Origin: Nitrospirota bacterium
GTDB taxonomy: Bacteria; Nitrospirota; Nitrospiria; Nitrospirales; Nitrospiraceae
Length of the DNA: 64,000 bases
Direction: 5' to 3'
NCBI GenBank assembly: GCA_016219645.1
Contig: JACRLR010000034.1
Location: 1 to 64,000, forward strand
Shown here: positions 1 through 64,000 of the stretch, piece by piece
How positions within the stretch are numbered: the first letter of the stretch is position 1
How the letters are laid out: each line of letters opens with the position of its first letter
Notes under the pieces: model-generated
Database searches by the model: none
What the model saw: only the letters and a program-made list of their open reading frames with translations
What the model was told of the DNA's origin: nothing
Made by a program: the position numbers and the translations under genes

Positions 1-68
1 AACCGTTCCCGGCGAGTGGGCTTGCGATACTGTTCAAACGTAACCTCGGCAAATGTCGATTGCTGCAT
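1..68 (-). CDS. IS5-family transposase, N-terminal fragment cut by window edge
   Basis: Reading the minus strand from an ATG at 68 gives MQQSTFAEVTFEQYRKPTRR, then ER and an open frame into the window edge. This resembles the opening of IS5-group DDE transposases, which typically start MKQ-TFA...KPTRRE-FL. The catalytic part lies outside the window. A terminal repeat and a target-site-like CTAG lie just upstream (121-141), as expected for an intact element end. The family call rests on about 22 residues plus the element boundary. Confidence 0.72.
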   Translation of the reverse strand, partial: MQQSTFAEVTFEQYRKPTRRER

Positions 69-137
69 GGGCGCGCCTCCCGTTCAGTGCTGCGCTACCC
101 TTAGCACATCATGAACGGAGAATAAATCAGACCTTCC
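1..137 (-). mobile_element. IS5-family insertion sequence, one end
   Basis: The element enters from the left edge and ends at 137. Read outward to inward on the minus strand, its tip begins GGAAGGTCTGATTTATTC, which resembles IS5-group terminal repeats. The next four bases outside (138-141) are CTAG, fitting the YTAR target typical of IS5. The other end and its duplicate CTAG are not in the window. Confidence 0.68.
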
Positions 138-271
138 CTAGTTGCGTTGTAGATCGTCTCATCGGCATTCTCCCTTTCTCAAAAGAAGTGAAAAGACCTC
201 CATTAAAACCCTTCTATAGATGAAGACCACCAGCTAGCACCTTCCGTCTTTTGGGAATTTTGATTCTACCA

Positions 272-623
272 CATAACCCGCATTATTCATGTTCGCTTCT
301 GCTGCAATCGCGGAGATGGAAGTCGGAACCTGATGTGGAACTCTTTCTTCGCGCCAGGATCATGTATATGGCGCTCGGCCTCGCAAGCGCGGTGACGACG
401 CACCTGGACGCGGTGGCCCGGTATCCAGGCAGGCGGGCTTGCCGTTCGGTCGGTCAACATACTGTTGGGGACTGGCGCCCATCTTACTTTGGCGCCTGCC
501 CCCGTTTTGGGAGTGGGACAGGCACCGCCGAATACGGCGGAGCCTGTCCCCTATCTCCGCGCGCCTGTCTCGCATGGCGACTGCGCGATTTCGCGACGAA
601 CCGTCATGAATAATGCTGGTTAG
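272..623. repeat. 352 bp non-coding segment bounded by inverted repeats
   Basis: The left end (272-291) and the right end (605-623, read in reverse) share TAACCnGCATTATTCATG with one mismatch. The interior is GC-rich, palindromic and lacks a coding frame. It looks like a MITE-like element or the ends of a decayed insertion sequence. No flanking duplication was found by eye, so mobility is inference. Confidence 0.5.
515..550. repeat. GC-rich hairpin
   Basis: Arms GGGACAGGCaCCGCCG and CGGCGGaGCCTGTCCC flank an AATA loop, with a single A-A mismatch. There is no T-run, so it is not a classical terminator. It lies inside the 272-623 segment. Confidence 0.6.
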
Positions 624-665
624 GCGTCGGAATGTGTGCCATCTGGCGGACTGGATGTGTGGAGT

Positions 666-695
666 TTGACTCCCCGGAAATCCCTGTGGTACGGT
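666..695 (+). promoter_or_regulatory. Possible sigma-70 promoter for the Mrp gene
   Basis: TTGACT (666-671), an 18 bp spacer and TACGGT (690-695) precede the ATG at 737. The -10 box is a poor match, so this is only a candidate. Confidence 0.25.
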
Positions 696-736
696 CAACA
701 TCTGTGTATTCGCCAAGTTAGTGAGGAGTTTCCGTT

Positions 737-1657
737 ATGGCGGTTGAAAAAGATCTGAAGACCATTCTTGGAAAATTGAAGTACTCAGACGACGCCAAAG
801 TGCTCGCACAGATTTCAGAAAATACTAAACAGGTCCATGCTCGCATGGCCGGCATCACGCACAAGTTGGTCGTCATGAGTGGGAAGGGCGGGGTGGGTAA
901 GAGCATGACCACGGTCAATCTGGCCTTGGCTTTTGCTCGGCAGGGCATGAAGGTCGGACTTTTAGACGTGGATCTGAATGGGCCTTGTGTGCCTCGCATG
1001 TTGGGCTTGCACGGTCAGTCATTAACGATGACGCCTGAGGGCGCGGTTCCCCCGGTTGGGCCCCTCGGTCTGAAAGTCGCGTCGATGGATTTCTTCTTGG
1101 ATGATGCATCGCCGGTTCGTTGGAAAGGGCCGATGGATGTCAGCCCGGTCTGGTTAGGGTTGATGGAAATGAATGTCATTCGAGAATTCCTGGCTGATGT
1201 CGTCTGGGGTGAGCTCGATTATCTGCTGGTCGATCTCCCTCCTGGGGCTGCGGCGGACAAGCCGCCGGTCATTGCCGGGTTTATTCCTGACCTGGCGGGA
1301 GCGATTGTCGTCACGACGCCATCAGAAGTGGCATCGGATGTGGTGCAGAAGTCGGTCACCTATGCCCGCGACATCGGTATCAAGGTCATGGGCATGGTCG
1401 AAAATATGAGCGAGTATCGCTGTCCTTCTTGTGGTGAAGTGAACGAGTTGTTCGAGGGCAATACCGAGGCGATGTGTGAGATGCTAGACCTGCCGTTGCT
1501 CGGACGGATTCCCTTCGACCGGAAACTCGCGCGCACGTTCGACAAGGGGGAGCCATTGCTCGACGAAACCTATCCGACGATTCAACGCTACCAAGATATT
1601 GCCGGGCGTATCAGAACGTTACTCGATTACAAGAAGGTGCTGGCTGATAAACTGTGA
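737..1657 (+). CDS. Mrp/NBP35-type P-loop ATPase (iron-sulfur carrier family)
   Basis: This 306-residue protein of the SIMIBI class binds ATP and is expected to act in cytosolic Fe-S cluster carriage or transfer. The deviant Walker A GKGGVGKS is at about 49-56, a DVDLNGP segment is near 77-83, the LPPG motif is at 167-170, and a C-x2-C pair (C229, C232) sits where Mrp proteins bind a bridging cluster. An N-terminal stretch of about 40 residues precedes the nucleotide-binding core. A GAGGAG-like ribosome site precedes the ATG. The PCP-reductase-like gene follows 24 bp downstream and is probably co-transcribed, so the two may share a cofactor or cluster-related role. The family is clear; the client is not. 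Confidence 0.9.
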   Translation: MAVEKDLKTILGKLKYSDDAKVLAQISENTKQVHARMAGITHKLVVMSGKGGVGKSMTTVNLALAFARQGMKVGLLDVDLNGPCVPRMLGLHGQSLTMTPEGAVPPVGPLGLKVASMDFFLDDASPVRWKGPMDVSPVWLGLMEMNVIREFLADVVWGELDYLLVDLPPGAAADKPPVIAGFIPDLAGAIVVTTPSEVASDVVQKSVTYARDIGIKVMGMVENMSEYRCPSCGEVNELFEGNTEAMCEMLDLPLLGRIPFDRKLARTFDKGEPLLDETYPTIQRYQDIAGRIRTLLDYKKVLADKL

Positions 1658-1681
1658 TGCAATGCATCGAAGAGGAGACCC

Positions 1682-2440
1682 ATGAAATTCGTATGCCTCA
1701 ACTGTGAAACCTACATGAACTTTGAGAAGGTGGAAAAGCCTGGAGAGGATTCGCTCGGCGTGTTCTTCGGTTGTCCCTCTTGCAATGCCAAGTTTTCCAT
1801 GGTCACGAATGCAGGCGAAACTCAGATGGTCAGTTCTCTCGGGGTGAAGCTGGGTGGGCGTACCGTTGAGGCTGAGCCGTTCGAGATGACTCGGGGCACG
1901 CTGAAAGACGAAGTAGCCGCAGGCTCTGGTCAGATGGCAGCGTATTTGAACGAGAAGATCCAAGGTGGTCAGCCAGCGGTCGCAGCAGCGACGGCTACAC
2001 CGGCAGCCAAGCCTGGAGAGAAGTCCGGCGGCGGTTGCCCCTTCTCCGCGATGGTGGCTGAAATGGGCCTCACTTCCAGCGGGAAGCCCGGTAACGCCGG
2101 AGCGGCGACTTCGGAGTTCGCCTGGTCGCCCGATGCGAAGGAAAAGCTCGACCGGCTTCCTTCGTTCGTGAAGCCGATGGTACAGAGCAGTGTGGAGGCC
2201 TATGCTCGTAAGCAGGGATACAAGACCATCACGTTACAAGTGATGGACGACTCCAAGAACGACTCGAGCAATGGAACTAGCTGGACGCCAGAAGCCGAGA
2301 AGCGGCTTGAAAACATTCCGGACTTTATCCGTCCCATGGCCCGTAAGGAAGTCGAGCGGGTGGCGAAGGAGCGCGGGATGGCGACTATTACGGCCCAAGT
2401 GATGGATGACGTGAAGGAGAAGTTCCTCAAGTTTATGTAG
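1682..2440 (+). CDS. Zinc-ribbon protein with two PCP-reductase-like C-terminal domains
   Basis: This 252-residue protein has an N-terminal zinc-ribbon-like module (C5-x2-C8 and C31-x2-C34), an Ala/Pro-rich linker with a GGGCPF cysteine, and two tandem copies (about 147-190 and 200-248) of a roughly 45-residue unit. Both copies read W-(S/T)-P-(D/E)-A..L..(I/L)P.F(V/I)(K/R)PM and end in T(L/A)QVMDD. That unit matches the short domain at the C-terminus of light-independent protochlorophyllide reductase subunit B. Nothing else here suggests photosynthesis, so the domain is probably used for another purpose. It follows the Mrp gene by 24 bp and ends at a strong terminator. The reaction or partner is unknown. 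Confidence 0.78.
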   Translation: MKFVCLNCETYMNFEKVEKPGEDSLGVFFGCPSCNAKFSMVTNAGETQMVSSLGVKLGGRTVEAEPFEMTRGTLKDEVAAGSGQMAAYLNEKIQGGQPAVAAATATPAAKPGEKSGGGCPFSAMVAEMGLTSSGKPGNAGAATSEFAWSPDAKEKLDRLPSFVKPMVQSSVEAYARKQGYKTITLQVMDDSKNDSSNGTSWTPEAEKRLENIPDFIRPMARKEVERVAKERGMATITAQVMDDVKEKFLKFM

Positions 2441-2467
2441 GGACAGGACCCATCCGAAAGTGCCCGC

Positions 2468-2500
2468 AAAGGCCCATCCAGTTTTTCTGGATGGGCCTTT
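2468..2500 (+). terminator. Rho-independent terminator after the Mrp/PCP operon
   Basis: Perfect 14 bp arms AAAGGCCCATCCAG and CTGGATGGGCCTTT surround a T5 loop. The hairpin can work in either direction. It lies 28 bp past the stop at 2440 and argues against a 2491 start for the next gene. Confidence 0.85.
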
Positions 2501-2559
2501 CAATTGATGCCCCTGCCCCCCCTTGCAGGTTACGAGCCGATTCCCCTACAGTGGGCTGC

Positions 2560-3102
2560 ATGATCCGCACATTTCAGGGAATAAAACCCATCATCCCCGA
2601 CTCCTGTTTTATCGACGAAACAGGCGTCGTCATCGGCGATGTGGTGGTGGGTGAGTACTGTAGTGTCTGGTTCCATGCCGTCGTTCGAGGAGACGTGCAC
2701 TTTATCAGGATTGGTGACAGGACAAACGTGCAGGATCTCTGCATGCTCCATGTCACCCACGATACCCATCCGCTGATCATCGGCAACGAGGTGACGATCG
2801 GCCATGGGGCCATCCTCCACGGCTGCACGATTAAAGATCGTGTGCTGATTGGCATGGGAGCTATTATCATGGACGGCGCCGTAATCGGAGAAGACTCTAT
2901 CGTGGGAGCCGGAGCCCTGATCACAGAACAAACCATTGTGCCACCCAAGAGCCTGATCCTTGGTTCGCCCGCGAAGGTGAAACGACCGGTCACGGTGGAA
3001 GAACTCGCGTGGATTAAGGAGTCGGCGGAGAACTACGTGAAGTACGCGGGCCAGTATATGGACAGCACCTCAAAAGCCAAACCGGGTTTCCGAATCTCAT
3101 AG
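2560..3102 (+). CDS. Gamma-carbonic anhydrase / YrdA-like left-handed beta-helix protein
   Basis: This 180-residue hexapeptide-repeat protein has an imperfect I/V-G-x-x-x pattern throughout. The expected ligand region is present, with HVTHDTHP and IGHGAILHG supplying the histidines of gamma-class carbonic anhydrases. The arginine in VRGDV and the following NVQD segment also fit. The likely role is zinc- or iron-dependent CO2/bicarbonate interconversion in the cytoplasm, though many relatives lack measured activity. The start at 2560 (MIRTFQG) is chosen because it aligns with the family and an upstream start at 2491 would lie inside the terminator. It stands alone, convergent with the 3149-3853 gene. 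Confidence 0.88.
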   Translation: MIRTFQGIKPIIPDSCFIDETGVVIGDVVVGEYCSVWFHAVVRGDVHFIRIGDRTNVQDLCMLHVTHDTHPLIIGNEVTIGHGAILHGCTIKDRVLIGMGAIIMDGAVIGEDSIVGAGALITEQTIVPPKSLILGSPAKVKRPVTVEELAWIKESAENYVKYAGQYMDSTSKAKPGFRIS

Positions 3103-3112
3103 CCCGGTCTAT

Positions 3113-3147
3113 CCGCGCTTCACGCTTCACGAACGACGCTTCACCTC
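3113..3147. repeat. CACG-type degenerate repeat, copy 1 (short)
   Basis: A run of CTTCACG-like units (CGCTTCACGCTTCACGAACG and onward) fills the gap between two convergent genes. The same unit family recurs at 14005-14040, 53214-53275 and 57530-57608. Confidence 0.5.
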
Positions 3148-3148
3148 T

Positions 3149-3853
3149 TTATCCCTTGCCAATTTCAATGAAACAGATTGGATCACCCACCAGTGCCGTC
3201 GGATATTCATGTCTTCCAACCCGATAGGTCACTCGATGCTGGTGGCACCACTCTGCAATCCAGAGAACTTCTTCTGTGGTTGTCGTGACGAAACCAGGCC
3301 GCGTGAGTTTTCCCATACAACGTGCAACCAGGGCACGCACGGTACGACGTTCTTTGCCAAACTTCAGCGGGTCGAGGGTCAGCGGATTGCCTCGGCCGTA
3401 CGACAGAGGCGACAGATGTGGGAACCGTTCAGGGTCGTTCAATACACTGACGATCCACAAATGATCAAAGCGACCCTTCGCGCTGGCTGCATCAGCCAGA
3501 TGGAACGTGAGTGGGACGGAATGGCAGGCATGGTTGAGGGCTGCAACTTCTGCGCTCCGAAGATTATAGGGCTCTACCATTCGACCTAGTTCTACCATTT
3601 CCATGATCAATGCCGGAAGCTCTGTCACCCCAGCGCCGACATAGAGACTGCGGCCGCCCCGTCCAAGTTTCCCCCTCAATGCCGCGGCGACTCGACTCCC
3701 AAGCCGATCACAGGGCCCCCGCTTCGCTCGCCAAAACTCATCGCCACCCTCGTAACAGTAGACAGGCCCTAGTGCGTCATAGTCGAGACCCCCGTACACC
3801 TGAGCCACGAGACGTCGGGTCGCAGGGCCCAGCTTCGTACGACTTGCCATCAT
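3149..3853 (-). CDS. Hypothetical protein, possibly methyltransferase-like
   Basis: This 234-residue soluble protein is not firmly recognised. A segment near 70-75 (SLYVGAGVTELPAL) resembles the glycine-rich SAM-binding loop of class I methyltransferases. It is followed by an acidic position (MVEPYNL) and later by HLADAAS and FDHLWIVSVLND, which could be motifs II-IV. No specific subfamily motif is visible. Its start overlaps the stop of the upstream M28 peptidase gene by 4 bp (ATGA), so the two are translationally coupled and form the 3' end of the trmFO-xerC-argB gene run. Confidence 0.5.
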   Translation of the reverse strand: MMASRTKLGPATRRLVAQVYGGLDYDALGPVYCYEGGDEFWRAKRGPCDRLGSRVAAALRGKLGRGGRSLYVGAGVTELPALIMEMVELGRMVEPYNLRSAEVAALNHACHSVPLTFHLADAASAKGRFDHLWIVSVLNDPERFPHLSPLSYGRGNPLTLDPLKFGKERRTVRALVARCMGKLTRPGFVTTTTEEVLWIAEWCHQHRVTYRVGRHEYPTALVGDPICFIEIGKG

Positions 3854-4725
3854 GGCCGTACTCCAGCGATCTGGATCACGGTCGTGGCTACTGTCGTCAC
3901 GACAGAGGAGAGAAAATCAAGATTGAGTGTGTCCACGGTATCAGTATGACGATGGTAATGGGGATTCCGAAAATTCGCTGTATCGGTCAACACTACGGCT
4001 GGATAACCTGCATCCCAAAAAGATGCATGGTCACTGCGGCGGGTATGGGGCATCGCCTCTCCTCGGCCTGGCACTACTAACGATAGAGTCTTGAGCTGCG
4101 CAGCAGGCTCCTGGGCCTCCTGTTCTATCTGACGCACCAAAGACCTGGATGCCTCGTTGCCCACAATGGCGATGAAATCTCCCTGGGTCGGCACCGCGAT
4201 AGGGATATCAGGAGGAGATTGCTGTGTGTCGGCCTGGCTCCTGGCGAACCCGACACATTCCAGGATAATCGCGCCGGCTAACTCGCGCCCTTCGGCCTTC
4301 AAGCGGGATGCGAAGGCCTGACTCCCCAGTCGATCCTGCTCTTCAAGGCAGAATGCCACGAGCCAGACCGGTCTTGTGAGAGGTTGTGCACGCAGGCGAG
4401 AAGCCACTTCAAGAAGGACAACCAGGCCGCTTGCGTTATCATCTGCACCCGGTGACCCGGACACAGTGTCGTAGTGGGCCCCGATCAGGAGGGGAGACAA
4501 CTCTTTCCAGTCTCCTGGCCAGTCCGGATTCCTGGTCGCCACCACATTTCGATAGACCTTGCCCCAGGCACTCAAGAGCTGACTGCTGGAGGCCCATCCA
4601 GCCTTGGAAAACTGCGTTGATAGATAGTGTGCTGCCCTCCGAAGCGCTCGAGGACTTGTGTCAGGATGCCGCTCGCCGACAAGGGCCTCAAGATGACGGT
4701 TGATTCGGAAGCGCTCGTGTACCAC
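3850..4725 (-). CDS. M28-family zinc metallopeptidase (aminopeptidase-like)
   Basis: This 291-residue enzyme of the M28 family is expected to remove N-terminal residues or cyclise peptides using two zinc ions. The ligand motifs are in order: GAHYDT, GADDNASG with the bridging aspartate, the CLEEQD glutamate pair, the ILECVGF acid (Glu where many relatives have Asp) and the C-terminal NPHYHRHTDT histidine. No clear signal peptide is seen, so a cytoplasmic location is likely. The gene lies 21 bp after argB and overlaps the next gene by 4 bp. Confidence 0.85.
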   Translation of the reverse strand: MVHERFRINRHLEALVGERHPDTSPRALRRAAHYLSTQFSKAGWASSSQLLSAWGKVYRNVVATRNPDWPGDWKELSPLLIGAHYDTVSGSPGADDNASGLVVLLEVASRLRAQPLTRPVWLVAFCLEEQDRLGSQAFASRLKAEGRELAGAIILECVGFARSQADTQQSPPDIPIAVPTQGDFIAIVGNEASRSLVRQIEQEAQEPAAQLKTLSLVVPGRGEAMPHTRRSDHASFWDAGYPAVVLTDTANFRNPHYHRHTDTVDTLNLDFLSSVVTTVATTVIQIAGVRP

Positions 4726-4746
4726 AACGAAAGACTGCCCGGGCGG

Positions 4747-5643
4747 CTACGATGTAATCTCGGTTCCAATACCTTTACGCGTGAATACTTCGAGGAGAAT
4801 GGCATGCGGAATCCGGCCGTCGATGATATGGGCTTTGCCGACGCCGCCGCCGAGGGCATCCAGACAGGCATGAACCTTGGGCAACATCCCCTCGCTGATC
4901 GTGCCCTTTTTGACCATCCGCTGCACATCTTTGCGGGAGACTGTCGAGAGGTGGCGCCCATTCGTATCGCGAATCCCTTTTACGTCGGTCATCATGACCA
5001 GCTTTTCTGCCCCGAGTGCCGCGGCCATTGCCCCAGCTACCAGATCGGCATTGATGTTGTACGTATTCCCTTCCCGGTTCGTGCCGATGGGCGCGATGAC
5101 CGGAATATAATGATCCTGCTGCAGTTTCCTCACCAACGTGGGATCGATGGACTGGACCTCTCCAACCAAGCCAAAATCCTCGTCCCCTTCACCGTCATTG
5201 AGATCCTTTTCTAGGCTTGCCGCCCAGGCTTTTGCGGTCAGTGGGCGAGAGAGCATGAGCCCGCCATCCTTACCACTCAAGCCGACCGCGAGGCCACCAT
5301 GGCGATTCAGGAGATCCACGATTTCCATATTGATCTTGCCGGCCAACACCATTTCCACGATTTCCATCGTGGCCTCATCTGTGACCCGCACACCATGACG
5401 GAACCTGGCTTCGATACCAAGGCGTTGAAGCATCTTGTCGATTTGAGGCCCACCGCCGTGCACAATGACCGGGTTGAGACCTACGTATTTCAGAAGCACG
5501 ACATCTTGGGCGAACCGCTCTTTCAACGGCGCATCGGTCATAGCATGACCGCCATATTTGATGACAATCGTCTTGCCCTTGAATGTGCGGATGTACGGCA
5601 ACGCTTCGATCAGGACGTTGGCTTTTTTAATCAGTCTGTTCAT
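4747..5643 (-). CDS. argB: Acetylglutamate kinase
   Basis: ArgB phosphorylates N-acetyl-L-glutamate with ATP in the second step of arginine synthesis. The 298-residue protein shows the amino-acid-kinase fold: KYGGHAM near the N-terminus, VHGGGPQID for substrate and phosphate contacts, GLSGKDGGL, and the INADLVAGAMAAAL nucleotide-binding segment. The start at 5643 (MNRLIKKANVL) fits the family; an in-frame ATG at 5667 adds eight atypical residues. A further N-terminal helix would indicate arginine feedback, and ANVLIEALPYIRTF could be that element. No other arg gene is nearby. Confidence 0.95.
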   Translation of the reverse strand: MNRLIKKANVLIEALPYIRTFKGKTIVIKYGGHAMTDAPLKERFAQDVVLLKYVGLNPVIVHGGGPQIDKMLQRLGIEARFRHGVRVTDEATMEIVEMVLAGKINMEIVDLLNRHGGLAVGLSGKDGGLMLSRPLTAKAWAASLEKDLNDGEGDEDFGLVGEVQSIDPTLVRKLQQDHYIPVIAPIGTNREGNTYNINADLVAGAMAAALGAEKLVMMTDVKGIRDTNGRHLSTVSRKDVQRMVKKGTISEGMLPKVHACLDALGGGVGKAHIIDGRIPHAILLEVFTRKGIGTEITS

Positions 5644-5764
5644 GTTCTGGCTCCCATGGAGAGACATGTGCGAACGGCATGAAACGGGGGGCGAGCACGG
5701 TTGTGATGCGCATCGCCACCCGACAATAAGTTGACGCAGAGGGTTGCCCGTGACCGCATGAAGA

Positions 5765-6721
5765 TCATGGCTTGACGTCCTTCACAACACGCGCACTGGT
5801 CGGACGACCGGCTCGCGGATGAGTCTTATCATAGACGGCCAGGAGCTGGTCTGTGGCCAAGTGCGTATACTTCTGGGTTGTGCTCAATGAGGCATGCCCA
5901 AGCATTTCTTGAATCGATCGCAGATCGGCCCCTTCGTCGAGAAGGTGGGTGGCAAAGGAGTGGCGCAATGTATGGGGACTCACAGGGCCACCGGCAAGCC
6001 GGTTGGAATAGCGGGCTACAATGCGGGCGACGCTTCGGGTCGTGAGCCGTCCGCCTCGGCTATTGCGAAAGATCGGCAATGAAACGCGCTTCGCCTTTAT
6101 TGTCAGATCTCGAGATTTCGTGACAGGCTGCTGATTCAAGTAGGCCTGAATGGCCTGTAGCGCGACCGCCCCGATCGGCACGATCCGTTCCTTTCGACCC
6201 TTTCCCCGCAAATGGATCAACCCATCGGACGAACGGAGATCTTCGAGATTGATCCCCACAAGCTCACTGACGCGAGCCCCGGTCGAATAGAGCGTCTCCA
6301 GCAAGGCGCGATCCCGGAGCGACCCTCCCGCCGGATCGGCAGGAAACTCCATCAGCGCCGCTGCGTCATCTTTGGTCAACACGCGTGGAAGATGCTTCGG
6401 CTGTTTTGGCGTTCTCACGGCCTCGGCAGGATTGACGCCGACCATGCCTTCTCGTTGTAGATAACGAAAGAAGCTACGGAGAGAGGCGAGCTTCCGAGCC
6501 ATCGACGTACTTTTCTCGCGCTTGTGGTCCAACCAATGAAGATAGGCGCGGATGGATTCGGTTGTCACTGCAGCAGGATCGAGGGTGGGCCTTCTCGGAT
6601 TGTCCTTACTGGTAAAGGACTGAAACTGTCGAAGATCCGACGCATAGTTGCGCACTGTTTCCTGCGATGCATGACGTTCGAGCTCGAGGAACGTCATAAA
6701 AGCTCGAATTGCGTCATCCAT
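5765..6721 (-). CDS. xerC: Tyrosine recombinase XerC
   Basis: This 318-residue site-specific recombinase probably resolves chromosome dimers at dif with a partner. An N-terminal SAM-like DNA-binding domain covers about 1-95. The catalytic domain has R (TGARVSELVG), K (RGKGRKERIVP), HTLRHSFATHL, LGHASLSTTQKY and the nucleophile tyrosine in KYTH. Its length is typical of XerC/XerD. It overlaps the 3' end of trmFO by 28 bp, a pairing also seen in several other phyla, and argB follows. XerC rather than XerD is inferred mainly from this context. Confidence 0.9.
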   Translation of the reverse strand: MDDAIRAFMTFLELERHASQETVRNYASDLRQFQSFTSKDNPRRPTLDPAAVTTESIRAYLHWLDHKREKSTSMARKLASLRSFFRYLQREGMVGVNPAEAVRTPKQPKHLPRVLTKDDAAALMEFPADPAGGSLRDRALLETLYSTGARVSELVGINLEDLRSSDGLIHLRGKGRKERIVPIGAVALQAIQAYLNQQPVTKSRDLTIKAKRVSLPIFRNSRGGRLTTRSVARIVARYSNRLAGGPVSPHTLRHSFATHLLDEGADLRSIQEMLGHASLSTTQKYTHLATDQLLAVYDKTHPRAGRPTSARVVKDVKP

Positions 6722-8010
6722 CCCGTCAGATCCTCAAGCGCCCGTTGCCCCGTGAGCCGTCGTTTGCGTTCCTTGTCTCTGGTCGGTGTAGCAAGGGGAG
6801 GGAAAAGCCCAAAATTCGTATTCATTGGCTGAAAGTGCCGAGGGTCTGAGGTCGTAATGTGCGAGACGAGACAGCCATGGGCTGTGGTGGGAGGCGGCGT
6901 CACCAACGGCAATCCTGCCAGACTACGAGAGGCATTAATTCCTGCCAATCCTCCCATAGCGGCGGAATCCGTATAGCCCTCGACGCCGACCAGCTGCCCT
7001 GCAAAAAAGAGCGTGCCGCGTGCTTTGAACTGAAGCGTATCGCGCAGCAGGCGGGGAGAATTGATAAACGTGTTGCGATGCAGGCTGCCGTAACGCAAAA
7101 ACTCCGCCTGCTCGAGCCCGGGAATCATGCGGAACACCCGCTTCTGCTCCCCATAGGTCAATTTAGTCTGAAACCCCACGAGATTGTAACAGGACCGATG
7201 GGCATTTTCCGTACGGAGTTGTACGACAGCATAGGGGCGGGCGCCAGTTTTGGGGTTCTCAAGGCCCACTGGCTTTAACGGACCGAACTGCATGGTCTGG
7301 CGGCCTCGTTCTGCCATGACTTCGATGGGAAGGCACCCTTCAAAGTAGGGTGTCTTTTCAAATTCTTTGGGTTGGACTTTCTCCGCTGAGCGCAACGCAT
7401 CATAGAAGGCGTTGTAGGCCGGCTCGTCCATGGGACAATTGAGATAATCATTCCCGCCCTTGTCGTAGCGGGATGCGAGAAATACGACATCCATGTTGAT
7501 GGAGTCGGCATCCACGATCGGAGAGATCGCATCGTAGAAATACAAATGCTTCGAATCGGTTAGTTGTGCAATGGCTTGAGACAATTTGTCAGAGGTCAGC
7601 GGGCCGGTCGCGACGATGCATATACAGTCGGTTGGAATCTCCGTCACCTCTTCATGCAGAATGCGAATGTTCGGATGTCCCTCCAAAGCTTGGGTAATCT
7701 TGAACGAAAACTGCTCGCGATCAACGGCTAGGGCCGACCCAGCTGGAACCCGTACGTCATCCGCCACCCGAATAATCAGTGAGTTGAGACGGCGCATTTC
7801 TTCCTTCAGAATGCCTGGGGCGTTCAGCACATCCGCAGAGCCGAGTGAATTCGAGCAGACCAGCTCGGCCATCCCGCCAGTCTTGTGCGCTTGCGTCATT
7901 TCTTTAGGCCGCATTTCGTGCAGCGTGACTTTCGCTCCACGATTGGCCGCCTGCCAAGCCGCCTCAGACCCGGCCAGCCCGCCACCGATAATGACGATGT
8001 CATCGCGCAT
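6694..8010 (-). CDS. trmFO: Methylenetetrahydrofolate-tRNA-(uracil-54) methyltransferase
   Basis: TrmFO makes ribothymidine at tRNA position 54 using methylene-THF and FADH2, in place of SAM-dependent TrmA. The 438-residue sequence opens with the FAD-binding dinucleotide motif IIGGGLAGSEAAW and the TLHEMRP segment typical of the family. It retains LVCSNSLGS with the catalytic cysteine and the C-terminal GQLVGVEGYTDSAAMGGLAGINA flavin-contact region. It heads the minus-strand gene run through xerC and argB, and a tRNA-Val gene lies upstream on the opposite strand. Confidence 0.96.
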   Translation of the reverse strand: MRDDIVIIGGGLAGSEAAWQAANRGAKVTLHEMRPKEMTQAHKTGGMAELVCSNSLGSADVLNAPGILKEEMRRLNSLIIRVADDVRVPAGSALAVDREQFSFKITQALEGHPNIRILHEEVTEIPTDCICIVATGPLTSDKLSQAIAQLTDSKHLYFYDAISPIVDADSINMDVVFLASRYDKGGNDYLNCPMDEPAYNAFYDALRSAEKVQPKEFEKTPYFEGCLPIEVMAERGRQTMQFGPLKPVGLENPKTGARPYAVVQLRTENAHRSCYNLVGFQTKLTYGEQKRVFRMIPGLEQAEFLRYGSLHRNTFINSPRLLRDTLQFKARGTLFFAGQLVGVEGYTDSAAMGGLAGINASRSLAGLPLVTPPPTTAHGCLVSHITTSDPRHFQPMNTNFGLFPPLATPTRDKERKRRLTGQRALEDLTGWMTQFELL

Positions 8011-8137
8011 TCGAGTGAAACTCCGCGAAGAAAGACTAACCCTCGTGAAAAATGTGGGCGAAGAGCGGGGGCATTGTAGGAACCTGTTTTTGGGGATGTC
8101 AAGGTGACCGTGCTATGCCTGACGCAGGGCGCCACGG

Positions 8138-8167
8138 TTGATCCGATTTATAACCCCATGCTAGACT
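8138..8167 (+). promoter_or_regulatory. Promoter for tRNA-Val
   Basis: TTGATC (8138-8143) and TAGACT (8162-8167) are separated by 18 bp. Transcription would start about 5 bases before the mature tRNA at 8179. Confidence 0.45.
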
Positions 8168-8178
8168 TTCTCACGTGT

Positions 8179-8253
8179 AGGCGATTAGCTCAGGGGTAGA
8201 GCGCTTCCTTCACACGGAAGAGGCCACTGGTTCGATACCAGTATCGCCTACCA
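8179..8253 (+). tRNA. tRNA-Val (anticodon CAC)
   Basis: The full cloverleaf is present: acceptor AGGCGAT/ATCGCCT, D arm GCTC...GAGC, anticodon stem CTTCC/GGAAG with loop TTCACAC, and T arm ACTGG-TTCGATA-CCAGT. The discriminator is A and CCA is encoded. It reads GUG codons. Confidence 0.96.
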
Positions 8254-8422
8254 CAGCCTCTTTCGTGTCATTCTCAATCCAGACATCTCTCTTCCAAACC
8301 GACCGGCTCTGCGAATGCTGCCCGATTCGCTCCAATCATGGACAGAAATCAGTCGATCGGCTACACTTCAGTCAATCGAGAGATCATTAATTCTGAACCA
8401 TACAAGACAAGTGAGGTCACCA

Positions 8423-8764
8423 ATGAGAACTACGGCTCTTGCCTTGGGGATTCTCTTCCTGGCCACCGCCGTCGGGTGTGCTGGAAACAGCCAGCAGCAG
8501 ATGTCGGCCGATACAGATGGAAACTATAGCCCTCCAGCCAGTATTTACAGCGTGATGGACCCTACATCCCTGGTCTATACCGATGTGGCGGCTGGCGCAG
8601 CTGCAAACGATAACCCCTGGCGCTGGGCAGCGTTTGCCTTGCACCCTGTCGGAGTCGCGCTCGATTACGGACTGAACCGGCCAATTTACAAGCTCCCCAG
8701 CAAGATGCAGTACATTTTCGGATATACGGCTGAGGATTCGATGTTGGATAGTCAACGGCGGTAA
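8423..8764 (+). CDS. Small hypothetical lipoprotein
   Basis: This 113-residue protein begins with a hydrophobic signal segment and a lipobox ending at cysteine (MRTTALALGILFLATAVGC). It should be lipidated and anchored in the envelope. The mature part is rich in Ser/Pro/Asn at first, then has a short hydrophobic stretch (NPWRWAAFALHPVGVALDYG) and no recognised domain. The start at 8423 is favoured by a GAGGT-like site and by the signal peptide. A strong terminator follows, so it is a single-gene unit. Confidence 0.65.
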   Translation: MRTTALALGILFLATAVGCAGNSQQQMSADTDGNYSPPASIYSVMDPTSLVYTDVAAGAAANDNPWRWAAFALHPVGVALDYGLNRPIYKLPSKMQYIFGYTAEDSMLDSQRR

Positions 8765-8786
8765 TTCTTCCTGCAGATCGTGTTCA

Positions 8787-8829
8787 AAAGCGACGCCCGC
8801 TCTCTTCACGAAAGCGGGCGTCGCTTTTT
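8787..8829 (+). terminator. Rho-independent terminator
   Basis: Arms AAAGCGACGCCCGCT (8787-8801) and AGCGGGCGTCGCTTTTT (8813-8829) form a long GC-rich stem followed by a T-run, just after the lipoprotein gene. Confidence 0.9.
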
Positions 8830-8858
8830 CACCCCGTTGGTAAACCCTTTCATGTTTC

Positions 8859-10049
8859 GTGTATGCTTCTTTCGTGAGTCAGAATCTATGTGACATCCCG
8901 GCACTGCGTCCTCGACCAGTTCGACAGTGGGTAGTTTATGGGGTAGGGCTGAGCCTATTGCTCAGCTCCTGCGGAACACCTAGTAAGACATCGAACCTCC
9001 CTCCCTCAGAAACTGATCTGGTCCTCCTGAAACCCAAGACAATCTGCATTTCGAAATCCGACTTCCTCAAGACCCATCCGGCCGCTACCCTCAAATCACA
9101 AGACTGGGGGGGTGGACAAGAGTTGATGTTTTCTTCAAACCGAAGCCCATCACATGGCGACGAGTCGTACTTCTTCGACGAAGATGGGACGCTGGTAGGG
9201 GTCATCTTCACCTTTCCGTCCGGGCTCGACTTGAATCCATTCCCAGTGCTTCGCCAGACCCTCTCGCGGCTGAAGCCTGTATTGGAGTTCTATCTCAGTG
9301 TGCCAAAACTGTCCGCAAAGACGAGCATGAGTTCCAGCGCCCTCTACGAAACAGGCGATGAGAAAACCACGACACAGTACTTGGTACTTGGGCCGCGTGA
9401 GCAGCCCGTCTTGCTCCAAGCCTCGATGACGATCGACCCCTACGTCCGGCTGTTCTCTCCCTATCGACGCGAATTCTTGGATCGATTGCGCCATCCAAGC
9501 GGGCAGAAGTCAGGGCAACAGCAAGATGGTCAAGGCGCAGAGGACAAGGAGCCCTTCCTCTCGCTCCAGCAATTTGCGCGAGGCCAAACCGCGCAGCTCT
9601 CTTATTGCGGGGTCCAGAACTACGATATCGCAGCCATTGCCTATCAGAAGGCCATTGCAAGCGGGTTTACAAATAAGGTGTGGCAGGCAGAGGCTCACCA
9701 CAAACTGGGACTGGCATGGGAAGGGAAAGGAGAGTACGAGAAGGCCAAGACAGAAATGCTTCAGTCATTGACGATCAGACCCAACACCCCAGAGATTCTC
9801 AATAATCTCGGCACGGTCTACGCAAAGCTGGGGGACAAGGCCAACGCGCTTGCCTCATATGAAAAGGCCGTCACGCTCCGCCCAAACTATGCAATCGCCC
9901 GCTACAACCTAGCTGAAGCCTACGAGCCGACGAATCCGAAACGAGCCCTCTCAGAGTACGAGACCTATCTTGCCTTGGTCGAAGGTATCCCCGATGAAGC
10001 CGGCCGCATCGCTGTTGTCCAACAACGCGTCAAGGTGTTGAAACGCTAG
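8859..10049 (+). CDS. TPR-repeat lipoprotein
   Basis: This 396-residue envelope protein has a hydrophobic segment and lipobox-like LSLLLSSC near 27-36, a central region of about 220 residues without recognisable motif, and three tetratricopeptide-like repeats near 255-370 (W.AEAHHKLGLAWEGKGEYEKA, then EILNNLGTVYAKLGD and ARYNLAEAYEP). TPRs usually mediate protein-protein contacts, so an outer-membrane scaffold role is likely but inferred. The start is uncertain: GTG at 8859 is listed, GTG at 8874 would also serve, and no clear ribosome site is visible. Confidence 0.72.
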   Translation: MYASFVSQNLCDIPALRPRPVRQWVVYGVGLSLLLSSCGTPSKTSNLPPSETDLVLLKPKTICISKSDFLKTHPAATLKSQDWGGGQELMFSSNRSPSHGDESYFFDEDGTLVGVIFTFPSGLDLNPFPVLRQTLSRLKPVLEFYLSVPKLSAKTSMSSSALYETGDEKTTTQYLVLGPREQPVLLQASMTIDPYVRLFSPYRREFLDRLRHPSGQKSGQQQDGQGAEDKEPFLSLQQFARGQTAQLSYCGVQNYDIAAIAYQKAIASGFTNKVWQAEAHHKLGLAWEGKGEYEKAKTEMLQSLTIRPNTPEILNNLGTVYAKLGDKANALASYEKAVTLRPNYAIARYNLAEAYEPTNPKRALSEYETYLALVEGIPDEAGRIAVVQQRVKVLKR

Positions 10050-10118
10050 TGATTTGTACGGCAACATTTATACTGCAGTTCTAGCCGCTTCGAAGAGGAG
10101 CAGTGCGGCACGACCGGT

Positions 10119-10562
10119 TCAGCGCCGAGCCTTTTCTTCTTGTTCTTCCAGCGTCTTGCAGTTGATGCAGAGGGTGGTGACGGGGCGGGCTTTCAGTCTG
10201 GGATAGGGGATTTCTTCTTCGCAACGTTCACAGATGCCATAGGTGCTCTGGTCTATCCGATCAAGCGCCTCGTCGATCTTCTTGATCAATCGCTGCTCTC
10301 GCTCACGGATACGCAATGTAAAATTCTGCTCGGCCTCCGCAGACGCCTGATCACTGACATCCGGGAACGCCGCCGGACCATTTGGATTGGCAAGGCCCTC
10401 GACAGCTTCTTCCAACATGGCCTTACGCTGCCGCACAAGGTCACGACGAATCGCCGCATATTTTTTCCCCTGGGACAGTGTCTTGGCCTTGCGCTTCATC
10501 GTGGCAGATTTCGAAGCTGGTGGAGTGGGCGAGATACGCTTGGCGGAACGGCCTGCTTTCAT
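10119..10562 (-). CDS. DksA/TraR-family zinc-finger protein
   Basis: This 147-residue protein has a Lys/Arg-rich start, a coiled-coil region with alternating charged residues (about 40-105), and a C-terminal four-cysteine finger in CERCEEEIPYPRLKARP...CINC. This is the architecture of DksA/TraR proteins, which enter the RNA polymerase secondary channel and alter initiation, often with ppGpp. The coiled-coil tip lacks an obvious DxxDxA motif by eye, so it may be a DksA-like relative rather than true DksA. It stands alone, with a palindromic repeat between it and recR. Confidence 0.85.
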   Translation of the reverse strand: MKAGRSAKRISPTPPASKSATMKRKAKTLSQGKKYAAIRRDLVRQRKAMLEEAVEGLANPNGPAAFPDVSDQASAEAEQNFTLRIREREQRLIKKIDEALDRIDQSTYGICERCEEEIPYPRLKARPVTTLCINCKTLEEQEEKARR

Positions 10563-10659
10563 GCTGTGACCTGCTTGAAGGATAAAATAGTCTCAAAGAG
10601 CAAAACTATAGCAGGGGCTCGGCGGGAGGGTCAATGGGCAGCATATCTGGGGAAAAACC

Positions 10660-10740
10660 GGTCTATTTGGTTTGTTTGGTTTATATTAGTTGGTTTTGTT
10701 GAACCAAACAAACAAGACAAACCAAATAAACTAAAGAACC
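10660..10740. repeat. TGGTT-family palindrome, copy A
   Basis: One arm is built from TTTGG/TTTGT-like units and the opposite arm from AACCA/AACAA-like units around a TTGTTGAACC centre. It lies beyond the recR stop (10747). Seven related copies occur in this window. Confidence 0.7.
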
Positions 10741-10746
10741 ATCTTG

Positions 10747-11349
10747 TTACAGATCCCGGCGGCCTTCGATCGACTTGAGCAGTGTCACCTCGTCGGCATA
10801 CTCGATATCCATTCCAACTGGAATGCCATAGGCGATACGAGAAACCCGGACCCCGAGAGGCTTTAGTTGGTTTGTGAGATAGATGGCGGTTGCCTCGCCC
10901 TCGATTGTCGGACTCGTCGCGAGGATTACCTCCTCGACTCCCCCTAGTTTCACTCGATCGACTAATTCCTCGGCTCTGATATCGGACGGGCCGACACCGT
11001 CTAGGGGAGACAAGGCACCCAGCAATACATGATACAAGCCGCGATACGCTCCCGCCCGCTCGATGGCATAAGTCGTACTCGGTTCTTCTACCACCAGGAT
11101 TCTCCTTCGGTCCCGCTTCGGATCGAGACAATATTCGCAGAGTTCTCCCTCAGCAATGTTTCGGCATTGACGGCAAAATGAGAGCCCGTCTTTGACAGCA
11201 CGAATCGAATCGGCCAGGCGAAGCGCGTCTTCGCGCTCAGCCTTCAAAACATGAAAGGCCAATCGCTGTGCTGTCTTTTGGCCGATGCCTGGAAGACGGA
11301 CTAACTCGCGCACCAGCCTTGTGAGTAGTCCTTGTTGATCAACCGCCAT
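10747..11349 (-). CDS. recR: Recombination protein RecR
   Basis: RecR helps load RecA at gaps with RecO and RecF. The 200-residue protein has the N-terminal helix-hairpin-helix (LVRLPGIGQKTAQRLAFH), a C4 zinc finger (CRQCRNIAEGELCEYC), the Toprim core with ILVVEEP, and the C-terminal Walker-B-like LT(N)QLKPLGVRVSRIAYG segment. It follows ybaB by 15 bp and ends the dnaX-ybaB-recR operon. Confidence 0.96.
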   Translation of the reverse strand: MAVDQQGLLTRLVRELVRLPGIGQKTAQRLAFHVLKAEREDALRLADSIRAVKDGLSFCRQCRNIAEGELCEYCLDPKRDRRRILVVEEPSTTYAIERAGAYRGLYHVLLGALSPLDGVGPSDIRAEELVDRVKLGGVEEVILATSPTIEGEATAIYLTNQLKPLGVRVSRIAYGIPVGMDIEYADEVTLLKSIEGRRDL

Positions 11350-11364
11350 GATGTGATAGCTTTG

Positions 11365-11688
11365 CTAGAACAGTCCGGGGGCATTCATCCCACCGGTGAC
11401 CGATTTCATCTCTTCAGCCATCATCTCGCGAGCCTTCCTGAGCGCATCGTTCGACGCGGCCATGACCAGATCCTGCACCATCTCCACGTCGCCGCTTTTC
11501 ACCACTTCGGGATCAATGACAATGCCGACAAGCTCCATGGCCCCATTGGCTGTAACCGTCACACTTCCACCACCGGCCGTCCCGGTCACCGTCTTCGTCG
11601 ATGCCTGCTCTTGCACCTTCGCCATTTTCGCCTGCATAGCCTGTGCTTGTTTCAGAAGATTGCCCATATTACCTAACGGGTTTTTCAT
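11365..11688 (-). CDS. YbaB/EbfC-family nucleoid-associated protein
   Basis: This 107-residue DNA-binding protein carries the family features: an N-terminal helix with MGNLLKQAQAMQAKMAKVQE, then the beta sheet with GTAGGGSVTVTANG and IDPEVV, and a closing helix VMAASNDALRKAREMMAEEM. Family members bind DNA as dimers and may assist RecR or organise the nucleoid. It overlaps the dnaX stop by 4 bp, so translation is coupled, and recR follows. Confidence 0.93.
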   Translation of the reverse strand: MKNPLGNMGNLLKQAQAMQAKMAKVQEQASTKTVTGTAGGGSVTVTANGAMELVGIVIDPEVVKSGDVEMVQDLVMAASNDALRKAREMMAEEMKSVTGGMNAPGLF

Positions 11689-13520
11689 CTCTCGACCTCC
11701 TTCTGGCTCGACAGAGGTCTCACATCTGCGAGCTCTGCGCCGAACATCTCCAACGCCTGTTTGACGACCGGATGTGCTCGCGCTTGTTCGAAGAGCACCA
11801 GCCGTTGTTCTTTTTCCTTCGCTACCCTGAGTTGCGCCATGGTCGGCCCAGGGGCATCCGACTCGGTCAATTCAACGATCCTGAGCCTTATAGCCTGCCC
11901 GCTTAACCGTTCACAGGTCGATGTGAGTGCCGCCGTATTGTCGGGTTTCTCGATCATTGCCCGGGCCACCGTCGCCAGTTTGGAAAATCCAATCGTGACC
12001 ACATGGCCATCTATGCTCACGAGTCGGCCCATTTCCAAGAAAGGGGCGATATTGGGAAAGGCCCCAGCTACTTCTTCCTGAAAGTGTTCCCAATTGAGTC
12101 TGATCGCTAAGGGTCCATCCTCAGTTAAAGGCGGTACCTCAGACACCGAAACCTTTGCCTCATCGGCAGTGCCAGGGGAGCGGATGCTTTGAGAACTCGT
12201 CGAGGAGTCTTGTGGAGGTATCGAGCTTCTGACAGCAGTAGACTTGGGCGGCTTCGGAGCGGTATCCGTTGACTGAGGAATCCGAGGTGCCAAAGGGGGC
12301 TCTGGGTCGGCGGAACGAGCCGGCAAGACCGACTGGCCTGTGCCCACTGGAGTAGGCTTTGGGGGGCCTGTCCTCTGGGCTGCCTGCGCCCTTTGGGGTA
12401 CCGGTGACTTCTCATCCGTGCGACGCAGCACCCGCGTCGCACGCACGGCAGCTGTTTCGAGCACAAACCGAGGATGGGCACTGAGCCTGAGCGAGTCCTC
12501 CGCTTGCGTGAAGATCGTAAACAATTCTTGTAGTGACTCAGGCGAGAACGTCTTGGCATCGTCTGCCATCTGAGCGAGGTCTTCCGCGGAGGCCTCGATC
12601 AACCCCTGCTGTTCGTGGGATGAAGTCACGACCGTCACTACCAGCAGGTTGCGTACATACTCGACGACTTCCGCACAATAGGCCCGAAGATCATGTCCTT
12701 GGTCCAACACTTGGGCCAGCACGCGAAGTGCTGCAGCGCTCTCCTGCGCCGTGATCGCCTGAATCATCGCGCGAACGAGTTCTTGCGGAACCGCCCCCAG
12801 CAGGGCTTCCAGATCCGTATGGAGGATCGTCTTGCCACCGAACGCCACTGCCTGATCGAGCAGGCTCAACCCATCGCGCATGCTGCCTTCGCTGGCCCGC
12901 GCAAGGGCCATCAGGCTGCGTTCCTCGATCACGATCTGGTCTTGACGCATGACATGGCGCAGTCGTTCAACGATCTCGGTCCGTGGGATCCTACGAAAAT
13001 TGTAGTGCTGGCAGCGGGAGAGAATCGTCGCAGGAATCTTGTGAATCTCAGTGGTGGCAAAGATGAACACCACATGCGGGGGCGGCTCCTCCAGCGTCTT
13101 CAACAGCGCATTGAAGGCCGAATTCGACAACATGTGGACTTCGTCGATGATGTAGACGCGGTACTTTCCATGAAAGGCGGCGAATTTGACATTCTCTCGA
13201 ATCTCGCGCACATCGTCCACGCTCGTGTTGGACGCCCCGTCGATCTCCATGACATCGACAGAGGTCCCCTGCGCAATTTCGAGGCAGTTGGAACAGATGC
13301 CGCAGGGCGTGCCGGTTGGTCCCCGCTCACAATTGAGGGCCTTCGCGAGAATTCTTGCGACCGTAGTCTTCCCGACGCCGCGGGTTCCGGAAAAGAGATA
13401 GGCTTGGGCGATTCGTTTCGTGTTGATAGAGTTCACGAGCGTCTGAACGACGTGCGGCTGTCCGATCACGTCATCGAACGTTCCCGGCCGGTATTTTCTT
13501 GCAGAGACTTGGTAATCCAA
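11685..13520 (-). CDS. dnaX: DNA polymerase III subunits gamma/tau
   Basis: DnaX is the clamp-loader ATPase. The AAA+ domain shows GTRGVGKTT, the four-cysteine zinc module (CERGPTGTPCGICSNC), DEVHMLS Walker B and the SRC sensor 1. After about residue 370 comes a long Pro/Ser/Thr-rich linker and then a tau-like C-terminal domain of about 110 residues. The start is a TTG at 13520 (611 residues, DYQVSARKYRPGTF), with a GGAG about 12 bases upstream. Upstream in-frame ATGs would run into the 13535-13614 palindrome. No A6G-type slippery site for programmed gamma production was seen. Confidence 0.93.
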   Translation of the reverse strand: MDYQVSARKYRPGTFDDVIGQPHVVQTLVNSINTKRIAQAYLFSGTRGVGKTTVARILAKALNCERGPTGTPCGICSNCLEIAQGTSVDVMEIDGASNTSVDDVREIRENVKFAAFHGKYRVYIIDEVHMLSNSAFNALLKTLEEPPPHVVFIFATTEIHKIPATILSRCQHYNFRRIPRTEIVERLRHVMRQDQIVIEERSLMALARASEGSMRDGLSLLDQAVAFGGKTILHTDLEALLGAVPQELVRAMIQAITAQESAAALRVLAQVLDQGHDLRAYCAEVVEYVRNLLVVTVVTSSHEQQGLIEASAEDLAQMADDAKTFSPESLQELFTIFTQAEDSLRLSAHPRFVLETAAVRATRVLRRTDEKSPVPQRAQAAQRTGPPKPTPVGTGQSVLPARSADPEPPLAPRIPQSTDTAPKPPKSTAVRSSIPPQDSSTSSQSIRSPGTADEAKVSVSEVPPLTEDGPLAIRLNWEHFQEEVAGAFPNIAPFLEMGRLVSIDGHVVTIGFSKLATVARAMIEKPDNTAALTSTCERLSGQAIRLRIVELTESDAPGPTMAQLRVAKEKEQRLVLFEQARAHPVVKQALEMFGAELADVRPLSSQKEVER

Positions 13521-13534
13521 CGTCGCTATGCTCC

Positions 13535-13614
13535 GAATGTTGAATGATGAATGGTAAATTTTGAATGAGAATAACCGACACAATTCAACATTTCACATTT
13601 ACCATTCAACATTT
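13535..13614. repeat. ATTCAACATT-family palindrome, copy 1
   Basis: Arms AATGTTGAATGATGAATGG and CCATTCAACATT (with a partial internal repeat) form an AT-rich hairpin between SRP RNA and dnaX. A second copy is at 56838-56923. Confidence 0.65.
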
Positions 13615-13630
13615 CTCTCAAGAGAAGAGC

Positions 13631-13732
13631 GGGGCCAGGTGATCCTGCGGCACACAGAACTGACCGCTTACCGTTGCTTCCTTCCGGACCTGGCGGGGTT
13701 CACAGGGTTCTGTCGCACAGGGCCCGGCCCCT
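13631..13732 (-). ncRNA. ffs: Signal recognition particle RNA, small bacterial type
   Basis: The minus strand contains the conserved SRP RNA tip: GCCAGGTCCGGAAGGAAGCA followed by ACGGTAAG, bounded by pairing flanks GGGGCCGGGCCC...GGGCCAGGT. The length of about 100 nt fits the small (4.5S-like) class without an Alu domain. It sits between tRNA-Ser and dnaX on the same strand. The ends are approximate. Confidence 0.93.
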
Positions 13733-13743
13733 AATCCTCACCT

Positions 13744-13836
13744 AGTTCTGAGTTTTGAGTGCTGAGTTATGAATGCGAAGATGTGTTCCGTTCCCTTATC
13801 CTCTAACTCAGAACTGATAACTCAGAACTCAGCACT
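13744..13836. repeat. CTGAG-family palindrome, copy 1
   Basis: The left arm repeats GAGTT-CTGAGT-type units and the right arm repeats ACTCAGAACTCAG units around a 30-40 bp centre. It lies just upstream of SRP RNA. A second copy is at 54728-54792. Confidence 0.6.
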
Positions 13837-13844
13837 TCTTTGAG

Positions 13845-13985
13845 TGGCGGAGAGGGTGGGCATTCGAAGTCGCGCGCGCTGAAACAGCGCTCGCTCCTAC
13901 AGAGGGGGCCAGCCCCCTCGTACACTCCCCACGCGGGAGACACATCCCCCGCGATCCCCCTGTTCGAATCCCACTCTCGGGGCTT
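13845..13985. other. tRNA-Ser 3'-end remnant and palindromic sequence
   Basis: Bases 13845-13860 repeat exactly the 16 bases at 14045-14060, the 3' end of the neighbouring tRNA-Ser gene, followed by ATTCGAA displaced by one base. Near 13965-13985 another piece, GTTCGAATCCCAC, reads as a T-arm on the opposite strand. No cloverleaf can be folded. It may be a broken duplicate of the tRNA gene or a relic of integration at its 3' end. Confidence 0.5.
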
Positions 13986-14004
13986 TCATGCTCTCCTACA
14001 CTCT

Positions 14005-14040
14005 CGCCCCTTACGCTTCACGCCTCACGTTTCACGTCTT
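14005..14040. repeat. CACG-type degenerate repeat, copy 2
   Basis: Contains CTTACGCTTCACGCCTCACG, followed by TTTCACG units, immediately beyond the 3' end of tRNA-Ser. Confidence 0.5.
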
Positions 14041-14041
14041 C

Positions 14042-14134
<93 letters not shown>

Positions 14135-14776
14135 GCATTGATTTTTGCGAGGCGGCATCTTAACATGCGGTCTGATGACCGGCAAGGTGACCGTCAGTGC
14201 TCATCGCCGTGGCTTTGACCCTCCCCAATCCCCTTTTCCTAACAGGATGCTGAAGAAGTCCGCCAGCGAAAGGAGACTGTTAATTGCTGTAGTATGATCT
14301 ATCTCGTTTGTTTGGTTAAACAAGACCAACTAGATGAACAAATTAAACCAGATGAACTAGACAGACCGGGCCTGTCTCAGACCTGCAGGCCATTGAGTTT
14401 CCATCGTGACACAATAGTTTTTTTGCAGCCTGTCTGTGGCGGAATAGCCCCCTAACGTACCAATCAGTTACAGAAAACCAGGACAATATCTTCGCAGTAC
14501 CTGTCTGCCAGCCATGCATCTGCAAAGATGTTTGGTGAAATGGGCCTGTCCCTGTCAACGGCGTTGACTTCGCTTATCTTCGGCAACCATTGCATCCAGA
14601 TGCGATGCTCGCGTCGCTCACATCGGCATGTGTCGTAGTGTATGCCCTTGCCACCCATGATGATTTCAGCTATACGACTGAGGCTTTTAGGACTAACCAC
14701 CCTATGGTTCCCGATCCCTTCTCTTGAGCATGGGAGATGGAAGCATGGGCGTTCGCTCACTGGTAAGGAGGGTTTG
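14135..14776. other. Long intergenic region with repeat fragments
   Basis: About 640 bp without a credible gene. It holds a fragment of the 120 bp hairpin family (AACAGGATGCTGAAGAAGTC near 14242), TGGTT-family copy B and roughly 400 bp with no recognised content before the AAGGAGG site of the DUF481 gene. Confidence 0.55.
14297..14368. repeat. TGGTT-family palindrome, copy B
   Basis: A degenerate copy: ATCTCGTTTGTTTGGTT on the left, and AACCAGATGAACTAGACAG on the right. Confidence 0.6.
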
Positions 14777-15883
14777 ATGAAGAAAGGATTCTGGCTTCTC
14801 ATTCTTCTGGTTTGTTGCATGACACCGAGACTTGTGGCGGCCGCTACTGCTCCAGTGGTGGTAGATGTTCCACCTCTCGCTCCTGCGCCGCTCGATATCG
14901 TGACACTGAAGGACGGGAGCATTCTCTACGGTGAGGTCATCGCAATGGAGGGCGGCATCCTACATCTCAAGACCCCGGCCGGCCCTGACAACCTGGTGAA
15001 GGTGAAATGGGAGAGTATCGCCAAGCTTTCCGTAAGCCACCCAATCCCGTTTCATCTCAAAGAAGGGACCGTGCTGATCGGCACGGCCACCGAGGGCCCC
15101 GACGGAACCGTCACTGTGCGAGCTGAGCCTCTGAAGGGAACGATGGAGGTTCCGCTGGATTCGATCACCGCTCTGAATCCAATGATCCAAGCCCCGGTCA
15201 TCTATTCAGGCACCCTGACCGGCGGCTATTCGCAAGCAACCGGAAACAGTCAAACGAAGAATGGCAGCCTCCTCGGAGACTTCGTGGCTCGGGGCGAGCA
15301 ACTCCGCCTAACTCTGAACGGCCGGTATGTCTACAGTCATCAAGACGGCGAACTCTCTGCTAAAAACACGCGAGCATTGATCAAGATGGACTTTTTTATC
15401 ACCAAACGCTTTTTCTGGTTCGCGGCCTCCTACTTTGAAAAAGATGAATTTCAGGACCTCAACTTGCGAACCGCCCTTTCCTCCGGTCCCGGCTACAGCT
15501 TTATCGAAAAGGGCGATTATCAAAGTCCCTGGCTCAAGGACATGACACTCTATGCCGAGACCGGACTTGCCTACTTCAATGAAGACTTCAAAAATGATAA
15601 AGATCAAAAATCCGCCCGAGCCCGCTTGGCGGTCAGGCTCAACTGGCCGATCTTGGATGATCGCGTGACGTTCTACCACAACCAGGAATTTTACCCGGAG
15701 AGTACCAAGAATTATTACTTGACGATGGACAACGGCGTCCGTTTCAAATTATTTGCGGGCTTCGTGAGCAACATCCAAATGACGACCCGATATAACAGTG
15801 AACCGACGACGGACACTGAGAAAACGGACAACTTGTACCTCCTGACCCTTGGGTACAACTTCGATACGACCAGGAAACGCTAA
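14777..15883 (+). CDS. DUF481-family outer-membrane beta-barrel protein
   Basis: This 368-residue protein has a signal peptide (MKKGFWLLILLVCC...VAAA) and two short SH3-like repeats near 40-130 with (T/V)LKDGS(I/T)L-GE(V/T)-type segments. A C-terminal region from about 150 alternates hydrophobic and polar residues with frequent Tyr/Phe, as in YdiY-like DUF481 barrels. It ends in a strand (NLYLLTLGYNFDTTRKR) rather than a terminal Phe. The function is unknown; an outer-membrane location is inferred. The start at 14777 follows AAGGAGG by 6 bases. mscL begins 50 bp downstream. Confidence 0.8.
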   Translation: MKKGFWLLILLVCCMTPRLVAAATAPVVVDVPPLAPAPLDIVTLKDGSILYGEVIAMEGGILHLKTPAGPDNLVKVKWESIAKLSVSHPIPFHLKEGTVLIGTATEGPDGTVTVRAEPLKGTMEVPLDSITALNPMIQAPVIYSGTLTGGYSQATGNSQTKNGSLLGDFVARGEQLRLTLNGRYVYSHQDGELSAKNTRALIKMDFFITKRFFWFAASYFEKDEFQDLNLRTALSSGPGYSFIEKGDYQSPWLKDMTLYAETGLAYFNEDFKNDKDQKSARARLAVRLNWPILDDRVTFYHNQEFYPESTKNYYLTMDNGVRFKLFAGFVSNIQMTTRYNSEPTTDTEKTDNLYLLTLGYNFDTTRKR

Positions 15884-15933
15884 TATTCGCAAGAGCCAAT
15901 GCCGTACATTCTATATTTTCGTGAGGAGGAACT

Positions 15934-16362
15934 ATGCTGAAAGAATTCAAAGATTTCGCCATGAAGGGCAATGTGCTCGACATGGCGATCGGTGTGATCA
16001 TCGGCGGGGCGTTCGGGAAGATCGTCTCGTCGCTCGTCAGCGACGTGCTGATGCCTCCCCTTGGATTGGTGATGGGAAAGGTGGATTTCTCCAGCCTGTT
16101 CATCAATCTGTCCGGAACGCCACAACCCTCTCTCACTGCGGCCAAGGCAGCAGGAGCACCGACCATCAACTACGGGGTTTTTCTTCAAGCCACATTTGAC
16201 TTTATTATCATCGCCTTTGTAATCTTCCTCCTCGTCAAGCAAGTCAACCGGCTGAAGAAACCTGAACCGACCGCGGCCCCGACGACCAAAGCCTGCCCGC
16301 ATTGTTTGTCGGCAATTCCGATCAAGGCCACGAAATGCGCACATTGTACATCCAATGTCTAA
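15934..16362 (+). CDS. mscL: Large-conductance mechanosensitive channel
   Basis: MscL opens under membrane tension and releases solutes on osmotic downshock. The 142-residue protein begins with the amphipathic N-terminal helix ([19 protein letters not shown]), followed by TM1 with the GGAFGKIV constriction motif, a periplasmic loop, TM2 (about 88-105) and the [11 protein letters not shown] end. Instead of the usual charged C-terminal helix bundle it ends in a four-cysteine ribbon, [18 protein letters not shown]. The same swap is known in other phyla. A GAGGAGG site precedes the ATG. Confidence 0.95.
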
Positions 16363-16444
16363 GGTACAACGGAGTTTCCCACCATGCGGGAATGGGTAAA
16401 CTTGCTTGGTAGATGCCCGCGCGACCCAGAAGGAGGAAATCATC

Positions 16445-17401
16445 ATGCAGGCGATTAAATCCATTATCGTGGTGGCAAGCTTGGCCGCTCTGGCAGGCTG
16501 CGGAAGCTTGGAGAAAGACGTCAAGAACGCGGATTTGAGCCCCATTTGTGAGAAGACTCACGGATGGACGGCTTGGAATGACGCTCGATGTGTCGAGCCA
16601 AAGGCTCCGCCCCCCGATGAGCTGGGTGCAGCACAGAAGCAGATTCGCGCCCTCAATGGCCGTATCAGCGATCTGGAGCGGCAGCTCGCCGACCGAGATC
16701 GGGAGATTGCTTCACTGCGTTCCGGTACCGGCGATTCCGCGAAGCAGCTCGCAGCGGCAAACAGCCGAATTAGTGGCCTCGAAGCGCAACTCGCCGCTGC
16801 GAACAGCAAGAATAGTGGCCTCGAAGCACAACTGGCCGCGGCGACAGGCGGAGCGGCCGCCAGCCAGCAGCGTATCGCGGAGTTGGAGCGCCAACTGGCG
16901 GATCGTGACAGGGAACTGGCGGACCTCCGAGGCACTCTGTCAGCTGAAGAGCAAAAACTAAAAGAGGCCCAGCGGGGATTGATCCGGGCGCTACGTCCTG
17001 AGATTGAGAAGGGCGACATTACGGTCGATCTGAACAATGAGCGGTTGTTGATTAACCTGGCCTCCGGCTATCTGTTCGGTTCCGGCCAAGATGAATTGAA
17101 ACCGGCCGGCGCCGATGCACTGACGCGAGTCGGAACGGTCTTGAAGGACTATCCAGAGTACAAGGTGGCGGTGGACGGTCACACCGACAACGTGGCGATC
17201 CAGGGCGAATTAAAGAAGAAGTTCCCGACGAACAAGGAACTCTCTGAATCCCGTGCGGCCAATGCAGCAAAGGCGCTTGAAGCAGGCGGCCTTAGCGCTC
17301 CGACGATCCATGGCTACGCAGACAGCAAGCCGGTTGAGCCGAACACAACCCCTGCGGGTCGTGCAAAAAACCGCCGTGTCGAGGTTCGCGTCACGAAGTA
17401 G
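16445..17401 (+). CDS. OmpA-family peptidoglycan-binding lipoprotein with coiled coil
   Basis: This 318-residue protein has a signal peptide with lipobox (ASLAALAGC), then a short Cys/Trp-containing segment (CEKTHGWTAWNDARC). A coiled coil of repeated A-A-N-S-(R/K)-(I/N)-S-G-L-E-A-Q-L and ELERQLADRDREL units covers about 60-180. The OmpA C-terminal domain (about 205-318) has VDGHTDN, SESRAANA and the NRRVEVRV end. It should tether the outer membrane to peptidoglycan. The start at 16445 gives the lipoprotein signal. A hairpin terminator follows the stop. Confidence 0.9.
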   Translation: MQAIKSIIVVASLAALAGCGSLEKDVKNADLSPICEKTHGWTAWNDARCVEPKAPPPDELGAAQKQIRALNGRISDLERQLADRDREIASLRSGTGDSAKQLAAANSRISGLEAQLAAANSKNSGLEAQLAAATGGAAASQQRIAELERQLADRDRELADLRGTLSAEEQKLKEAQRGLIRALRPEIEKGDITVDLNNERLLINLASGYLFGSGQDELKPAGADALTRVGTVLKDYPEYKVAVDGHTDNVAIQGELKKKFPTNKELSESRAANAAKALEAGGLSAPTIHGYADSKPVEPNTTPAGRAKNRRVEVRVTK

Positions 17402-17424
17402 CGATTCGCACAAGGAGAACGACG

Positions 17425-17458
17425 ACGGGGGCTTTTCCATCCAGGAGAAGCCCCCGTT
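17425..17458 (+). terminator. Hairpin terminator after OmpA-like gene
   Basis: ACGGGGGCTTTTCC and GGAGAAGCCCCCGT pair around a short CATCCA loop, 25-55 bp past the stop. The T-run is weak. Confidence 0.65.
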
Positions 17459-17601
17459 GCTCTGTTCGCTACTCTCCGGAGCAAATAGTTCCTCTGCTTA
17501 ACCCATTCCATGCAACCGGATCCTCTGTGATCGTGGCCAGAACCTCATTGAGGTCGAGGACCAAGCCGCTTCAATCATCTCAGAAAATTAAGAGCCCGTT
17601 C

Positions 17602-18201
17602 CTATGTTTTCACAGTTCGCATCTGCGCTTCGAGTTCCACGATCTGCGTTCTCAATGGATTGACAATTTCTTCCACTTCGGCGACCGAGTATCGTGGCGT
17701 AATGTATTTCGGGCAGTTCCAGTCGAACGAGACGACATCGATAAACACGAGACGTTCCACGTTCGGACGTAACTTGGGATCAATGAGCTGCGCGATAAGT
17801 TCGGGATGGGCGCAGGCATCTTCCACACGGGCATGGCCAAGAATCTTCAGCCGTTCTCGGTTCTTGTAGTCCATGAGAAACAGCGAAACTCGGTCATTCA
17901 CGGACAGGTTGCCGGTACTCAACAATTGCCGGTTCCCCTTGTAGTCTGCAAACGCGAGAGTCGTTGGGTTCAGCAGTTTCAGAAAGCCGGTAGGACCTCC
18001 GCGATGCTGAATGTAGGGCCATCCGCTTTCGCTGATCGTGCCCAAGTAGAAGCTGTCGCGAGCCGCAATAAACTCAGCCTCTGCCTGGCCCAGGGGGTCT
18101 CGCTCCGGAGCGCCTGCGATGTTACCGGCTCTCCCGTAGTACTGTGTCTGCGCGCGTTGCACTGATTCTGTAAACGTCAGATCGAGATATCTAGTCGCCA
18201 T
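17602..18201 (-). CDS. Pyridoxamine 5'-phosphate oxidase-like flavin-binding protein
   Basis: This 199-residue member of the PNPOx split-barrel superfamily has a central ERDPLGQAEAEFIAARDSFYLGTISESGWPYIQHRGGP stretch, where flavin phosphate contacts would lie. GFLKLLNPTTLAFADYKGNRQ and RVSLFLMDYKNRERLKILG follow. Such proteins bind FMN or F420 and act as reductases or detoxifiers; specificity cannot be read. The start at 18201 follows AAAGG. It is separated from the upstream DsrE gene by a 120 bp palindromic element. Confidence 0.82.
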   Translation of the reverse strand: MATRYLDLTFTESVQRAQTQYYGRAGNIAGAPERDPLGQAEAEFIAARDSFYLGTISESGWPYIQHRGGPTGFLKLLNPTTLAFADYKGNRQLLSTGNLSVNDRVSLFLMDYKNRERLKILGHARVEDACAHPELIAQLIDPKLRPNVERLVFIDVVSFDWNCPKYITPRYSVAEVEEIVNPLRTQIVELEAQMRTVKT

Positions 18202-18221
18202 CCTTTCCCCCTCTTTCAGGA

Positions 18222-18335
18222 TGCTGAAAACGTCCGCCAGCATCGTTCTCGCGTCGCTCAGAGGCTCAACGTACCGAAGCGTACGCCTCGCCTCTTCGCT
18301 CGCTGCGGCCTTGCTGGACAGCCGTTTTGAGCACC
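18222..18335. repeat. 120 bp hairpin family, copy 1
   Basis: Opens CAGGATGCTGAAAACGTCCG and closes with GCTGGACAGCCGTTTTGAG. The apex is CTCAACGTACCGAAGCGTAC. Related full copies are at 23808-23925, 47772-47900 and 62877-63008. Confidence 0.75.
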
Positions 18336-18355
18336 TGAAGCTAGTGTCATACCTG

Positions 18356-18730
18356 TTAAAACACGACCGTCTGCCACCCCTCCGCGATATAACGTCGGAG
18401 ACTCAAAAGGCCCGCGGTTCCAGCCAGGGCATGGTCCTTCACTACCGGCACCCCACAGGCCTTCACACTCTCCGTTGCCCCGAAGACCTCCGCACAGCCG
18501 CATGAGGCGCCTTGCACCACATCGCGAACGGCGTTGTAGAGGCCATTGGCCGGATGAGCGAGCTTGGTCAGCTCAGCTGGCCACCGTGTTCCGGCTCCAT
18601 TGAAGACCACGGCGACCTCATCGCCCTTCTGCTTGCTTTCTGACGCGAGGGCCAGGGCGTTAAAGACTCGCCCAAGCGCTTCCTCTGAACCACTCTTCGG
18701 ATCGGACATTATGATGATGGCGGTTTTCAT
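18356..18730 (-). CDS. DsrE/DsrF-like small protein
   Basis: This 124-residue protein of the DsrE-like fold has an N-terminal strand (MKTAIIIMSDPKSGSEEALG), a central EVAVVFNGAGTRWP segment and C-terminal cysteines in GASCGCAEVFG and KACGVP. The latter are candidate sulfur-carrying or redox cysteines, as in DsrE, TusD and YchN-like proteins. The exact role is unknown. A -24/-12 promoter lies 96-110 bp upstream, with two dyads and a sigma-54 activator gene beyond it, so expression is probably sigma-54 dependent. The start at 18730 follows GGAGGG. Confidence 0.75.
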   Translation of the reverse strand: MKTAIIIMSDPKSGSEEALGRVFNALALASESKQKGDEVAVVFNGAGTRWPAELTKLAHPANGLYNAVRDVVQGASCGCAEVFGATESVKACGVPVVKDHALAGTAGLLSLRRYIAEGWQTVVF

Positions 18731-18825
18731 GGGCCCTCCGTGGATTGAATAATTTCCACACGATTGTGGTTGTCTGTTCGGCTCTGCTGCCTGCCTTGCA
18801 CTGGGCATCACATTCATTCGCTAGC

Positions 18826-18840
18826 GCAAGGCCGATGCCA
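18826..18840 (-). promoter_or_regulatory. Sigma-54 (-24/-12) promoter upstream of the DsrE-like gene
   Basis: The minus strand reads TGGCATCGGCCTTGC, matching TGGCAY-R-N4-TTGC with the GG and GC dinucleotides correctly spaced and one mismatch. Transcription would start near 18814, leaving an 85-base leader. The adjacent activator gene makes this credible. Confidence 0.7.
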
Positions 18841-18939
18841 CGTACCACCATAATCAAAGAAACGAGGTAAACCGCTGTCGAGACAAGGAGTTGCCGAACT
18901 ATTTGCGGCAAGATGAAGCAGAGCGAAAGGGAGGAGCAT

Positions 18940-18976
18940 CTACGAGATGTCGTGGAGCTACGATATATCGTGGGAG
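18940..18976. promoter_or_regulatory. Tandem dyads, probable activator-binding sites
   Basis: CTACGAGATGTCGTGGAG (18940-18957) and CTACGATATATCGTGGGAG (18958-18976) each contain ACGA-N4-TCGT and share their flanks. Their centres are 18 bp apart and lie about 108-126 bp upstream of the -24 element, the usual place for enhancer sites of sigma-54 activators. Confidence 0.65.
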
Positions 18977-18995
18977 CGGAACGCTAGATTTGCTG

Positions 18996-20573
18996 CTACG
19001 CCATGGAACGAGGTTTCTTGATTCCCAGCTTCTGCATACGTGACCGCAACGTATTAGGATGGAGGCCCAGCCGAGTGGCGGCGCCCTCCTTTCCTTCGAT
19101 GACCCAATTCACATCGTGGAGGATGCGGAGAATGTGGGCTCGCTCGACCTCTTCCAAGGAATCGGCAGTCGGCAAATGCGGTGCGGCGTTCCCGTGAAGC
19201 AGCACGTCGTCGATCTGAAGCATTGGCCCCTTGGCGAGGATCGTGGCCCGTTCGATGACATTTTCTAACTCACGAATGTTGCCTGGCCAGGAATATTTCA
19301 TGAGGCGCTCCAAGGTCACTTGAGACACCCCATCAATCTTCTTACCTAACTTGCTTGAGAACTTGGTGACAAATCGGTTGACCAAGAGTGGAATATCCGA
19401 CGCACGAGTAGAGAGGGGAGGCACCTCAATCGGAAACACATTCAGCCGGTACAAAAGATCGGCCCGAAAGGAGCCGGCCTTCACCGCCGCATGAAGATCA
19501 CGATTCGTGGCTGCAATCACCCGCACGTCAACTTTGGTAGAATGGCCGCTCCCAACCCGCTCGACCTCCCGTTCCTGCAACACCCGTAGGAGCTTGACCT
19601 GCGCATCCAGCGGTAATTCTCCGACTTCATCCAGAAAGATGGTCCCACCATCCGCCAACTCAAATCGCCCGATGCGGCGCTGCAGCGCGCCGGTGAACGA
19701 TCCCTTCTCATGTCCGAAGAGTTCGCTTTCGACGAGAGTTGCGGGGATCGCTCCGCAGTTGACCTTCACAAGCGAGCGAGCCCTGCGCGGGCTTAAGTGG
19801 TGGATCGCCCGGGCCATCAGTTCCTTGCCCGTCCCGGTGTCCCCCCGGATGAGGACCGTCGAGTCCGTGGGCGCGACCTGTTCGATCTGTCGCAGAACGG
19901 CCATGATGCTCTGACTCTCGCCGATAATCTCCTCGAAATTGTGCTGGGACTTGATCTCTTCACGGAGGTAGAGGTTCTCAGCCTCGAGTCGATTCTTGAG
20001 CTGTCCGACCTCCGTAAAGAGTTGCGCATTCTTGATCGCGATAGCGGCTTGGTTGGCAAAGACGGCCAATCGCTCGAACTCCTCTTCGCTCAATGGCCGC
20101 CGCCCGAACATCGCGATGACACCGAGCAGCTCCCAGTGGAATTTCAGCGGGTAACCGGCAAAGGAGTGGAGCCCATTGTCTTTCATCCACTGTTTGTTCG
20201 GGAGCCGGTCGTCGCCAAGTATGTCGTTTGTGTACATCGGTCCAAAACCTTGGGCGATCTTTCCGATCTTGAGCGCCCCGAGCGGAATGCGGCGATACTC
20301 CCCGTTGAGATTGCTGTAGAGCCCTGCACTCGCCTCGAGGTGCAGGCAGCGATCCCGATTTGTACAGTCTGCCGCTTTGTAACAATCGGCGCAGAGATCG
20401 CCGGAACCTAAGAGCCAGATGCGGGCAAAAGCCGCATCCAGTTCGTCGACCAGCCCTTGCGTGACGGTGGTGAGCACCACACGAAGGTCAAGACTTGACG
20501 TCATCTGGAGGGTGATCCGCTCCAACACATTGTGAGATCGGGAGGAAGGAAGCGAAGAAGGGGGATTGTCCAT
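18996..20573 (-). CDS. Sigma-54-dependent transcriptional activator with cysteine-rich GAF domain
   Basis: This 525-residue protein resembles FhlA/NorR-type activators. The N-terminal GAF domain (about 15-190) contains CADCYKAADCTNRDRC, four cysteines that may bind metal or sense redox. The AAA+ domain (about 215-445) has GDTGTGKE Walker A, the sigma-54 contact loop as GSFTGA rather than GAFTGA, GGTIFLDEVGEL Walker B and the arginine fingers. A Fis-type helix-turn-helix closes the protein (AATRLGLHPNTLRSRMQKLG). There is no receiver domain, so input is direct through GAF. The DsrE-like gene with its -24/-12 promoter lies immediately downstream. Confidence 0.92.
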   Translation of the reverse strand: MDNPPSSLPSSRSHNVLERITLQMTSSLDLRVVLTTVTQGLVDELDAAFARIWLLGSGDLCADCYKAADCTNRDRCLHLEASAGLYSNLNGEYRRIPLGALKIGKIAQGFGPMYTNDILGDDRLPNKQWMKDNGLHSFAGYPLKFHWELLGVIAMFGRRPLSEEEFERLAVFANQAAIAIKNAQLFTEVGQLKNRLEAENLYLREEIKSQHNFEEIIGESQSIMAVLRQIEQVAPTDSTVLIRGDTGTGKELMARAIHHLSPRRARSLVKVNCGAIPATLVESELFGHEKGSFTGALQRRIGRFELADGGTIFLDEVGELPLDAQVKLLRVLQEREVERVGSGHSTKVDVRVIAATNRDLHAAVKAGSFRADLLYRLNVFPIEVPPLSTRASDIPLLVNRFVTKFSSKLGKKIDGVSQVTLERLMKYSWPGNIRELENVIERATILAKGPMLQIDDVLLHGNAAPHLPTADSLEEVERAHILRILHDVNWVIEGKEGAATRLGLHPNTLRSRMQKLGIKKPRSMA

Positions 20574-20710
20574 CTAGTGATCTCCGAGCCGGGTTTAGTC
20601 CAGCGTGGAGGACGATAAGTCTCTGACAGAGGATTGTCAATCAGCAGAGGGGATGGGCAGCCTGGCCGCTCCCTTCTCTTCCTTCCAAGCTTGCCCGCTT
20701 TCCTTCTCTT

Positions 20711-20805
20711 GAAGGGGCACCCATGTTGGTCTACGTGAGGCCGTCGCACGAGGCCCTTCTGAGGGCGCGCGTTCCGGGAGCACAGGACCAACATGGGTGC
20801 CCTTC
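20711..20805. repeat. Long inverted repeat beyond the HEAT-protein gene
   Basis: GAAGGGGCACCCATGTTGG (from 20711) and its reverse complement CCAACATGGGTGCCCTTC (to 20805) form near-perfect 20 bp arms with a single-base difference around a 54 bp centre. It may act as a terminator or processing hairpin for the minus-strand HEAT gene ending at 20816. Confidence 0.7.
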
Positions 20806-20815
20806 CATCCCCCCT

Positions 20816-21895
20816 TCAGCTGAACTGATCCCAGGTATCGCACTGTTTGATCGCCCAGAACACTGCTTCTTTGAGTTTCTTCAACTGCACATTCTCCGGA
20901 TCGCGCAGGGCTTGGAGTTTCCTATCGAGATCTTGAAGTGGCTGGATTGATCGTTTATCCGGAATCTTACCCAACGCCCAGGCCACCTCTGTGAGCACGG
21001 ACCAGTCGGTCTTCGGATCCTGTAGTTTGACCAGCAGCGGCGGCACGACCGAGGCATCCCCGTGCAGTCCACCGAGCTGGCCCAACCCCTTGGCGGCTGC
21101 GGCCTGCACCTCGAGTTCCGGTGATGTATTCATGATCTCAACCAAGAGCGGAATGCCCTCTTTGCCAAGGTTGCTCATCGCGCCAATCGCTTGCTTCGCC
21201 AGGCCGCGATCTTTGAGCACCTCCTTCAATTTCGGCATGGCCTCGTCAGCTTGCATCTCGCCCAAGAGAGAAATAATTTTAATTCGCCTAGCCTGGGGCG
21301 TATCGGATCGATCGAGCAGCTTCAGAAGTCGTTCCGGCTGACCCCATTCGGCCGCCAGCAACAAGGGGAAGTCGTATACCTCAAGAATCTCCCTCAATTT
21401 TCCCATGGCATAGACCCCTGGATTTCCCGCGTTAGCCGATTGTGCAGCCTGTCCCGCATCTTCAAACTCGGTTCTGACCTCTTTCTGCCAGTGGACCTTC
21501 ATGTCTCCTAGTCGATAAGTCATCTGACAGGCGGGACCTTTCCATAGCCGAGATGGGGCATCGGGCAAATCGGCATCGCCTCCTGCGGACGTGGTGCCTT
21601 CCCATGTTTTTCGCTCTTCGCATTTCACCTTGAGCACAGCGTCGTGAGGTTTACCAGCTTCTCGTATCACTGTGAATCCCAACTCACCCATCCGGCGGGC
21701 GACAAGCTCAGTAAGGGGCGTCGCATCAAGAACTCCCTGGTCTGCCAGCGCAATCGCCTCAATACGCAGGGTATGAATCTTCTCCAGCAGCGCTTTCTGC
21801 CCCGTCGTGAAATAGTCACGATAGGCCCACGAAGAAGGGGCGTGAAGTGCCCCAAAACTAAAAGCCAGAACTAAGAGCAGCAGCGCCATGCGCAT
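20816..21895 (-). CDS. Secreted HEAT-repeat protein
   Basis: This 359-residue protein has a signal peptide (MRMALLLLVLAFSFGALHAPSSWA) and an N-terminal domain of about 110 residues with a FTVI-REAGKPHDAVLKVKCEE segment. HEAT repeats of about 30-35 residues occupy 175-345 (KIISLLGEMQADEAMPKLKEVL, LAKQAIGAMSNLGKEGIPLLVEI, and so on). HEAT arrays make curved protein-binding surfaces; a periplasmic role is inferred. The start at 21895 is supported by AAGGAGGT seven bases upstream. Confidence 0.75.
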   Translation of the reverse strand: MRMALLLLVLAFSFGALHAPSSWAYRDYFTTGQKALLEKIHTLRIEAIALADQGVLDATPLTELVARRMGELGFTVIREAGKPHDAVLKVKCEERKTWEGTTSAGGDADLPDAPSRLWKGPACQMTYRLGDMKVHWQKEVRTEFEDAGQAAQSANAGNPGVYAMGKLREILEVYDFPLLLAAEWGQPERLLKLLDRSDTPQARRIKIISLLGEMQADEAMPKLKEVLKDRGLAKQAIGAMSNLGKEGIPLLVEIMNTSPELEVQAAAAKGLGQLGGLHGDASVVPPLLVKLQDPKTDWSVLTEVAWALGKIPDKRSIQPLQDLDRKLQALRDPENVQLKKLKEAVFWAIKQCDTWDQFS

Positions 21896-22274
21896 CCCGC
21901 ACCTCCTTACCGGCACACGAGTGATGAATTATGTATGCCGTCGGATTATACCTGCCATCGGAGGTTGAGGGTACCGTGGGCATGATGAGGCTCTTTGACG
22001 GTTTCCCCAATCTATGGCCCATGAATGCGTCGTCCGGAACGCGTGATCGCTGGCTCCTCAAGAAGGGCTGAATGGGCGATAGATCTGTCCGGGCAGATCT
22101 ATTGTGCAAAAATGGCTGGTAACCGTCTCCTGGGTACCCAAGTGGACAGTCTCCCACCCTGCGGGAGTATGGGTTGACAGTGGGATGCATCCAACGGTAC
22201 AAAAGACACACAGGAACATCGAGTATTCTTTGTGTGCTTGTCAGGCTGGAGTTGACTCCTGCAGACCCCACTAT
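21896..22274. other. Intergenic region before tRNA-Leu
   Basis: No gene is seen. It contains a perfect 9 bp-arm hairpin ATAGATCTG-TCCGGG-CAGATCTAT (22079-22102) and a promoter candidate for tRNA-Leu (22174-22203). Confidence 0.5.
22174..22203 (+). promoter_or_regulatory. Promoter candidate for tRNA-Leu
   Basis: A perfect TTGACA (22174-22179), an 18 bp spacer and TACAAA (22198-22203) lie about 70 bp upstream of the tRNA gene. Confidence 0.45.
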
Positions 22275-22357
22275 GCGAGAGTGGCGGAACTGGCAGACGC
22301 GCGAGACTTAGGATCTCGTGGGTGACCGTGGGGGTTCAAGTCCCCCCTCTCGCACCA
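22275..22357 (+). tRNA. tRNA-Leu (anticodon TAG)
   Basis: Class II tRNA: acceptor GCGAGAG/CTCTCGC, anticodon stem CGAGA/TCTCG with loop CTTAGGA, variable arm TGGGTGACCGTG, T arm GGGGG-TTCAAGT-CCCCC, discriminator A and encoded CCA. It reads CUA and related leucine codons. The trigger-factor gene follows. Confidence 0.96.
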
Positions 22358-22434
22358 TACTGCGGCAGAGCAGCCAGTGATGGCTCGATAGCCCACGGAA
22401 GGCTTTATACAACGTAATGGGTGCGGCAGCAGCT

Positions 22435-23739
22435 ATGAAAATGGAAGTTACTGAGCTAGGGCCAATGAAACGCGCTCTCAAAATAGAGGTGCCGGCTGAT
22501 GAGGTCACCCAACGGCTTACCAAGGCCTACGGCGAGTTGAACCGCCAGGTCAACATCCCGGGATTCCGCCCTGGTAAGGCGCCGGTTGCCCTGTTGGAAA
22601 AACGCTATGCCAAGACTGTGGAAGAAGACGTCATTCGAAACCTCGTTCCGGACTTCTACGACAAGGCCGTCCGCCAAGCGGGGATTGTGCCAGTCCATGT
22701 CGAAATTCCTCCGCTCGACAGGGCCAAGATCAAAAAGGATGAACCCTTTACATTTACTGCAACCGTCGAGATCAGGCCGCACATCGAGTTGCGGGACTAT
22801 AAGGCACCGAGTCCGATCTCGCTCAAACCTGATAAGCGCACTGTGACCGATGAACAGCTGGAGCGAGGGATTGAGGTCTTGCGTGAGCAACAGGCACGTC
22901 TGGAGGCGGTACCGTCCGGCCACAGCATCGTAGACGGAGACTATCTCGTGCTGGATATCCAAGGCGCCCTCGATGGGCTGCCGCTGGAAGGTACGAAGAA
23001 GGAAGGTCAACTCCACAAGGTCGGATCACATGCGTCTGTCTTAGGTGTGGAAATTGATCCGCATGTTGGAGGGAAGAAAGAGGGCGACCGGCTTGAGGTA
23101 TCCCAGCCCTACCCTGCCAGCCATCCTGATGCCCGAGTTGCAGGTAAGACGGTTGTCTTTACGCTCACGATCAAATCTGTCAAAGAGAAGAAGTTACCGG
23201 CTTTGGACGATGAGTTCGCAAAAGATTGCGGCCCCTTCAATTCACTACAAGAAATCAAAGATAAACTGCGGGAAGGGATGGAGCGGGCGCTGAAGCGAGA
23301 GATCGAAGACGGCTATAAGGACACGATCATCAGGCGGCTCGTGGAGACCCATCATTTCGATCTCCCTGAGACTTTAGTGGAACGTGAGCTAGAGGCCATC
23401 ACCCGCCAGTATATGCAGCAGCAGAAGGGGAAAGGCCAGGAATCGCCGGGCACGGAGGATCTCACACAGCTTCGTCAAGAGCATCGGAATGAAGCGGCGC
23501 GCCGCGTGAAGCTCGGGCTCGTATTGGAAACGATTGCGGAGAAAGAAGGGCTGACGGTCACGCAGGACGATCTGAATGCCGAGATTGTGCGGCTGGCATC
23601 GGATCTCAAAATGTCGCCGGACGAACTCGTCAAAATGATTAAAGCCGGCGGACAGGAGTCCATCGATGAGTTGCGCAACAGGACCTTAGCGGACAAGGCG
23701 CTGGATTTTGTATACCGCAATGCCGTGATTCAGGGATAG
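22435..23739 (+). CDS. tig: Trigger factor, ribosome-associated chaperone / peptidyl-prolyl isomerase
   Basis: This 434-residue protein begins with the ribosome-binding domain carrying the signature GFRPGKAP (usually G-F-R-x-G-K-x-P), then a PPIase-like domain (about 160-245; GDYLVLDIQGALDG, VVFTLTIKSVKEKKLP), and a long helical chaperone domain. The start at 22435 (MKMEVTELGPMKRALKIEV) fits the family; an ATG at 22417 adds six residues and neither has a strong ribosome site. It precedes clpP-clpX, the classic tig-clpP-clpX order, with a 120 bp palindromic element in the tig-clpP gap. Confidence 0.95.
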   Translation: MKMEVTELGPMKRALKIEVPADEVTQRLTKAYGELNRQVNIPGFRPGKAPVALLEKRYAKTVEEDVIRNLVPDFYDKAVRQAGIVPVHVEIPPLDRAKIKKDEPFTFTATVEIRPHIELRDYKAPSPISLKPDKRTVTDEQLERGIEVLREQQARLEAVPSGHSIVDGDYLVLDIQGALDGLPLEGTKKEGQLHKVGSHASVLGVEIDPHVGGKKEGDRLEVSQPYPASHPDARVAGKTVVFTLTIKSVKEKKLPALDDEFAKDCGPFNSLQEIKDKLREGMERALKREIEDGYKDTIIRRLVETHHFDLPETLVERELEAITRQYMQQQKGKGQESPGTEDLTQLRQEHRNEAARRVKLGLVLETIAEKEGLTVTQDDLNAEIVRLASDLKMSPDELVKMIKAGGQESIDELRNRTLADKALDFVYRNAVIQG

Positions 23740-23807
23740 TGCCGGGCGGCGCATTGCCGGACAGGATTTCATTGGTCAGTATGTTGGGGAACTAGGGGGT
23801 GCAACGC

Positions 23808-23925
23808 GCAGGATGCTCAATAAGGCTGTGCAGCAAGGCCGCAGCAAGCGAAGAGGCGAGGCGTAAGCCTCGGTACGTTGAGCCTGTGAGCGAAGCGAGA
23901 ACAACGTATGAGAAAAGGTGCGTCC
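23808..23925. repeat. 120 bp hairpin family, copy 2
   Basis: Opens CAGGATGCTCAATAAGGCTG, contains CAAGGCCGCAGCAAGCGAAG and the apex GCGTAAGCCTCGGTACGTTG, and is in the reverse orientation to copy 1. It lies between tig and clpP on the same strand. Confidence 0.72.
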
Positions 23926-24042
23926 CTGGGTTAAGAGGCGGTCTTGGCAGACTCAGGGCGGGCGGGTGAAGTAGCAACCAGGGTTTGGCGGGTGAGAAGG
24001 GCGACTTTTTCAGCGCCCTGTTAACTGAAAGGAACGACGTGC

Positions 24043-24678
24043 ATGCTTGTTCCCATTGTGATCGAAACGACGAATCGAGGCGAGCGCGCCTACGATATAT
24101 ACTCTCGCCTCTTGAAAGACCGTATCATTTTCCTCGGTGCACCGATCGACGACATCTTTGCCAATTTGATCATTGCTCAGCTCTTGTTCCTTGAAGCAGA
24201 AGATCCTGAAAAAGACATCAATCTCTACGTGAATTCTCCCGGAGGAAGTGTCACGGCGGGATTGGGGATTTATGACACCATGCAGTATGTGAAACCTCCG
24301 ATCAACACCATCTGTCTCGGCCAAGCTGCCAGCATGGGAGCCTTCCTCCTCACCGCTGGGACCAAAGGCAAGCGATTCGCTCTGCCGAACGCAAGGGTGA
24401 TGATTCACCAGCCTATGGGTGGGTTTCAGGGGCAAGCGACTGAGATCGACATTCATGCGAGAGAGATCTTGAAAATCCGTGAACGACTCAATGAGATCAT
24501 GGCAAAACATACCGGCCAACCTTTGGAGAAGATATCCCAAGATACCGAGCGGGATTACTTCCTGTCGGCAGAAGAAGCCAAGCTGTACGGTCTCATCGAC
24601 GAAGTCATCACTCGGCCACCGAAGCTCCTCAAGGCTGTCAGTGGCGACGCAGGAAAAGACGTAGCCAAGGACAAGTAA
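24043..24678 (+). CDS. clpP: ATP-dependent Clp protease proteolytic subunit
   Basis: ClpP is the serine peptidase that degrades proteins fed by ClpX. The 211-residue sequence has the triad at Ser97 ([11 protein letters not shown]), His122 (MIHQPMGG) and Asp171 (TERDYFLSA). The N-terminal [20 protein letters not shown] loop is conserved, and [18 protein letters not shown] covers the strand contacts. Length is normal. clpX starts 14 bp later and is almost certainly co-transcribed. Confidence 0.97.
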
Positions 24679-24692
24679 CAAGGGGAGGATTC

Positions 24693-25949
24693 ATGGCGAA
24701 GCTGGATAAGATGGATCGACATCTCCGCTGCTCGTTTTGTGGGAAGAGCCGCGACGAAGTCCGCAAGTTGATTGCCGGGCCCACCGTCTATATCTGCGAC
24801 GAATGTGTCAACCTCTGCAACGATATCATCGCCGAGGATTGGGAAGAAGCCAAAGAGGAGATTTCGTCGAAGCTCAAGAAGCCCGTGGAAATCAAGCACC
24901 ATCTGGACCAGTACGTCGTGGGACAGGAACGGGCCAAGAGAATCTTCTCGGTAGCCGTGCATAACCATTACAAGCGAATCTCGTCCAAAGATAAAGACGT
25001 TGACGATGTGCAGCTCCAGAAGGGCAACATTCTCATGCTGGGGCCCACAGGAACAGGGAAAACTCTCCTGGCTCAGACGCTTGCGAAATACCTGGACGTC
25101 CCCTTCACGCTGGCTGATGCGACTACGCTCACAGAGGCAGGGTACGTCGGCGAAGATGTAGAAAACATCATTCTCAAGCTTCTGCAAGCAGCGGACTACG
25201 ATGTCGAACGGGCAGAGCGGGGCATCGTCTATATCGATGAAATTGATAAGATCAGCCGCAAGAGCGATAGCCCGTCCATCACCCGGGACGTTTCTGGAGA
25301 AGGGGTCCAACAAGCGCTGCTCAAGCTTATCGAGGGGACTGTGGCCAACGTCCCACCTCAAGGCGGACGCAAGCATCCACATCAAGAGTTTATCCAGGTC
25401 AATACGAGTAACATCCTGTTCATATGCGGCGGGGCCTTCGTCGGGCTCGAACACATTATCGAGCAACGCCTGAACAGGAAGGCGATGGGATTCGGAGCAG
25501 AGGTTCGCGGACGGAGCGACGTGCGTCTTGGGGAACTATTCGCCAAAGTTCAGCCGGAAGACCTTCTCAAGTACGGCTTGATTCCGGAGTTTGTCGGCCG
25601 GCTACCGGTCGTAGCCACATTAGACGAACTTGATGAACGGGCGCTCATCCGAATCTTGACCGAGCCAAGGAATGCGCTTACGAAGCAGTATGAGAAATTG
25701 CTCTCCTTTGAGAAAGTGAAGCTCAAGTTCACGGAAGGCGCCCTCGGGGCGATCGCACGGAAGTCGTTTGTTCAGAAAACAGGCGCTCGAGGATTGCGTG
25801 CGATACTCGAAGACGTGATGCTGGACGTCATGTACGATGCTCCTTCGCAGAAACAAATTAAGGAAGTTCTCATCACAGAGGATGCCATACTTGGCAAACA
25901 CCCTCCCATCAGAATCTTCGAACAAGACAAGGATGCGAAGACAGCCTAA
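24693..25949 (+). CDS. clpX: ATP-dependent Clp protease ATP-binding subunit ClpX
   Basis: ClpX unfolds substrates and feeds ClpP. The 418-residue protein has the N-terminal four-cysteine zinc domain (CSFCGKS...CDECVNLC), Walker A GPTGTGKT, Walker [10 protein letters not shown], the GYVGEDVE pore loop and the IGF-type ClpP contact region near [15 protein letters not shown]. Normal length for the family. An AAGGGGAGG site precedes the ATG. The transcript ends at the hairpin at 26006-26028. Confidence 0.97.
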
Positions 25950-26005
25950 GCCATTAGAAACATAGACGTTTTTTAAGAATGGCAAGACATCGGATCGAGA
26001 TTCTT

Positions 26006-26028
26006 AGGGCCAGGAATATCCTGGCCCT
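26006..26028 (+). terminator. Hairpin after clpX
   Basis: Perfect arms AGGGCCAGGA and TCCTGGCCCT around ATA, 56 bp past the clpX stop. The following bases are CT-rich, not a pure T-run. Confidence 0.7.
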
Positions 26029-26181
26029 TCCACCTCTTTACCTCGCCATCCACGGAAATCACTCGTACGCTGATCTTTATTCCCGCCCCTAACCTGTGGC
26101 GATGCTCATGACTCTGCGCTTTTCCTCGACAAGAGGAAATGCTGCGCTATACTTGCGGTAGTGATTGAACGTGGAGGACCT

Positions 26182-26700
26182 GTGAAGTATCCCGTGTCTT
26201 CAAGCCTTAGGCACAAGGGGAAAGCCCTCGATCTTGACGCAACTCGTGAAGTGATCACCCTCTTGGGGATCAACGGCGAGCCTATGGGCCACCTATCCTG
26301 GGACTTCGTCATCGATCAGATTTTAGCCTATCGTAAGCCCCCTGCGAGTCGGGAAGCCAGGAATGAGCCGCGCGTGACGCTTACCTTCCGTGTCAAATAC
26401 ACAACTCCGGAAGGTCAACAGTTCGAAAGTCGTGCAGGCGGTATCGGGGGAGGCGGGCTTTTTATTGAAAGTCTGAGCCCACCACCAGTCGACACCCTGC
26501 TTACCCTTGAATTTTCGCTACCGGAAAAGCCAGCAGAATGGCTACCGGCGAAGGGGCTCGTTGCATGGGTCTGCCCTAAAGCAGACCAATATACGTTTAG
26601 CCCTGGAATGGGAGTCCGCTTTACGGAGATTGATCCCGAGATCCGTAACCGCGTGCTCGAACTGGTGAAATCCCTCCAGACCGTCGGGCAGGCAGCCTAG
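26182..26700 (+). CDS. PilZ-like domain protein, first of two paralogues
   Basis: This 172-residue protein has an N-terminal module of about 55 residues (ALDLDATREVITLLGINGEPMGHLSWDFVIDQILAY) and a PilZ-type beta-barrel from about 65. The barrel has RVTLTFRVKYTTPEGQQFES and GGIGGGGLFIES where canonical PilZ has R-x3-R and (D/N)-x-S-x2-G. The second motif lacks the usual Asp/Ser, so c-di-GMP binding is doubtful. This resembles the Myxococcus-type PilZ-like family. GTG at 26182 is chosen because GGAGG lies 5 bases upstream. A paralogue follows 50 bp later. Confidence 0.78.
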   Translation: MKYPVSSSLRHKGKALDLDATREVITLLGINGEPMGHLSWDFVIDQILAYRKPPASREARNEPRVTLTFRVKYTTPEGQQFESRAGGIGGGGLFIESLSPPPVDTLLTLEFSLPEKPAEWLPAKGLVAWVCPKADQYTFSPGMGVRFTEIDPEIRNRVLELVKSLQTVGQAA

Positions 26701-26750
26701 CCGGTCCAAACGCCACAGAGCCCGTTCGCATTCGATACAAGGGTCCGACC

Positions 26751-27272
26751 ATGAAATTTTCTGTGACGACAACGGAAGGGTATGAGGGCAAAGTCCTTGA
26801 GATGAATGCCGACCAGGAAGTGGTCATGCTTCATAGCGCAGAGGGGGCGCTACTTGGAGCCCTGTCATGGAGAATGGTTATAGAACAGATCCTTGCCGGC
26901 AGCGACGACGACGCGCGGTTCGCCCATGTACGCTCTTATCCGAGAGCCCCGCTTGCCGTGAAGGTTCGCTATACGACGCCAGAGGGCAAACAGTTCGAAA
27001 GCTTAACCGGAGGAATCGGTGCAGGGGGCCTGTTCATCGAAAGCAGCACCCCATTGGCTCCTGGCACCGAGCTGTCCGTCGAGTTTGCATTACCCGATCG
27101 TCCATGGGAAAAACACAAGGCGACGGCGAAGGTTGCCTGGACTCGTAACAAGCCTGAACGGCACCTACTCTTCCCCGGGATGGGCGTCCAGTTTACCCAC
27201 ATTGATGAAAAGGCCCGCGAAGAGCTGGTCGAGCTCGTTGATGCGTTAAATCGCTCCCGGGTACCGGCTTAA
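26751..27272 (+). CDS. PilZ-like domain protein, second of two paralogues
   Basis: This 173-residue protein has the same two modules as the preceding gene: a 55-residue N-terminal unit (KVLEMNADQEVVMLHSAEGALLGALSWRMVIEQILA) and a PilZ-like barrel with RAPLAVKVRYTTPEGKQFES and GGIGAGGLFIESS. The family ends GMGVQFTHID, matching GMGVRFTEID in its partner. The pair probably arose by duplication. Function is unknown; a regulatory role in motility or envelope processes is only an inference from PilZ proteins. Confidence 0.78.
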   Translation: MKFSVTTTEGYEGKVLEMNADQEVVMLHSAEGALLGALSWRMVIEQILAGSDDDARFAHVRSYPRAPLAVKVRYTTPEGKQFESLTGGIGAGGLFIESSTPLAPGTELSVEFALPDRPWEKHKATAKVAWTRNKPERHLLFPGMGVQFTHIDEKAREELVELVDALNRSRVPA

Positions 27273-28015
27273 ATCCCTCGTCTTGCCCAGCCCCGAACCC
27301 CGCTATCTGAATCCTTTGCAATCGCCTTTTCCAGCGCGGCCTTCGTCTCAAGATCACTGCGCATTCCCAGTCGATAGGCTGCTTCTGCTCGTACCCCAGG
27401 CGAAGGATCCTCAGCTAACCGTTCTCTGAGCCAAGGGGAGACCGCGCCCCCACCCCATTCCCCTACCGCTGCCACGATACCCTGGCGAACCTCGGCATCG
27501 GAGTCACGGCCTGCTGTCACGAGTGCGGGAACCAATTGGCTCGCGTCAACTTGCAACAAAGCCTTCACGACCGCCCTCCTAATCGTCACATCTGAAGATT
27601 GCATTAACACGAGGACGGGCTGCAACAATTGGGAGCTCGGCTCGATGTCGCCGATGGCCACCACCGACGCCTGCCGAACTGATTCGCTAGGATCCTCCAG
27701 TGCCTGCGTCAACAGGCCGATCACTTCACTGGTGGCTGCGGGTTTCACTCGCCCCATGGCTAAAACCGATGCCTCACGGACGAGTGCTGTTGGGTCATGT
27801 AAGAGGGGAAGCATAGGTTCTACGGCTCGTGGGTCGCCGATCTTGCCCAGAGACTCTACAGCTGTTCGCCGCGTCTCAGGTCCCTCGTCGCGAAGTAGTT
27901 CCAGCAGAAGTAAAACCGTGCGCTCTCTTGAGGAAGATGGAGAGTCCTGGACACAACCGATAATAAGGAAGAACGATAGGAAGAGAGAGAATCCTAAACA
28001 TTTTTCCCAGATCAC
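27269..28015 (-). CDS. HEAT-repeat lipoprotein
   Basis: This 248-residue protein begins with a hydrophobic signal and lipobox (LSFFLIIGC) and then consists almost wholly of HEAT repeats (RTAVESLGKIGDPRAVEPML, REASVLAMGRVKP, RQASVVAIGDIEP, RRAVVKALLQVDA, RQGIVAAVGEWGG, RAEAAYRLG). It should be an envelope-anchored scaffold. It overlaps the tatA stop by 4 bp, so it is coupled to tatA, which is unusual. Its stop overlaps the convergent PilZ-like gene by 4 bp. Confidence 0.8.
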   Translation of the reverse strand: MIWEKCLGFSLFLSFFLIIGCVQDSPSSSRERTVLLLLELLRDEGPETRRTAVESLGKIGDPRAVEPMLPLLHDPTALVREASVLAMGRVKPAATSEVIGLLTQALEDPSESVRQASVVAIGDIEPSSQLLQPVLVLMQSSDVTIRRAVVKALLQVDASQLVPALVTAGRDSDAEVRQGIVAAVGEWGGGAVSPWLRERLAEDPSPGVRAEAAYRLGMRSDLETKAALEKAIAKDSDSGVRGWARRGI

Positions 28016-28803
28016 GCTTGCTTCGGGGGTTCTTCGTGCGAGGCAGGTAAATCTTTGGCTGCATCGATCGATTGCTGGAATTCTTTTTGAGCAGAATCTA
28101 TCTCGGCTTGGATAGTTCGTATCTCAGGATCCACTGAATTTCGGACATCGGTCACGGCTTGTTTGAATGTCCGCAATGCATCCCCAAGTCCTTCTCCCAG
28201 GCTCTGCATATCTCCTGGCGAAATGCCGGACGGTTGTGCGGCCTTCGCTTTCATCGCCGCCTGCTGGGCCTGCACGCGGGCCACGGCATCTCTGTTGACA
28301 ATGGCAGACGGGCGTTTGGCTATCGGCTTGGCCTGGGCGCCGGCAGGCAGAGGTGGGTACTGTGCCCGCGTGATCGGCGCCGGGCCAGCAGCTCGTTCTT
28401 CCATCGTGGGAGGCTGTTGGCCCAGCCCGGTCGATGGGGCTGAAGCCGGCCGAGCTTGCGGTGGCGGAGCAGCCACGTTGTACATCAAGGCTGCGGTGGT
28501 GCCGGGAGTCAGTTCCGGCCCCGGCGTATAGGCTGCCGTGGGTTTCGGGGGTGAAAGGACCTGTCCTGACGTGACCACTGGTGTCGCTATTGCCTGACCC
28601 GTTGATGGCATGTGTACCGGCGCCGGTTGATTCGATTCGGGCGGTACTGGATCAGGCGGGGGGATATCGTTGACTTCTTTCTTGAACCCTCTGAGTGCTT
28701 TACCAACCCCTTCACCGATTTGGGGAAGCTTCCCCGCCCCGAAAATGATCAGGACAATGACGAGGATAATAATCAGTTCCGAGATCCCCATGGTACCAAA
28801 CAT
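28012..28803 (-). CDS. tatA: TatA-family twin-arginine translocase subunit with long C-terminal extension
   Basis: Residues 1-50 are a TatA/TatE core: a single transmembrane helix (ISELIIILVIVLIIFGAG), then KLPQIGEGVGKALRGFKKE, the amphipathic helix that lines the folded-protein channel. The remaining roughly 210 residues are Pro/Ala/Gln-rich and apparently disordered to about 200, followed by a charged helix (LGEGLGDALRTFKQAVTDVRN...IQAEIDSAQKEFQQSIDAAKD). Normal TatA is 60-90 residues, so this 263-residue form is odd. The start at 28803 (MFGTMGISEL) is typical. No tatB or tatC is nearby. Confidence 0.88.
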   Translation of the reverse strand: MFGTMGISELIIILVIVLIIFGAGKLPQIGEGVGKALRGFKKEVNDIPPPDPVPPESNQPAPVHMPSTGQAIATPVVTSGQVLSPPKPTAAYTPGPELTPGTTAALMYNVAAPPPQARPASAPSTGLGQQPPTMEERAAGPAPITRAQYPPLPAGAQAKPIAKRPSAIVNRDAVARVQAQQAAMKAKAAQPSGISPGDMQSLGEGLGDALRTFKQAVTDVRNSVDPEIRTIQAEIDSAQKEFQQSIDAAKDLPASHEEPPKQA

Positions 28804-28913
28804 GGCGTGGTTCCTTCTCCCTGATCCGGCAAATCGCAGTAGACCTTGCCTGTTTGAGAACCCAATCAACTCTATAGGGCAGCGGGAGGTACTGTCAAGG
28901 AAGGGGAGGAACG

Positions 28914-30098
28914 CTAGAAGAGCGGGACGATTTCGTTCTGTAGAGGCAAACCGAACACCAACGCTTCCCGCTCAGTCAGGTACACGTCCAGTTCGCTTCT
29001 GATCCCAAACTCGCCCGGTAAATAAATTCCTGGTTCAATAGAAAAGCAAGTTCTCGGCATCAGGCGGCGGCTGTCCCGCGTCTCCAAACTGTCGATATTG
29101 GCTCCGTTGCCATGAACTTCTTCACCGATCGAATGGCCGGTACGATGGACGAACTGATCACCATAGCCACCACGTTGGATGACCTGCCTGCAAGCATCGT
29201 CGGCTTCCCAACCGAATGGGCGATGGCCGGCTGCTATCTCTCTCTGGACGTATGTCAAGGCCGCATCTCGCCCCTGGCGGACGAGATCGAAGATCTCACG
29301 GTGTCGTACCGGAACCGTCGATCCGACATAGCAGGTCCAGGTAATATCGGCATAGACGGAACCGGGCTCCGCTCGTTTGGCCCAGAGATCGATCAAGAGC
29401 AACGCGTCGCGGACGACATCGGATGATCCGGTCTCTGATGGACCATAATGGGGGTCGGCGCTATGGGCATTCACGGCGGCGATTGGTGCACTCGACGTGA
29501 CCATCCCGGCGTCGCGTATACGAGTCAAAATAAACTGCTGTACCCCATACTCAGTAAGCCTGCGGCCTTGCATTATCGTGTCATGCACATGACCAAACGT
29601 CTGGTCAACAATGCGCCGCAGTGCTGTGGCGGCAAATTGATGCGATTCGAGTTGACGGTCTGTCCAGCGCGCTTCAAACGTCTGAATCAAGTCAGCCGCG
29701 CTGACCACCTCGACGTCGTAACTTCTGATCAGCTCGATCGTGCCGGCATCCACACGCGACACGTAGGGAACGGCATTGAGTGGGGAATATTGCATGGCCA
29801 CGCGGAGGCCGCCGGCGAGCAGGTGTGCAAGGATCTGCTGTTGCTGTTCCCATGATACATAGTAATCCGTTTGTCCCGGCAAGGTATCCAGCACATGCGG
29901 CTCGATGCGATGCAGCAACTTAACGGGAATCCCCTGGGCCGGGATCCAGTAGTACCATCGTCTCGTCACATGGAGGGCAGGATCGAGTTGAAGTATGCGA
30001 TAGGCGAGGGGATCGCTCCCGCGGAAATCATAGAAGAGCCAGCCGTCGACCTCGGCATCACAGAGGGCCTGCTGAATCTCGCTGACACGCTGTTGCAT
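28914..30098 (-). CDS. M24-family metallopeptidase (Xaa-Pro aminopeptidase-like)
   Basis: This 394-residue protein has an N-terminal creatinase-like domain (about 1-150) and a pita-bread metallopeptidase domain. The dinuclear-metal ligands are in place: Asp in LLIDLWAK, Asp in VYADITW, His in HRTGHSIG, Glu in SIEPGIYL and Glu in RSELDVYL. It probably cleaves Xaa-Pro bonds or a related small peptide. The exact start is uncertain: in-frame ATGs at 30122, 30110 and 30098 lie close together and none has a good ribosome site. It stands alone on this strand. Confidence 0.88.
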   Translation of the reverse strand: MQQRVSEIQQALCDAEVDGWLFYDFRGSDPLAYRILQLDPALHVTRRWYYWIPAQGIPVKLLHRIEPHVLDTLPGQTDYYVSWEQQQQILAHLLAGGLRVAMQYSPLNAVPYVSRVDAGTIELIRSYDVEVVSAADLIQTFEARWTDRQLESHQFAATALRRIVDQTFGHVHDTIMQGRRLTEYGVQQFILTRIRDAGMVTSSAPIAAVNAHSADPHYGPSETGSSDVVRDALLLIDLWAKRAEPGSVYADITWTCYVGSTVPVRHREIFDLVRQGRDAALTYVQREIAAGHRPFGWEADDACRQVIQRGGYGDQFVHRTGHSIGEEVHGNGANIDSLETRDSRRLMPRTCFSIEPGIYLPGEFGIRSELDVYLTEREALVFGLPLQNEIVPLF

Positions 30099-30191
30099 GG
30101 CTGTGAGCATAATAGAAAACATCTTATCGTCGCACTATCAGGCAGTCAATGCGATGCCCATTCGCACCGGTGATCATGTTACACTGCCGGC

Positions 30192-30656
30192 ATGGCGATC
30201 GAGCATGGACCAGAACCGTCCCAGTTCCGGTTGACGCTGTTTGTCGGACCGCAGCCAGTGAAGGGAAGGCCCTTCACCTATTCCTGCGTATTCAACGTCA
30301 AGAAACGGAGCTGGAAGGGCGGGATCCAGGTCGATGTCGCGATCACTCAGAATCAGATCGATAGGATCAGCACCGATGTTGATTTCTCCAGCTGGCTGGC
30401 CCGGGCCTTGACTGATCTCCCAGACGACGATCGTTCAACGTATCAGGAACGAGCCTGGGAGCTGTTTATCCAAGCGGTCTGCTGGTGCAAGCTCGATCTC
30501 GCATTGCAGTCCGGCATTACTCAAGAGAACCAATGTCTCGCAGAGGACACATGGACCGCAGAAGTCAGAGACAGCGTGAGCAGCCGGACGAACTTCATCA
30601 GGTCATATATTGTATCTGAACTGGACCTCGTACCGAGAGACACTGCCGCCCCATAA
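30192..30656 (+). CDS. Conserved-looking hypothetical protein
   Basis: This 154-residue soluble protein is not recognised. It has a beta-rich start (FRLTLFVGPQPVKGRPFTYSCVFNVKKRSWKGGIQVDV) followed by helices with several Trp/Cys residues (YQERAWELFIQAVCWCKLD). Codon use and a full-length frame without overlap argue that it is real. It is divergent from the M24 peptidase gene. No function is proposed. Confidence 0.5.
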   Translation: MAIEHGPEPSQFRLTLFVGPQPVKGRPFTYSCVFNVKKRSWKGGIQVDVAITQNQIDRISTDVDFSSWLARALTDLPDDDRSTYQERAWELFIQAVCWCKLDLALQSGITQENQCLAEDTWTAEVRDSVSSRTNFIRSYIVSELDLVPRDTAAP

Positions 30657-30793
30657 GACATTCTGCCCTGGTGCGGCAGGGGGTTTGCATTAAGAGTTGA
30701 ATTTGTTATAACCGCACTACTTGAATCGTGGGTGAGCGCCTTGGATTTAATCACTCCCACGTCGCTCGCCCCATCGAAGAAGGAGGATTATTT

Positions 30794-31240
30794 GTGAATA
30801 CCCACATGTCTCTATCCCATCGCCAGCGTGAAGTTTCCGGCTTCAAACTGGTGGCAGTCTTCCTACTCCTGGCCCTGTGCACCATCACGATTGTGCCATC
30901 GGCCTGGAGTCAAGAAACCACGGGCTCCCCGTCGAGCCAAAGCACCGAGGGCGGAACCGCGTCAAGCGCAGGTATGCAAGTGGCTGCCGGTTTATCCACG
31001 CTGGTGTATCTTCCGCTGAAGCTGGCCTTCGCCATCGGTGGAGGGATTGTCGGAGGACTCACCTATGTATTTACCGCCGGAGATGAACATGCAGCCAAGA
31101 GCGTCTGGAACACCAGTCTCTACGGCACCTATATCATTACCCCGGACCATCTAGAAGGCAATCGACCCGTCCGATTCCTGGGGATTGCCGATTCGAATGA
31201 GGCGCCAGCCCCTGCCCCTGCTCCGGAACCCACCCGCTAG
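30794..31240 (+). CDS. Small secreted or membrane hypothetical protein
   Basis: This 148-residue protein has a signal peptide (about 12-38, LVAVFLLLALCTITIVPSAWS), a Ser/Gly/Thr linker, a second hydrophobic stretch with glycine spacing (LVYLPLKLAFAIGGGIVGGLTYVF), and a Pro/Ala tail. The start is GTG at 30794 (AGGAGG 8 bases upstream); ATG at 30806 is an alternative. It ends 3 bp before the next gene, so it is probably co-transcribed with the C26 hydrolase gene. Function unknown. Confidence 0.65.
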   Translation: MNTHMSLSHRQREVSGFKLVAVFLLLALCTITIVPSAWSQETTGSPSSQSTEGGTASSAGMQVAAGLSTLVYLPLKLAFAIGGGIVGGLTYVFTAGDEHAAKSVWNTSLYGTYIITPDHLEGNRPVRFLGIADSNEAPAPAPAPEPTR

Positions 31241-31243
31241 CAG

Positions 31244-31990
31244 ATGAAACCGATCATCGGTGTCACACCAGACTTCAACGCCGGTGATCGAAAGGAATGG
31301 GGTGGGCGCGAGCCCACCTACTTTCTGCGCGCGCGCTACATCCGTGCCATCGAAGAGCTTGGGGGGGTCCCACTAGTCCTCCCACTCCATGCTGATCGGA
31401 CCACGAGGCGGCATATTCTCCACAACCTCGATGGACTCCTTATCACCGGAAGCGGACCGGATCTTCCACCGTCATTGTATGGCGAGCGACAGCGGTTTCC
31501 ATTCACAATCGTGAGCGAGCGTCGTGCGAGTTTTGAGCTGGATATCGTTCGTCTGGCCAAACAAGCTGATCTCCCGCTGCTCGGCATCTGCGGCGGCATG
31601 CAGACCATGAATGTCGCCTGCGGCGGCAGTTTGATTCAAGATATCCCAGCTCAAATCTCAAAACCGCTCCAACACAGGCAACAGACTCCTGCGACGAATC
31701 TCAGTCATACCATCCGAGTTGCGCCAGGTAGTCTGCTTCGTCGCATCGTACGATCGGCGTCGATGCGGGTGAATAGCTCGCACCATCAATCGGTCAATGT
31801 TGTGGCGCCCTCATTGATCGCCAGTGCCCAGGCCTCCGATGGTATTGTGGAGGCGATCGAATCTCCCGCCCACCGTTTCTTTCTCGGCATCCAGTGGCAC
31901 CCGGAATTTCTCTTTGACCGGTACCCCCTCCACCGGCGGTTGTTTGAGGCCTTTCTGCGCGCCGCCCGCGCCTCAGACCGTGGCGCATGA
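31244..31990 (+). CDS. Class I glutamine-amidotransferase-like hydrolase (peptidase C26)
   Basis: This 248-residue protein belongs to the PuuD/gamma-glutamyl-GABA hydrolase type. It has PIIGVTPDF at the start, the nucleophile elbow LLGICGGMQTMNVACGG (Cys near 122) and the IQWHPEF His-x-Glu of the triad. It probably cleaves a gamma-glutamyl bond; the substrate is not readable. It follows the small hypothetical by 3 bp and precedes the amino-acid permease by about 120 bp, consistent with amino-acid or amine use. Confidence 0.85.
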   Translation: MKPIIGVTPDFNAGDRKEWGGREPTYFLRARYIRAIEELGGVPLVLPLHADRTTRRHILHNLDGLLITGSGPDLPPSLYGERQRFPFTIVSERRASFELDIVRLAKQADLPLLGICGGMQTMNVACGGSLIQDIPAQISKPLQHRQQTPATNLSHTIRVAPGSLLRRIVRSASMRVNSSHHQSVNVVAPSLIASAQASDGIVEAIESPAHRFFLGIQWHPEFLFDRYPLHRRLFEAFLRAARASDRGA

Positions 31991-32111
31991 AACGCGAAAC
32001 ATGAATGATGCGCGACGAGTGGGAAAGTCCTGCTATACTTGGCCCCACATGGAACAGACGCTCATCGATCCTACGGTGCCCTTCACCGTCCCCGCGGCCT
32101 GAGGAGGTACG

Positions 32112-33557
32112 GTGATCCGCCGACTCTTCAGAACCAAATCCATTGAACAAATCCTTGCGGACGCAGATCATCCGGATCATCGTTTGAAGAAGACCCTTAC
32201 GGCCTGGGATCTGACCGCACTCGGCATCGGTGCGATCATCGGTACCGGTATTTTCGTCCTGATCGGCACCGCCATCGTCGGCGATGCCAATCGACCAGGG
32301 GCAGGGCCTGGCATCATTCTCTCCTTTGTGCTCTCCGGTTTGACCTGTGCCTTGGCGGCACTCTGTTACGCAGAGTTTTCCACCATGATTCCTGCCGCCG
32401 GCTCCGCCTATACCTACTCGTATGCCACGTTGGGAGAATTTCTGGCTTGGATCACCGGTTGGAACTTGATTCTTGAATATGGCGTGGCCTGCGTGGCTGT
32501 GGCCATCGGGTGGTCCGGCTATTTCAACAAGCTGCTCGGGTTGGCTGGGGTCGAGTTGCCCCACTGGGCCACGCATCCACCGGGAGGACCAGACGGAGGT
32601 GTGGCAAACTTTCCCGCCGCCATTATCGTGTTACTCGTCACCATCATCCTCGTCATCGGGATTAAGGAAAGCGCCCGTGCAACCGGCATTATTGTGTGTT
32701 TGAAGCTCGCGGTTATTCTCTTCTTCATCGCCGTAGGAACGCCAGCCGTGAATACCGACAACTGGACGCCCTTTATGCCGCAGGGATTTGCCGGTGTCGG
32801 TGCCGCGGCGGCGATTGTGTTCTTCGCCTACATCGGATTTGACGCCATCTCGACGACCGCCGAGGAGGCCAAGAACCCTCAGCGGGACCTGCCGATCGGG
32901 ATCATTGCCTCACTGGGCATCTGCACTGTGCTGTACATTGCCGTGGCTGCGGTCTTGACCGGCTTGGTGCCCGTTGCACAGATCGACATCTATGCACCAG
33001 TGGCCGATGCACTGAGCAAGGTGGGCTTCAAGTGGGGAGCAGCGATGGTGGCGATCGGGGCTGTCGCCGGCATTACCAGCGTGCTCGTCGTGATGATGCT
33101 GGGTCAGATTCGAGTATTCTTTGCCATGTCGCGCGACCACCTTTTGAGCCCCTGGCTGTCAACCGTGCATCCGTGCTATGGCACGCCTCACTATGCCACC
33201 ATTCTCACCGGCATCGGGGTCGCGATACTCGCTGCCCTTATTCCCATTGGTGATGCGGCTGACATGACGAACATCGGCACCCTCTTTGCTTTTGTTCTGG
33301 TCTGTATCGGTGTCGTAGTGTTGCGCTATACAAAACCCAACCAGCCGCGTCCATTCCGGCTTCCCTTTATGCCTGTTGTCCCCACTCTGGGCCTGCTAGC
33401 CTGCCTCGGCTTAATGAGTTTTCTTCCTTGGGTGACCTGGATTCGATTTGCCGTCTGGACTGCCATTGGCATTGTGGTCTATTTTGGTTACGGTATGAAG
33501 CACAGCAAACTAGTCGCCCCCTCCTCTGAAGAGGATCTTTCCAAACGTTCGCGATAG
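32112..33557 (+). CDS. APC-superfamily amino-acid permease
   Basis: This 481-residue inner-membrane transporter has about 12 transmembrane segments. The opening LTAWDLTALGIGAIIGTGIF is typical of the cationic amino-acid transporter-like branch (YhdG/CAT). FFAYIGFDAISTTAEEAKNPQRDLPIG is the conserved central region. A GTG start at 32112 follows GAGGAGG. It probably imports amino acids by proton symport, but the substrate is uncertain. A TGGTT-family palindrome follows its stop. Confidence 0.9.
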   Translation: MIRRLFRTKSIEQILADADHPDHRLKKTLTAWDLTALGIGAIIGTGIFVLIGTAIVGDANRPGAGPGIILSFVLSGLTCALAALCYAEFSTMIPAAGSAYTYSYATLGEFLAWITGWNLILEYGVACVAVAIGWSGYFNKLLGLAGVELPHWATHPPGGPDGGVANFPAAIIVLLVTIILVIGIKESARATGIIVCLKLAVILFFIAVGTPAVNTDNWTPFMPQGFAGVGAAAAIVFFAYIGFDAISTTAEEAKNPQRDLPIGIIASLGICTVLYIAVAAVLTGLVPVAQIDIYAPVADALSKVGFKWGAAMVAIGAVAGITSVLVVMMLGQIRVFFAMSRDHLLSPWLSTVHPCYGTPHYATILTGIGVAILAALIPIGDAADMTNIGTLFAFVLVCIGVVVLRYTKPNQPRPFRLPFMPVVPTLGLLACLGLMSFLPWVTWIRFAVWTAIGIVVYFGYGMKHSKLVAPSSEEDLSKRSR

Positions 33558-33578
33558 CCAGCCATGATGAAAAACCGT

Positions 33579-33661
33579 TGTCTGGTTTGTCTTGTTTATT
33601 TGGTTGAACGAAACGAACCAGATGAACCAAATCAACCAGACAGACCAGATGAATCAGACAG
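33579..33661. repeat. TGGTT-family palindrome, copy C
   Basis: Left arm of TGTCTGGTTTGTCTTGTTTA type, centre TGGTTGAACGAAACGAACCA, right arm GATGAACCAAATCAACCAGA. It lies between two convergent genes. The TTGAACGAAAC centre recurs in copies E and F and, varied, in D. Confidence 0.75.
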
Positions 33662-33667
33662 AGTGGG

Positions 33668-34087
33668 CTAGCTCGATTCGTCTGTAGGCTGAACCGCCAG
33701 GGCTGGGGCGGGCGCGGTGTCAGCAGGAGGGACCGAGGGTGGTGGTTTGACAGGTTGGCCATCTGGGGCCGCTGTAGCAGTGGGTACTGCTGGTTTGGGA
33801 GCTGCGGGTGGTTTCGAAGGAGCAGGTTTCTCCGGCTTGATTCCTCCCTCCCATGAAGGACCGGAGTACATATCCGCCGAGAGCCCCTTTGTTTTCCATT
33901 TCTCTTCGAAATCCGCTGCTGCCTTATTCGGTGTCTCACCAGTCCCTACAACATCATTCCATGGATAGGCCTTAGGACCTATCTGACAGCCGCCGTTCGT
34001 CCGTTTCAAATATAGGGCAATCGGGTTCCCGCGGTACGGTCCGAGATAAATATGCACAGAACCGACGTATTCGAGCAAATGCTCCAT
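33668..34087 (-). CDS. Hypothetical protein with Pro/Ala-rich tail
   Basis: This 139-residue protein has an N-terminal 60-residue region (MEHLLEYVGSVHIYLGPYRGNPIALYLKRTNGGCQIGPKAYPWN) and then a disordered tail of K/P/A-rich sequence (EKPAPSKPPAAPKPA). The start at 34087 follows GGAGACGAGG, which is better than an upstream in-frame ATG at 34117 that would lie in repeat sequence. The N-terminal part is not recognised. It ends close to TGGTT-family copy C. Confidence 0.5.
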   Translation of the reverse strand: MEHLLEYVGSVHIYLGPYRGNPIALYLKRTNGGCQIGPKAYPWNDVVGTGETPNKAAADFEEKWKTKGLSADMYSGPSWEGGIKPEKPAPSKPPAAPKPAVPTATAAPDGQPVKPPPSVPPADTAPAPALAVQPTDESS

Positions 34088-34538
34088 CCTCGTCTCCAAA
34101 GTGGCGCATGATGCCATAAGAAGGAAGGGGAGGGCAAGGAGGCGCGGGGATGGAGCCTGATGATCTTCAATCCCCACGCAACGCGCGGCCTGAGAAAGAT
34201 GCGAGGGAGGAGGCAGACCGTTCTTCTTGCTCGCAGAGCCCCCACGATAAAGCTGTGGTCGCTCGATGCGCGCAGTGAAGAACAATCTACCTCCTCCCTC
34301 TGGGAAGTTGGGAACCAGAAGGGCCTTGCCTTGGCTAGTGGCAGGTCTCGTGAAGTCGATTACGAAGTAATCGGAGGATAGGGCGGGTGATAATATCTGC
34401 CAGTGGGTAGGGGGTGAGAAAGACGCGCACAGTCAGGGAGCTGACTCCTTGCCTTCCAAAGAATGGATAATATGAACAGACGACGGAAAGGGGCTGTTGA
34501 TTGACAGGCTTTTCAATCGTCCCGTAGACTCTCCCCCT
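34088..34538. other. Intergenic region with GCGCAACGCGC-family repeat
   Basis: About 450 bp with no convincing gene. It contains a GCGCAACGCGC-family palindrome (34144-34300). The rest has no visible feature apart from a possible alternative TTG start for rimO at 34497. Confidence 0.5.
34144..34300. repeat. GCGCAACGCGC-family palindrome, copy 1
   Basis: Left side GATGGAGCCTGATGATCTTC, then ACGCAACGCGCGG. The right side has GATGCGCGCAGTGAAGAAC and CTACCTCCTCCCTC. It resembles copies at 35933-36090 and 55138-55345. Confidence 0.55.
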
Positions 34539-35918
34539 ATGCCCTCGCGATTGATCATTCCTTCACGTTCAAACAGCAGGAAAACCACCATCGGTTTCGT
34601 GAATCTCGGTTGCTCGAAAAACCAGGTCGATTCCGAGGTCATGTTGGGCACGCTGGTGGCGGACGGGTTTGCCCTAACCGATAACCCGAAGAAAGCCGAA
34701 GTGGTTATCATCAATACCTGTGGTTTCATCGAAGAGGCCAAGCAGGAGTCAATTGATACGATCATTGCGCACGGCAAACTCAAAGAGACAGGATCCTGTC
34801 GTGTTTTGATTGCCGCCGGCTGTCTGGCCCAACGATATCAAGGAGATCTCCTCAAACAACTGCCGGAACTCGATGGGGTGGTTGGAACCGGCGAGTTCGG
34901 TAGGATTGCGGAGATTTGTCGGGATCTGTTGGCGCCCAAGAAACGGCAGCAACGGCTCTGGATCAGCGAGCCTCCTTACCTCTATGACGCAGACGCGCCA
35001 CGCCTCCGTCTCGGAAAGGCCCATAGCGCCTACGTGAAGATCGCCGAGGGCTGTAACAGAAACTGTGCCTTCTGTGCGATTCCCCTGATGCGGGGCAAGC
35101 AGCGGAGCCGCCCGGTGGAATCGATCGTGGCAGAAGCCACCCGCCTAGCAGCCGAAGGAGTGAAGGAAATCAATCTCATTTCGCAGGACACGGTGAATTA
35201 CGGCGTTGACATCGGTTTGCGCCAAGGGCTCGTTACGCTGCTCCGCGAGTTGGTGAAGGTGAAAGATTTGCGCTGGATCAGGCCTTTTTATCTCTATCCG
35301 CAGCAAGTATCCGACGAACTGTTGGATCTCTATGCAGGGGAAGAACAGATTGCCAAGTACATCGACATGCCGCTGCAACATATTAACGATCGGATGCTCA
35401 AGCGGATGCACCGACTAGGTGATCGCGCTGCCATCGATTCCCTCGTCGATCGGATCCGGACGCGCATTCCCGGTGTCACGTTTCGCACGGCCTTCATCGT
35501 CGGATTTCCGGGAGAGACGGAACAGGCGTTCGAGGAACTCAAAGGATATGTGGAAGAGACTGAGTTCGATCGAGTGGCGGTATTTTTGTATTCAGACGAA
35601 GAAGACACGCCCGCAGTCAGGTTTGATGACAAGGTCGAACGATCGGTCATGGATGAGCGAAGGAATGAACTGCTGGCTGTGCAGGAAGGGATCGCAGTGG
35701 CGCGAGGCCAGGCTCGTATCGGCTCGGTCATGGAGGTATTGGTCGAGGGGGCGTCAGAGCAAACAGAGCTACTGCTCGAAGGACGTCATGAAGGGTTGGC
35801 TCCGGAAATCGATGGTGTCGTGTATATCAACGATGGATCTGCCACTGCAGGGGAACTCGTCAAGGTCGAAATTACCGATGCGGCTCTCTATGACCTGGTC
35901 GGCCGCATCGTCACCTAA
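34539..35918 (+). CDS. rimO: Ribosomal protein S12 methylthiotransferase RimO
   Basis: RimO is a radical-SAM enzyme that methylthiolates Asp in ribosomal protein S12. The 459-residue protein has the N-terminal UPF0004 domain (GFVNLGCSKNQVDSEVM with cluster cysteines), the radical-SAM C-x3-C-x2-C in CNRNCAFCAIP, and a C-terminal TRAM-like domain. The LQHINDRMLKRMHR and the SKNQVDSE signature favour RimO over MiaB. ATG at 34539 is chosen; a TTG at 34497 is in frame. GCGCAACGCGC-family repeats flank it on both sides. Confidence 0.93.
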   Translation: MPSRLIIPSRSNSRKTTIGFVNLGCSKNQVDSEVMLGTLVADGFALTDNPKKAEVVIINTCGFIEEAKQESIDTIIAHGKLKETGSCRVLIAAGCLAQRYQGDLLKQLPELDGVVGTGEFGRIAEICRDLLAPKKRQQRLWISEPPYLYDADAPRLRLGKAHSAYVKIAEGCNRNCAFCAIPLMRGKQRSRPVESIVAEATRLAAEGVKEINLISQDTVNYGVDIGLRQGLVTLLRELVKVKDLRWIRPFYLYPQQVSDELLDLYAGEEQIAKYIDMPLQHINDRMLKRMHRLGDRAAIDSLVDRIRTRIPGVTFRTAFIVGFPGETEQAFEELKGYVEETEFDRVAVFLYSDEEDTPAVRFDDKVERSVMDERRNELLAVQEGIAVARGQARIGSVMEVLVEGASEQTELLLEGRHEGLAPEIDGVVYINDGSATAGELVKVEITDAALYDLVGRIVT

Positions 35919-36334
35919 CAGAATGCTGAAAAAGAGGGGATGGAGGCTGATGATCTTCTGTGCTCGCGCAACGCGCGGGCGCGGACTCCCCTCGTTGGAC
36001 GCGCGCACTCGAGGATCGACCAGACTCCCCTTGAAAAAACGATGAATCGGGAAGACGCGCGCAGTTGGGATCATCCCACCCACCCTTTATAAAGTAATAG
36101 CTCGCCGTAGCCTTGCCTGCGTAAAGGCGTGTCTCGGACTTCGGCAAGCTCAGTCGAGCCGCACGCCAGGGTTGGGCGGGTAAAGCTAGTCGTCTTTTTG
36201 AGCATCCTGCGGGCTTGGGGTTTCCTGCCTGCTGCAGTAATGTTTCAATAACTTGCTAGAGCCATTTCCCGCCGGTATCCTTGTTTATCTGCTGCACGTG
36301 CACGAACCGCTTTCATTGTAAAGGTAGGCCCACG
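35919..36334. other. Intergenic region with composite palindrome
   Basis: No gene is supported. The region is bounded by halves of the 120 bp hairpin family: CAGAATGCTGAAAAAG at about 35920 and CTTTTTGAGCATCCTGC at about 36194-36210. Between them sits GCGCAACGCGC-family copy 2. Confidence 0.6.
35933..36090. repeat. GCGCAACGCGC-family palindrome, copy 2
   Basis: Begins GGGGATGGAGGCTGATGATC, with CTCGCGCAACGCGCGGGCG. The other arm contains GACGCGCGCAGTTGGGATC and CCCACCCACCC. It lies inside outer arms of the 120 bp hairpin family. Confidence 0.6.
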
Positions 36335-37198
36335 ATGGCACATCGAAAAGAATCCGTTGTTCTTCTGATCCATTGTAAGGACCGCAGGGGGATTGTGGCC
36401 CGCGTCTCGGGTTTCATTCACGACTTCGGCGGGAACATTCTCGACTCGGATCATCATACCGATGAAGAGACGAACGAGTTTCTCATGCGCATGGAGTTTG
36501 CCGCCGAGGGCCTGCAGATTCCCCCCGATGAGATTGGCGCCGCCTTCGCTCCGGTTGCGAAGACGTTCGAGATGGGCTATGAAGTTCGTCCATCAAGCTG
36601 CAGAACGAGAACCGCGCTATTCGTTTCGAAACAGGATCATTGCCTGGCAGATCTGCTCCAACGACACAAAAGAGACGAGTTGCACATCGACATCCCCGTG
36701 ATTATTTCCAATCACGATACCTGCGCCGGCTGGGCCGAGCTGTTCAATATTCCATTTTCCGTCTGTCCCGTAACCAAGGAAACCAAGCCGCAGCAGGAAC
36801 AGCAAGTCCTCTCCCTACTGAAAGAGCATCGGATCGAACTCGTGGTCATGGCCCGGTACATGCAGATCCTTAGCGGCACCTTCCTTTCACAGATCGGCTG
36901 CCCAGTCATTAATATCCACCATTCCTTCCTGCCTGCTTTCATCGGTGCCAATCCCTATCGGCAGGCCTATGACCGGGGTGTGAAAATCATCGGGGCCACG
37001 GCGCACTATGCCACGGAGGATCTGGATGAAGGCCCTATTATTGAGCAGGACGTCATGCGCGTGGGTCACAGGGATACCGTCGATGACCTGGTGAGGAAGG
37101 GACGGGACCTAGAAGAGATTGTCCTGGCCCGGGCTGTGCGTCGCCATGTCGAACGGCGGGTGCTGGTGTATGGAAGAAAAACCGTGGTCTTTGATTAG
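36335..37198 (+). CDS. purU: Formyltetrahydrofolate deformylase
   Basis: PurU hydrolyses 10-formyl-THF to THF and formate, balancing one-carbon pools. The 287-residue protein has an N-terminal ACT domain (VVLLIHCKDRRGIVARVSGF..NILDSDHHTDEET) and a formyltransferase-fold domain. The catalytic region includes SNHDT, HHSFLPAF and GATAHYATEDLDEGPIIEQD, with the expected Asn/His/Asp set. The start at 36335 follows AAGGTAGG and aligns with the family. The gene ends at 37198, with the intergenic islet beyond. Confidence 0.95.
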   Translation: MAHRKESVVLLIHCKDRRGIVARVSGFIHDFGGNILDSDHHTDEETNEFLMRMEFAAEGLQIPPDEIGAAFAPVAKTFEMGYEVRPSSCRTRTALFVSKQDHCLADLLQRHKRDELHIDIPVIISNHDTCAGWAELFNIPFSVCPVTKETKPQQEQQVLSLLKEHRIELVVMARYMQILSGTFLSQIGCPVINIHHSFLPAFIGANPYRQAYDRGVKIIGATAHYATEDLDEGPIIEQDVMRVGHRDTVDDLVRKGRDLEEIVLARAVRRHVERRVLVYGRKTVVFD

Positions 37199-37617
37199 CA
37201 GGACGCTGAACAAGTCTGCCGGAACCTGGAAGGCTGAGGTTTAGACTAGGATTGAGATAAAGAGAGTCCAATCGCAGAAGTTCTCCCCCCGCAACATTCA
37301 CTCAGTCCTCTGCAGATTTTTCAAGCGCGTCACTGAACTCGGCAAAGGGTTGGTTATGGTCGATCTATATTGCAAGCTCGGCATCATCAAACAAACGTCC
37401 TAGCGCTGGAGAGGGAATATGAAGAACCCAGGCTATTCTCGCATCAAGTCTAGACCTGCCTCATTGCTAGCTGTGGAAAATAAGCAAGCTGCCAGGATTG
37501 GGGGTTGCAGCGTACAAGTAATCACACGCCTCAGAACAGAAAAACTCCGTCAGTCAAGATGCCATTCCACTGATCACTTCGTCGCAGTTGGCTCACTTCC
37601 TCATCACAGGAATGGCC

Positions 37618-37776
37618 CTAGCCGGGGAACGCCTGCGCCGCCCCCATCGCCAGCGCCCTAATACGTTTATCCAACCTCCATGTCCCCGGCGGTCCGGCTG
37701 ACCCAGTCAGCTGAGCATTGAGCACCACCACCACCTCACGCTTATACTCCGCGGAAAACCGCCGCCGGTGTACCAT
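37618..37776 (-). pseudogene. IS3-family OrfA remnant
   Basis: The minus strand from an ATG at 37776 reads MVHRRRFSAEYKREVVVV and continues for 52 codons to a stop at 37618. The opening is that of IS3-family OrfA helix-turn-helix proteins, with the motif R-R-F-(S/T)-x-E-(F/Y)-K. The rest does not continue the family, and no OrfB is present. GGAGGG lies just upstream. This is the relic of an insertion sequence. Confidence 0.6.
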
Positions 37777-37819
37777 GCCCTCCCTCTTGGCCCATTATAA
37801 CTTTCGCCAAGGCGTCCAT

Positions 37820-37842
37820 AAAAAGCGGGGTAGAACCCCATG
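37820..37842 (-). terminator. Small terminator after the ADH gene
   Basis: On the minus strand, GGGGTTCTACCCC is followed by GCTTTTT, about 20 bases past the ADH stop at 37860. The stem is only 5 bp. Confidence 0.5.
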
Positions 37843-37859
37843 AGCTGGTTAACCGATAC

Positions 37860-38876
37860 TTAGTTGATCTTTAACACCACCCTAAACCGTGCTTCTCCGC
37901 TCATCATGCGATCGTAGGCTTCAGCCGCGCGTTCGAGCGGAAACTCCTCGACCATCGGTCGTATGCTCGCTTGGACGCTGAAGGCCAATGTCTCCTGCGA
38001 GTCCGCTGCGGTCCCGCAGGGCCAGCCCTGAACTGAATGTCGCCCCACAATGAACTTGACGATGGGCACCTCAACAGGCTCCTCCGAGATACCGACCATG
38101 ATCAGTTTCCCATCGATGGCTAGACCACCGATAGCAGCACTCATTGCCTTGCCGCTCATGACGGTCGCTAGAATCACCTTCGCTCCGCCGATAGCCGTGA
38201 GCGCCTCGGCCACATTCTGTGCGCTGCTATCGATGTAGTGGCGGGCGCCCAATTTCTTTGCCAACGCCTCTTTGTCTTTCCCCCTGGCGATCGCTACCGT
38301 CGCGAAGCCCATCTTGGTCGCGAATTGCACACCCAAATGACCAAGCCCGCCGACACCGAGGATGGCAACCACATCGCCGGGCCGCGCACCACTGTTGCGA
38401 AGCGCGTTGAAGGTGGTAATGCCCGCGCATAGCAGGGGGGCAGCCTCAACGTTGGATAGATCGTCCGGTACCCGCGCCAAAGCTTCTACGGGAGCAACCA
38501 TATGCGTGGCGTAGCCTCCGTCATAGCTAATTCCTGGCACTAGTGCATGGTGGCAGAGGATAAAATCGCCTCGGCGGCACGGTTCGCAGCGGCCACAATG
38601 TCCTCCGTGCCATCCCACACCGACCCGTTGGCCCAATTTCCACTCACCCACGCCAGAACCTACCGCATCGATGATCCCGGCAACTTCATGACCAGGCACA
38701 CGAGGATACTGGATCCCAGGCCACAGACCCTCCTTGGTAAAAACATCGCTATGACAGATCCCGCAGGCCTGCACCTTAATCAGAACATGCCCCATTGCGG
38801 GACTGGGTACGTCCCGTTCCACGAGTTGCAGAGGTCCTCCGGGTTGCCGTACTTCAACTGCTTTCATCGTTCTCAT
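37860..38876 (-). CDS. Zinc-dependent alcohol dehydrogenase
   Basis: This 338-residue medium-chain dehydrogenase/reductase contains the catalytic zinc cysteine in ACGICHSDVF, PGHEVAGIIDAVG, the structural-zinc site CGRCEPCRRGDFILC, the catalytic-domain cysteine in APLLCAGIT, and the NAD(P)-binding GVGGLGHLGVQFA. It is closest to AdhP-type alcohol dehydrogenases oxidising alcohols or reducing aldehydes; the substrate is unknown. The start at 38876 follows AAAGGAG by 8 bases. A tautomerase and an HxlR regulator lie next to it, which suggests a reactive-carbonyl response unit. Confidence 0.92.
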   Translation of the reverse strand: MRTMKAVEVRQPGGPLQLVERDVPSPAMGHVLIKVQACGICHSDVFTKEGLWPGIQYPRVPGHEVAGIIDAVGSGVGEWKLGQRVGVGWHGGHCGRCEPCRRGDFILCHHALVPGISYDGGYATHMVAPVEALARVPDDLSNVEAAPLLCAGITTFNALRNSGARPGDVVAILGVGGLGHLGVQFATKMGFATVAIARGKDKEALAKKLGARHYIDSSAQNVAEALTAIGGAKVILATVMSGKAMSAAIGGLAIDGKLIMVGISEEPVEVPIVKFIVGRHSVQGWPCGTAADSQETLAFSVQASIRPMVEEFPLERAAEAYDRMMSGEARFRVVLKIN

Positions 38877-39210
38877 GCGGCATTCTCCTTTCAACGTACC
38901 TCGATAGGTGGAAACGTCGGCGTTGTGTACACGTTTATACGAGCGACTCGGCAACCAGTATTAGAATCGATTTAGCAGGGTTTCCTCAAAATTTGGCTAC
39001 ACTGCCACTGCGAGAATCTCTCAAAGTACGGCACAGACCCCTGCCATCATTTTCCAATCCTAATGGATGTGACTCAGCCACGGCGCTTAATCAGGAGAAG
39101 GCGTCCTTGCAGTTAGAAGTTTGCTCCAAGAAAGATGAAGTTGCCCTATTGGTCGTCATCTCTCTTGGGTACGCCACTGCGCAAACGCTCACGGCCAACG
39201 AAACAAAAAC
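38877..39210. other. Intergenic region between ADH and tautomerase genes
   Basis: 334 bp without a convincing gene on either strand. Short frames lack ribosome sites and known motifs. It probably holds the ADH promoter; no clear boxes were seen. Confidence 0.5.
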
Positions 39211-39690
39211 CTAACGGTCCGCTACTCCGGGAGCTAGGATGAGATTGACAGGAATCTTTTCCGCCAGGGTATAGGGACTCGCCCGATTTTCCTTCACCCA
39301 CCGCTTCTCAGCCACAGACTCAAAGGGAGGAGGAATTTCCCCTTGAAGAGACCACAGATCGAACGGTGTCTCGTCAACGGAAATTTCCCAATCATATCCC
39401 CTGTCCTTGACGTAGGGAGCGATAACTGCGTCAAGCGTCCTGATCCACCATTCTCTGAGGACCTGACCAGGCAATGTCCTCGCAATATGGTCGACCTTGA
39501 AGCGGACAAATTTGTTATGCGGTTCGCCACCGACAAAACAGGAGTCCTTGGCGATCTCCTCGTAAATGAACACGACATAAAAGTTTGGGATCGGAACCAT
39601 CGCATACACTTCAGTCACCCGCCTGGCTAACGCTTTTTTGTCTTCTGCAGTGAATGCCCCGACGGGATGATAAACTTTCCATAACGGCAT
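39211..39690 (-). CDS. Tautomerase-superfamily protein (cis-CaaD-like)
   Basis: This 159-residue protein begins MPLWKVYHPVGAFTAEDKKA, with Pro2 as the expected catalytic base once Met is removed. Its length and fused-domain layout fit the cis-3-chloroacrylic acid dehalogenase-like group. The arginine in TLPGQVLREWWIRTLD and the FVGGEPHNKFVRFKVDHIAR segment are typical. Substrate is unknown. The start at 39690 follows AAGGAGG by 8 bases. The HxlR regulator gene is divergent. Confidence 0.85.
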   Translation of the reverse strand: MPLWKVYHPVGAFTAEDKKALARRVTEVYAMVPIPNFYVVFIYEEIAKDSCFVGGEPHNKFVRFKVDHIARTLPGQVLREWWIRTLDAVIAPYVKDRGYDWEISVDETPFDLWSLQGEIPPPFESVAEKRWVKENRASPYTLAEKIPVNLILAPGVADR

Positions 39691-40126
39691 TTTTTGTTCC
39701 TCCTTATAGTTGGACATTTGCAATGCTGGGATTGTCTTGAATATGAAGACCCACGGTCTTCTCTATGTCTGAATAGACCATTTGGACTCTTTAGGGGCTA
39801 ATGATCCATCGATCAGTCCTCCTTTCTTCTCAGATCGCCGAATTGCCATGTGCCATGTCGCTTGCCAGGCAAAGCGCAAGGTGGAGCTGAGCAACCTTGC
39901 AACAAAATATCTTAAGCAGGGATTGCCACAGGCGCGTTCACATTGATAGAGCTTCAACAGATTACAAATCCTTTCTGGTTTGAGCGCGCAACTCAGTCAC
40001 TTGCATTTCGAAAGCTACTATAGCCCTGTCTGTTGCAAAATGCAAGTGACAGCATTATAGTTATTGCCTATCACTCAGCCATCCCTAAATAGGCAGGTGT
40101 TGAGTACTATCGGGCGACCGTGAACA
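39691..40126. promoter_or_regulatory. Divergent regulatory region with candidate HxlR operator
   Basis: This 436 bp region separates the tautomerase and HxlR genes. It contains the perfect inverted repeat at 39996-40008 / 40038-40050. A minus-strand frame of 64 codons (39763-39957) has no support. No other gene is seen. Confidence 0.55.
39996..40050. promoter_or_regulatory. Inverted repeat, candidate HxlR operator
   Basis: GTCACTTGCATTT (39996-40008) is the exact reverse complement of AAATGCAAGTGAC (40038-40050). The right arm also contains its own small dyad TTGCA-AAA-TGCAA. The pair lies about 80 bp upstream of the HxlR gene, in a suitable place for autoregulation. Confidence 0.6.
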
Positions 40127-40483
40127 ATGAATAACAAAATGACATTTAAGCGATCATCTTGTCCGATCACGAATGTATTGGATACTCTCGGGGATAAATG
40201 GACACTGTTGGTCATTCGCGATCTGGTCTTGGGCAAGAGACGCTATCAGGAGTTCACATCCTCTCCGGAAAGAATCGCGTCAAACATCCTTGCCAATAGA
40301 CTTAAAAAACTGGAGAGCGAAGGCCTGATCACCCGGCGGGCCTACCAACGGAATCCTGAACGCTATGAATATTTTCTTACAGAGAAGGGCGAGGGCTTAA
40401 AACCTGTATTGGAGGCGATCCTCGTATGGGGGCAAAAACATTTTCCAGGCACCAAGAGATTCCCTCGCGTCGAGCAACGTTAG
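40127..40483 (+). CDS. HxlR-family winged-helix transcriptional regulator
   Basis: This 118-residue regulator carries CPITNVLDTLGDKWTLLVIRDL (with the N-terminal cysteine conserved in redox-sensing members), then KRRYQEFTSSPERIASNILANRLKKLESEGLI and the wing YQRNPERYEYFLTEKGEGL. Such proteins bind palindromes as dimers, often sensing aldehydes, quinones or oxidants through the cysteine. The divergent tautomerase and the ADH gene are its likely targets. A perfect inverted repeat lies upstream. Confidence 0.92.
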   Translation: MNNKMTFKRSSCPITNVLDTLGDKWTLLVIRDLVLGKRRYQEFTSSPERIASNILANRLKKLESEGLITRRAYQRNPERYEYFLTEKGEGLKPVLEAILVWGQKHFPGTKRFPRVEQR

Positions 40484-40521
40484 GGAACGGGACAGCAATC
40501 ATGCCCCCAATGAGAGGAGTG

Positions 40522-41952
40522 TCAGGAGGACTTTAGTACTCGCTTAGCCGATGCGGGGGTGGGGGCCAGAGGCAGTATCACCGTAAAGGTCGAACCTTCG
40601 CCGACCTTGCTCTGGACTTTGAGCTGCCCGCGGTGGGATTCAACAATCCAGGCGCAGATGGCCAATCCAAGGCCTGTGCCCTTCTTCGTATGGGTTCGTG
40701 CATTATCGGTGCGGTAAAAGCGATCGAAGATCCGGGACTGCTCTTCTTGCACGATCCCAATCCCGCGATCAGTCACGGTCACCCGTGCCTGAGTCTGCTC
40801 TATCGTGAGCGCGACGTCGACGATGCCACTGGGATAAGAATATTTAACCGCGTTATCGAGGAGATTCAAGAATAATTCCCGCAAGCGAAGTTCATCTCCC
40901 AATACCACTGCCGGCGCCGTGGTTTTGAGCACAACCTGGATATCCCGTTCATGCCCCAACAGCGAAGCCTGCCGGTGAAGGTCTTCGATGAGTGTGTCCA
41001 GCGAGACCGGTAGGCTGTCCATCTTTACCTCGCCCATGTCTGCCCTGGAAAGAAAGAGTAATTCGTCCACGATGCGAGTCATCCGGTCGATCTCTTCCAG
41101 ATTACTTTCCAGTACGACTTTGTAGTCGTGGGTCTCCCGAGGGCGACGAAGCACAAGCTCAGTTTCTCCCTTCATCACGGTCAATGGAGTGCGCAGTTCG
41201 TGCGAAGCGTCGCTGCTGAACTGGCGGATCTGTCGAAAGGACGTTTCGAGACGGTCGATCATGTCGTTAAATGTCTTGGTCAGGCGGCCGATTTCATCTG
41301 CCGAGGCAGGGACAGTCAGTCGTTGTGTAAGATCTCCACCGGCAATGCGTTGGGCAGCCAGCGTAATGGCATCGACCGGGCGGAGGGCTCGGCCTGCCAT
41401 GAACCAGCCGCCGGCCAGCGACACAGCCACCACGATAGGCATGCTGACGAGCAGCACGAGCAGGAGGCGGTTCAGGGTCTCTTCGACGGAATCCATCGAC
41501 GTGCCGACTTGGATGATATAGAGCAGGCTGCCCCGGAAGATGATGGGAACCGAAATGAGGCGTAATGGCGGTTCCTTGGGGTATCGAGCGAATTCGAGAA
41601 GTGTGCGGCCTGACAAGGCGACTTCCAAGGCCTTGGGACTCAGGGGCATCTCATGTTGCTTGACATTCGGCGAACGGATGGTGATGGTGCCGGACGGGCT
41701 GAAAATCTGGAAGAACTTATCGATGCGCGCCAGTTCGGGGAACTGTGACATGAGCTCGTCTTCGTTAACGAGAGGGAGAAACCCACGTTCTTCGAGCGAT
41801 CGAACAGCCGCGACGGCAGTTTCTCGCAGCGATTCATCGACCGCGTCGCGAAGGCTTCGAGCGGTGACAAGATACAGGACCGTTGAAAAGATAATGAGGA
41901 TGAGCGCGAGGGCTGTGCCGTACCAAAGAGTGAGCCGGACACGAAGCGGCAT
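40522..41952 (-). CDS. Membrane sensor histidine kinase
   Basis: This 476-residue kinase has two transmembrane segments (about 10-32 and 165-185) flanking a periplasmic sensor domain. The HAMP domain (about 190-240), HisKA with the phospho-acceptor in FSSDASHELRTPLTVMKGE, and HATPase with DNAVKYS, DRGIGI and GTGLGLAI follow. It resembles the heavy-metal sensor CusS/CopS-type layout but no metal ligands can be claimed. Its start overlaps the response-regulator stop (TGATG), so translation is coupled. Confidence 0.94.
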   Translation of the reverse strand: MPLRVRLTLWYGTALALILIIFSTVLYLVTARSLRDAVDESLRETAVAAVRSLEERGFLPLVNEDELMSQFPELARIDKFFQIFSPSGTITIRSPNVKQHEMPLSPKALEVALSGRTLLEFARYPKEPPLRLISVPIIFRGSLLYIIQVGTSMDSVEETLNRLLLVLLVSMPIVVAVSLAGGWFMAGRALRPVDAITLAAQRIAGGDLTQRLTVPASADEIGRLTKTFNDMIDRLETSFRQIRQFSSDASHELRTPLTVMKGETELVLRRPRETHDYKVVLESNLEEIDRMTRIVDELLFLSRADMGEVKMDSLPVSLDTLIEDLHRQASLLGHERDIQVVLKTTAPAVVLGDELRLRELFLNLLDNAVKYSYPSGIVDVALTIEQTQARVTVTDRGIGIVQEEQSRIFDRFYRTDNARTHTKKGTGLGLAICAWIVESHRGQLKVQSKVGEGSTFTVILPLAPTPASAKRVLKSS

Positions 41953-42623
41953 CAGTCAGCCTTCAGCATATATCCGCTTCCGCGAATGGTGTGAATCAGC
42001 TTCTTGGAACGCCCCCGGTCGATCTTGTTGCGGAGATAATTGACATAGACATCAATGACGTTGGTAAATGTGTCGAAGTCCTGGTTCCACACATGTTCCG
42101 AAATCATGGGGCGGGTCAACACGCGTCCCGTATGGCGCATAAGATATTCGAGCAGGGCATATTCCTTCAAGGTGAGGTCGATCCGCTGGCCGCCTCTGGT
42201 CACTTCGCGTGTGGCCGGGTTTAACGCCAGATCGTCGATCTGGAGCACACCTGGGCTTTCGGTGGCGCCGCGGCGGAGCAAGGCACGGATTCGGGCGAGC
42301 AGCTCGTCGATAGCGAACGGCTTGGTGAGGTAATCGTCCGCTCCCGCGTCGAGGCCCTTGACGCGCTGGTCGACTTGCGATTGAGCAGTCAGAATCAGGA
42401 TCGGGGTTTGGATCCTCGCCTGGCGGACACCCTTCAGAATGTCCAACCCAGGCAAGGACGGCAACATCAAGTCGACAATCAGTAAATCGTAATTGGTGAT
42501 GAGCGCCATCTGGAGACCCTTTGCACCGTCTTCGCACAGGTCCACGGCGTAGCTCTCCTCCTCAAGCGCACGCTTGATGAAACAGCCGACCTTGGTTTCG
42601 TCTTCAATAACCAGAATACGCAT
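41952..42623 (-). CDS. OmpR-family response regulator
   Basis: This 223-residue regulator has a receiver domain with the acidic pair EDE, the phospho-acceptor Asp in LLIVDLMLPSLPGLD (near 51), the conserved Thr in ILTAQ and Lys in YLTKPF. The C-terminal winged helix includes LTLKEYALLEYLMRHTGRVLTR and IDVYVNYLRNKID. It pairs with the kinase gene that follows with a one-base overlap. The target genes are unknown. Confidence 0.95.
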   Translation of the reverse strand: MRILVIEDETKVGCFIKRALEEESYAVDLCEDGAKGLQMALITNYDLLIVDLMLPSLPGLDILKGVRQARIQTPILILTAQSQVDQRVKGLDAGADDYLTKPFAIDELLARIRALLRRGATESPGVLQIDDLALNPATREVTRGGQRIDLTLKEYALLEYLMRHTGRVLTRPMISEHVWNQDFDTFTNVIDVYVNYLRNKIDRGRSKKLIHTIRGSGYMLKAD

Positions 42624-42626
42624 GGC

Positions 42627-42680
42627 AGTCTGCTGAAAAATCCCCCAGCTTCGCTCCCTGCAGCCTCGCTAGAAGGTTTT
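42627..42680. repeat. Partial 120 bp hairpin-family fragment
   Basis: CTGCTGAAAAATCCCCCAGC is followed by a degenerate stretch containing AGCCTCGCTAGAAGGTTTTT. It is a remnant just upstream of the response-regulator gene. Confidence 0.4.
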
Positions 42681-42770
42681 TTTGATCAGTCGGCAGGGTA
42701 GTCATGGCAGCCTATCACTCAGATTGAAAAGTTGGCAACGGAGAATTATACCAAACCTGTCCCTACAATT

Positions 42771-42881
42771 TGTCTATCTGGTTTGTTTGGTTTGTCTAGT
42801 TTTTTGGTTGGACGGAACTAACCAGATGAACCAAATCAACCAGGTAAACAAAACAGACCAGACAAACCAGATAGACCAGTT
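42771..42881. repeat. TGGTT-family palindrome, copy D
   Basis: Left arm TGTCTATCTGGTTTGTTTGG, centre TGGTTGGACGGAACTAACCA, right arm AGATGAACCAAATCAACCAG and further GACCAGACAAACCAGATAG units. It lies between the sdhA-like gene and the response-regulator gene, adjoining the stop at 42882. Confidence 0.75.
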
Positions 42882-44537
42882 TTATTTCGGTGGGAATCGC
42901 GAGATCGTAACAGGCTCATAGGTCAAGGCCGGTCCCTTTGGGGTCCGTCGAATGAGACTGTGCCTCAACCAACGCTGATCATCGCGGACAGGAAAGTCTG
43001 ATCGGTAGTGGGCTCCCCGGCTTTCCTGTCTAGCCAGTGCGCTGACGACGATGGTTTCCGCGACGTCAAGAAGAGACTGGAGTTCGAAGGCTTGCACGAG
43101 ATCAGTGTTGAATACCTGTCCTTTGTCCTGCACCGTGACCGTGGCAGCGCGGTGGGTCAGGGCTGAGAGCGCCGAGATGGCGGTAGACATGGAGTCGTGC
43201 GTCCGAACGAGGCCAAGGTGACGGCTCATTGCCTGGCCGAGCTCTTCCCTGATCTGCCAGGCTCGGACCGTTTCCTCCTGTCTCAGCAGACGCTGGACGC
43301 GTTGCTGTTCGATTGAGAGGTGGTCTGTTGTGAGTGCCCGTGGCTCGACGGTTCGAGCATACTCTGCGGCTCGAATTCCGGCGCGCCGACCGAACACAAT
43401 CGTTTCAAGGAGCGAATTGCCTCCGAGCCGATTCGCGCCGTGTACACTGACACAGGCGCATTCACCGGCCGCGTAAAGGCCGGTGATGCCCGTTTCGGTC
43501 CATTGATTGGTTCGAACGCCACCCATCATATAGTGCGCACCGGGACGGACAGGAATGGGAGTCTCAACGGGATCAAGGCCGGCAAACTCAATGGCAAGTT
43601 CTCTGATCTGGGGGAGCCGCTCAAGGATACGCTGGCGTCCAAGGTGTCGCAGGTCCAGCAACACACACCCGTCGACCCCGCGACCCTCGAGTATTTCCTG
43701 CCCGATGGCCAATGAGACTGTGGAACGGGTAGCCAATTCCATCTGCTGCGGGGCATAGGTCTTCATAAATCGTTCGCCTCGCGTATTCAGAAGGTAGCCT
43801 CCTTCTCCGCGAGCGCCTTCGGTGATGAGGATACCGGTTCCCTTGAGTGTGGTGGGATGGAACTGGACAAACTCCATGTCTGCCAAGGGGGCGCCGGCAC
43901 GATAGGCGAGCGCCATGCCGTCACCGGTGTTGATCACGGCATTCGTGCTCGTCAGAAATACCCGCCCGCTGCCTCCGGTGGCCAGGATGACGGCTTTGGC
44001 TCCGATCGCATGTAACCCTCCATGGACCAGGTCCCACGCAACCACTCCTCGGCAGGCTCCGTCCTCCATGATCAACGATGTGACGTACCATTCCTCATAC
44101 ACAGCGATGCGCCGTTTGAGCAGCTGTTCGTACATGGCATGGAGGATGGCATGGCCAGTACGATCGGCGGCGTAGCAGGTGCGGGGAAAGCCCGCTCCGC
44201 CGAACGGACGTTGCGCGATGCGTCCCTGTTCGTCTCGACTAAAAATAACCCCCAGACGTTCTAATTCGTGAATGTCGTCCGGCGCTTCGCGGCACATGGC
44301 TTCGATGGCATCCTGATCGCCGAGATAAAGCCCGCCCTTCGCGGTGTCGAAGGCATGGGCTTCCCAGGAATCGTTCTCTCCCAACGCCGCGTTGATGCCT
44401 CCTTGCGCAGCCACAGAGTGGCTGCGAACCGGATGGACCTTGGAGATCACGGCGACGTCGAGATCCGGCGCTGCAGCAATCGCCGCCCTCATCCCTGCCA
44501 ATCCAGCACCGATGATAAGAATATCGTGTAGTTTCAT
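42882..44537 (-). CDS. sdhA: Succinate dehydrogenase/fumarate reductase flavoprotein subunit
   Basis: This 551-residue FAD protein has the dinucleotide motif [34 protein letters not shown] contains the His that usually forms the covalent FAD link. [23 protein letters not shown] holds substrate-binding and catalytic residues, and [22 protein letters not shown] is also present. It could run as fumarate reductase or succinate dehydrogenase; in Nitrospira-like organisms the reverse TCA cycle uses such enzymes. The iron-sulfur and membrane subunits are not in this window. L-aspartate oxidase (NadB) is a relative, but length and motifs favour SdhA. Confidence 0.85.
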
Positions 44538-44817
44538 AGCTCGTACGTCTGAAACGAGGAAAAATACTTCAGCAGGAGATCAAAAAGTTCGTCCGGCAAG
44601 GCCGCAGCAAACTGTCGCTTTATAAGGGGTGGGTGGGATGATCCCAGCTGCGCGCGTTGCGCGAGCAAGGGGATCGTCCCAGCTACCCCTTCCCCTCTTT
44701 TTCAGCCTCCTGCTTATGGTCTGCACTCTTACGTGACTCGCGGTCCGAAGGCAAGTCCAGAAACTTTTCACGGCTCTTGGAGAATTGGGGTTCTGCGTGG
44801 TAGTCTGCGGGCCGCAC
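44538..44817. other. Intergenic region with composite palindrome
   Basis: The outer arms are of the 120 bp hairpin type (CAGCAGGAGATCAAAAAGTT and CTTTTTCAGCCTCCTGC). The inner piece is a GCGCGTTGCGCGAGC palindrome (about 44625-44700). No gene or riboswitch was seen before gcvP. Confidence 0.55.
44625..44700. repeat. GCGCAACGCGC-family palindrome, short copy
   Basis: AAGGGGTGGGTGGGATGATC and GGGGATCGTCCCAGCTACCC surround CAGCTGCGCGCGTTGCGCGA. It is nested in outer arms of the other repeat family. Confidence 0.5.
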
Positions 44818-44886
44818 ATGAATCAATCAATCAGTCCAACAGGACTCTCGAACGACGAGAGAGATCCGCAACACCATACGGACACT

Positions 44887-47772
44887 ATGGCCACCCAGGA
44901 TTTTCTGAGCCCGACCGACACGTTCATCCATCGCCATATCGGCCCTTCCGACGCCGATGCCAGTGAAATGTTGGCTACGCTCGGCATGCAGTCGCTGGAG
45001 GAATTGACCGAGGCAACCGTACCCGCCGACATTCGCTTACGGAAGGAATTAGATCTGCCCCGGCACCGAGGGGAACAGGCCGTGCTGCAAGAGATCCGTT
45101 CCATAGCAGCGGAAAACAAGGTCTATCGTTCATTGATTGGCATGGGTTACTCCGACTGCGTGACGCCCGGCGTGATCCAGCGTAAGATTTTTGAGAATCC
45201 CTCTTGGTATACCCAATATACGCCGTATCAGGCTGAGATTGCCCAGGGCCGATTGGAAGCCCTCGTCAATTTTCAAACTCTGGTGACCGACCTCACCGGC
45301 TTGCCATTAGCCAACGCTTCGCTTCTAGATGAAGCGACGGCGGCAGCCGAAGCGATGGCCATGTGCCTCGCCGTCTCCCGTTCATCCGGCCTCGAACGGA
45401 CAGAGTTCTTCGCGTCCCAAGACTGCCACCCCCAAACCATTGCTGTGATGCAAACGCGAGCTGAGCCCCTCGGGATGACGCTCCGCGTGGGGCGGACGAC
45501 AACCATCGATTTTTCCAACCCTCGGCTGGCCGGCATCCTGCTGCAGTATCCAGCCACCGACGGCTATGTTGGTGATTACAGTGCGCTGGTTGCGGAGGCC
45601 CACGCAGCGGGGATTCTTGTGGTGGTCGCCACCGATCTGCTGGCCTTGACCCTCTTGCGCTCGCCGGGAGAATTTGGGGCCGATATCGCTGTCGGATCCA
45701 GCCAACGATTCGGGGTCCCGCTCGGATTCGGGGGGCCCCACGCCGCGTTCCTCTCAGCCGCTGAAACATTCAAACGGCAGATTCCGGGGCGCATCGTCGG
45801 AGTATCCAAAGATGGCACGGGGAAAACGGCCTACCGACTCTCGCTACAGACCCGTGAACAACACATACGGCGTGAGAAGGCAACAAGCAACATTTGTACG
45901 GCGCAGGTGCTCTTAGCGATCATGGCGAGCATGTATGCGGTCTACCATGGGCCGGAGGGTTTGCGGCGGATTGCCGAGCGCATCCATGGGCTGGCTGTGG
46001 TGCTGGCCGAGGGTTTGCGGCAGCTCGGATTCTCGGTCACAGCAGCAGCCTATTTCGACACGATTCTCGTGCACCTGACGAAGATGCAGTCCGAATCCAT
46101 TCTACTGAGGGCCAACGACAAAGGAATCAATCTTCGCCGGTATGACGACCACTCTATCGGAATCGCGCTGGATGAGGTGAGTACGGAGGACGAAGTCCAA
46201 CGGCTGATGGAAATCTTTGTCGGACATGATCGTCTTCCATTTGAAGTGAGGGACTTGAGTAAAAAGGTCATCACGAGTTTTCCGTCGAATCTCGTCCGTA
46301 CGAGCCGGTATCTGACCCATGAGGTGTTCAATCGTTTTCACTCGGAGCATGAAATGCTTCGGTATATCCACCGTCTTGAGGCGAAGGATCTGTCGCTCGT
46401 TCACTCGATGATTCCTTTGGGGTCCTGCACCATGAAGTTGAATGCGACGGCCGAGATGCTGCCCGTCACCTGGCCCGAATTCTCACGGCTTCATCCCTTT
46501 GCGCCGATCGAACAAACGAAAGGGTATCAAGAGCTGTTTCGTCAACTGGAGGTCTGGCTGGCTGAGATCACCGGACTTTCGGCTGTGTCCTTGCAGCCGA
46601 ATGCGGGCTCCCAAGGGGAATACACGGGGCTGATGTTGATCCGGGCCTACCACCGGAGCAGGGGTGAAGCGCATCGGGATGTCTGCTTGATTCCCCTGTC
46701 GGCGCACGGCACGAATCCAGCCAGCGCTGCGATGGTGGGCATGACGGTCGTCACCGTGGCTTGCGATCGACAGGGCAATGTGGATGTCCAGGATCTTGAA
46801 GCCAAGGCCGCTCAACATCGCGATCGGCTGGCGGCGCTCATGTTGACCTATCCCTCGACTCACGGCGTCTTCGAAGCGGATGTGCGGCGCATCTGTCAGA
46901 TTGTCCACACGCACGGCGGGCAAGTCTATATGGACGGGGCCAACATGAATGCGCAGGTGGGGCTCTGTCGGCCCGGAGATATCGGCGCAGATGTCTGCCA
47001 TCTGAATTTGCACAAGACATTCTGTATTCCCCATGGCGGGGGAGGACCAGGGATGGGACCGGTCACTGCAGCGAGGCACCTGGCGCCATTTCTTCCCAGC
47101 CATCCGGTCACGCATCTGGGCGGACAAGATTCCATCGGGCCTGTGTCGGCGGCACCGTACGGCAGCCCCAGCATCGTGACGATCTCTTGGGTCTACATCG
47201 CCCTGATGGGACGGGACGGGTTGACCAAAGCGACACAGATGGCGATCTTAAGCGCCAATTATATGGCCAAACGGCTGGAGAAATACTATCCCATTCTCTA
47301 CACAGGAACGTCCGGATTCGTCGCCCATGAATTTATTCTTGATCTTCGTCAGTTCAAGGAGACTGCGGGGGTTGAAGCGATGGATGTGGCAAAGCGATTG
47401 ATGGATTACGGGTTTCACGCTCCGACGGTGTCGTTCCCGGTGGCCGGGACCCTCATGATTGAACCGACGGAGAGCGAATCGAGAGCCGAAATGGACCGGT
47501 TCTGCGAAGCGTTGATCATGATTCATGCGGAGATACAGGACATCATCGAGGGGCGCCAGCCCCGCACCAATAATCTGTTGAAGAATGCCCCTCACACGGC
47601 ACAGGTGGTCACGGCCAGCGAATGGAACCGAGCCTATAGCCGTGAGCAGGCCGCCTTTCCTGCCCCGTGGGTTCGTGACCATAAATTCTGGCCCGCCGTG
47701 AGCCGTGTAGACGAAGCCTATGGAGATCGCCATCTCGTCTGTACGTGCCCCCCGACCGACACCTACTCATAG
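44887..47772 (+). CDS. gcvP: Glycine dehydrogenase (decarboxylating), P-protein of the glycine cleavage system
   Basis: The P-protein decarboxylates glycine with PLP and passes the aminomethyl group to lipoyl-H-protein. This single-chain form has fused alpha and beta halves. The PLP lysine is in [21 protein letters not shown] (about residue 707). The N-terminal [10 protein letters not shown] and the glycine-rich GFGGPHAAF are typical. From ATG 44887 the length is 961 residues, normal for the family; an ATG at 44818 adds 23. No strong ribosome site is visible. gcvT, gcvH and lpd are not nearby. Confidence 0.96.
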
Positions 47773-47900
47773 GCTGCTGAAAAAGGCTCTCAACGTCGTT
47801 CTCGGCTCGCACACATCCTCAACGTACCCGAGAGGGTACGCCTCCGGTGTGTGCTCCGCCTGCGGCCTAGTTGCGAAACCTTTTTGAGCAGCCTCTGAAG
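47772..47900. repeat. 120 bp hairpin family, copy 3
   Basis: Opens AGGCTGCTGAAAAAGGCTCT and ends TTTTTGAGCAGCCTC. The apex is CAACGTACCCGAGAGGGTAC. It follows gcvP directly. Confidence 0.75.
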
Positions 47901-48001
47901 AAGGGAGGCTCACGACAAAATTCCGCTTGCTCAGCCTGTCCACTTTTCTTTCGCCTCTCAACGATCGGTGCCTCCCCATCGCGGACACGCGGGCGGGACA
48001 C

Positions 48002-48484
48002 TTAATCACCTTCATTCTTGCCAGTCTCATAAGATAAAGAACCGGCGTTCTCCAGTTCGAGTAGATAGCCAGAAATCTGTCGAGCTGTTTCTTCTGAATT
48101 AGCCGAGATGCCTAGCAGGTTGGCAGAGTACCATTCCACTAGACATCCTCGACCCAGCGCCTCTCCAATAACTTCATCTCTAATTGAAGGAGAATTTGAG
48201 TCCCCAAACCAGACCCTGAACGTAATGTGACCAGAACACTGCACGACCCTTTTGATGAGATGGTCGAATTGCCCCTCCCGTTGGGTTTCAACTTTGTCTC
48301 GAATGGAGAGATCGTGTGCAAAGAATGGTATGCAGCACACCTCAAACTCGCTCTCACTTATCTGTTTGGCCCAAATCTGCTCCCAAAATACTTCCTCTCC
48401 CTCGCCGCCACACTTAGCATGGATTAAAAAGTTGGCTTCCCCCTTCAAAAGAGGGTTGAGGTGAACCTTAATATTTTTTTCCAT
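48002..48484 (-). CDS. DUF4265-like hypothetical protein
   Basis: This 160-residue protein has the DUF4265 pattern: an opening beta hairpin, E-(V/F)-FWEQIWAKQIS...F-V-CCIPFFAHDLSIRDKVE, then RVWFGDSN, a GCLVEWYSANLLGIS segment and a terminal helix. The domain function is unknown. It is flanked by palindromic repeats on both sides and its composition looks less GC-rich than neighbours by eye, so recent acquisition is possible. Confidence 0.65.
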   Translation of the reverse strand: MEKNIKVHLNPLLKGEANFLIHAKCGGEGEEVFWEQIWAKQISESEFEVCCIPFFAHDLSIRDKVETQREGQFDHLIKRVVQCSGHITFRVWFGDSNSPSIRDEVIGEALGRGCLVEWYSANLLGISANSEETARQISGYLLELENAGSLSYETGKNEGD

Positions 48485-48606
48485 AAGTTAGTCCTCAAGA
48501 GGGCAAGAAAGGGGGACGGACTGAGCTACACCCGATTCCGCAGACACTCCTGAAGGTGGACCGGGTTCTGGATGTCAAACGGCTCGGTGTGGCGCACGAG
48601 GAGCGG

Positions 48607-48718
48607 CTGGTCTCTCTTGTTTATCTGGTTTGTCTCGTTTGTTTGGTTGAACGAAACTAACCAAATGAACCAAACAAACCAGATAGACCAGATGGACCAG
48701 ATGGACCAGACAGACTGG
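48607..48718. repeat. TGGTT-family palindrome, copy E
   Basis: Left arm TTATCTGGTTTGTCTCGTTT, centre TGGTTGAACGAAACTAACCA, right arm built from ACCAGATAGACCAGATGGAC units. It directly adjoins the mrcA stop at 48720. Confidence 0.78.
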
Positions 48719-48719
48719 G

Positions 48720-51107
48720 CTACAGGGCTCCCTCGGGAGTTTGATCCAGTTTATAGAAGTCAATCGGGTCCAATCGGCGCTGAGTCGTCTGGGTTGGCTC
48801 ACTGCCTTTCACGAAGAGTTCGACGGTACTGGCTTCTCCTTCCTGTCCATCCTCGAGCAATCCCGTTGTCGGATCGACTTTGACGAATGAGATGCCTTCT
48901 GGAATGGTAAAGGCCACGATCGGAAGTGGCTTGAGGGCTTTCTGCATAAAATTGATCCAGATAGGTAGCGCAGCGTGGGCCCCCGATTCCGTTTCGCCGA
49001 GGGAGCGTCGATCATCGAAACCGACATAGATGCCCGTGACCAGGTTCGGTGCACCACCGATAAACCATGCATTGATAAACTCGTCCGTCGTTCCGGTTTT
49101 TCCCGCGATCGGACGACCGATTCCCTTGGCCGCCTGGCCCGTCCCCTTTTGGATCACGTCCTCCATCATGTTCGTAATCAAGTATGCCGTTTCTTTGGAG
49201 ATCACTTCTTGTGGATGTGGTTCCATCAACTCAAGGACGTTCCCCGCGTTGTCCTTAACAAACTGAATCGCATAGGGCTCCGCACGGACCCCCTGATTGA
49301 GCAACACACAATAGGTCGATGTCAGTTCCATCAGCCCAACGGAGGATGAACCGAGGCCCAGCGACAGGTCTGCTGCCAGCGGACTGGTAATCCCGACCGT
49401 TTTCGCAAACTCGATGACAGGCTTCACGCCGATCTTATCCAACAATCGAACCGTCGCCAGGTTGTGTGAGTGCGCGAGGGCATCCCGCAAACTCACCATG
49501 CCATGGACTTTCCTCCCATAATTCTCCGGCTTCCACGTTTTTTCATCCTGGTCCTGCTCATAGACAACCGGCGCATCGAGGATCACCGACGCGGGGCTCA
49601 TTCCCTGACTCATAGCTGTCGCATAGATCATCGGCTTGAAGGCGGACCCGGGCTGACGTTTGGCTTGCACGGCCCGATTGTACTCACTCCGGGCGAAATC
49701 GTAGCCCCCAACCATCGCCCGAATGGCGCCCTTGCCTGGCTCCAACGTGATCAATCCCCCTTCGACCACAGGAGTCTGTTCAAGCTGGACCTGGACGATA
49801 CCGCGCTCCAGTTTTTTCACCATGACCTCGATCACGTCACCGGGCTTCAGCACTTGCTTGAGATTCGGATTGACCACGACATCTTTCTTCGTATCCGGCC
49901 CTGTGAGACGGCGTTTCGCCCAGGCCATGTCGTCAAAGGCGAGATTCGCAAGCGTCGTGCCGATCTGTATCAGGAATTGGTCTTTCCCGACTTTGGTCAC
50001 GACCCCCTCGCGATAGTCTCCGACTTTTAGCGCCTGATCAGTCGTCGCTGTGACCATGGGAAGGGTCGGCGCGGTGATATCGACCGTTCGGAGCGGGCCG
50101 CGCCAGCCCTGGCGCTTATCCAATTCGCGCAGACCTGCTGCAAAGGCCGCTTCAGCAGCCTTCTGCATCTCCATGTTCAACGTCGTGAATACTTTAAGCC
50201 CGCCCTTATAGACCATCGTTTCGCCGTACTTCGCCACCAGCAGCTGACGTATGTATTCGACGAAGTAAGGCGCGGCCTGTTCGACGCCAGGGCGCCGGAA
50301 ATTGAGTATTTCTGCTGCAGCCTGTTCTCGTGCTGTTGCCGTGATGAATTTCGCCTCCTCCATGCGTGTCAGCACATGTTCCTGTCGTTTTTTCGCGCGG
50401 TCGTAGGCCTTGAAAGGCGAGTAATGGTTCGGCGATTTCGGGAGACCGGCGAGAAACGCCGATTCTCCGATCGTGAGGGAGGAGAGGTCTTTCCCGAAAT
50501 ACGATTGAGCGGCAGACGCGACTCCATAGGCGCCCTGTCCGAAGTAAATCTGATTCAAATAGAGTTCGAGGATTTGTTCTTTTGTCAGGACCAATTCCAT
50601 TTTGTAGGCCAGAATGAGCTCGCGGACTTTGCGGTCAAAGGTGCGTTCGGAGGAAAGGAACAGCGAACGTGCCAACTGTTGAGTAATGGTGCTGGCCCCC
50701 TCAACCTTGCCCCCCCGGCGCACATTCGTCCAGGCGGCACGGAGCATGCCGATGTAGTCGAGACCGGGGTGTTCAAAAAACCGGACATCCTCGACCGCCA
50801 CGACCGCACGTCGCAAGCCTTCCGGAATGTCCGCGACCGGAGTCAGGATGCGGCGTTCAATGAAAAATTGACCGATGAGTTGTTGATCGCTCGAATAGAC
50901 CTGAGTCACCAGGCTTGGTTGATAGGTCCCTAACTGATCCAAGGCGGGAAGGTCCTTCGAGAGGTACAAGATCACCCCCCCAACTGCCAAGACCCCGATC
51001 AAGACGGTCGCCCCCAGGGCAAGGAGCGAGATGTGCCACCAGCGCCAGGGCCGGCGAGGGAGAGGCCGGCGAGGCGGATCCTGAAGCTGTATCGGTCGAT
51101 CCATCAT
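48720..51107 (-). CDS. mrcA: Penicillin-binding protein 1A (class A transglycosylase/transpeptidase)
   Basis: This 795-residue bifunctional enzyme builds and cross-links peptidoglycan. The N-terminal anchor (about 25-45) is followed by the GT51 transglycosylase domain: AVEDVRFFEHPG with the catalytic Glu, GASTITQQLARSLFLS, and RKVRELILAYKMEL. An OB-like insert follows, then the transpeptidase domain with SxxK in QPGSAFKPMIY, S-x-N in AHSHNLAT and KTGTT. The tail is short. Outer region Pro/Arg-rich at the start suggests a cytoplasmic leader. Stop lies next to TGGTT-family copy E. Confidence 0.95.
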   Translation of the reverse strand: MMDRPIQLQDPPRRPLPRRPWRWWHISLLALGATVLIGVLAVGGVILYLSKDLPALDQLGTYQPSLVTQVYSSDQQLIGQFFIERRILTPVADIPEGLRRAVVAVEDVRFFEHPGLDYIGMLRAAWTNVRRGGKVEGASTITQQLARSLFLSSERTFDRKVRELILAYKMELVLTKEQILELYLNQIYFGQGAYGVASAAQSYFGKDLSSLTIGESAFLAGLPKSPNHYSPFKAYDRAKKRQEHVLTRMEEAKFITATAREQAAAEILNFRRPGVEQAAPYFVEYIRQLLVAKYGETMVYKGGLKVFTTLNMEMQKAAEAAFAAGLRELDKRQGWRGPLRTVDITAPTLPMVTATTDQALKVGDYREGVVTKVGKDQFLIQIGTTLANLAFDDMAWAKRRLTGPDTKKDVVVNPNLKQVLKPGDVIEVMVKKLERGIVQVQLEQTPVVEGGLITLEPGKGAIRAMVGGYDFARSEYNRAVQAKRQPGSAFKPMIYATAMSQGMSPASVILDAPVVYEQDQDEKTWKPENYGRKVHGMVSLRDALAHSHNLATVRLLDKIGVKPVIEFAKTVGITSPLAADLSLGLGSSSVGLMELTSTYCVLLNQGVRAEPYAIQFVKDNAGNVLELMEPHPQEVISKETAYLITNMMEDVIQKGTGQAAKGIGRPIAGKTGTTDEFINAWFIGGAPNLVTGIYVGFDDRRSLGETESGAHAALPIWINFMQKALKPLPIVAFTIPEGISFVKVDPTTGLLEDGQEGEASTVELFVKGSEPTQTTQRRLDPIDFYKLDQTPEGAL

Positions 51108-51239
51108 AGTTACGCGGGGTTACTCGCGAAGGAGGCTTGTTTTCAGGAGAAGAGTACCCCTGTCACCATACAGTGGAGGCTCTCAAAACTCAAGCCGACA
51201 CAGGTTTACGAGCCACGCGCAGCTATCTACATAGATCGC

Positions 51240-51268
51240 TTGTACCGGACTTATGCTTCGGGTATACT
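51240..51268 (+). promoter_or_regulatory. Sigma-70-type promoter for typA
   Basis: TTGTAC (51240-51245) and TATACT (51263-51268) are separated by 17 bp. Transcription would start near 51275, giving a short leader that folds immediately into the hairpin at 51274-51304. Confidence 0.7.
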
Positions 51269-51273
51269 TCCGT

Positions 51274-51304
51274 ACGGCGCCTGGACTTCCGGGCGTCTTT
51301 TTTT
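51274..51304 (+). promoter_or_regulatory. Hairpin with T-run in the typA leader, possible attenuator
   Basis: GGCGCCTGG and CCGGGCGTC pair imperfectly and are followed by a run of eight Ts, about 22 bp before the typA ATG. It has the form of a terminator, which would attenuate typA, or a 5' stabilising stem. Confidence 0.5.
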
Positions 51305-51325
51305 TGGGAGCATACAGCAACATTT

Positions 51326-53212
51326 ATGGATCGGACAGCCACATCAGAATCTTCAATGCCTACGCAACTTGAGCCGGGTGAGCGCCGAAGCGATATCCGG
51401 AATATTGCAATCATCGCCCACGTCGATCATGGCAAGACGACACTGGTCGATGCCGTGCTCCGACAGACCCATGTCCATCGCAAGATCGACGATATGGGGG
51501 AACGGATCATGGACTCGATGGACCAGGAACGTGAGCGCGGGATCACCATACGGGCCAAAAACGCCAGCGTGATCTACAAGGGCGTCAAGATCAATATCGT
51601 CGATACGCCGGGGCATGCCGACTTCGGCGGGGAAGTCGAACGCACCCTTCGCATGGTGGATGGTGTCCTCATCTTGATCGATGCGAAAGAAGGCCCCATG
51701 CCGCAAACAACCTTCGTGTTGCGGAAGGCCCTGGCACTCGGCCACAAGGCCATCGTGGTCATCAACAAGATCGATCGTCCTGACGCGGTGATCGATGACG
51801 TGGTCAATCGGACCTTCGACTTGTTCGTCCATCTCGGTGCGACAGACGAGCAGCTCGATTTCCCGATTGTCTACACGGCGGCGATCAAGGGTACCGCGAC
51901 GCTCGATATCAATAAGCCTGGTACGGACATTACCCCGCTCCTCGACACAGTTCTGGAAAAAATTCCCGCACCGGCCATCAATGCCGATGCGCCCCTCCAG
52001 ATCCTGGTGCTCTCTCTCATTCAAGATCTCTACAAAGGCAAGATGGGCGTGGGGAAGATCCAATCCGGTTCGATCGCCCGCCGACAGAACGTGCTGGTGC
52101 TGGGAAAAGACGGCGCACAGTTCCCCGGAAAAGTCTCGGACCTCGCAGTCTACTCCGGCCTCGAACGGACGGACATGGAACAGGCCGAGGCAGGAGAAAT
52201 CGTCGCGGTGGCCGGCTTAGAGGAAGTGAGTATCGGCGATACGATTGCCGATGCGGAACATCCAGTCGCACTTCCCCGAGTCACCATTGACGAACCGACT
52301 GTCCAAATGACCTTTTCTGTGAACAACAGCCCCTTCGCAGGACGGGAGGGTAAGTATCTCACCTCGAGGCATTTGCGCGATCGGCTCTTCAAAGAACTCG
52401 AGACCAACGTGTCGTTGCGGGTGCAGGAAACGGACAGCGCGGATAAGTTCCTCGTGGCCGGCCGCGGGGAGTTGCATCTTGGTGTCCTGATCGAGCAAAT
52501 GCGGCGGGAAGGGTACGAGCTGCAGGTCTCCCAACCGGAAGTCATCGTCCACCGCGATGGAGACAAGGTCCTCGAACCCTATGAAGAGCTCACCATTCAG
52601 GTCCCGGAAACCTATCAAGGCGCCGTGATCGAAGAGCTCGGCAAGCGCCGCGGCGAGTTGCGCCACATGAAACTCATCCATTCCGACGCAGGACCGAGCG
52701 AAATGCATCTGGAGTACCATATCCCCACCCGCGGCATCATGGGGCTCAAGAACCTCTTGGTCACGAAGACCCGCGGTACCATCATCATGCACCACGTCTT
52801 CGTCGAGTATGGACCGGTGGAGGAGCGTGAACTCACAGTGGCGACCCATGGGTCCCTCGTCGCGCACGAAGACGGAGTCAGTACCGGCTATGCCATCTTT
52901 ATGACCCAGGAACGGGGCACCATGTTTATCGGCCCTGTCGTGGATGTCTATCGCGGAATGGTCGTCGGTGAGAACAGCCGGGACGAAGACATGGACGTCA
53001 ATGTGTGTAAAGAAAAGCACCTGTCCAATATGCGGGCGTCAGGTAGCGATGAGGCGTTGGTCCTTACCCCGCCGCGGGAGATGGGCTTGGAGTTCGCACT
53101 CGAATATATCGGTCCGGATGAATTGGTTGAGGTCACTCCGAAGAGTCTCCGTATCCGCAAGCGGCTCCTCAACCCTGACGACCGCCGTAAGGCCCGCAAA
53201 GCTGGAAAATAA
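51326..53212 (+). CDS. typA: Ribosome-associated GTPase TypA/BipA
   Basis: TypA is an EF-G-like GTPase acting on the ribosome under stress and low temperature. The 628-residue form from 51326 has G1 [10 protein letters not shown]2/G3 RERGITI and [10 protein letters not shown], and G4 NKIDRPDA, then domains II, III, V and the family C-terminal region. It resembles EF-G but lacks EF-G domain IV. ATG at 51326 is listed; ATG at 51356 (MPTQLE, 618 residues) may also be the start. A TTGTAC-TATACT promoter and a hairpin leader precede it. Confidence 0.95.
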
Positions 53213-53213
53213 T

Positions 53214-53275
53214 CGTAAGGGGTGAGGCGTAAGGCGAAGAAGGAGACCTGACGCCTGACGTTTTACGCCTGACGA
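53214..53275. repeat. CACG-type degenerate repeat, copy 3
   Basis: AAGGGGTGAGGCGTAAGGCG on the left and GACGCCTGACGTTTTACGCC on the right form a degenerate palindrome between two genes. Confidence 0.6.
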
Positions 53276-53280
53276 GATAC

Positions 53281-54042
53281 ATGAGAATCAGGAAGAAAAC
53301 CCCCAAGCCTTCAGCCAAACGGCCCCCCCTCTATTTCGTGGGCTATCGGGGAACTGTGCCGGCGCTGGAAGAACTCAAGGCCTGGTACGATCTTGAATAC
53401 GGCGGTCCGTTGACTCTGCGGGCCGACGAACAGGCAACAGAATCCTGGTCCGCGGTCCATGGGCCCTGGACCGCTCATATCGTCATCCCGCTCCCTCCAA
53501 CCCATATCGAAGGGCTGAAGGAAAAACTTGCCTGGGAACATGAACATGTTGGGGCCGTTGCGCCATCCCTCATGCCTCCGCGCGATATGCCGGACACCAT
53601 TTTATTTGCGGCCCGGCTCGCGCGGGGGCTTACACTCCTTACGCAAGGGACGGCCTATGACATCACCACCGATCAGTACGTCAATCCATCGGATTGGCAG
53701 GATCGCCCCCTCACCCTCTTCAACGTGAGCGATCACATTCCGGTCCTGCAGGCTGAGGATGAACAAGGCCATCGGAACTGGTGCTATACGCTCGGCCTGA
53801 GCAAGTTCGGCGTGGATGAACTCGAAATGTTTCTTGCCCCTGGCCTCCCGGACCAGCCTATCCGTGATCTCCTCAGAGAAACGGCGGATGAATTGACCAG
53901 GATCGGACAGTCGCCGAAAGTCGGAAGTCATATTCGTATCGCCTCTTCGGGTCAGAGCATTGCGATCGCCAACCACCGCACCGCCGCGCCGGCCGGCCGT
54001 ATGCTGAGCTTTCGGGAAATTCGACCGTTACCGGCTGGTTGA
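53281..54042 (+). CDS. Hypothetical protein
   Basis: This 253-residue soluble protein is not recognised. It begins basic (MRIRKKTPKPSAKRPP). The rest has mixed alpha/beta character, with EELKAWYDLEYGGPLTLRAD, PWTAHIVIPLPPTHIEGLKE, LTLLTQGTAYDITTDQYVNP and GLSKFGVDELEMFL. The gene begins 68 bp after typA. Its end merges into TGGTT-family copy F. No function is suggested. Confidence 0.5.
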   Translation: MRIRKKTPKPSAKRPPLYFVGYRGTVPALEELKAWYDLEYGGPLTLRADEQATESWSAVHGPWTAHIVIPLPPTHIEGLKEKLAWEHEHVGAVAPSLMPPRDMPDTILFAARLARGLTLLTQGTAYDITTDQYVNPSDWQDRPLTLFNVSDHIPVLQAEDEQGHRNWCYTLGLSKFGVDELEMFLAPGLPDQPIRDLLRETADELTRIGQSPKVGSHIRIASSGQSIAIANHRTAAPAGRMLSFREIRPLPAG

Positions 54043-54124
54043 TCTGGTTTGTTTTGTTTATCTGGTTGATTTGGTTCATCTAATTAGTTTCGTTCAACCA
54101 AAAAACCAAACAAACCAGAGCAAC
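54034..54124. repeat. TGGTT-family palindrome, copy F
   Basis: The left arm overlaps the last codons of the 53281-54042 gene (GGTTGATCTGGTTTGTTTTG). The centre is TTAGTTTCGTTCAACCA, the reverse complement of the conserved TTGAACGAAAC centre, and the right arm is ACCAAACAAACCAGAG. Reverse orientation relative to copies C-E. Confidence 0.75.
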
Positions 54125-54255
54125 CTGCTGGTTTCCACGTTTCACGGGTCCTTCTAGGCCTTCAGGACCGTTGACAAGCTTTCAAGCCGCACGGTAAAAA
54201 ATACGGGCGAGATTATGTCAGGGGCCGGACTAAACTCAATGAAGGAGGCGTACAG

Positions 54256-54726
54256 ATGAGCGACGTAGCACCGGAAATCAAGGTAGGCGATACCGCACCG
54301 GATTTTAACTTAAAAGACCAGGACCAGCAGGACGTGAAGCTGAGCGACTATCGTGGCAAGAAAAATGTCGTCCTCTGTTTCTATCCGCTGGACTGGAGCC
54401 CGGTCTGCCAAGGCGAGAACAAGTGTTTGACCGACGACTTCCCCAAGTTCCAATCGGCCAATGCAGAACTGTTCGGCATCAGCTGCGACAGCTTCTTTTC
54501 CCACAAGGCCTGGGCTGACTCCATGGACCTCAAGCATCGGCTGCTGTCGGACGTCCATCGGACCACCGCAAAGGGCTACGGTCTCTATTTTGAGCCGTTG
54601 AACTGCTCGAAGCGCGCGACTGTCATCGTGGACAAGAACGGCAAGGTCGCCTATGCGAAGGTGCAGGAAATCAAGGTAGCGCGGGAGGATAAGGACATCC
54701 TTGCAGCTCTCGCCAAGCTTAGCTGA
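54256..54726 (+). CDS. Peroxiredoxin, AhpC/TSA type
   Basis: This 156-residue thiol peroxidase has the peroxidatic cysteine in PLDWSPVCQGENK. A second cysteine occurs in GISCDSFFSHKAW (candidate resolving residue) and another in NCSKRATVIVD. This layout is like the BCP/AhpE-type single-domain peroxiredoxins. The first catalytic position is Ser where the family usually has Thr. The start at 54256 follows GGAGG. A thioredoxin-like gene follows 79 bp later and could reduce it. Confidence 0.92.
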   Translation: MSDVAPEIKVGDTAPDFNLKDQDQQDVKLSDYRGKKNVVLCFYPLDWSPVCQGENKCLTDDFPKFQSANAELFGISCDSFFSHKAWADSMDLKHRLLSDVHRTTAKGYGLYFEPLNCSKRATVIVDKNGKVAYAKVQEIKVAREDKDILAALAKLS

Positions 54727-54727
54727 T

Positions 54728-54792
54728 TAGTGCTGAGGACTGAGTGCTGAGACCGATCTCTTGGCTCACTCAGCACTCAGAACTCAGCACTT
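54728..54792. repeat. CTGAG-family palindrome, copy 2
   Basis: TAGTGCTGAGGACTGAGTGC and ACTCAGCACTCAGAACTCAG, then CACTTAA, form arms between the peroxiredoxin and thioredoxin genes. Related to 13744-13836. Confidence 0.65.
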
Positions 54793-54805
54793 AACCCTTT
54801 TAATC

Positions 54806-55138
54806 ATGTCTGGCACCGTCGAAGACGTCAGAGACGAAAACTACAAGGAATTTACCGAGGCACCCGCCTCGATCGTCGCCTATGGGTTAGCGACCTGTGA
54901 GCCCTGCAAGACCTACGACCCGATCCTGGAACAGATCGCCGTCACATTTCCAGACGTGAAGGTCGGCAAGGCCAAGATGCACGTGCCGGGCCGTTGCCGT
55001 GAGATCAAGAAGAGCCACACTTTCGAGACCTACCCCACCACGCACTTCTTTTCCAATGGCAAGCTGCTCCTGACCCGTGAAGGAGTGGTGGAGCCGGACG
55101 AACTCGCCGCCCTGATTTCAGATCACCTGCTGAAATAG
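54806..55138 (+). CDS. Thioredoxin-fold protein with CEPC active site
   Basis: This 110-residue protein has a thioredoxin fold with the active site in YGLATCEPCKTYDPIL (C-E-P-C instead of C-G-P-C) and the cis-proline in TYPTTHFFSNGK. It is a probable disulfide reductase or electron donor in the cytoplasm, possibly to the upstream peroxiredoxin. The start at 54806 avoids the preceding repeat; an ATG at 54761 is within it. Confidence 0.82.
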   Translation: MSGTVEDVRDENYKEFTEAPASIVAYGLATCEPCKTYDPILEQIAVTFPDVKVGKAKMHVPGRCREIKKSHTFETYPTTHFFSNGKLLLTREGVVEPDELAALISDHLLK

Positions 55139-55345
55139 AAAAGAAGGGGATGGAGCCTGATGATCTTCTGTGCTCGCGCAACGCGCTCGGGCTTGTCTGT
55201 CTGGTTGGCCGGTCTTTCTGGTCTATCTGGTTCTTCCGGATGAATTTCCAGTGTGATTAACAAGACAAACCAGATAGACGAGATAGACCAGATGAACCAG
55301 CATTCGCTGGATGCGCGCAGTGGAAGATCAATCAGCCCCCATCCC
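55138..55345. repeat. GCGCAACGCGC-family palindrome with nested TGGTT-family element
   Basis: Outer arms GAAGGGGATGGAGCCTGATG...CTCGCGCAACGCGC (55142-55188) and GATGCGCGCAGTGGAAGATC...CCCCATCCC (about 55310-55350) enclose TGGTT-family copy G (55193-55306). It follows the thioredoxin gene. Confidence 0.65.
55193..55306. repeat. TGGTT-family palindrome, copy G
   Basis: Left arm TGTCTGTCTGGTTGGCCGGT and TCTATCTGGTTC, right arm ACAAACCAGATAGACGAGAT and AGACCAGATGAACCAG. The centre differs from other copies. It lies between the two halves of a GCGCAACGCGC-family palindrome. Confidence 0.65.
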
Positions 55346-55463
55346 TGAAGAGATAACGAGCAAGCTTGGAGGGCAATTTTCAGGTTACTTGCACATGCGA
55401 GTGAATTTTCCGGAGGGACGGCGATCCCCCCGAGCCCGTGAGGGTCACTCCGGAGGCAGGAAA

Positions 55464-55940
55464 CTATTTCGTCAATCGCGTCTTCGAGCAGTGTTCGTGC
55501 TGAATCAGCCAGGTGGAGCCCTCTTTGCGGAGGAGGGTGGTGCATTGCCCGGCGTCCTGTGCTTCGAGTTCGCCTTTCCTGATCGCTTGAAACACATAGT
55601 CGTAGGTCGCCCAAGCAGTGGGGCCTGGGATCCGAACTTGTAGGTTTGACACGGAGCTGATAAAGCGCAGGCTGCTTCCGTTCTTGAGCTCAGCTTCATA
55701 GTCCGACAGCCACTTCTCGATGGACTCCCTCGTCTCCGTCTCGCCATCCTGAATACCGACATAGTCCTTGGTATAGAGTTTCAACACGGCATGCTTATCT
55801 CTGGATTCGGAAAAGGTTGAGGCTGCCATGGCGGCTTCCTTGATGGTCTTCTGGATCGCGTCCCCTTCCTCGACAGCCCAGGCCACCGGCGTCCATAGGA
55901 AGCACGACATCAGCAGCGCAGAGATCAGACCTGTATGCAT
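55464..55940 (-). CDS. Secreted NTF2-like (DUF4440/SnoaL-type) protein
   Basis: This 158-residue protein has a signal peptide (MHTGLISALLMSCFLWTPVAWA) and an NTF2-fold region with KHAVLKLYTKDYVGIQDGETETRE, WLSDYEAELK, ATYDYVFQA and WLIQHEHCSK. Such domains bind small molecules or act as scaffolds; the ligand is unknown. It is probably periplasmic. It faces a TGGTT-family element on its 5' side. Confidence 0.72.
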   Translation of the reverse strand: MHTGLISALLMSCFLWTPVAWAVEEGDAIQKTIKEAAMAASTFSESRDKHAVLKLYTKDYVGIQDGETETRESIEKWLSDYEAELKNGSSLRFISSVSNLQVRIPGPTAWATYDYVFQAIRKGELEAQDAGQCTTLLRKEGSTWLIQHEHCSKTRLTK

Positions 55941-55983
55941 AGAGCGATGGGGACTGCCACCCTTCTGCTTGGTGGCTGTCCCC

Positions 55984-56071
55984 GTTCCATCTGTTTATTT
56001 GGTTTGTTGTGTTTGTGTAGTTCTGAGAACCAAAGAAACCAAACAAACCGGTTAACCAGAGAAACCAAACG
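55984..56071. repeat. TGGTT-family palindrome, copy H
   Basis: Left arm TCTGTTTATTTGGTTTGTTG and right arm AACCAAACAAACCGGTTAAC, with centre TAGTTCTGAGAACC. It lies between the NTF2-like gene and the PTPS-like gene. Confidence 0.65.
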
Positions 56072-56078
56072 GATCCTG

Positions 56079-56831
56079 CTAGCCTGCGTATTCGAAAGAC
56101 AAATCCCGGGACTGAACGAGACGGACATTCGATAGTCTTCCCGATGGGAGAGAAGAGACCAGTTGTGTCCAGATATATTCGGCTAGCTGCTCACCGGTCA
56201 CAGACTGAGTCCCGAGGGCCTCACGAAGGTCGTGCCGGTCGAACCGCTGCACCACCCTTTCCTGGACCAACCGGTTGAGGGCACCGATATCCGTCACCAT
56301 ACCGGTGACGGGGTCGATAGTGCCATGGACTGTGATGAAGCAATCCCACTCAGGGCCTGGCCTGCCGTCCTGTACTGCCGTGAAGGAGTAGCGGCGCGTG
56401 ACACTGGCGACGTCGAGTCCTGCTGCGGCCGTCACGTCTGCGTAGAGATCTTCATCCTCATACAACCTGATCGCATGGAGGGTCCCGATGGCTTCTTGCT
56501 GATCCAGCTTGGCCCAGAGCACCAGCGCAAGGTTTTCGGATGTCGGGATCCGGTCCTTGAAATAGGGCATGTCGAGATTCAAATTCTTATGGTCGAATTC
56601 TTCAAGCACATGGAGCAGGATACGCTTCAAATCGAAGAGATTCACGACCATGCCGGTCTGTGGATCCACCTCGCCGGTGACGGTCACTTCGATCAGGTAG
56701 TTATGCCCATGTGCCGGCGGGTTGTAGCAGAGACCGAACACGGAACGGTTTTTCGCCTCATCCCATTCAGGTTTGATGTAACGATGGGCCGCCGCAAACT
56801 CGATACGTTTTGTCAAAAGGACGGTAGACAT
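56079..56831 (-). CDS. Two-domain 6-pyruvoyl-tetrahydropterin synthase / QueD-like protein
   Basis: This 250-residue protein has two T-fold domains. The first (about 1-140) has the zinc histidines in AAAHRYI (H16) and PPAHGHNY (H41, H43) and a cysteine in GLCYN. The second (about 143-250) keeps G-x-(I/V)-D-P-x-T-G-M-V and a DRHDLRE segment but lacks the AAH and HGHxY ligands. The active half could convert dihydroneopterin triphosphate to a tetrahydropterin, as in queuosine synthesis. The second looks like a structural half. No other queuosine gene is nearby. Confidence 0.85.
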   Translation of the reverse strand: MSTVLLTKRIEFAAAHRYIKPEWDEAKNRSVFGLCYNPPAHGHNYLIEVTVTGEVDPQTGMVVNLFDLKRILLHVLEEFDHKNLNLDMPYFKDRIPTSENLALVLWAKLDQQEAIGTLHAIRLYEDEDLYADVTAAAGLDVASVTRRYSFTAVQDGRPGPEWDCFITVHGTIDPVTGMVTDIGALNRLVQERVVQRFDRHDLREALGTQSVTGEQLAEYIWTQLVSSLPSGRLSNVRLVQSRDLSFEYAG

Positions 56832-56837
56832 ATGAAC

Positions 56838-56923
56838 CCAATGTTTAATTTTGAATGTTCAATGTCGAATTCCGATCAGAGAATCTCCCGTCAATTCACC
56901 ATTCAACACTAAACATTCAACAT
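56838..56923. repeat. ATTCAACATT-family palindrome, copy 2
   Basis: Arms AATGTTTAATTTTGAATGTT and CCATTCAACACTAAACATT lie between the PTPS-like gene and the DUF3501 gene. Similar to 13535-13614. Confidence 0.65.
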
Positions 56924-56934
56924 GACCTCGGCGC

Positions 56935-57519
56935 TTACGCGCCGAGGTCAGAGAGCCACTCTTCGCGCATGCTCCCGGGAACAGATGCCTCTGCATGGTA
57001 GGCGTGATGATGCACCGTCAGCATAACCGGTTGACGCAAGTCGGCGAACGACGCGGTCATCGACGCAGTCGGCCGGAACCTGACGAAATGGACTGCGCTG
57101 ATTTTTGTTTCATGGCTGTGGCCGCCTTCGAACTGTCCGAAGACCTGTTCGGACTCGGCGCGGATCGCGACGGTTTCTCCGTGGTCGAGTCCCATGAACA
57201 TGTCGAGCCATTCTTTCATCCGGTCCTGTTCCGTGATCTCGATCAGCAGGGTGGCGCTCAACTCACCGGATCCCGGCATGAGGGCATTATAGACATCCAA
57301 CTCTTCCTGGACCTTGCGGGGATCGATAATGTGCTCGACCCGGATCATTTCCTGCGTCTGAAACCGCAACGTCTCGCGATTTTCGAAGATGAGCGTGACG
57401 AGCGGCCCGACGGAAATCCGCCGCCGCTGCTTCAGTGCGATGATCTGCGAGCGGAGCCCCTCCCGCTGGCGCTCATAGTCAGCCATAGACAACAGATCAG
57501 CTTGGACAAGTTGTTTCAT
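56935..57519 (-). CDS. DUF3501-family protein
   Basis: This 194-residue protein carries the family pattern: K-LV-ADLLSMADYERQREGLRSQIIALKQRRRISVGP, TLIFENRETLRFQTQEMIRVEHI and EELDVYNALMPGSGELSATLLIEI. The domain function is unknown, but such genes recur with rubrerythrin and GlpC-like Fe-S proteins, as they do here. It follows the Fe-S gene on the minus strand with a CACG-type repeat in the gap. Confidence 0.85.
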   Translation of the reverse strand: MKQLVQADLLSMADYERQREGLRSQIIALKQRRRISVGPLVTLIFENRETLRFQTQEMIRVEHIIDPRKVQEELDVYNALMPGSGELSATLLIEITEQDRMKEWLDMFMGLDHGETVAIRAESEQVFGQFEGGHSHETKISAVHFVRFRPTASMTASFADLRQPVMLTVHHHAYHAEASVPGSMREEWLSDLGA

Positions 57520-57529
57520 CGTCTTTCTT

Positions 57530-57608
57530 TCGCTTCACGAACGGCGCTTCTTGCGTTTTACGTCTAACGTTTCACGAATAACGCCTCACGCCTTACCCCT
57601 CACGCCTA
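57530..57608. repeat. CACG-type degenerate repeat, copy 4
   Basis: Units such as CGCTTCACGAACGGCGCTTC, CTAACGTTTCACGAATAACG and CGCCTCACGCCTTACCCCTC follow each other between the Fe-S gene and the DUF3501 gene. Confidence 0.6.
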
Positions 57609-57620
57609 GCATCCTGCCGT

Positions 57621-58895
57621 TCATGACTGCAACCCATACGCATCGCGCACGATTTGAATCGGATGTTTCGTCGGCCTGCCGCCGGCATGGGCCATAGCGC
57701 CGGCTTGGTCCAGCTGCAATCCCGCCAGAGGACAATCGGAGGCGACAAGATCCGCCGGAGCCTGTTCAATCACCCGAACGGCCTTCTGCGCGATCAGCAT
57801 CGAGAGGGGGAAGAATTCCGTCTTGGCGGACCATGAACCATCGTGGCCCGAACACTTTTCAATCACTTCGACCTGTGCGCCGGCGCACTCCATCAGTTCC
57901 TTGGATTTGAATCCGATGTTCTGATCCCGCAGATGGCAGGGCACCTGATAGGCCACTCGTCCCGGGTTTCGCTGAAAGTCAGTGGCCAGGGCGCCCTCCC
58001 GCTTCAGTTTCATCAGATATTCCGACACATCGAATGTTCGTTCCGCCACGCGCCGTGCATCAAGGCCGCCGACGATCTCCGGGTATTCCCGCTTCCACAT
58101 CAAGCTACAACTGGGCACCGGCACGACAATCTCATACCCTTTCTCCACCCACGGCAAAAATGACGCGATGTTCGCCGAGGCAGCCTGCTGAATTGCTGCC
58201 GTATCGCCGGTGTCGAACGAGGGCATGCCGCAACAACGTTGTTCGGGAATCACGACGTGCACGCCGTTCTTTTCAAGGACTTGCACCGTCGCTTTGCCGA
58301 TATCGGTCGCTTGATAGTTGATCAAGCAGCTTCCAAACAGCGCGACCTTCCGCTGTGCGGAAGCAGGAACCTGTGCTGCCCCTCGGCGCTCCCACCACTG
58401 GGTAAACCGCTCTGGAGAGAAGTGCAGGACCTGCCGATCCCGGTGGAGGCCGCCCCACGATTCCATCAGCCCGCGAAGGAACCGATTGCCCATCGCCCAA
58501 TTCGCGACCGACGCGACCAGAGTCCCCAGCGTACCAAGCAGATCTGTTTTGATCAGCCACCGATCACGCCAGCCCACCCCGCGCGTTGCGGCCAGGTGCT
58601 TTTTCCAGGCGATCATCAAGCGGGGAAAATCGAGAGCATATTGATGCGGAGGCGTATAGGGGCAGTGGTTGTAGCAAAGTTTACAATAGTAGCATTCATC
58701 GACCACCCGATGATGATCGGCTGGCGTGAGTTTGGCGACGTCGCCCTCATACCGGTCGATGCCGTCGAGCAACGTGTTGAATGACGGGCAGAGATTGAAG
58801 CAGCGACGGCAGCCATCGCAGACGTCATAGATACGTTGCGTCTCTTTCTGGAGCCGTGCGGGATCGATGGAGGTCATGAGGTTCAGACCGTTCAC
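57621..58895 (-). CDS. GlpC-like iron-sulfur oxidoreductase with CCG domains
   Basis: This 424-residue protein has an N-terminal ferredoxin-like part with two cluster motifs (CDGCRRCFNLCP near 25-36 and CYYCKLCYNHCP near 72-83). Two CCG-type domains carry CC residues (QRCCGMPSF) and the second the degenerate KCSGHDGSW. It resembles GlpC and HdrB/D-like subunits that move electrons through a quinone or thiol. It lies between rubrerythrin and DUF3501 genes. The start is a GTG at 58895, with GGAGAG 11 bases upstream; the ATG at 58877 lacks a site. Confidence 0.86.
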   Translation of the reverse strand: MNGLNLMTSIDPARLQKETQRIYDVCDGCRRCFNLCPSFNTLLDGIDRYEGDVAKLTPADHHRVVDECYYCKLCYNHCPYTPPHQYALDFPRLMIAWKKHLAATRGVGWRDRWLIKTDLLGTLGTLVASVANWAMGNRFLRGLMESWGGLHRDRQVLHFSPERFTQWWERRGAAQVPASAQRKVALFGSCLINYQATDIGKATVQVLEKNGVHVVIPEQRCCGMPSFDTGDTAAIQQAASANIASFLPWVEKGYEIVVPVPSCSLMWKREYPEIVGGLDARRVAERTFDVSEYLMKLKREGALATDFQRNPGRVAYQVPCHLRDQNIGFKSKELMECAGAQVEVIEKCSGHDGSWSAKTEFFPLSMLIAQKAVRVIEQAPADLVASDCPLAGLQLDQAGAMAHAGGRPTKHPIQIVRDAYGLQS

Positions 58896-58944
58896 GATTG
58901 CTATTCTCTCCTGTGACGTCCCACGAATACAAGCGCGCAAAGCA

Positions 58945-58980
58945 CGAAGGGTGAGCCGGGATATCCCGGCTCACCCTTCG
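58945..58980 (-). terminator. Perfect 36 bp palindrome between rubrerythrin and Fe-S genes
   Basis: CGAAGGGTGAGCCGGGAT and its exact complement ATCCCGGCTCACCCTTCG. It lies between the rubrerythrin stop and the Fe-S start on the minus strand, with only a weak T-tract. It probably attenuates read-through so that rubrerythrin is made in excess. Confidence 0.65.
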
Positions 58981-59002
58981 TAATGTCAGATGAAAATCAG
59001 CC

Positions 59003-59431
59003 CTATGACTGTTTCAGACTGTCGAGCCCCTTCGTGAAGCGATTCGCATGGGACCGTTCCGCCTTGGCGAGTGTCTCGAACCATTCGGCGAGTTCAGGAA
59101 AGCCCTCATCCCGTGCCGTTTTGGCCATGCCGGGGTACATCTGCGTGTACTCGTAGGTTTCGCCTTCGATGGCGGACTTCAGATTGGCCTCGGTATTGCC
59201 GATCGCGATCCCGGTTGCCGGATCCCCGACTTCCTTCAAGAAATCCAGGTGGCCGAAGGCGTGGCCTGTTTCTGCTTCGGACGTATCCCGGAACAAGCCG
59301 CCGATATCAGGAAACCCCTCGATATCAGCCCGCCGGGCGAAATAGAGATAGCGCCGATTGGCCTGGGACTCCCCGGCAAATGCTCCCTTGAGATTGTCGT
59401 GGCTCTTGGTCCCTTTCAAACTGTTCCCCAT
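59003..59431 (-). CDS. Rubrerythrin-family diiron protein
   Basis: This 142-residue four-helix protein has the paired diiron ligands E-x2-(H/Y): [53 protein letters not shown] and [13 protein letters not shown]. It lacks the C-terminal rubredoxin domain of classic rubrerythrins, so electrons must come from another protein, possibly the downstream Fe-S protein. It probably reduces peroxide. It heads the rubrerythrin / FeS / DUF3501 gene set on the minus strand. A GGAGGA site precedes the ATG. Confidence 0.92.
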
Positions 59432-59546
59432 GGTGTCCTCCTCCCTATACGTAGAAATTTCGCCGTCACCGCCGCCGCGATCTTATCACTAAGCCCCCGG
59501 TGATTAACAGAGTCATCCTCGTAGATCAATGGGTCACGTCCGTTCG

Positions 59547-60107
59547 TCATCCGACCGGCCTATACAGTGGCAATTCCGATTCCATCTCGGCCAAGGGCTT
59601 GTAGGTACGGTCCTTGGCAGACAAGATGGGTGTTGCAACCGGCCAGGGAATCGCGAGAGCCGGATCGTTCCAGATAATGCCCCGCTCGGCGCCCGGCGCA
59701 TAGTAGTCGGTGCATTTATACAGGAACGAAGCGCGGTCGCTGGTCACGCAGAATCCATGGGCACAACCGGGCGGTACATAGACCTGGTGCCGATTTTCAG
59801 CCGAGAGCTCTGCTCCGTACCAGCGGCCAAAACTCGGCGATCCCTTTCGGATATCCACCACGACATCATAGACCGCTCCGTCAGTCACCATCACGAGCTT
59901 CCCCTGGGCGTGCGGCTCTTGATAGTGGAGCCCGCGCAACGTGCCCCTCATTGACTGTGAATAGTTATCCTGAACGAAGGTGTCCGGAACACCGGCGTCT
60001 TCGTAGCGGCGTGCATGGTAGGTCTCGAGAAAGAGGCCCCGTGGATCGCGGAAGACGTCCGGCTCGATCAGCAAGAGGCCTGGGATTGTGGTTGTCGTGA
60101 CCTGCAC
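59547..60107 (-). CDS. rfbC: dTDP-4-dehydrorhamnose 3,5-epimerase
   Basis: RfbC epimerises dTDP-4-dehydro-6-deoxyglucose to the rhamnose precursor for surface polysaccharide. The 186-residue cupin has the catalytic residues in RGLHYQEPHAQGKLVMVTDGAVYDV (His of RGLHYQ) and YKCTDYYAPGAERGIIWNDPA. Length is normal. No rfbA, B or D is adjacent. A hypothetical gene ends 24 bp upstream, so the two are probably one transcript. Confidence 0.94.
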   Translation of the reverse strand: MQVTTTTIPGLLLIEPDVFRDPRGLFLETYHARRYEDAGVPDTFVQDNYSQSMRGTLRGLHYQEPHAQGKLVMVTDGAVYDVVVDIRKGSPSFGRWYGAELSAENRHQVYVPPGCAHGFCVTSDRASFLYKCTDYYAPGAERGIIWNDPALAIPWPVATPILSAKDRTYKPLAEMESELPLYRPVG

Positions 60108-60131
60108 AATGCGTCTCCTCTTCTTTGTCGC

Positions 60132-60536
60132 TCATCCCGCCGGCTTTTCGGGATCGACGATCTCGGGAGGATCGGGGTACAATTGCCCAAGCCGATCGAT
60201 CAAGGGCTTCGCAGCCGGCGTGCTCTCGTGGGTCGGGTCACTCACGGGATGGTCCCAGATGAGCGTCTGAATGCCTGCGTCCGTCAGCAACGAGCGGATC
60301 GTGGACAGGCAGGCTTCCAGCGTCAATTCCGTGCCCTCGCGAAGATCGAGCACCCGTGCGTTGGGATCGGTCGGTGGCGCCTCTGTATGGATCAGCGCCC
60401 AACAGCGATCGAAAATCGTGGTTCGGAGTTCCGACGGGACATTGAGTGTCCTGAGATCAGCGGTGCAGAGGGCCGATACGAACAGGACGAATTGCAAATC
60501 CGGCATTCCGGGATTCTGGATATCCAGTGACGGCAT
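60132..60536 (-). CDS. Hypothetical protein upstream of rfbC
   Basis: This 134-residue soluble protein is not recognised. It has LQFVLFVSALCTADLRTLNVPSELR near the start and a Pro-rich end (GQLYPDPPEIVDPEKPAG). An alternative ATG at 60506 would shorten it by ten residues. It is placed 24 bp before rfbC on the same strand. No function proposed. Confidence 0.45.
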   Translation of the reverse strand: MPSLDIQNPGMPDLQFVLFVSALCTADLRTLNVPSELRTTIFDRCWALIHTEAPPTDPNARVLDLREGTELTLEACLSTIRSLLTDAGIQTLIWDHPVSDPTHESTPAAKPLIDRLGQLYPDPPEIVDPEKPAG

Positions 60537-60639
60537 GGCCCAGCATTATCGATAGCGGCCGGCATGGAGTCAACGGGCCGAGCGCTCTCAACCTTAACCT
60601 TGACCTCAACCTGCCTTCTGTGATGAGGAGCGTCCGATC

Positions 60640-60912
60640 ATGGTGACGATTTCTTTAATGGGTCAGCTGCAAACCGTCGATGGTGAACGCGACCTTGCCT
60701 GTGAAGTTCCTTCCCCCATGTCCGTCCGTCAGGTGATTCAACGGCAGGGGATTCAGCTTCGCCATCTCCTCCAACTCATTCGCGAGAAGAAAGTGCTGGT
60801 GACAGTGAATAAGAAGATCGCCAGTGAGGACTCACTGGTTCAGAACGGCGACGCGATCAGGCTGGTGGGGCACGACGGCATGGGGGGAACGGGGCTTGGT
60901 CCCTCACTGTAA
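60640..60912 (+). CDS. MoaD/ThiS-like ubiquitin-fold protein
   Basis: This 90-residue beta-grasp protein resembles sulfur carriers: VTISLMGQLQTVDGERDL, PMSVRQVIQRQGI, KKVLVTVNKKIASEDSLVQNGDAIRLV. Carriers of this kind end in Gly-Gly, but here the GMGGTG segment is followed by LGPSL, so it would need trimming or may not act as a carrier. It stands alone, convergent with the HU gene. Confidence 0.7.
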   Translation: MVTISLMGQLQTVDGERDLACEVPSPMSVRQVIQRQGIQLRHLLQLIREKKVLVTVNKKIASEDSLVQNGDAIRLVGHDGMGGTGLGPSL

Positions 60913-60933
60913 TGGCGCCGCAAAATAGAAGGC

Positions 60934-60957
60934 CGGCGCCCTTTTCAGGGAGCCGGC
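60934..60957. terminator. Hairpin between convergent MoaD-like and HU genes
   Basis: GGCCGGCGCCC and GGGAGCCGGCC pair around TTTTCA, in the gap between two convergent genes. It could work in either direction. Confidence 0.7.
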
Positions 60958-60988
60958 CCTCTGGTACTTCATGCCGAACGATCTTCAG

Positions 60989-61276
60989 CTACTTCTTTCC
61001 GAGGATCGCATCCTTTGCGGCTTTGGCCACGCGGAACTTGACCACGCGCTTGGCCGGGATCTTGATGGCCTCGCCGGTCTGTGGGTTCCGGCCCATGCGA
61101 GCCTTGCGGTTCGCCAAGACGAGCTTCCCGATTCCAGGGATCACAAACACGTTCTTCGCCTCCTTGTAGGCCAAGGCAGCAAAGTCGTCCATGAGCTGGA
61201 CGGAAGCTTTCTTGGTTAACCCGGTCTTCTGGGCCAGGTAATCGGCGATTTGCGACTTGGTCATTGACTTAGCCAT
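60989..61276 (-). CDS. HU-family DNA-binding protein
   Basis: This 95-residue nucleoid protein has the HU fold: MTKSQIADYLAQKTGLTKK, the FVIPGIGKLVLANRKARMGRNPQTGE arm that wraps DNA, and IKIPAKRVVKFRVAKAAKDA. The arm has the RNPxTG signature. It bends and compacts DNA; HU versus IHF cannot be decided, though the length fits HU. The start at 61276 follows AGGAGG by 8 bases. Upstream in-frame starts are discarded. Confidence 0.93.
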   Translation of the reverse strand: MAKSMTKSQIADYLAQKTGLTKKASVQLMDDFAALAYKEAKNVFVIPGIGKLVLANRKARMGRNPQTGEAIKIPAKRVVKFRVAKAAKDAILGKK

Positions 61277-61562
61277 ACGAGCAACCTCCTTAAAAGAACA
61301 AAGATGGTGAAGTGTAGTGAACTCGCCCCGCTTGACTCCGCTCAGACTCGATGAATGTTCATGAACGAATAGTCGTATCGCTGGAAGCGGCGAAAACCAG
61401 CGGGAGTCTATCCAAGCGCTCACAGGCTGTCAACCAGAAAAACACAGACCTGCTGTAGGGAATAGCCTTCACCGGCGTCTTGCAGTTTCGGGGCCAGCCG
61501 GCGTAGAGTACAGGCCGCTTCCATTTTTATGCCGCACGGTTGACAGACTCCGGAGTGTGAGC

Positions 61563-62120
61563 ATGGCAAAAGAACTACCGATCGTGCCATCGACTGCTCA
61601 GCCGGCCGATGCAGCGAAAACAGAAGAATACCAGTACTCTCGCGTATTTTGTCAGAAGGAAAACTCGCCCCCGCTCCGTTTGCTTGTGGAGTTTCTCAAG
61701 TCACATGGGCAAACCCCGATTACTCCGCCGGACATGGACGACAGCATGTTGGATGAATGGGCATGGGTCCAGGTGACGCTCGGGTATGATCGGAACAGAA
61801 AACCGATTCAAGTGTTCTGTGTCAGGGATCGAGGCAGCTACCAGGATGTGTTCGACACAGAGAAGAAACTGTTTTTGGACATCCTCTCCGCCCATGACGA
61901 TATTGAAGCAGGACTTGTGCGAGGGCATATCGAGCGCTCGAGGTTTATACTCACCACTCGGTTTCCTCAGGATGGGTTGACCGATGAAGGCTACGATTTC
62001 AACGGGTGGATTCTGGAGTTCTACCAAGACCAGTGCAACGGAATCGTCCAGATCGATGACCAGGGCTTCTATTCACCCCAAGGCCATCTCATCGTCGATC
62101 TTTCCTTCAAGGGGGAATGA
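61563..62120 (+). CDS. Hypothetical protein
   Basis: This 185-residue soluble protein is not recognised. After a variable start it has EYQYSRVFCQKENSPPLRLLVEFL, WAWVQVTLGYDRNRKPIQVFCVRDR and a C-terminal DGLTDEGYDFNGWILEFYQDQCNGIVQIDDQGFY. It starts at ATG 61563 with GGAG 9 bases upstream. The next gene begins 6 bp after its stop, so the two form an operon. Confidence 0.55.
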   Translation: MAKELPIVPSTAQPADAAKTEEYQYSRVFCQKENSPPLRLLVEFLKSHGQTPITPPDMDDSMLDEWAWVQVTLGYDRNRKPIQVFCVRDRGSYQDVFDTEKKLFLDILSAHDDIEAGLVRGHIERSRFILTTRFPQDGLTDEGYDFNGWILEFYQDQCNGIVQIDDQGFYSPQGHLIVDLSFKGE

Positions 62121-62126
62121 GCCCCC

Positions 62127-62798
62127 GTGTCCGACAGGCTCCCAGATCCCACTCCACCCGACCTTGCCCCTCTTTATAGGAATACCGATCATTGGTTTCA
62201 GCGGGCATCTGCCTCCCTGCTCGGTGAAGTTCCCTGCCGGCTCGGTTGTACCAGTTGTTGCATCGGTCCCTTTCCGATCACGCTCCTCGACATCCAGACT
62301 CTCCAACAGGGGCTGGACGTCTTGCCACCGGATCACCGCCAACGAATCGTCCAGCGTGCCTCCGAGCAGACCGCTGCCATGGAGGCCGCGTTCCCACAAC
62401 TCACCCACACCACTTTTCTCGATACATGGTCCGATCAGGAGATCGACCGGTTAGTCACGGAATTTCACAATCGCCCCTGCCCAGCCCTGGAAGCAGATGG
62501 CCGCTGTGGCCTCTACGACTACCGCCCCCTCGTCTGCCGATCGATGGGTATCCCGACAGAAGATCGTGGTCTGACCCATGGCGCCTGCGAAGTCCAAACC
62601 TGTATCCCGATCCTGCGGCTTCCCACCGCACTCCGACAAGAAGAAGATCGCTTAGCGCAGGAAGAAGCCGCTTCCCTCAACGAGATCCATCGAGCCACAG
62701 AATCATCTACCGGCGACGAGGTGTTCCTACCCTACGGGTTCATACCGGGCGAGACTCGCGAGACATGCGAGAAAAGCGGGATGGGTGAGGAAGTCTGA
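62127..62798 (+). CDS. YkgJ-like CxxxCxxC zinc/iron cluster protein
   Basis: This 223-residue protein has CRLGCTSCCIGPFPITLLD near 38-50 and RPCPALEADGRCGLYDYRPLVCRSMGIP, together the cysteine pattern (C-x3-C-x2-CC ... C ... C) of the YkgJ family. Such proteins bind a metal or Fe-S cluster; the reaction is unknown. A GTG start follows the preceding gene by 6 bp. The tail is hydrophilic. Confidence 0.82.
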   Translation: MSDRLPDPTPPDLAPLYRNTDHWFQRASASLLGEVPCRLGCTSCCIGPFPITLLDIQTLQQGLDVLPPDHRQRIVQRASEQTAAMEAAFPQLTHTTFLDTWSDQEIDRLVTEFHNRPCPALEADGRCGLYDYRPLVCRSMGIPTEDRGLTHGACEVQTCIPILRLPTALRQEEDRLAQEEAASLNEIHRATESSTGDEVFLPYGFIPGETRETCEKSGMGEEV

Positions 62799-62876
62799 GG
62801 ACTGAAGGTTAAGGGTAGAGGTTTCATCTTCGTGAGTCGCGCCTGTCGCGCTTTTCTCGCCCCTCTCGCTTGAGCC

Positions 62877-63008
62877 GCGCAGGATGCTCAAAAGGCTCGT
62901 CCAGCAAGGCCGCAGCGAGCGAAGATCCGGAGGCGTACCCTGTGGGGTACGTTGAGGACCTGAGCGATGCGAGAACGCCGCTGGCGGACCTTTTCAGCAT
63001 TCTGCTGC
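62877..63008. repeat. 120 bp hairpin family, copy 4
   Basis: Opens GCAGGATGCTCAAAAGGCTC and ends in CTTTTCAGCATTCTGCTGC. The apex is GCGTACCCTGTGGGGTACGT. It has the orientation of copy 2 and lies upstream of tRNA-Arg. Confidence 0.78.
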
Positions 63009-63038
63009 TGGACAGAGGTTGAAATCCTATGCTACTGT
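63009..63038 (+). promoter_or_regulatory. Promoter candidate for tRNA-Arg
   Basis: TGGACA (63009-63014), an 18 bp spacer and TACTGT (63033-63038) lie 20 bp before the tRNA. The -35 box directly follows repeat copy 4. Confidence 0.35.
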
Positions 63039-63058
63039 CACGTCCCTTGGTTGCGGGA

Positions 63059-63135
63059 GCGCCTGTAGCTCAGCTGGATAGAGCATCAGCCTCCGGAGCT
63101 GAGGGCCACAGGTTCAAATCCTGTCAGGCGCACCA
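63059..63135 (+). tRNA. tRNA-Arg (anticodon CCG)
   Basis: Acceptor GCGCCTG/CAGGCGC, anticodon stem CAGC/GCTG with loop CTCCGGA, T arm ACAGG-TTCAAAT-CCTGT, discriminator A and encoded CCA. It reads CGG. Confidence 0.96.
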
Positions 63136-63236
63136 AACCGAGCTTGCTCGTACCGCGGGCTCGGCTGAGTCTTGTGGATTTGACGCCCGAGGATAAACTA
63201 CCGCCAGTGGTCGGCATCGAAAATTGAATACCCGGT

Positions 63237-63312
<76 letters not shown>

Positions 63313-63318
63313 AATTCT

Positions 63319-64000
63319 TCAACCACTTACACCACTCGTCGCCAGTGCCGGACCTGCCGTTTGTGCCATGTGTGCTAATTTTGTGCCCCCCCCTGTGCTA
63401 GGCAGGCTGTACCCCGCCAGCATTTCCACTCCTTCGCGCAGGCTCTCCGGATAGTGGTGCGCATAACGCTGAGTCATGATCGGCGACTTGTGCCCTAAGA
63501 GACATTGGACCTTATAGAGATCGATCCCTGATTGCACAAGCCTCGTGGCAAAGGTATGCCTGAGATCATGAAAATGGAAATTCTCGATTCGACACACCTT
63601 CATCGCGCCACGAAAGGCGCGTCGAAGATGGCTGTCGTCAAGCAGGGTGAACGTGTCACTCGGGAACACATAATCACTCTTGATCGAGCGCACCTTGGCT
63701 TTTCGCTTCAGGACATCGAGCACGAGACTGTTGATGGGGATGGTTCGCCGCTCTCCGTTCTTTGACCGGAATACGGTCACAGTTTTTCTGAAGAAATCGA
63801 CTCCGTCCCAATTCAACGCTCGAATCTCCCCCATCCGCATGCCGGTATGCAATGCGAACAGGATGATGTCCTTGAGCCAGGGTCGTGCAACCTGGAGAAG
63901 ACGCTCTTCTTCTCCTGTGCTCAACCATCGGTCCCGACGATTGCGCTCTTTCTCCATGGAGACACGCGCGACAGGATTGTCCCGGCACCACTCCCATTCC
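63319..64000 (-). CDS. Tyrosine integrase, C-terminal part, cut by window edge
   Basis: The frame remains open through 64000, so the N-terminal DNA-binding region lies outside. The catalytic domain is visible: R (HTGMRMGEIRALNWDG), K (FRSKNGERRTIPI), H-x-L-R (HDLRHTFATRLVQSG), LGHKSPIMTQRY with the nucleophile tyrosine. This is a phage or island-type integrase of the shorter kind, not XerC/D. It lies 7 bp from tRNA-Lys and points toward it, as for an island inserted in the tRNA 3' end. Confidence 0.9.
   Translation of the reverse strand, partial: EWEWCRDNPVARVSMEKERNRRDRWLSTGEEERLLQVARPWLKDIILFALHTGMRMGEIRALNWDGVDFFRKTVTVFRSKNGERRTIPINSLVLDVLKRKAKVRSIKSDYVFPSDTFTLLDDSHLRRAFRGAMKVCRIENFHFHDLRHTFATRLVQSGIDLYKVQCLLGHKSPIMTQRYAHHYPESLREGVEMLAGYSLPSTGGGTKLAHMAQTAGPALATSGVSG

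What the first reader, a model, noticed from the sequence alone, without database searches (positions are those of the whole stretch)
55138..55345. One palindromic family inserted inside another
A TGGTT-family element (55193-55306) separates the two halves of a GCGCAACGCGC-family palindrome whose outer arms still pair. This is sequence evidence that the TGGTT family has moved as a unit, or expanded in situ, after the first was in place.
Basis: seen in the sequence. Interest (0 to 1): 0.6.

Follow-up and report, generated by a model that had tools for sequence, protein, structure and literature searches.

The report
DNA hairpins nested inside other hairpins
In Nitrospira bacteria, small repeated DNA hairpins between genes swap or swallow one another's tips, so the hairpin reported here is one of many copies of a mix-and-match family and not a single local accident; the pattern is striking, but the enzyme behind it is unknown.

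Summary
Window 55146-55346 folds as one hairpin (z -4.7). Outer arms ("A" family) and a 16+16-nt core enclose a 117-nt TGGTT-type hairpin at 55187-55303. The genome is a Nitrospira MAG. Ordinary A copies carry a 15-nt tip in that slot, so the TGGTT unit replaces the tip; no target duplication was found.

It is not a one-off. The composite is itself dispersed across the genus, and the same TGGTT unit sits in the same slot inside several different outer arm families. The window's unit is 116/117 identical to one at another locus of a related species, where the arms differ at 10 of 60 positions. At that locus, orthologs carry only the outer palindrome, other arms, or nothing. Other orthologous loci show interrupted and uninterrupted hosts in the same way (hosts F and K).

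So "moved as a unit after the outer palindrome" is supported at family level. At this exact site no relative with the bare A palindrome was found. "Expanded in situ" explains at most 9-nt length changes. The likeliest mechanism is apex breakage and exchange through the shared core (inferred). A Y1/RAYT transposase is not detectable in 13 of 32 genomes, including copy-rich, near-complete ones. It works like REP-in-palindrome insertions and yeast mitochondrial GC-cluster shuffling.

The parts
55146..55170 (+). left outer arm, A family (GGGGATGGAGCCTGATGATCTTCTG); starts 8 nt after the stop codon of the thioredoxin-like gene
   Evidence: pairs with 55320-55346 in the fold; A-family copies throughout the genome
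55171..55186 (+). left core arm TGCTCGCGCAACGCGC, shared by all arm families
   Evidence: 20 copies in a 464-kb sample, 0.33 expected; near-constant among different arm families
55187..55303 (+). TGGTT-type unit in the apex slot; period-9 hairpin with its own loop, replacing a 15-nt tip
   Evidence: aligned copies with constant junctions; ordinary tips in A copies; inner stem 55211-55232/55268-55289
55304..55319 (+). right core arm TCGCTGGATGCGCGCA (usual form TCGTTGGACGCGCGCA)
   Evidence: 15 copies in the 464-kb sample, 0.33 expected; the TCGCTGG variant is shared only with the near-identical G026 copy L158 and with L159 among the copies inspected
55320..55346 (+). right outer arm, A family (GTGGAAGATCAATCAGCCCCCATCCCT)
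   Evidence: pairs with the left arm; compensatory changes between arm families
55347..55373 (+). conserved unpaired 3' tail of the A element (GAAGAGATAACGAGCAAGCTTGGAGGG)
   Evidence: conserved past the hairpin in most A copies
54806..55138 (+). thioredoxin-like gene (110 aa) used as the anchor for orthologous loci
   Evidence: found in 83 of 100 related genomes

Best explanation
The element is a composite member of a Nitrospira superfamily of intergenic hairpins built from exchangeable parts: outer arms of several families, a near-constant core, and an apex slot. The slot holds a short tip, a TGGTT-type hairpin, a GGCACG-type hairpin or a whole further element. SHOWN by comparison: apices are replaced by other hairpins inside standing outer palindromes; inner unit and arms are inherited largely independently; composites are dispersed as units too. 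INFERRED: the extruded hairpin is broken at its apex (fork stalling, or SbcCD-type cleavage of hairpins) and loses the tip. The break is repaired by copying from another hairpin of the same superfamily, guided by the shared core or by microhomology. That accounts for apex loss, core-bounded exchange, absence of target duplication and mismatched arms. How whole elements reach new sites after stop codons is not explained by this step; a machinery acting in trans is needed and was not identified.
For: Same TGGTT unit with constant junctions in many outer contexts. Window versus L158: 1/117 differences inside, 10/60 in the arms, p = 9e-5. No correlation of inner and outer divergence among 16 A/A copies (Mantel r 0.01, p 0.48). 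Arm-family labels on the inner tree change as often as when shuffled (13 against 12.4; 10 against 10.7). 9 of 28 copies with both arms classified have arms of different families. Orthologous pairs: G004 outer palindrome with ordinary tip, G026 same palindrome with TGGTT; G023 uninterrupted F hairpin, G000 same hairpin with an A element in its apex; G010 and G007 uninterrupted K hairpin, G005 with an H element and G026 with a GGCGCG hairpin in the apex. In each pair the tip is lost and no duplication is seen. Hairpin pairing is preserved while sequence changes: 17 of 30 pairs with compensatory change among 7 arm families.
Against: No enzyme or intermediate was seen. Recurrent 3' junctions near CGCGCAG could equally mean a site-specific process. 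The inner tree is poorly resolved (31 of 43 inner forks open) and the arms are short, so independence is not proved for every copy. Most genomes are MAGs, in which repeats can be misassembled; the G026 copy at the thioredoxin locus runs into a gap of Ns.
Confidence: 0.5

Rival explanations
1. A dedicated transposase inserts hairpin elements into the apex of other hairpins, as a targeted MITE-like transposition; composites then spread as units.
For: Different modules (B, C, F, G) sit after the same A apex sequence GGCCTCAGAAGG and resume near CGCGCAG; whole composites are dispersed. At window ~20.7 kb a possible 5-bp GCTGA direct repeat flanks the element compared with element-free relatives.
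Against: No target duplication in the nested cases; host tip nucleotides are lost; the 5' junction differs between hosts (GCAGAAC|, ACGATAAAA|, GGCCTCAGAAGG|). No candidate enzyme found.
Confidence: 0.25
2. They are REP/REPIN elements moved by a RAYT (Y1 transposase).
For: Intergenic imperfect palindromes in high copy; one Y1_Tnp gene in G000, with palindromic repeats near it.
Against: 13 of 32 genomes of the genus have no Y1_Tnp match at E <= 0.001, among them 99%-complete G001, G008 and G017, which hold 35-43 matches to the composite. No conserved GTAG or CGTC tag at the element ends in the copies inspected. The repeats next to the G000 Y1 gene are TGGTT-type and another palindrome, not the core element.
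Confidence: 0.08
3. The TGGTT part grew in situ by slippage inside the loop of an A palindrome.
For: Copies differ by 9-nt steps in the TGGTT arms (for example L014, L163, L044, L208).
Against: All composites share one TGGTT loop and the same junctions, inside unrelated outer arms; the ordinary 15-nt tip has no TGGTT seed; free-standing TGGTT hairpins listed in the sample have other loops.
Confidence: 0.04
4. Assembly artefact: chimeric joins between repeats in metagenome-assembled genomes.
For: Most genomes are MAGs; the G026 thioredoxin-locus copy breaks off in Ns inside the TGGTT unit.
Against: The window copy lies well inside a 137-kb contig; composites differ from each other by 8-20%, so long identical overlaps are rare; nesting recurs in more than 20 independently assembled genomes and at orthologous sites with matching flanks.
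Confidence: 0.05
5. Selection for 3'-end hairpins (termination or mRNA stability) keeps any strong hairpin after stop codons, and shuffling is neutral background.
For: The element starts 8 nt after a stop codon; pairing is kept by compensatory change; relatives carry different hairpins at the same sites.
Against: Many orthologous sites have no element; placement by gene orientation does not differ clearly from ordinary intergenic regions; no T-run follows the hairpin. It does not explain the exchange and is compatible with the best explanation.
Confidence: 0.08

Closest known systems
REP dimers inserted within longer palindromes (Anabaena variabilis GTAG-15, Thermomicrobium roseum GTAG-23, Halothiobacillus neapolitanus CGTC-1), PMC3733652
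   Same: one palindromic repeat family lies inside another palindrome; intergenic, high copy
   Different: there, target palindromes without REP were not found in A. variabilis or H. neapolitanus; here uninterrupted hosts are common, also at orthologous sites, and the host tip is replaced; no GTAG/CGTC tag seen here
GC clusters (GC42) of yeast mitochondrial DNA, PMC4478555
   Same: small palindromes that spread, merge, shuffle and pass between species; stand-alone and merged forms at the same homologous site
   Different: 42-nt elements with a putative AG target duplication in mitochondria; here larger, core-based, nested at the apex, bacterial
REPINs with RAYTs (Pseudomonas fluorescens), PMC3116915
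   Same: hairpin as the replicative unit, intergenic
   Different: two inverted REPs and a RAYT per family; neither found for this element
LIMP of Lobosphaera incisa mitochondria, PMC4524435
   Same: hairpins made of AACCA/TGGTT repeats, some lying inside another repeat, sites of recombination
   Different: pentanucleotide units with an invariant 7-nt loop in an alga's mitochondrion; here period-9 units with varied loops; likely convergent
IS elements that use REP sequences as targets, PMC1525189
   Same: palindromic repeats serve as insertion targets
   Different: the insert there is a full IS; here a non-coding hairpin

Membership tests
REP/REPIN | GTAG or CGTC tetranucleotide tag at one end of the palindrome | tested here: not met
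   no conserved GTAG or CGTC at the ends of the A copies inspected; inspection only, other arm families not checked one by one
REP/REPIN | associated RAYT (Y1_Tnp) flanked by the same element | tested here: not met
   one Y1_Tnp in G000 without a core element beside it; Y1_Tnp not detected in 13 of 32 genomes, copy-rich ones included
REP/REPIN | small intergenic palindrome in high copy | tested here: met
   core motifs 20 and 15 times in 464 kb; 18 of 19 clusters fall between called genes; the element is longer than the 20-40 bp of a REP
MITE | terminal inverted repeats | tested here: met
   outer arms pair, with compensatory changes among families
MITE | target-site duplication | tested here: inconclusive
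   none at nested junctions; a possible GCTGA repeat at one outermost site, window ~20.7 kb
MITE | a transposase that recognises the ends | not tested
   only Y1_Tnp was searched for
Intrinsic terminator | G+C-rich hairpin followed by a run of T | tested here: not met
   the hairpin is followed by GAAGAGATAACGAGC
LIMP | AACCA/TGGTT pentanucleotide arms around an invariant 7-nt loop | tested here: not met
   nine-base spacing and varied loops
Known structured RNA (Rfam 15) | match at gathering score | tested here: not met
   only tRNAs and small SRP RNA in the window

The most novel reading that the evidence does not exclude
Nitrospira carry a hairpin-in-hairpin system in which the apex of an extruded palindrome is the preferred landing or repair site for other palindromes, by a process that needs no RAYT and leaves no target duplication, giving stacks several levels deep.
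Probability: 0.35. Interest if true: 0.7.

Novelty: new variant of a known kind. Interest (0 to 1): 0.52.

Why it matters
How small non-coding palindromes spread in bacteria without their own enzyme is an old open question. Here one genus offers many orthologous sites where the uninterrupted hairpin, the hairpin with another hairpin in its tip, and the empty site can be compared directly. That makes apex breakage-and-copy testable against transposition. It also warns that such arrays are recombination hubs and assembly breakpoints in Nitrospira genomes, and that their translated period-9 repeats can be listed as false ORFs.

Tried and rejected
RAYT mobilisation was tested by Y1_Tnp searches in the own genome and the genus and not supported. 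In-situ expansion was rejected as the origin. A target duplication at the TGGTT junctions was looked for and not found; an apparent TCG on both sides is not kept in other copies. Bare A outer palindrome at the thioredoxin locus itself was not found in relatives. A flank search for composite L160 gave mostly repeat matches and was dropped. Placement by gene orientation gave no clear bias, with crude gene calling. Rfam gave nothing for the element. Literature searches found no description of these Nitrospira repeats in the held library, which lacks most subscription journals.

Full report
Observation. The sequence at 55146-55346 forms one hairpin with outer arms, core arms and an inner TGGTT-type hairpin. 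It beats all 200 dinucleotide shuffles (z -4.68).

Where it is. The genome is a Nitrospira MAG of 3.65 Mb (G000). The element begins 8 nt after the stop codon of a thioredoxin-like gene.

What the outer palindrome is. A search of the own genome finds many copies whose left and right halves are usually 15-16 nt apart. Read in full, these copies have the form: arm A, core TGCTCGCGCAACGCGC, tip GGCCTCAGAAGGCCC or GGTCGCGGACTCCCC, core TCGTTGGACGCGCGCA, arm A', tail. Several other arm families share the core (B, C, D, F, G, H, I and more). Across seven of them the arms keep pairing: 17 of 30 pairs show compensatory change. Core motifs occur 20 and 15 times in a 464-kb sample, with 0.33 expected for each. 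An A element without insert matches in 51 of 60 genomes sampled from the family.

What sits in the apex. Besides the short tips, the slot can hold a TGGTT-type hairpin, a GGCACG-type hairpin, or a whole further element with its tail. For elements nested in A the left junction is typically after GGCCTCAGAAGG, and the host sequence usually resumes near CGCGCAG with the intervening tip lost. For the TGGTT unit the junctions are constant and the 15-nt tip is exactly replaced.

The composite is not a local accident. The 251-bp composite query matches in all 32 genomes of the genus, many matches spanning arms and TGGTT unit at non-orthologous places. In aligned copies the same TGGTT unit, with the same loop, lies inside A, B, C, D and other arms, sometimes with left and right arms of different families. 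Free-standing TGGTT hairpins are abundant in the genome sample, but those listed have other loops. This points to one capture of a TGGTT hairpin by the core, followed by spread and exchange.

Inner unit and arms are largely unlinked. The window unit and the unit at G026:C5:48084 (L158) differ at 1 of 117 positions, their arms at 10 of 60 (p = 9e-5). Among 16 copies with A arms on both sides, inner and outer divergence do not correlate (Mantel r 0.01, p 0.48). Arm labels on the inner tree change 13 times (left) and 10 times (right), against shuffled means of 12.4 and 10.7. The inner tree is weakly resolved, so this is supportive and not conclusive. Left and right arms do match each other more often than by chance (19 of 28 against 14.4, p 0.014).

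Orthologous loci. At the thioredoxin locus, G025 has a core palindrome with B-like arms and an ordinary tip; G026 has a B-like left arm and then 75 bases identical to the window's TGGTT unit before a gap, although the gene is only 86.7% identical; G007, G027 and G018 have other variants; G030, G004, G019 and others have none. At the locus of L158, G026 has the composite; G004, G006, G027, G009, G021 and G008 have A arms with an ordinary tip; G023 has A arms with the GGCACG hairpin; G000 (window about 20.7 kb) has H arms inside a further outer stem; G019 and another G027 copy have C arms; G024 has B arms; G005, G031, G018, G007 and others have none. The alignment of G004 and G026 shows the tip replaced within otherwise matching arms and flank. 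At a third locus G023 has an uninterrupted F hairpin and G000 the same hairpin with an A element in its apex; most other relatives lack it. At a fourth, G010 and G007 have an uninterrupted hairpin, G005 carries an H element in its apex and G026 a GGCGCG hairpin.

Mechanism. Shown: tip replacement inside standing palindromes, independent assortment of tip and arms, dispersal of composites. Inferred: apex breakage of the extruded hairpin and repair by copying another hairpin through the shared core. Not explained: how whole elements reach new intergenic sites. A RAYT is unlikely to be required, because Y1_Tnp is not detected in 13 of 32 genomes, including copy-rich and 99%-complete G001, G008 and G017.

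Known relatives. REP dimers inside palindromes (PMC3733652) and the merger and shuffling of yeast mitochondrial GC clusters (PMC4478555) are the nearest published cases. LIMPs (PMC4524435) resemble the TGGTT hairpins by composition only. No paper on these Nitrospira repeats was found in the held library. Verdict: a new variant of a known kind, with an unusually clean comparative record.

Caveats. Most genomes are MAGs; arm families were assigned by short local alignments; gene calls in the placement test were crude; the RAYT test depends on MAG completeness.

Noticed in passing
window 20640-20825, minus strand: An H-family element nested in a further outer stem, after a gene end; compared with element-free relatives a 5-base GCTGA occurs on both sides, a possible target duplication of the outermost element.
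   Followed up: partly
window 34146-34299 and 35928-36080: Two more mosaics: an A left half with an F-like element nested after its tip, and an A left arm followed by a B right arm and then another right half.
   Followed up: partly
L156 1915-2100 (G000:C20, next to the only Y1_Tnp gene): A TGGTT-type hairpin seems to act as host: between its arms lies another palindromic family (AGCAGGCTGTTGACAAAGTCCGCC...GAACAGCCTGCG).
   Followed up: no
window 54729-54791 and 13744-13836: Another intergenic palindrome family built of AGTGCTGAG / CTCAGCACT repeats.
   Followed up: no
window 13536-13613 and 13744-13829 around the small SRP RNA at 13630-13729: The SRP RNA gene is flanked on both sides by palindromes of two different families (AATGTTGAAT type and AGTTCTGAGT type).
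   Followed up: no
window 13962-13978 against the tRNA at 14048-14134: A 17-nt inverted match to the T-arm/3' end of the neighbouring tRNA gene, perhaps a tRNA fragment left by integration.
   Followed up: no
G020 (1.8 Mb, 99% complete, same genus): A small genome almost free of these elements (2 and 4 matches in two searches), a natural contrast for finding the machinery.
   Followed up: no
window 53873-54079 and 55795-56046, minus strand ORFs: Period-9 TGGTT hairpins create mechanical ORFs with peptides such as MNQINQINKTNQINQ; risk of false gene calls.
   Followed up: no
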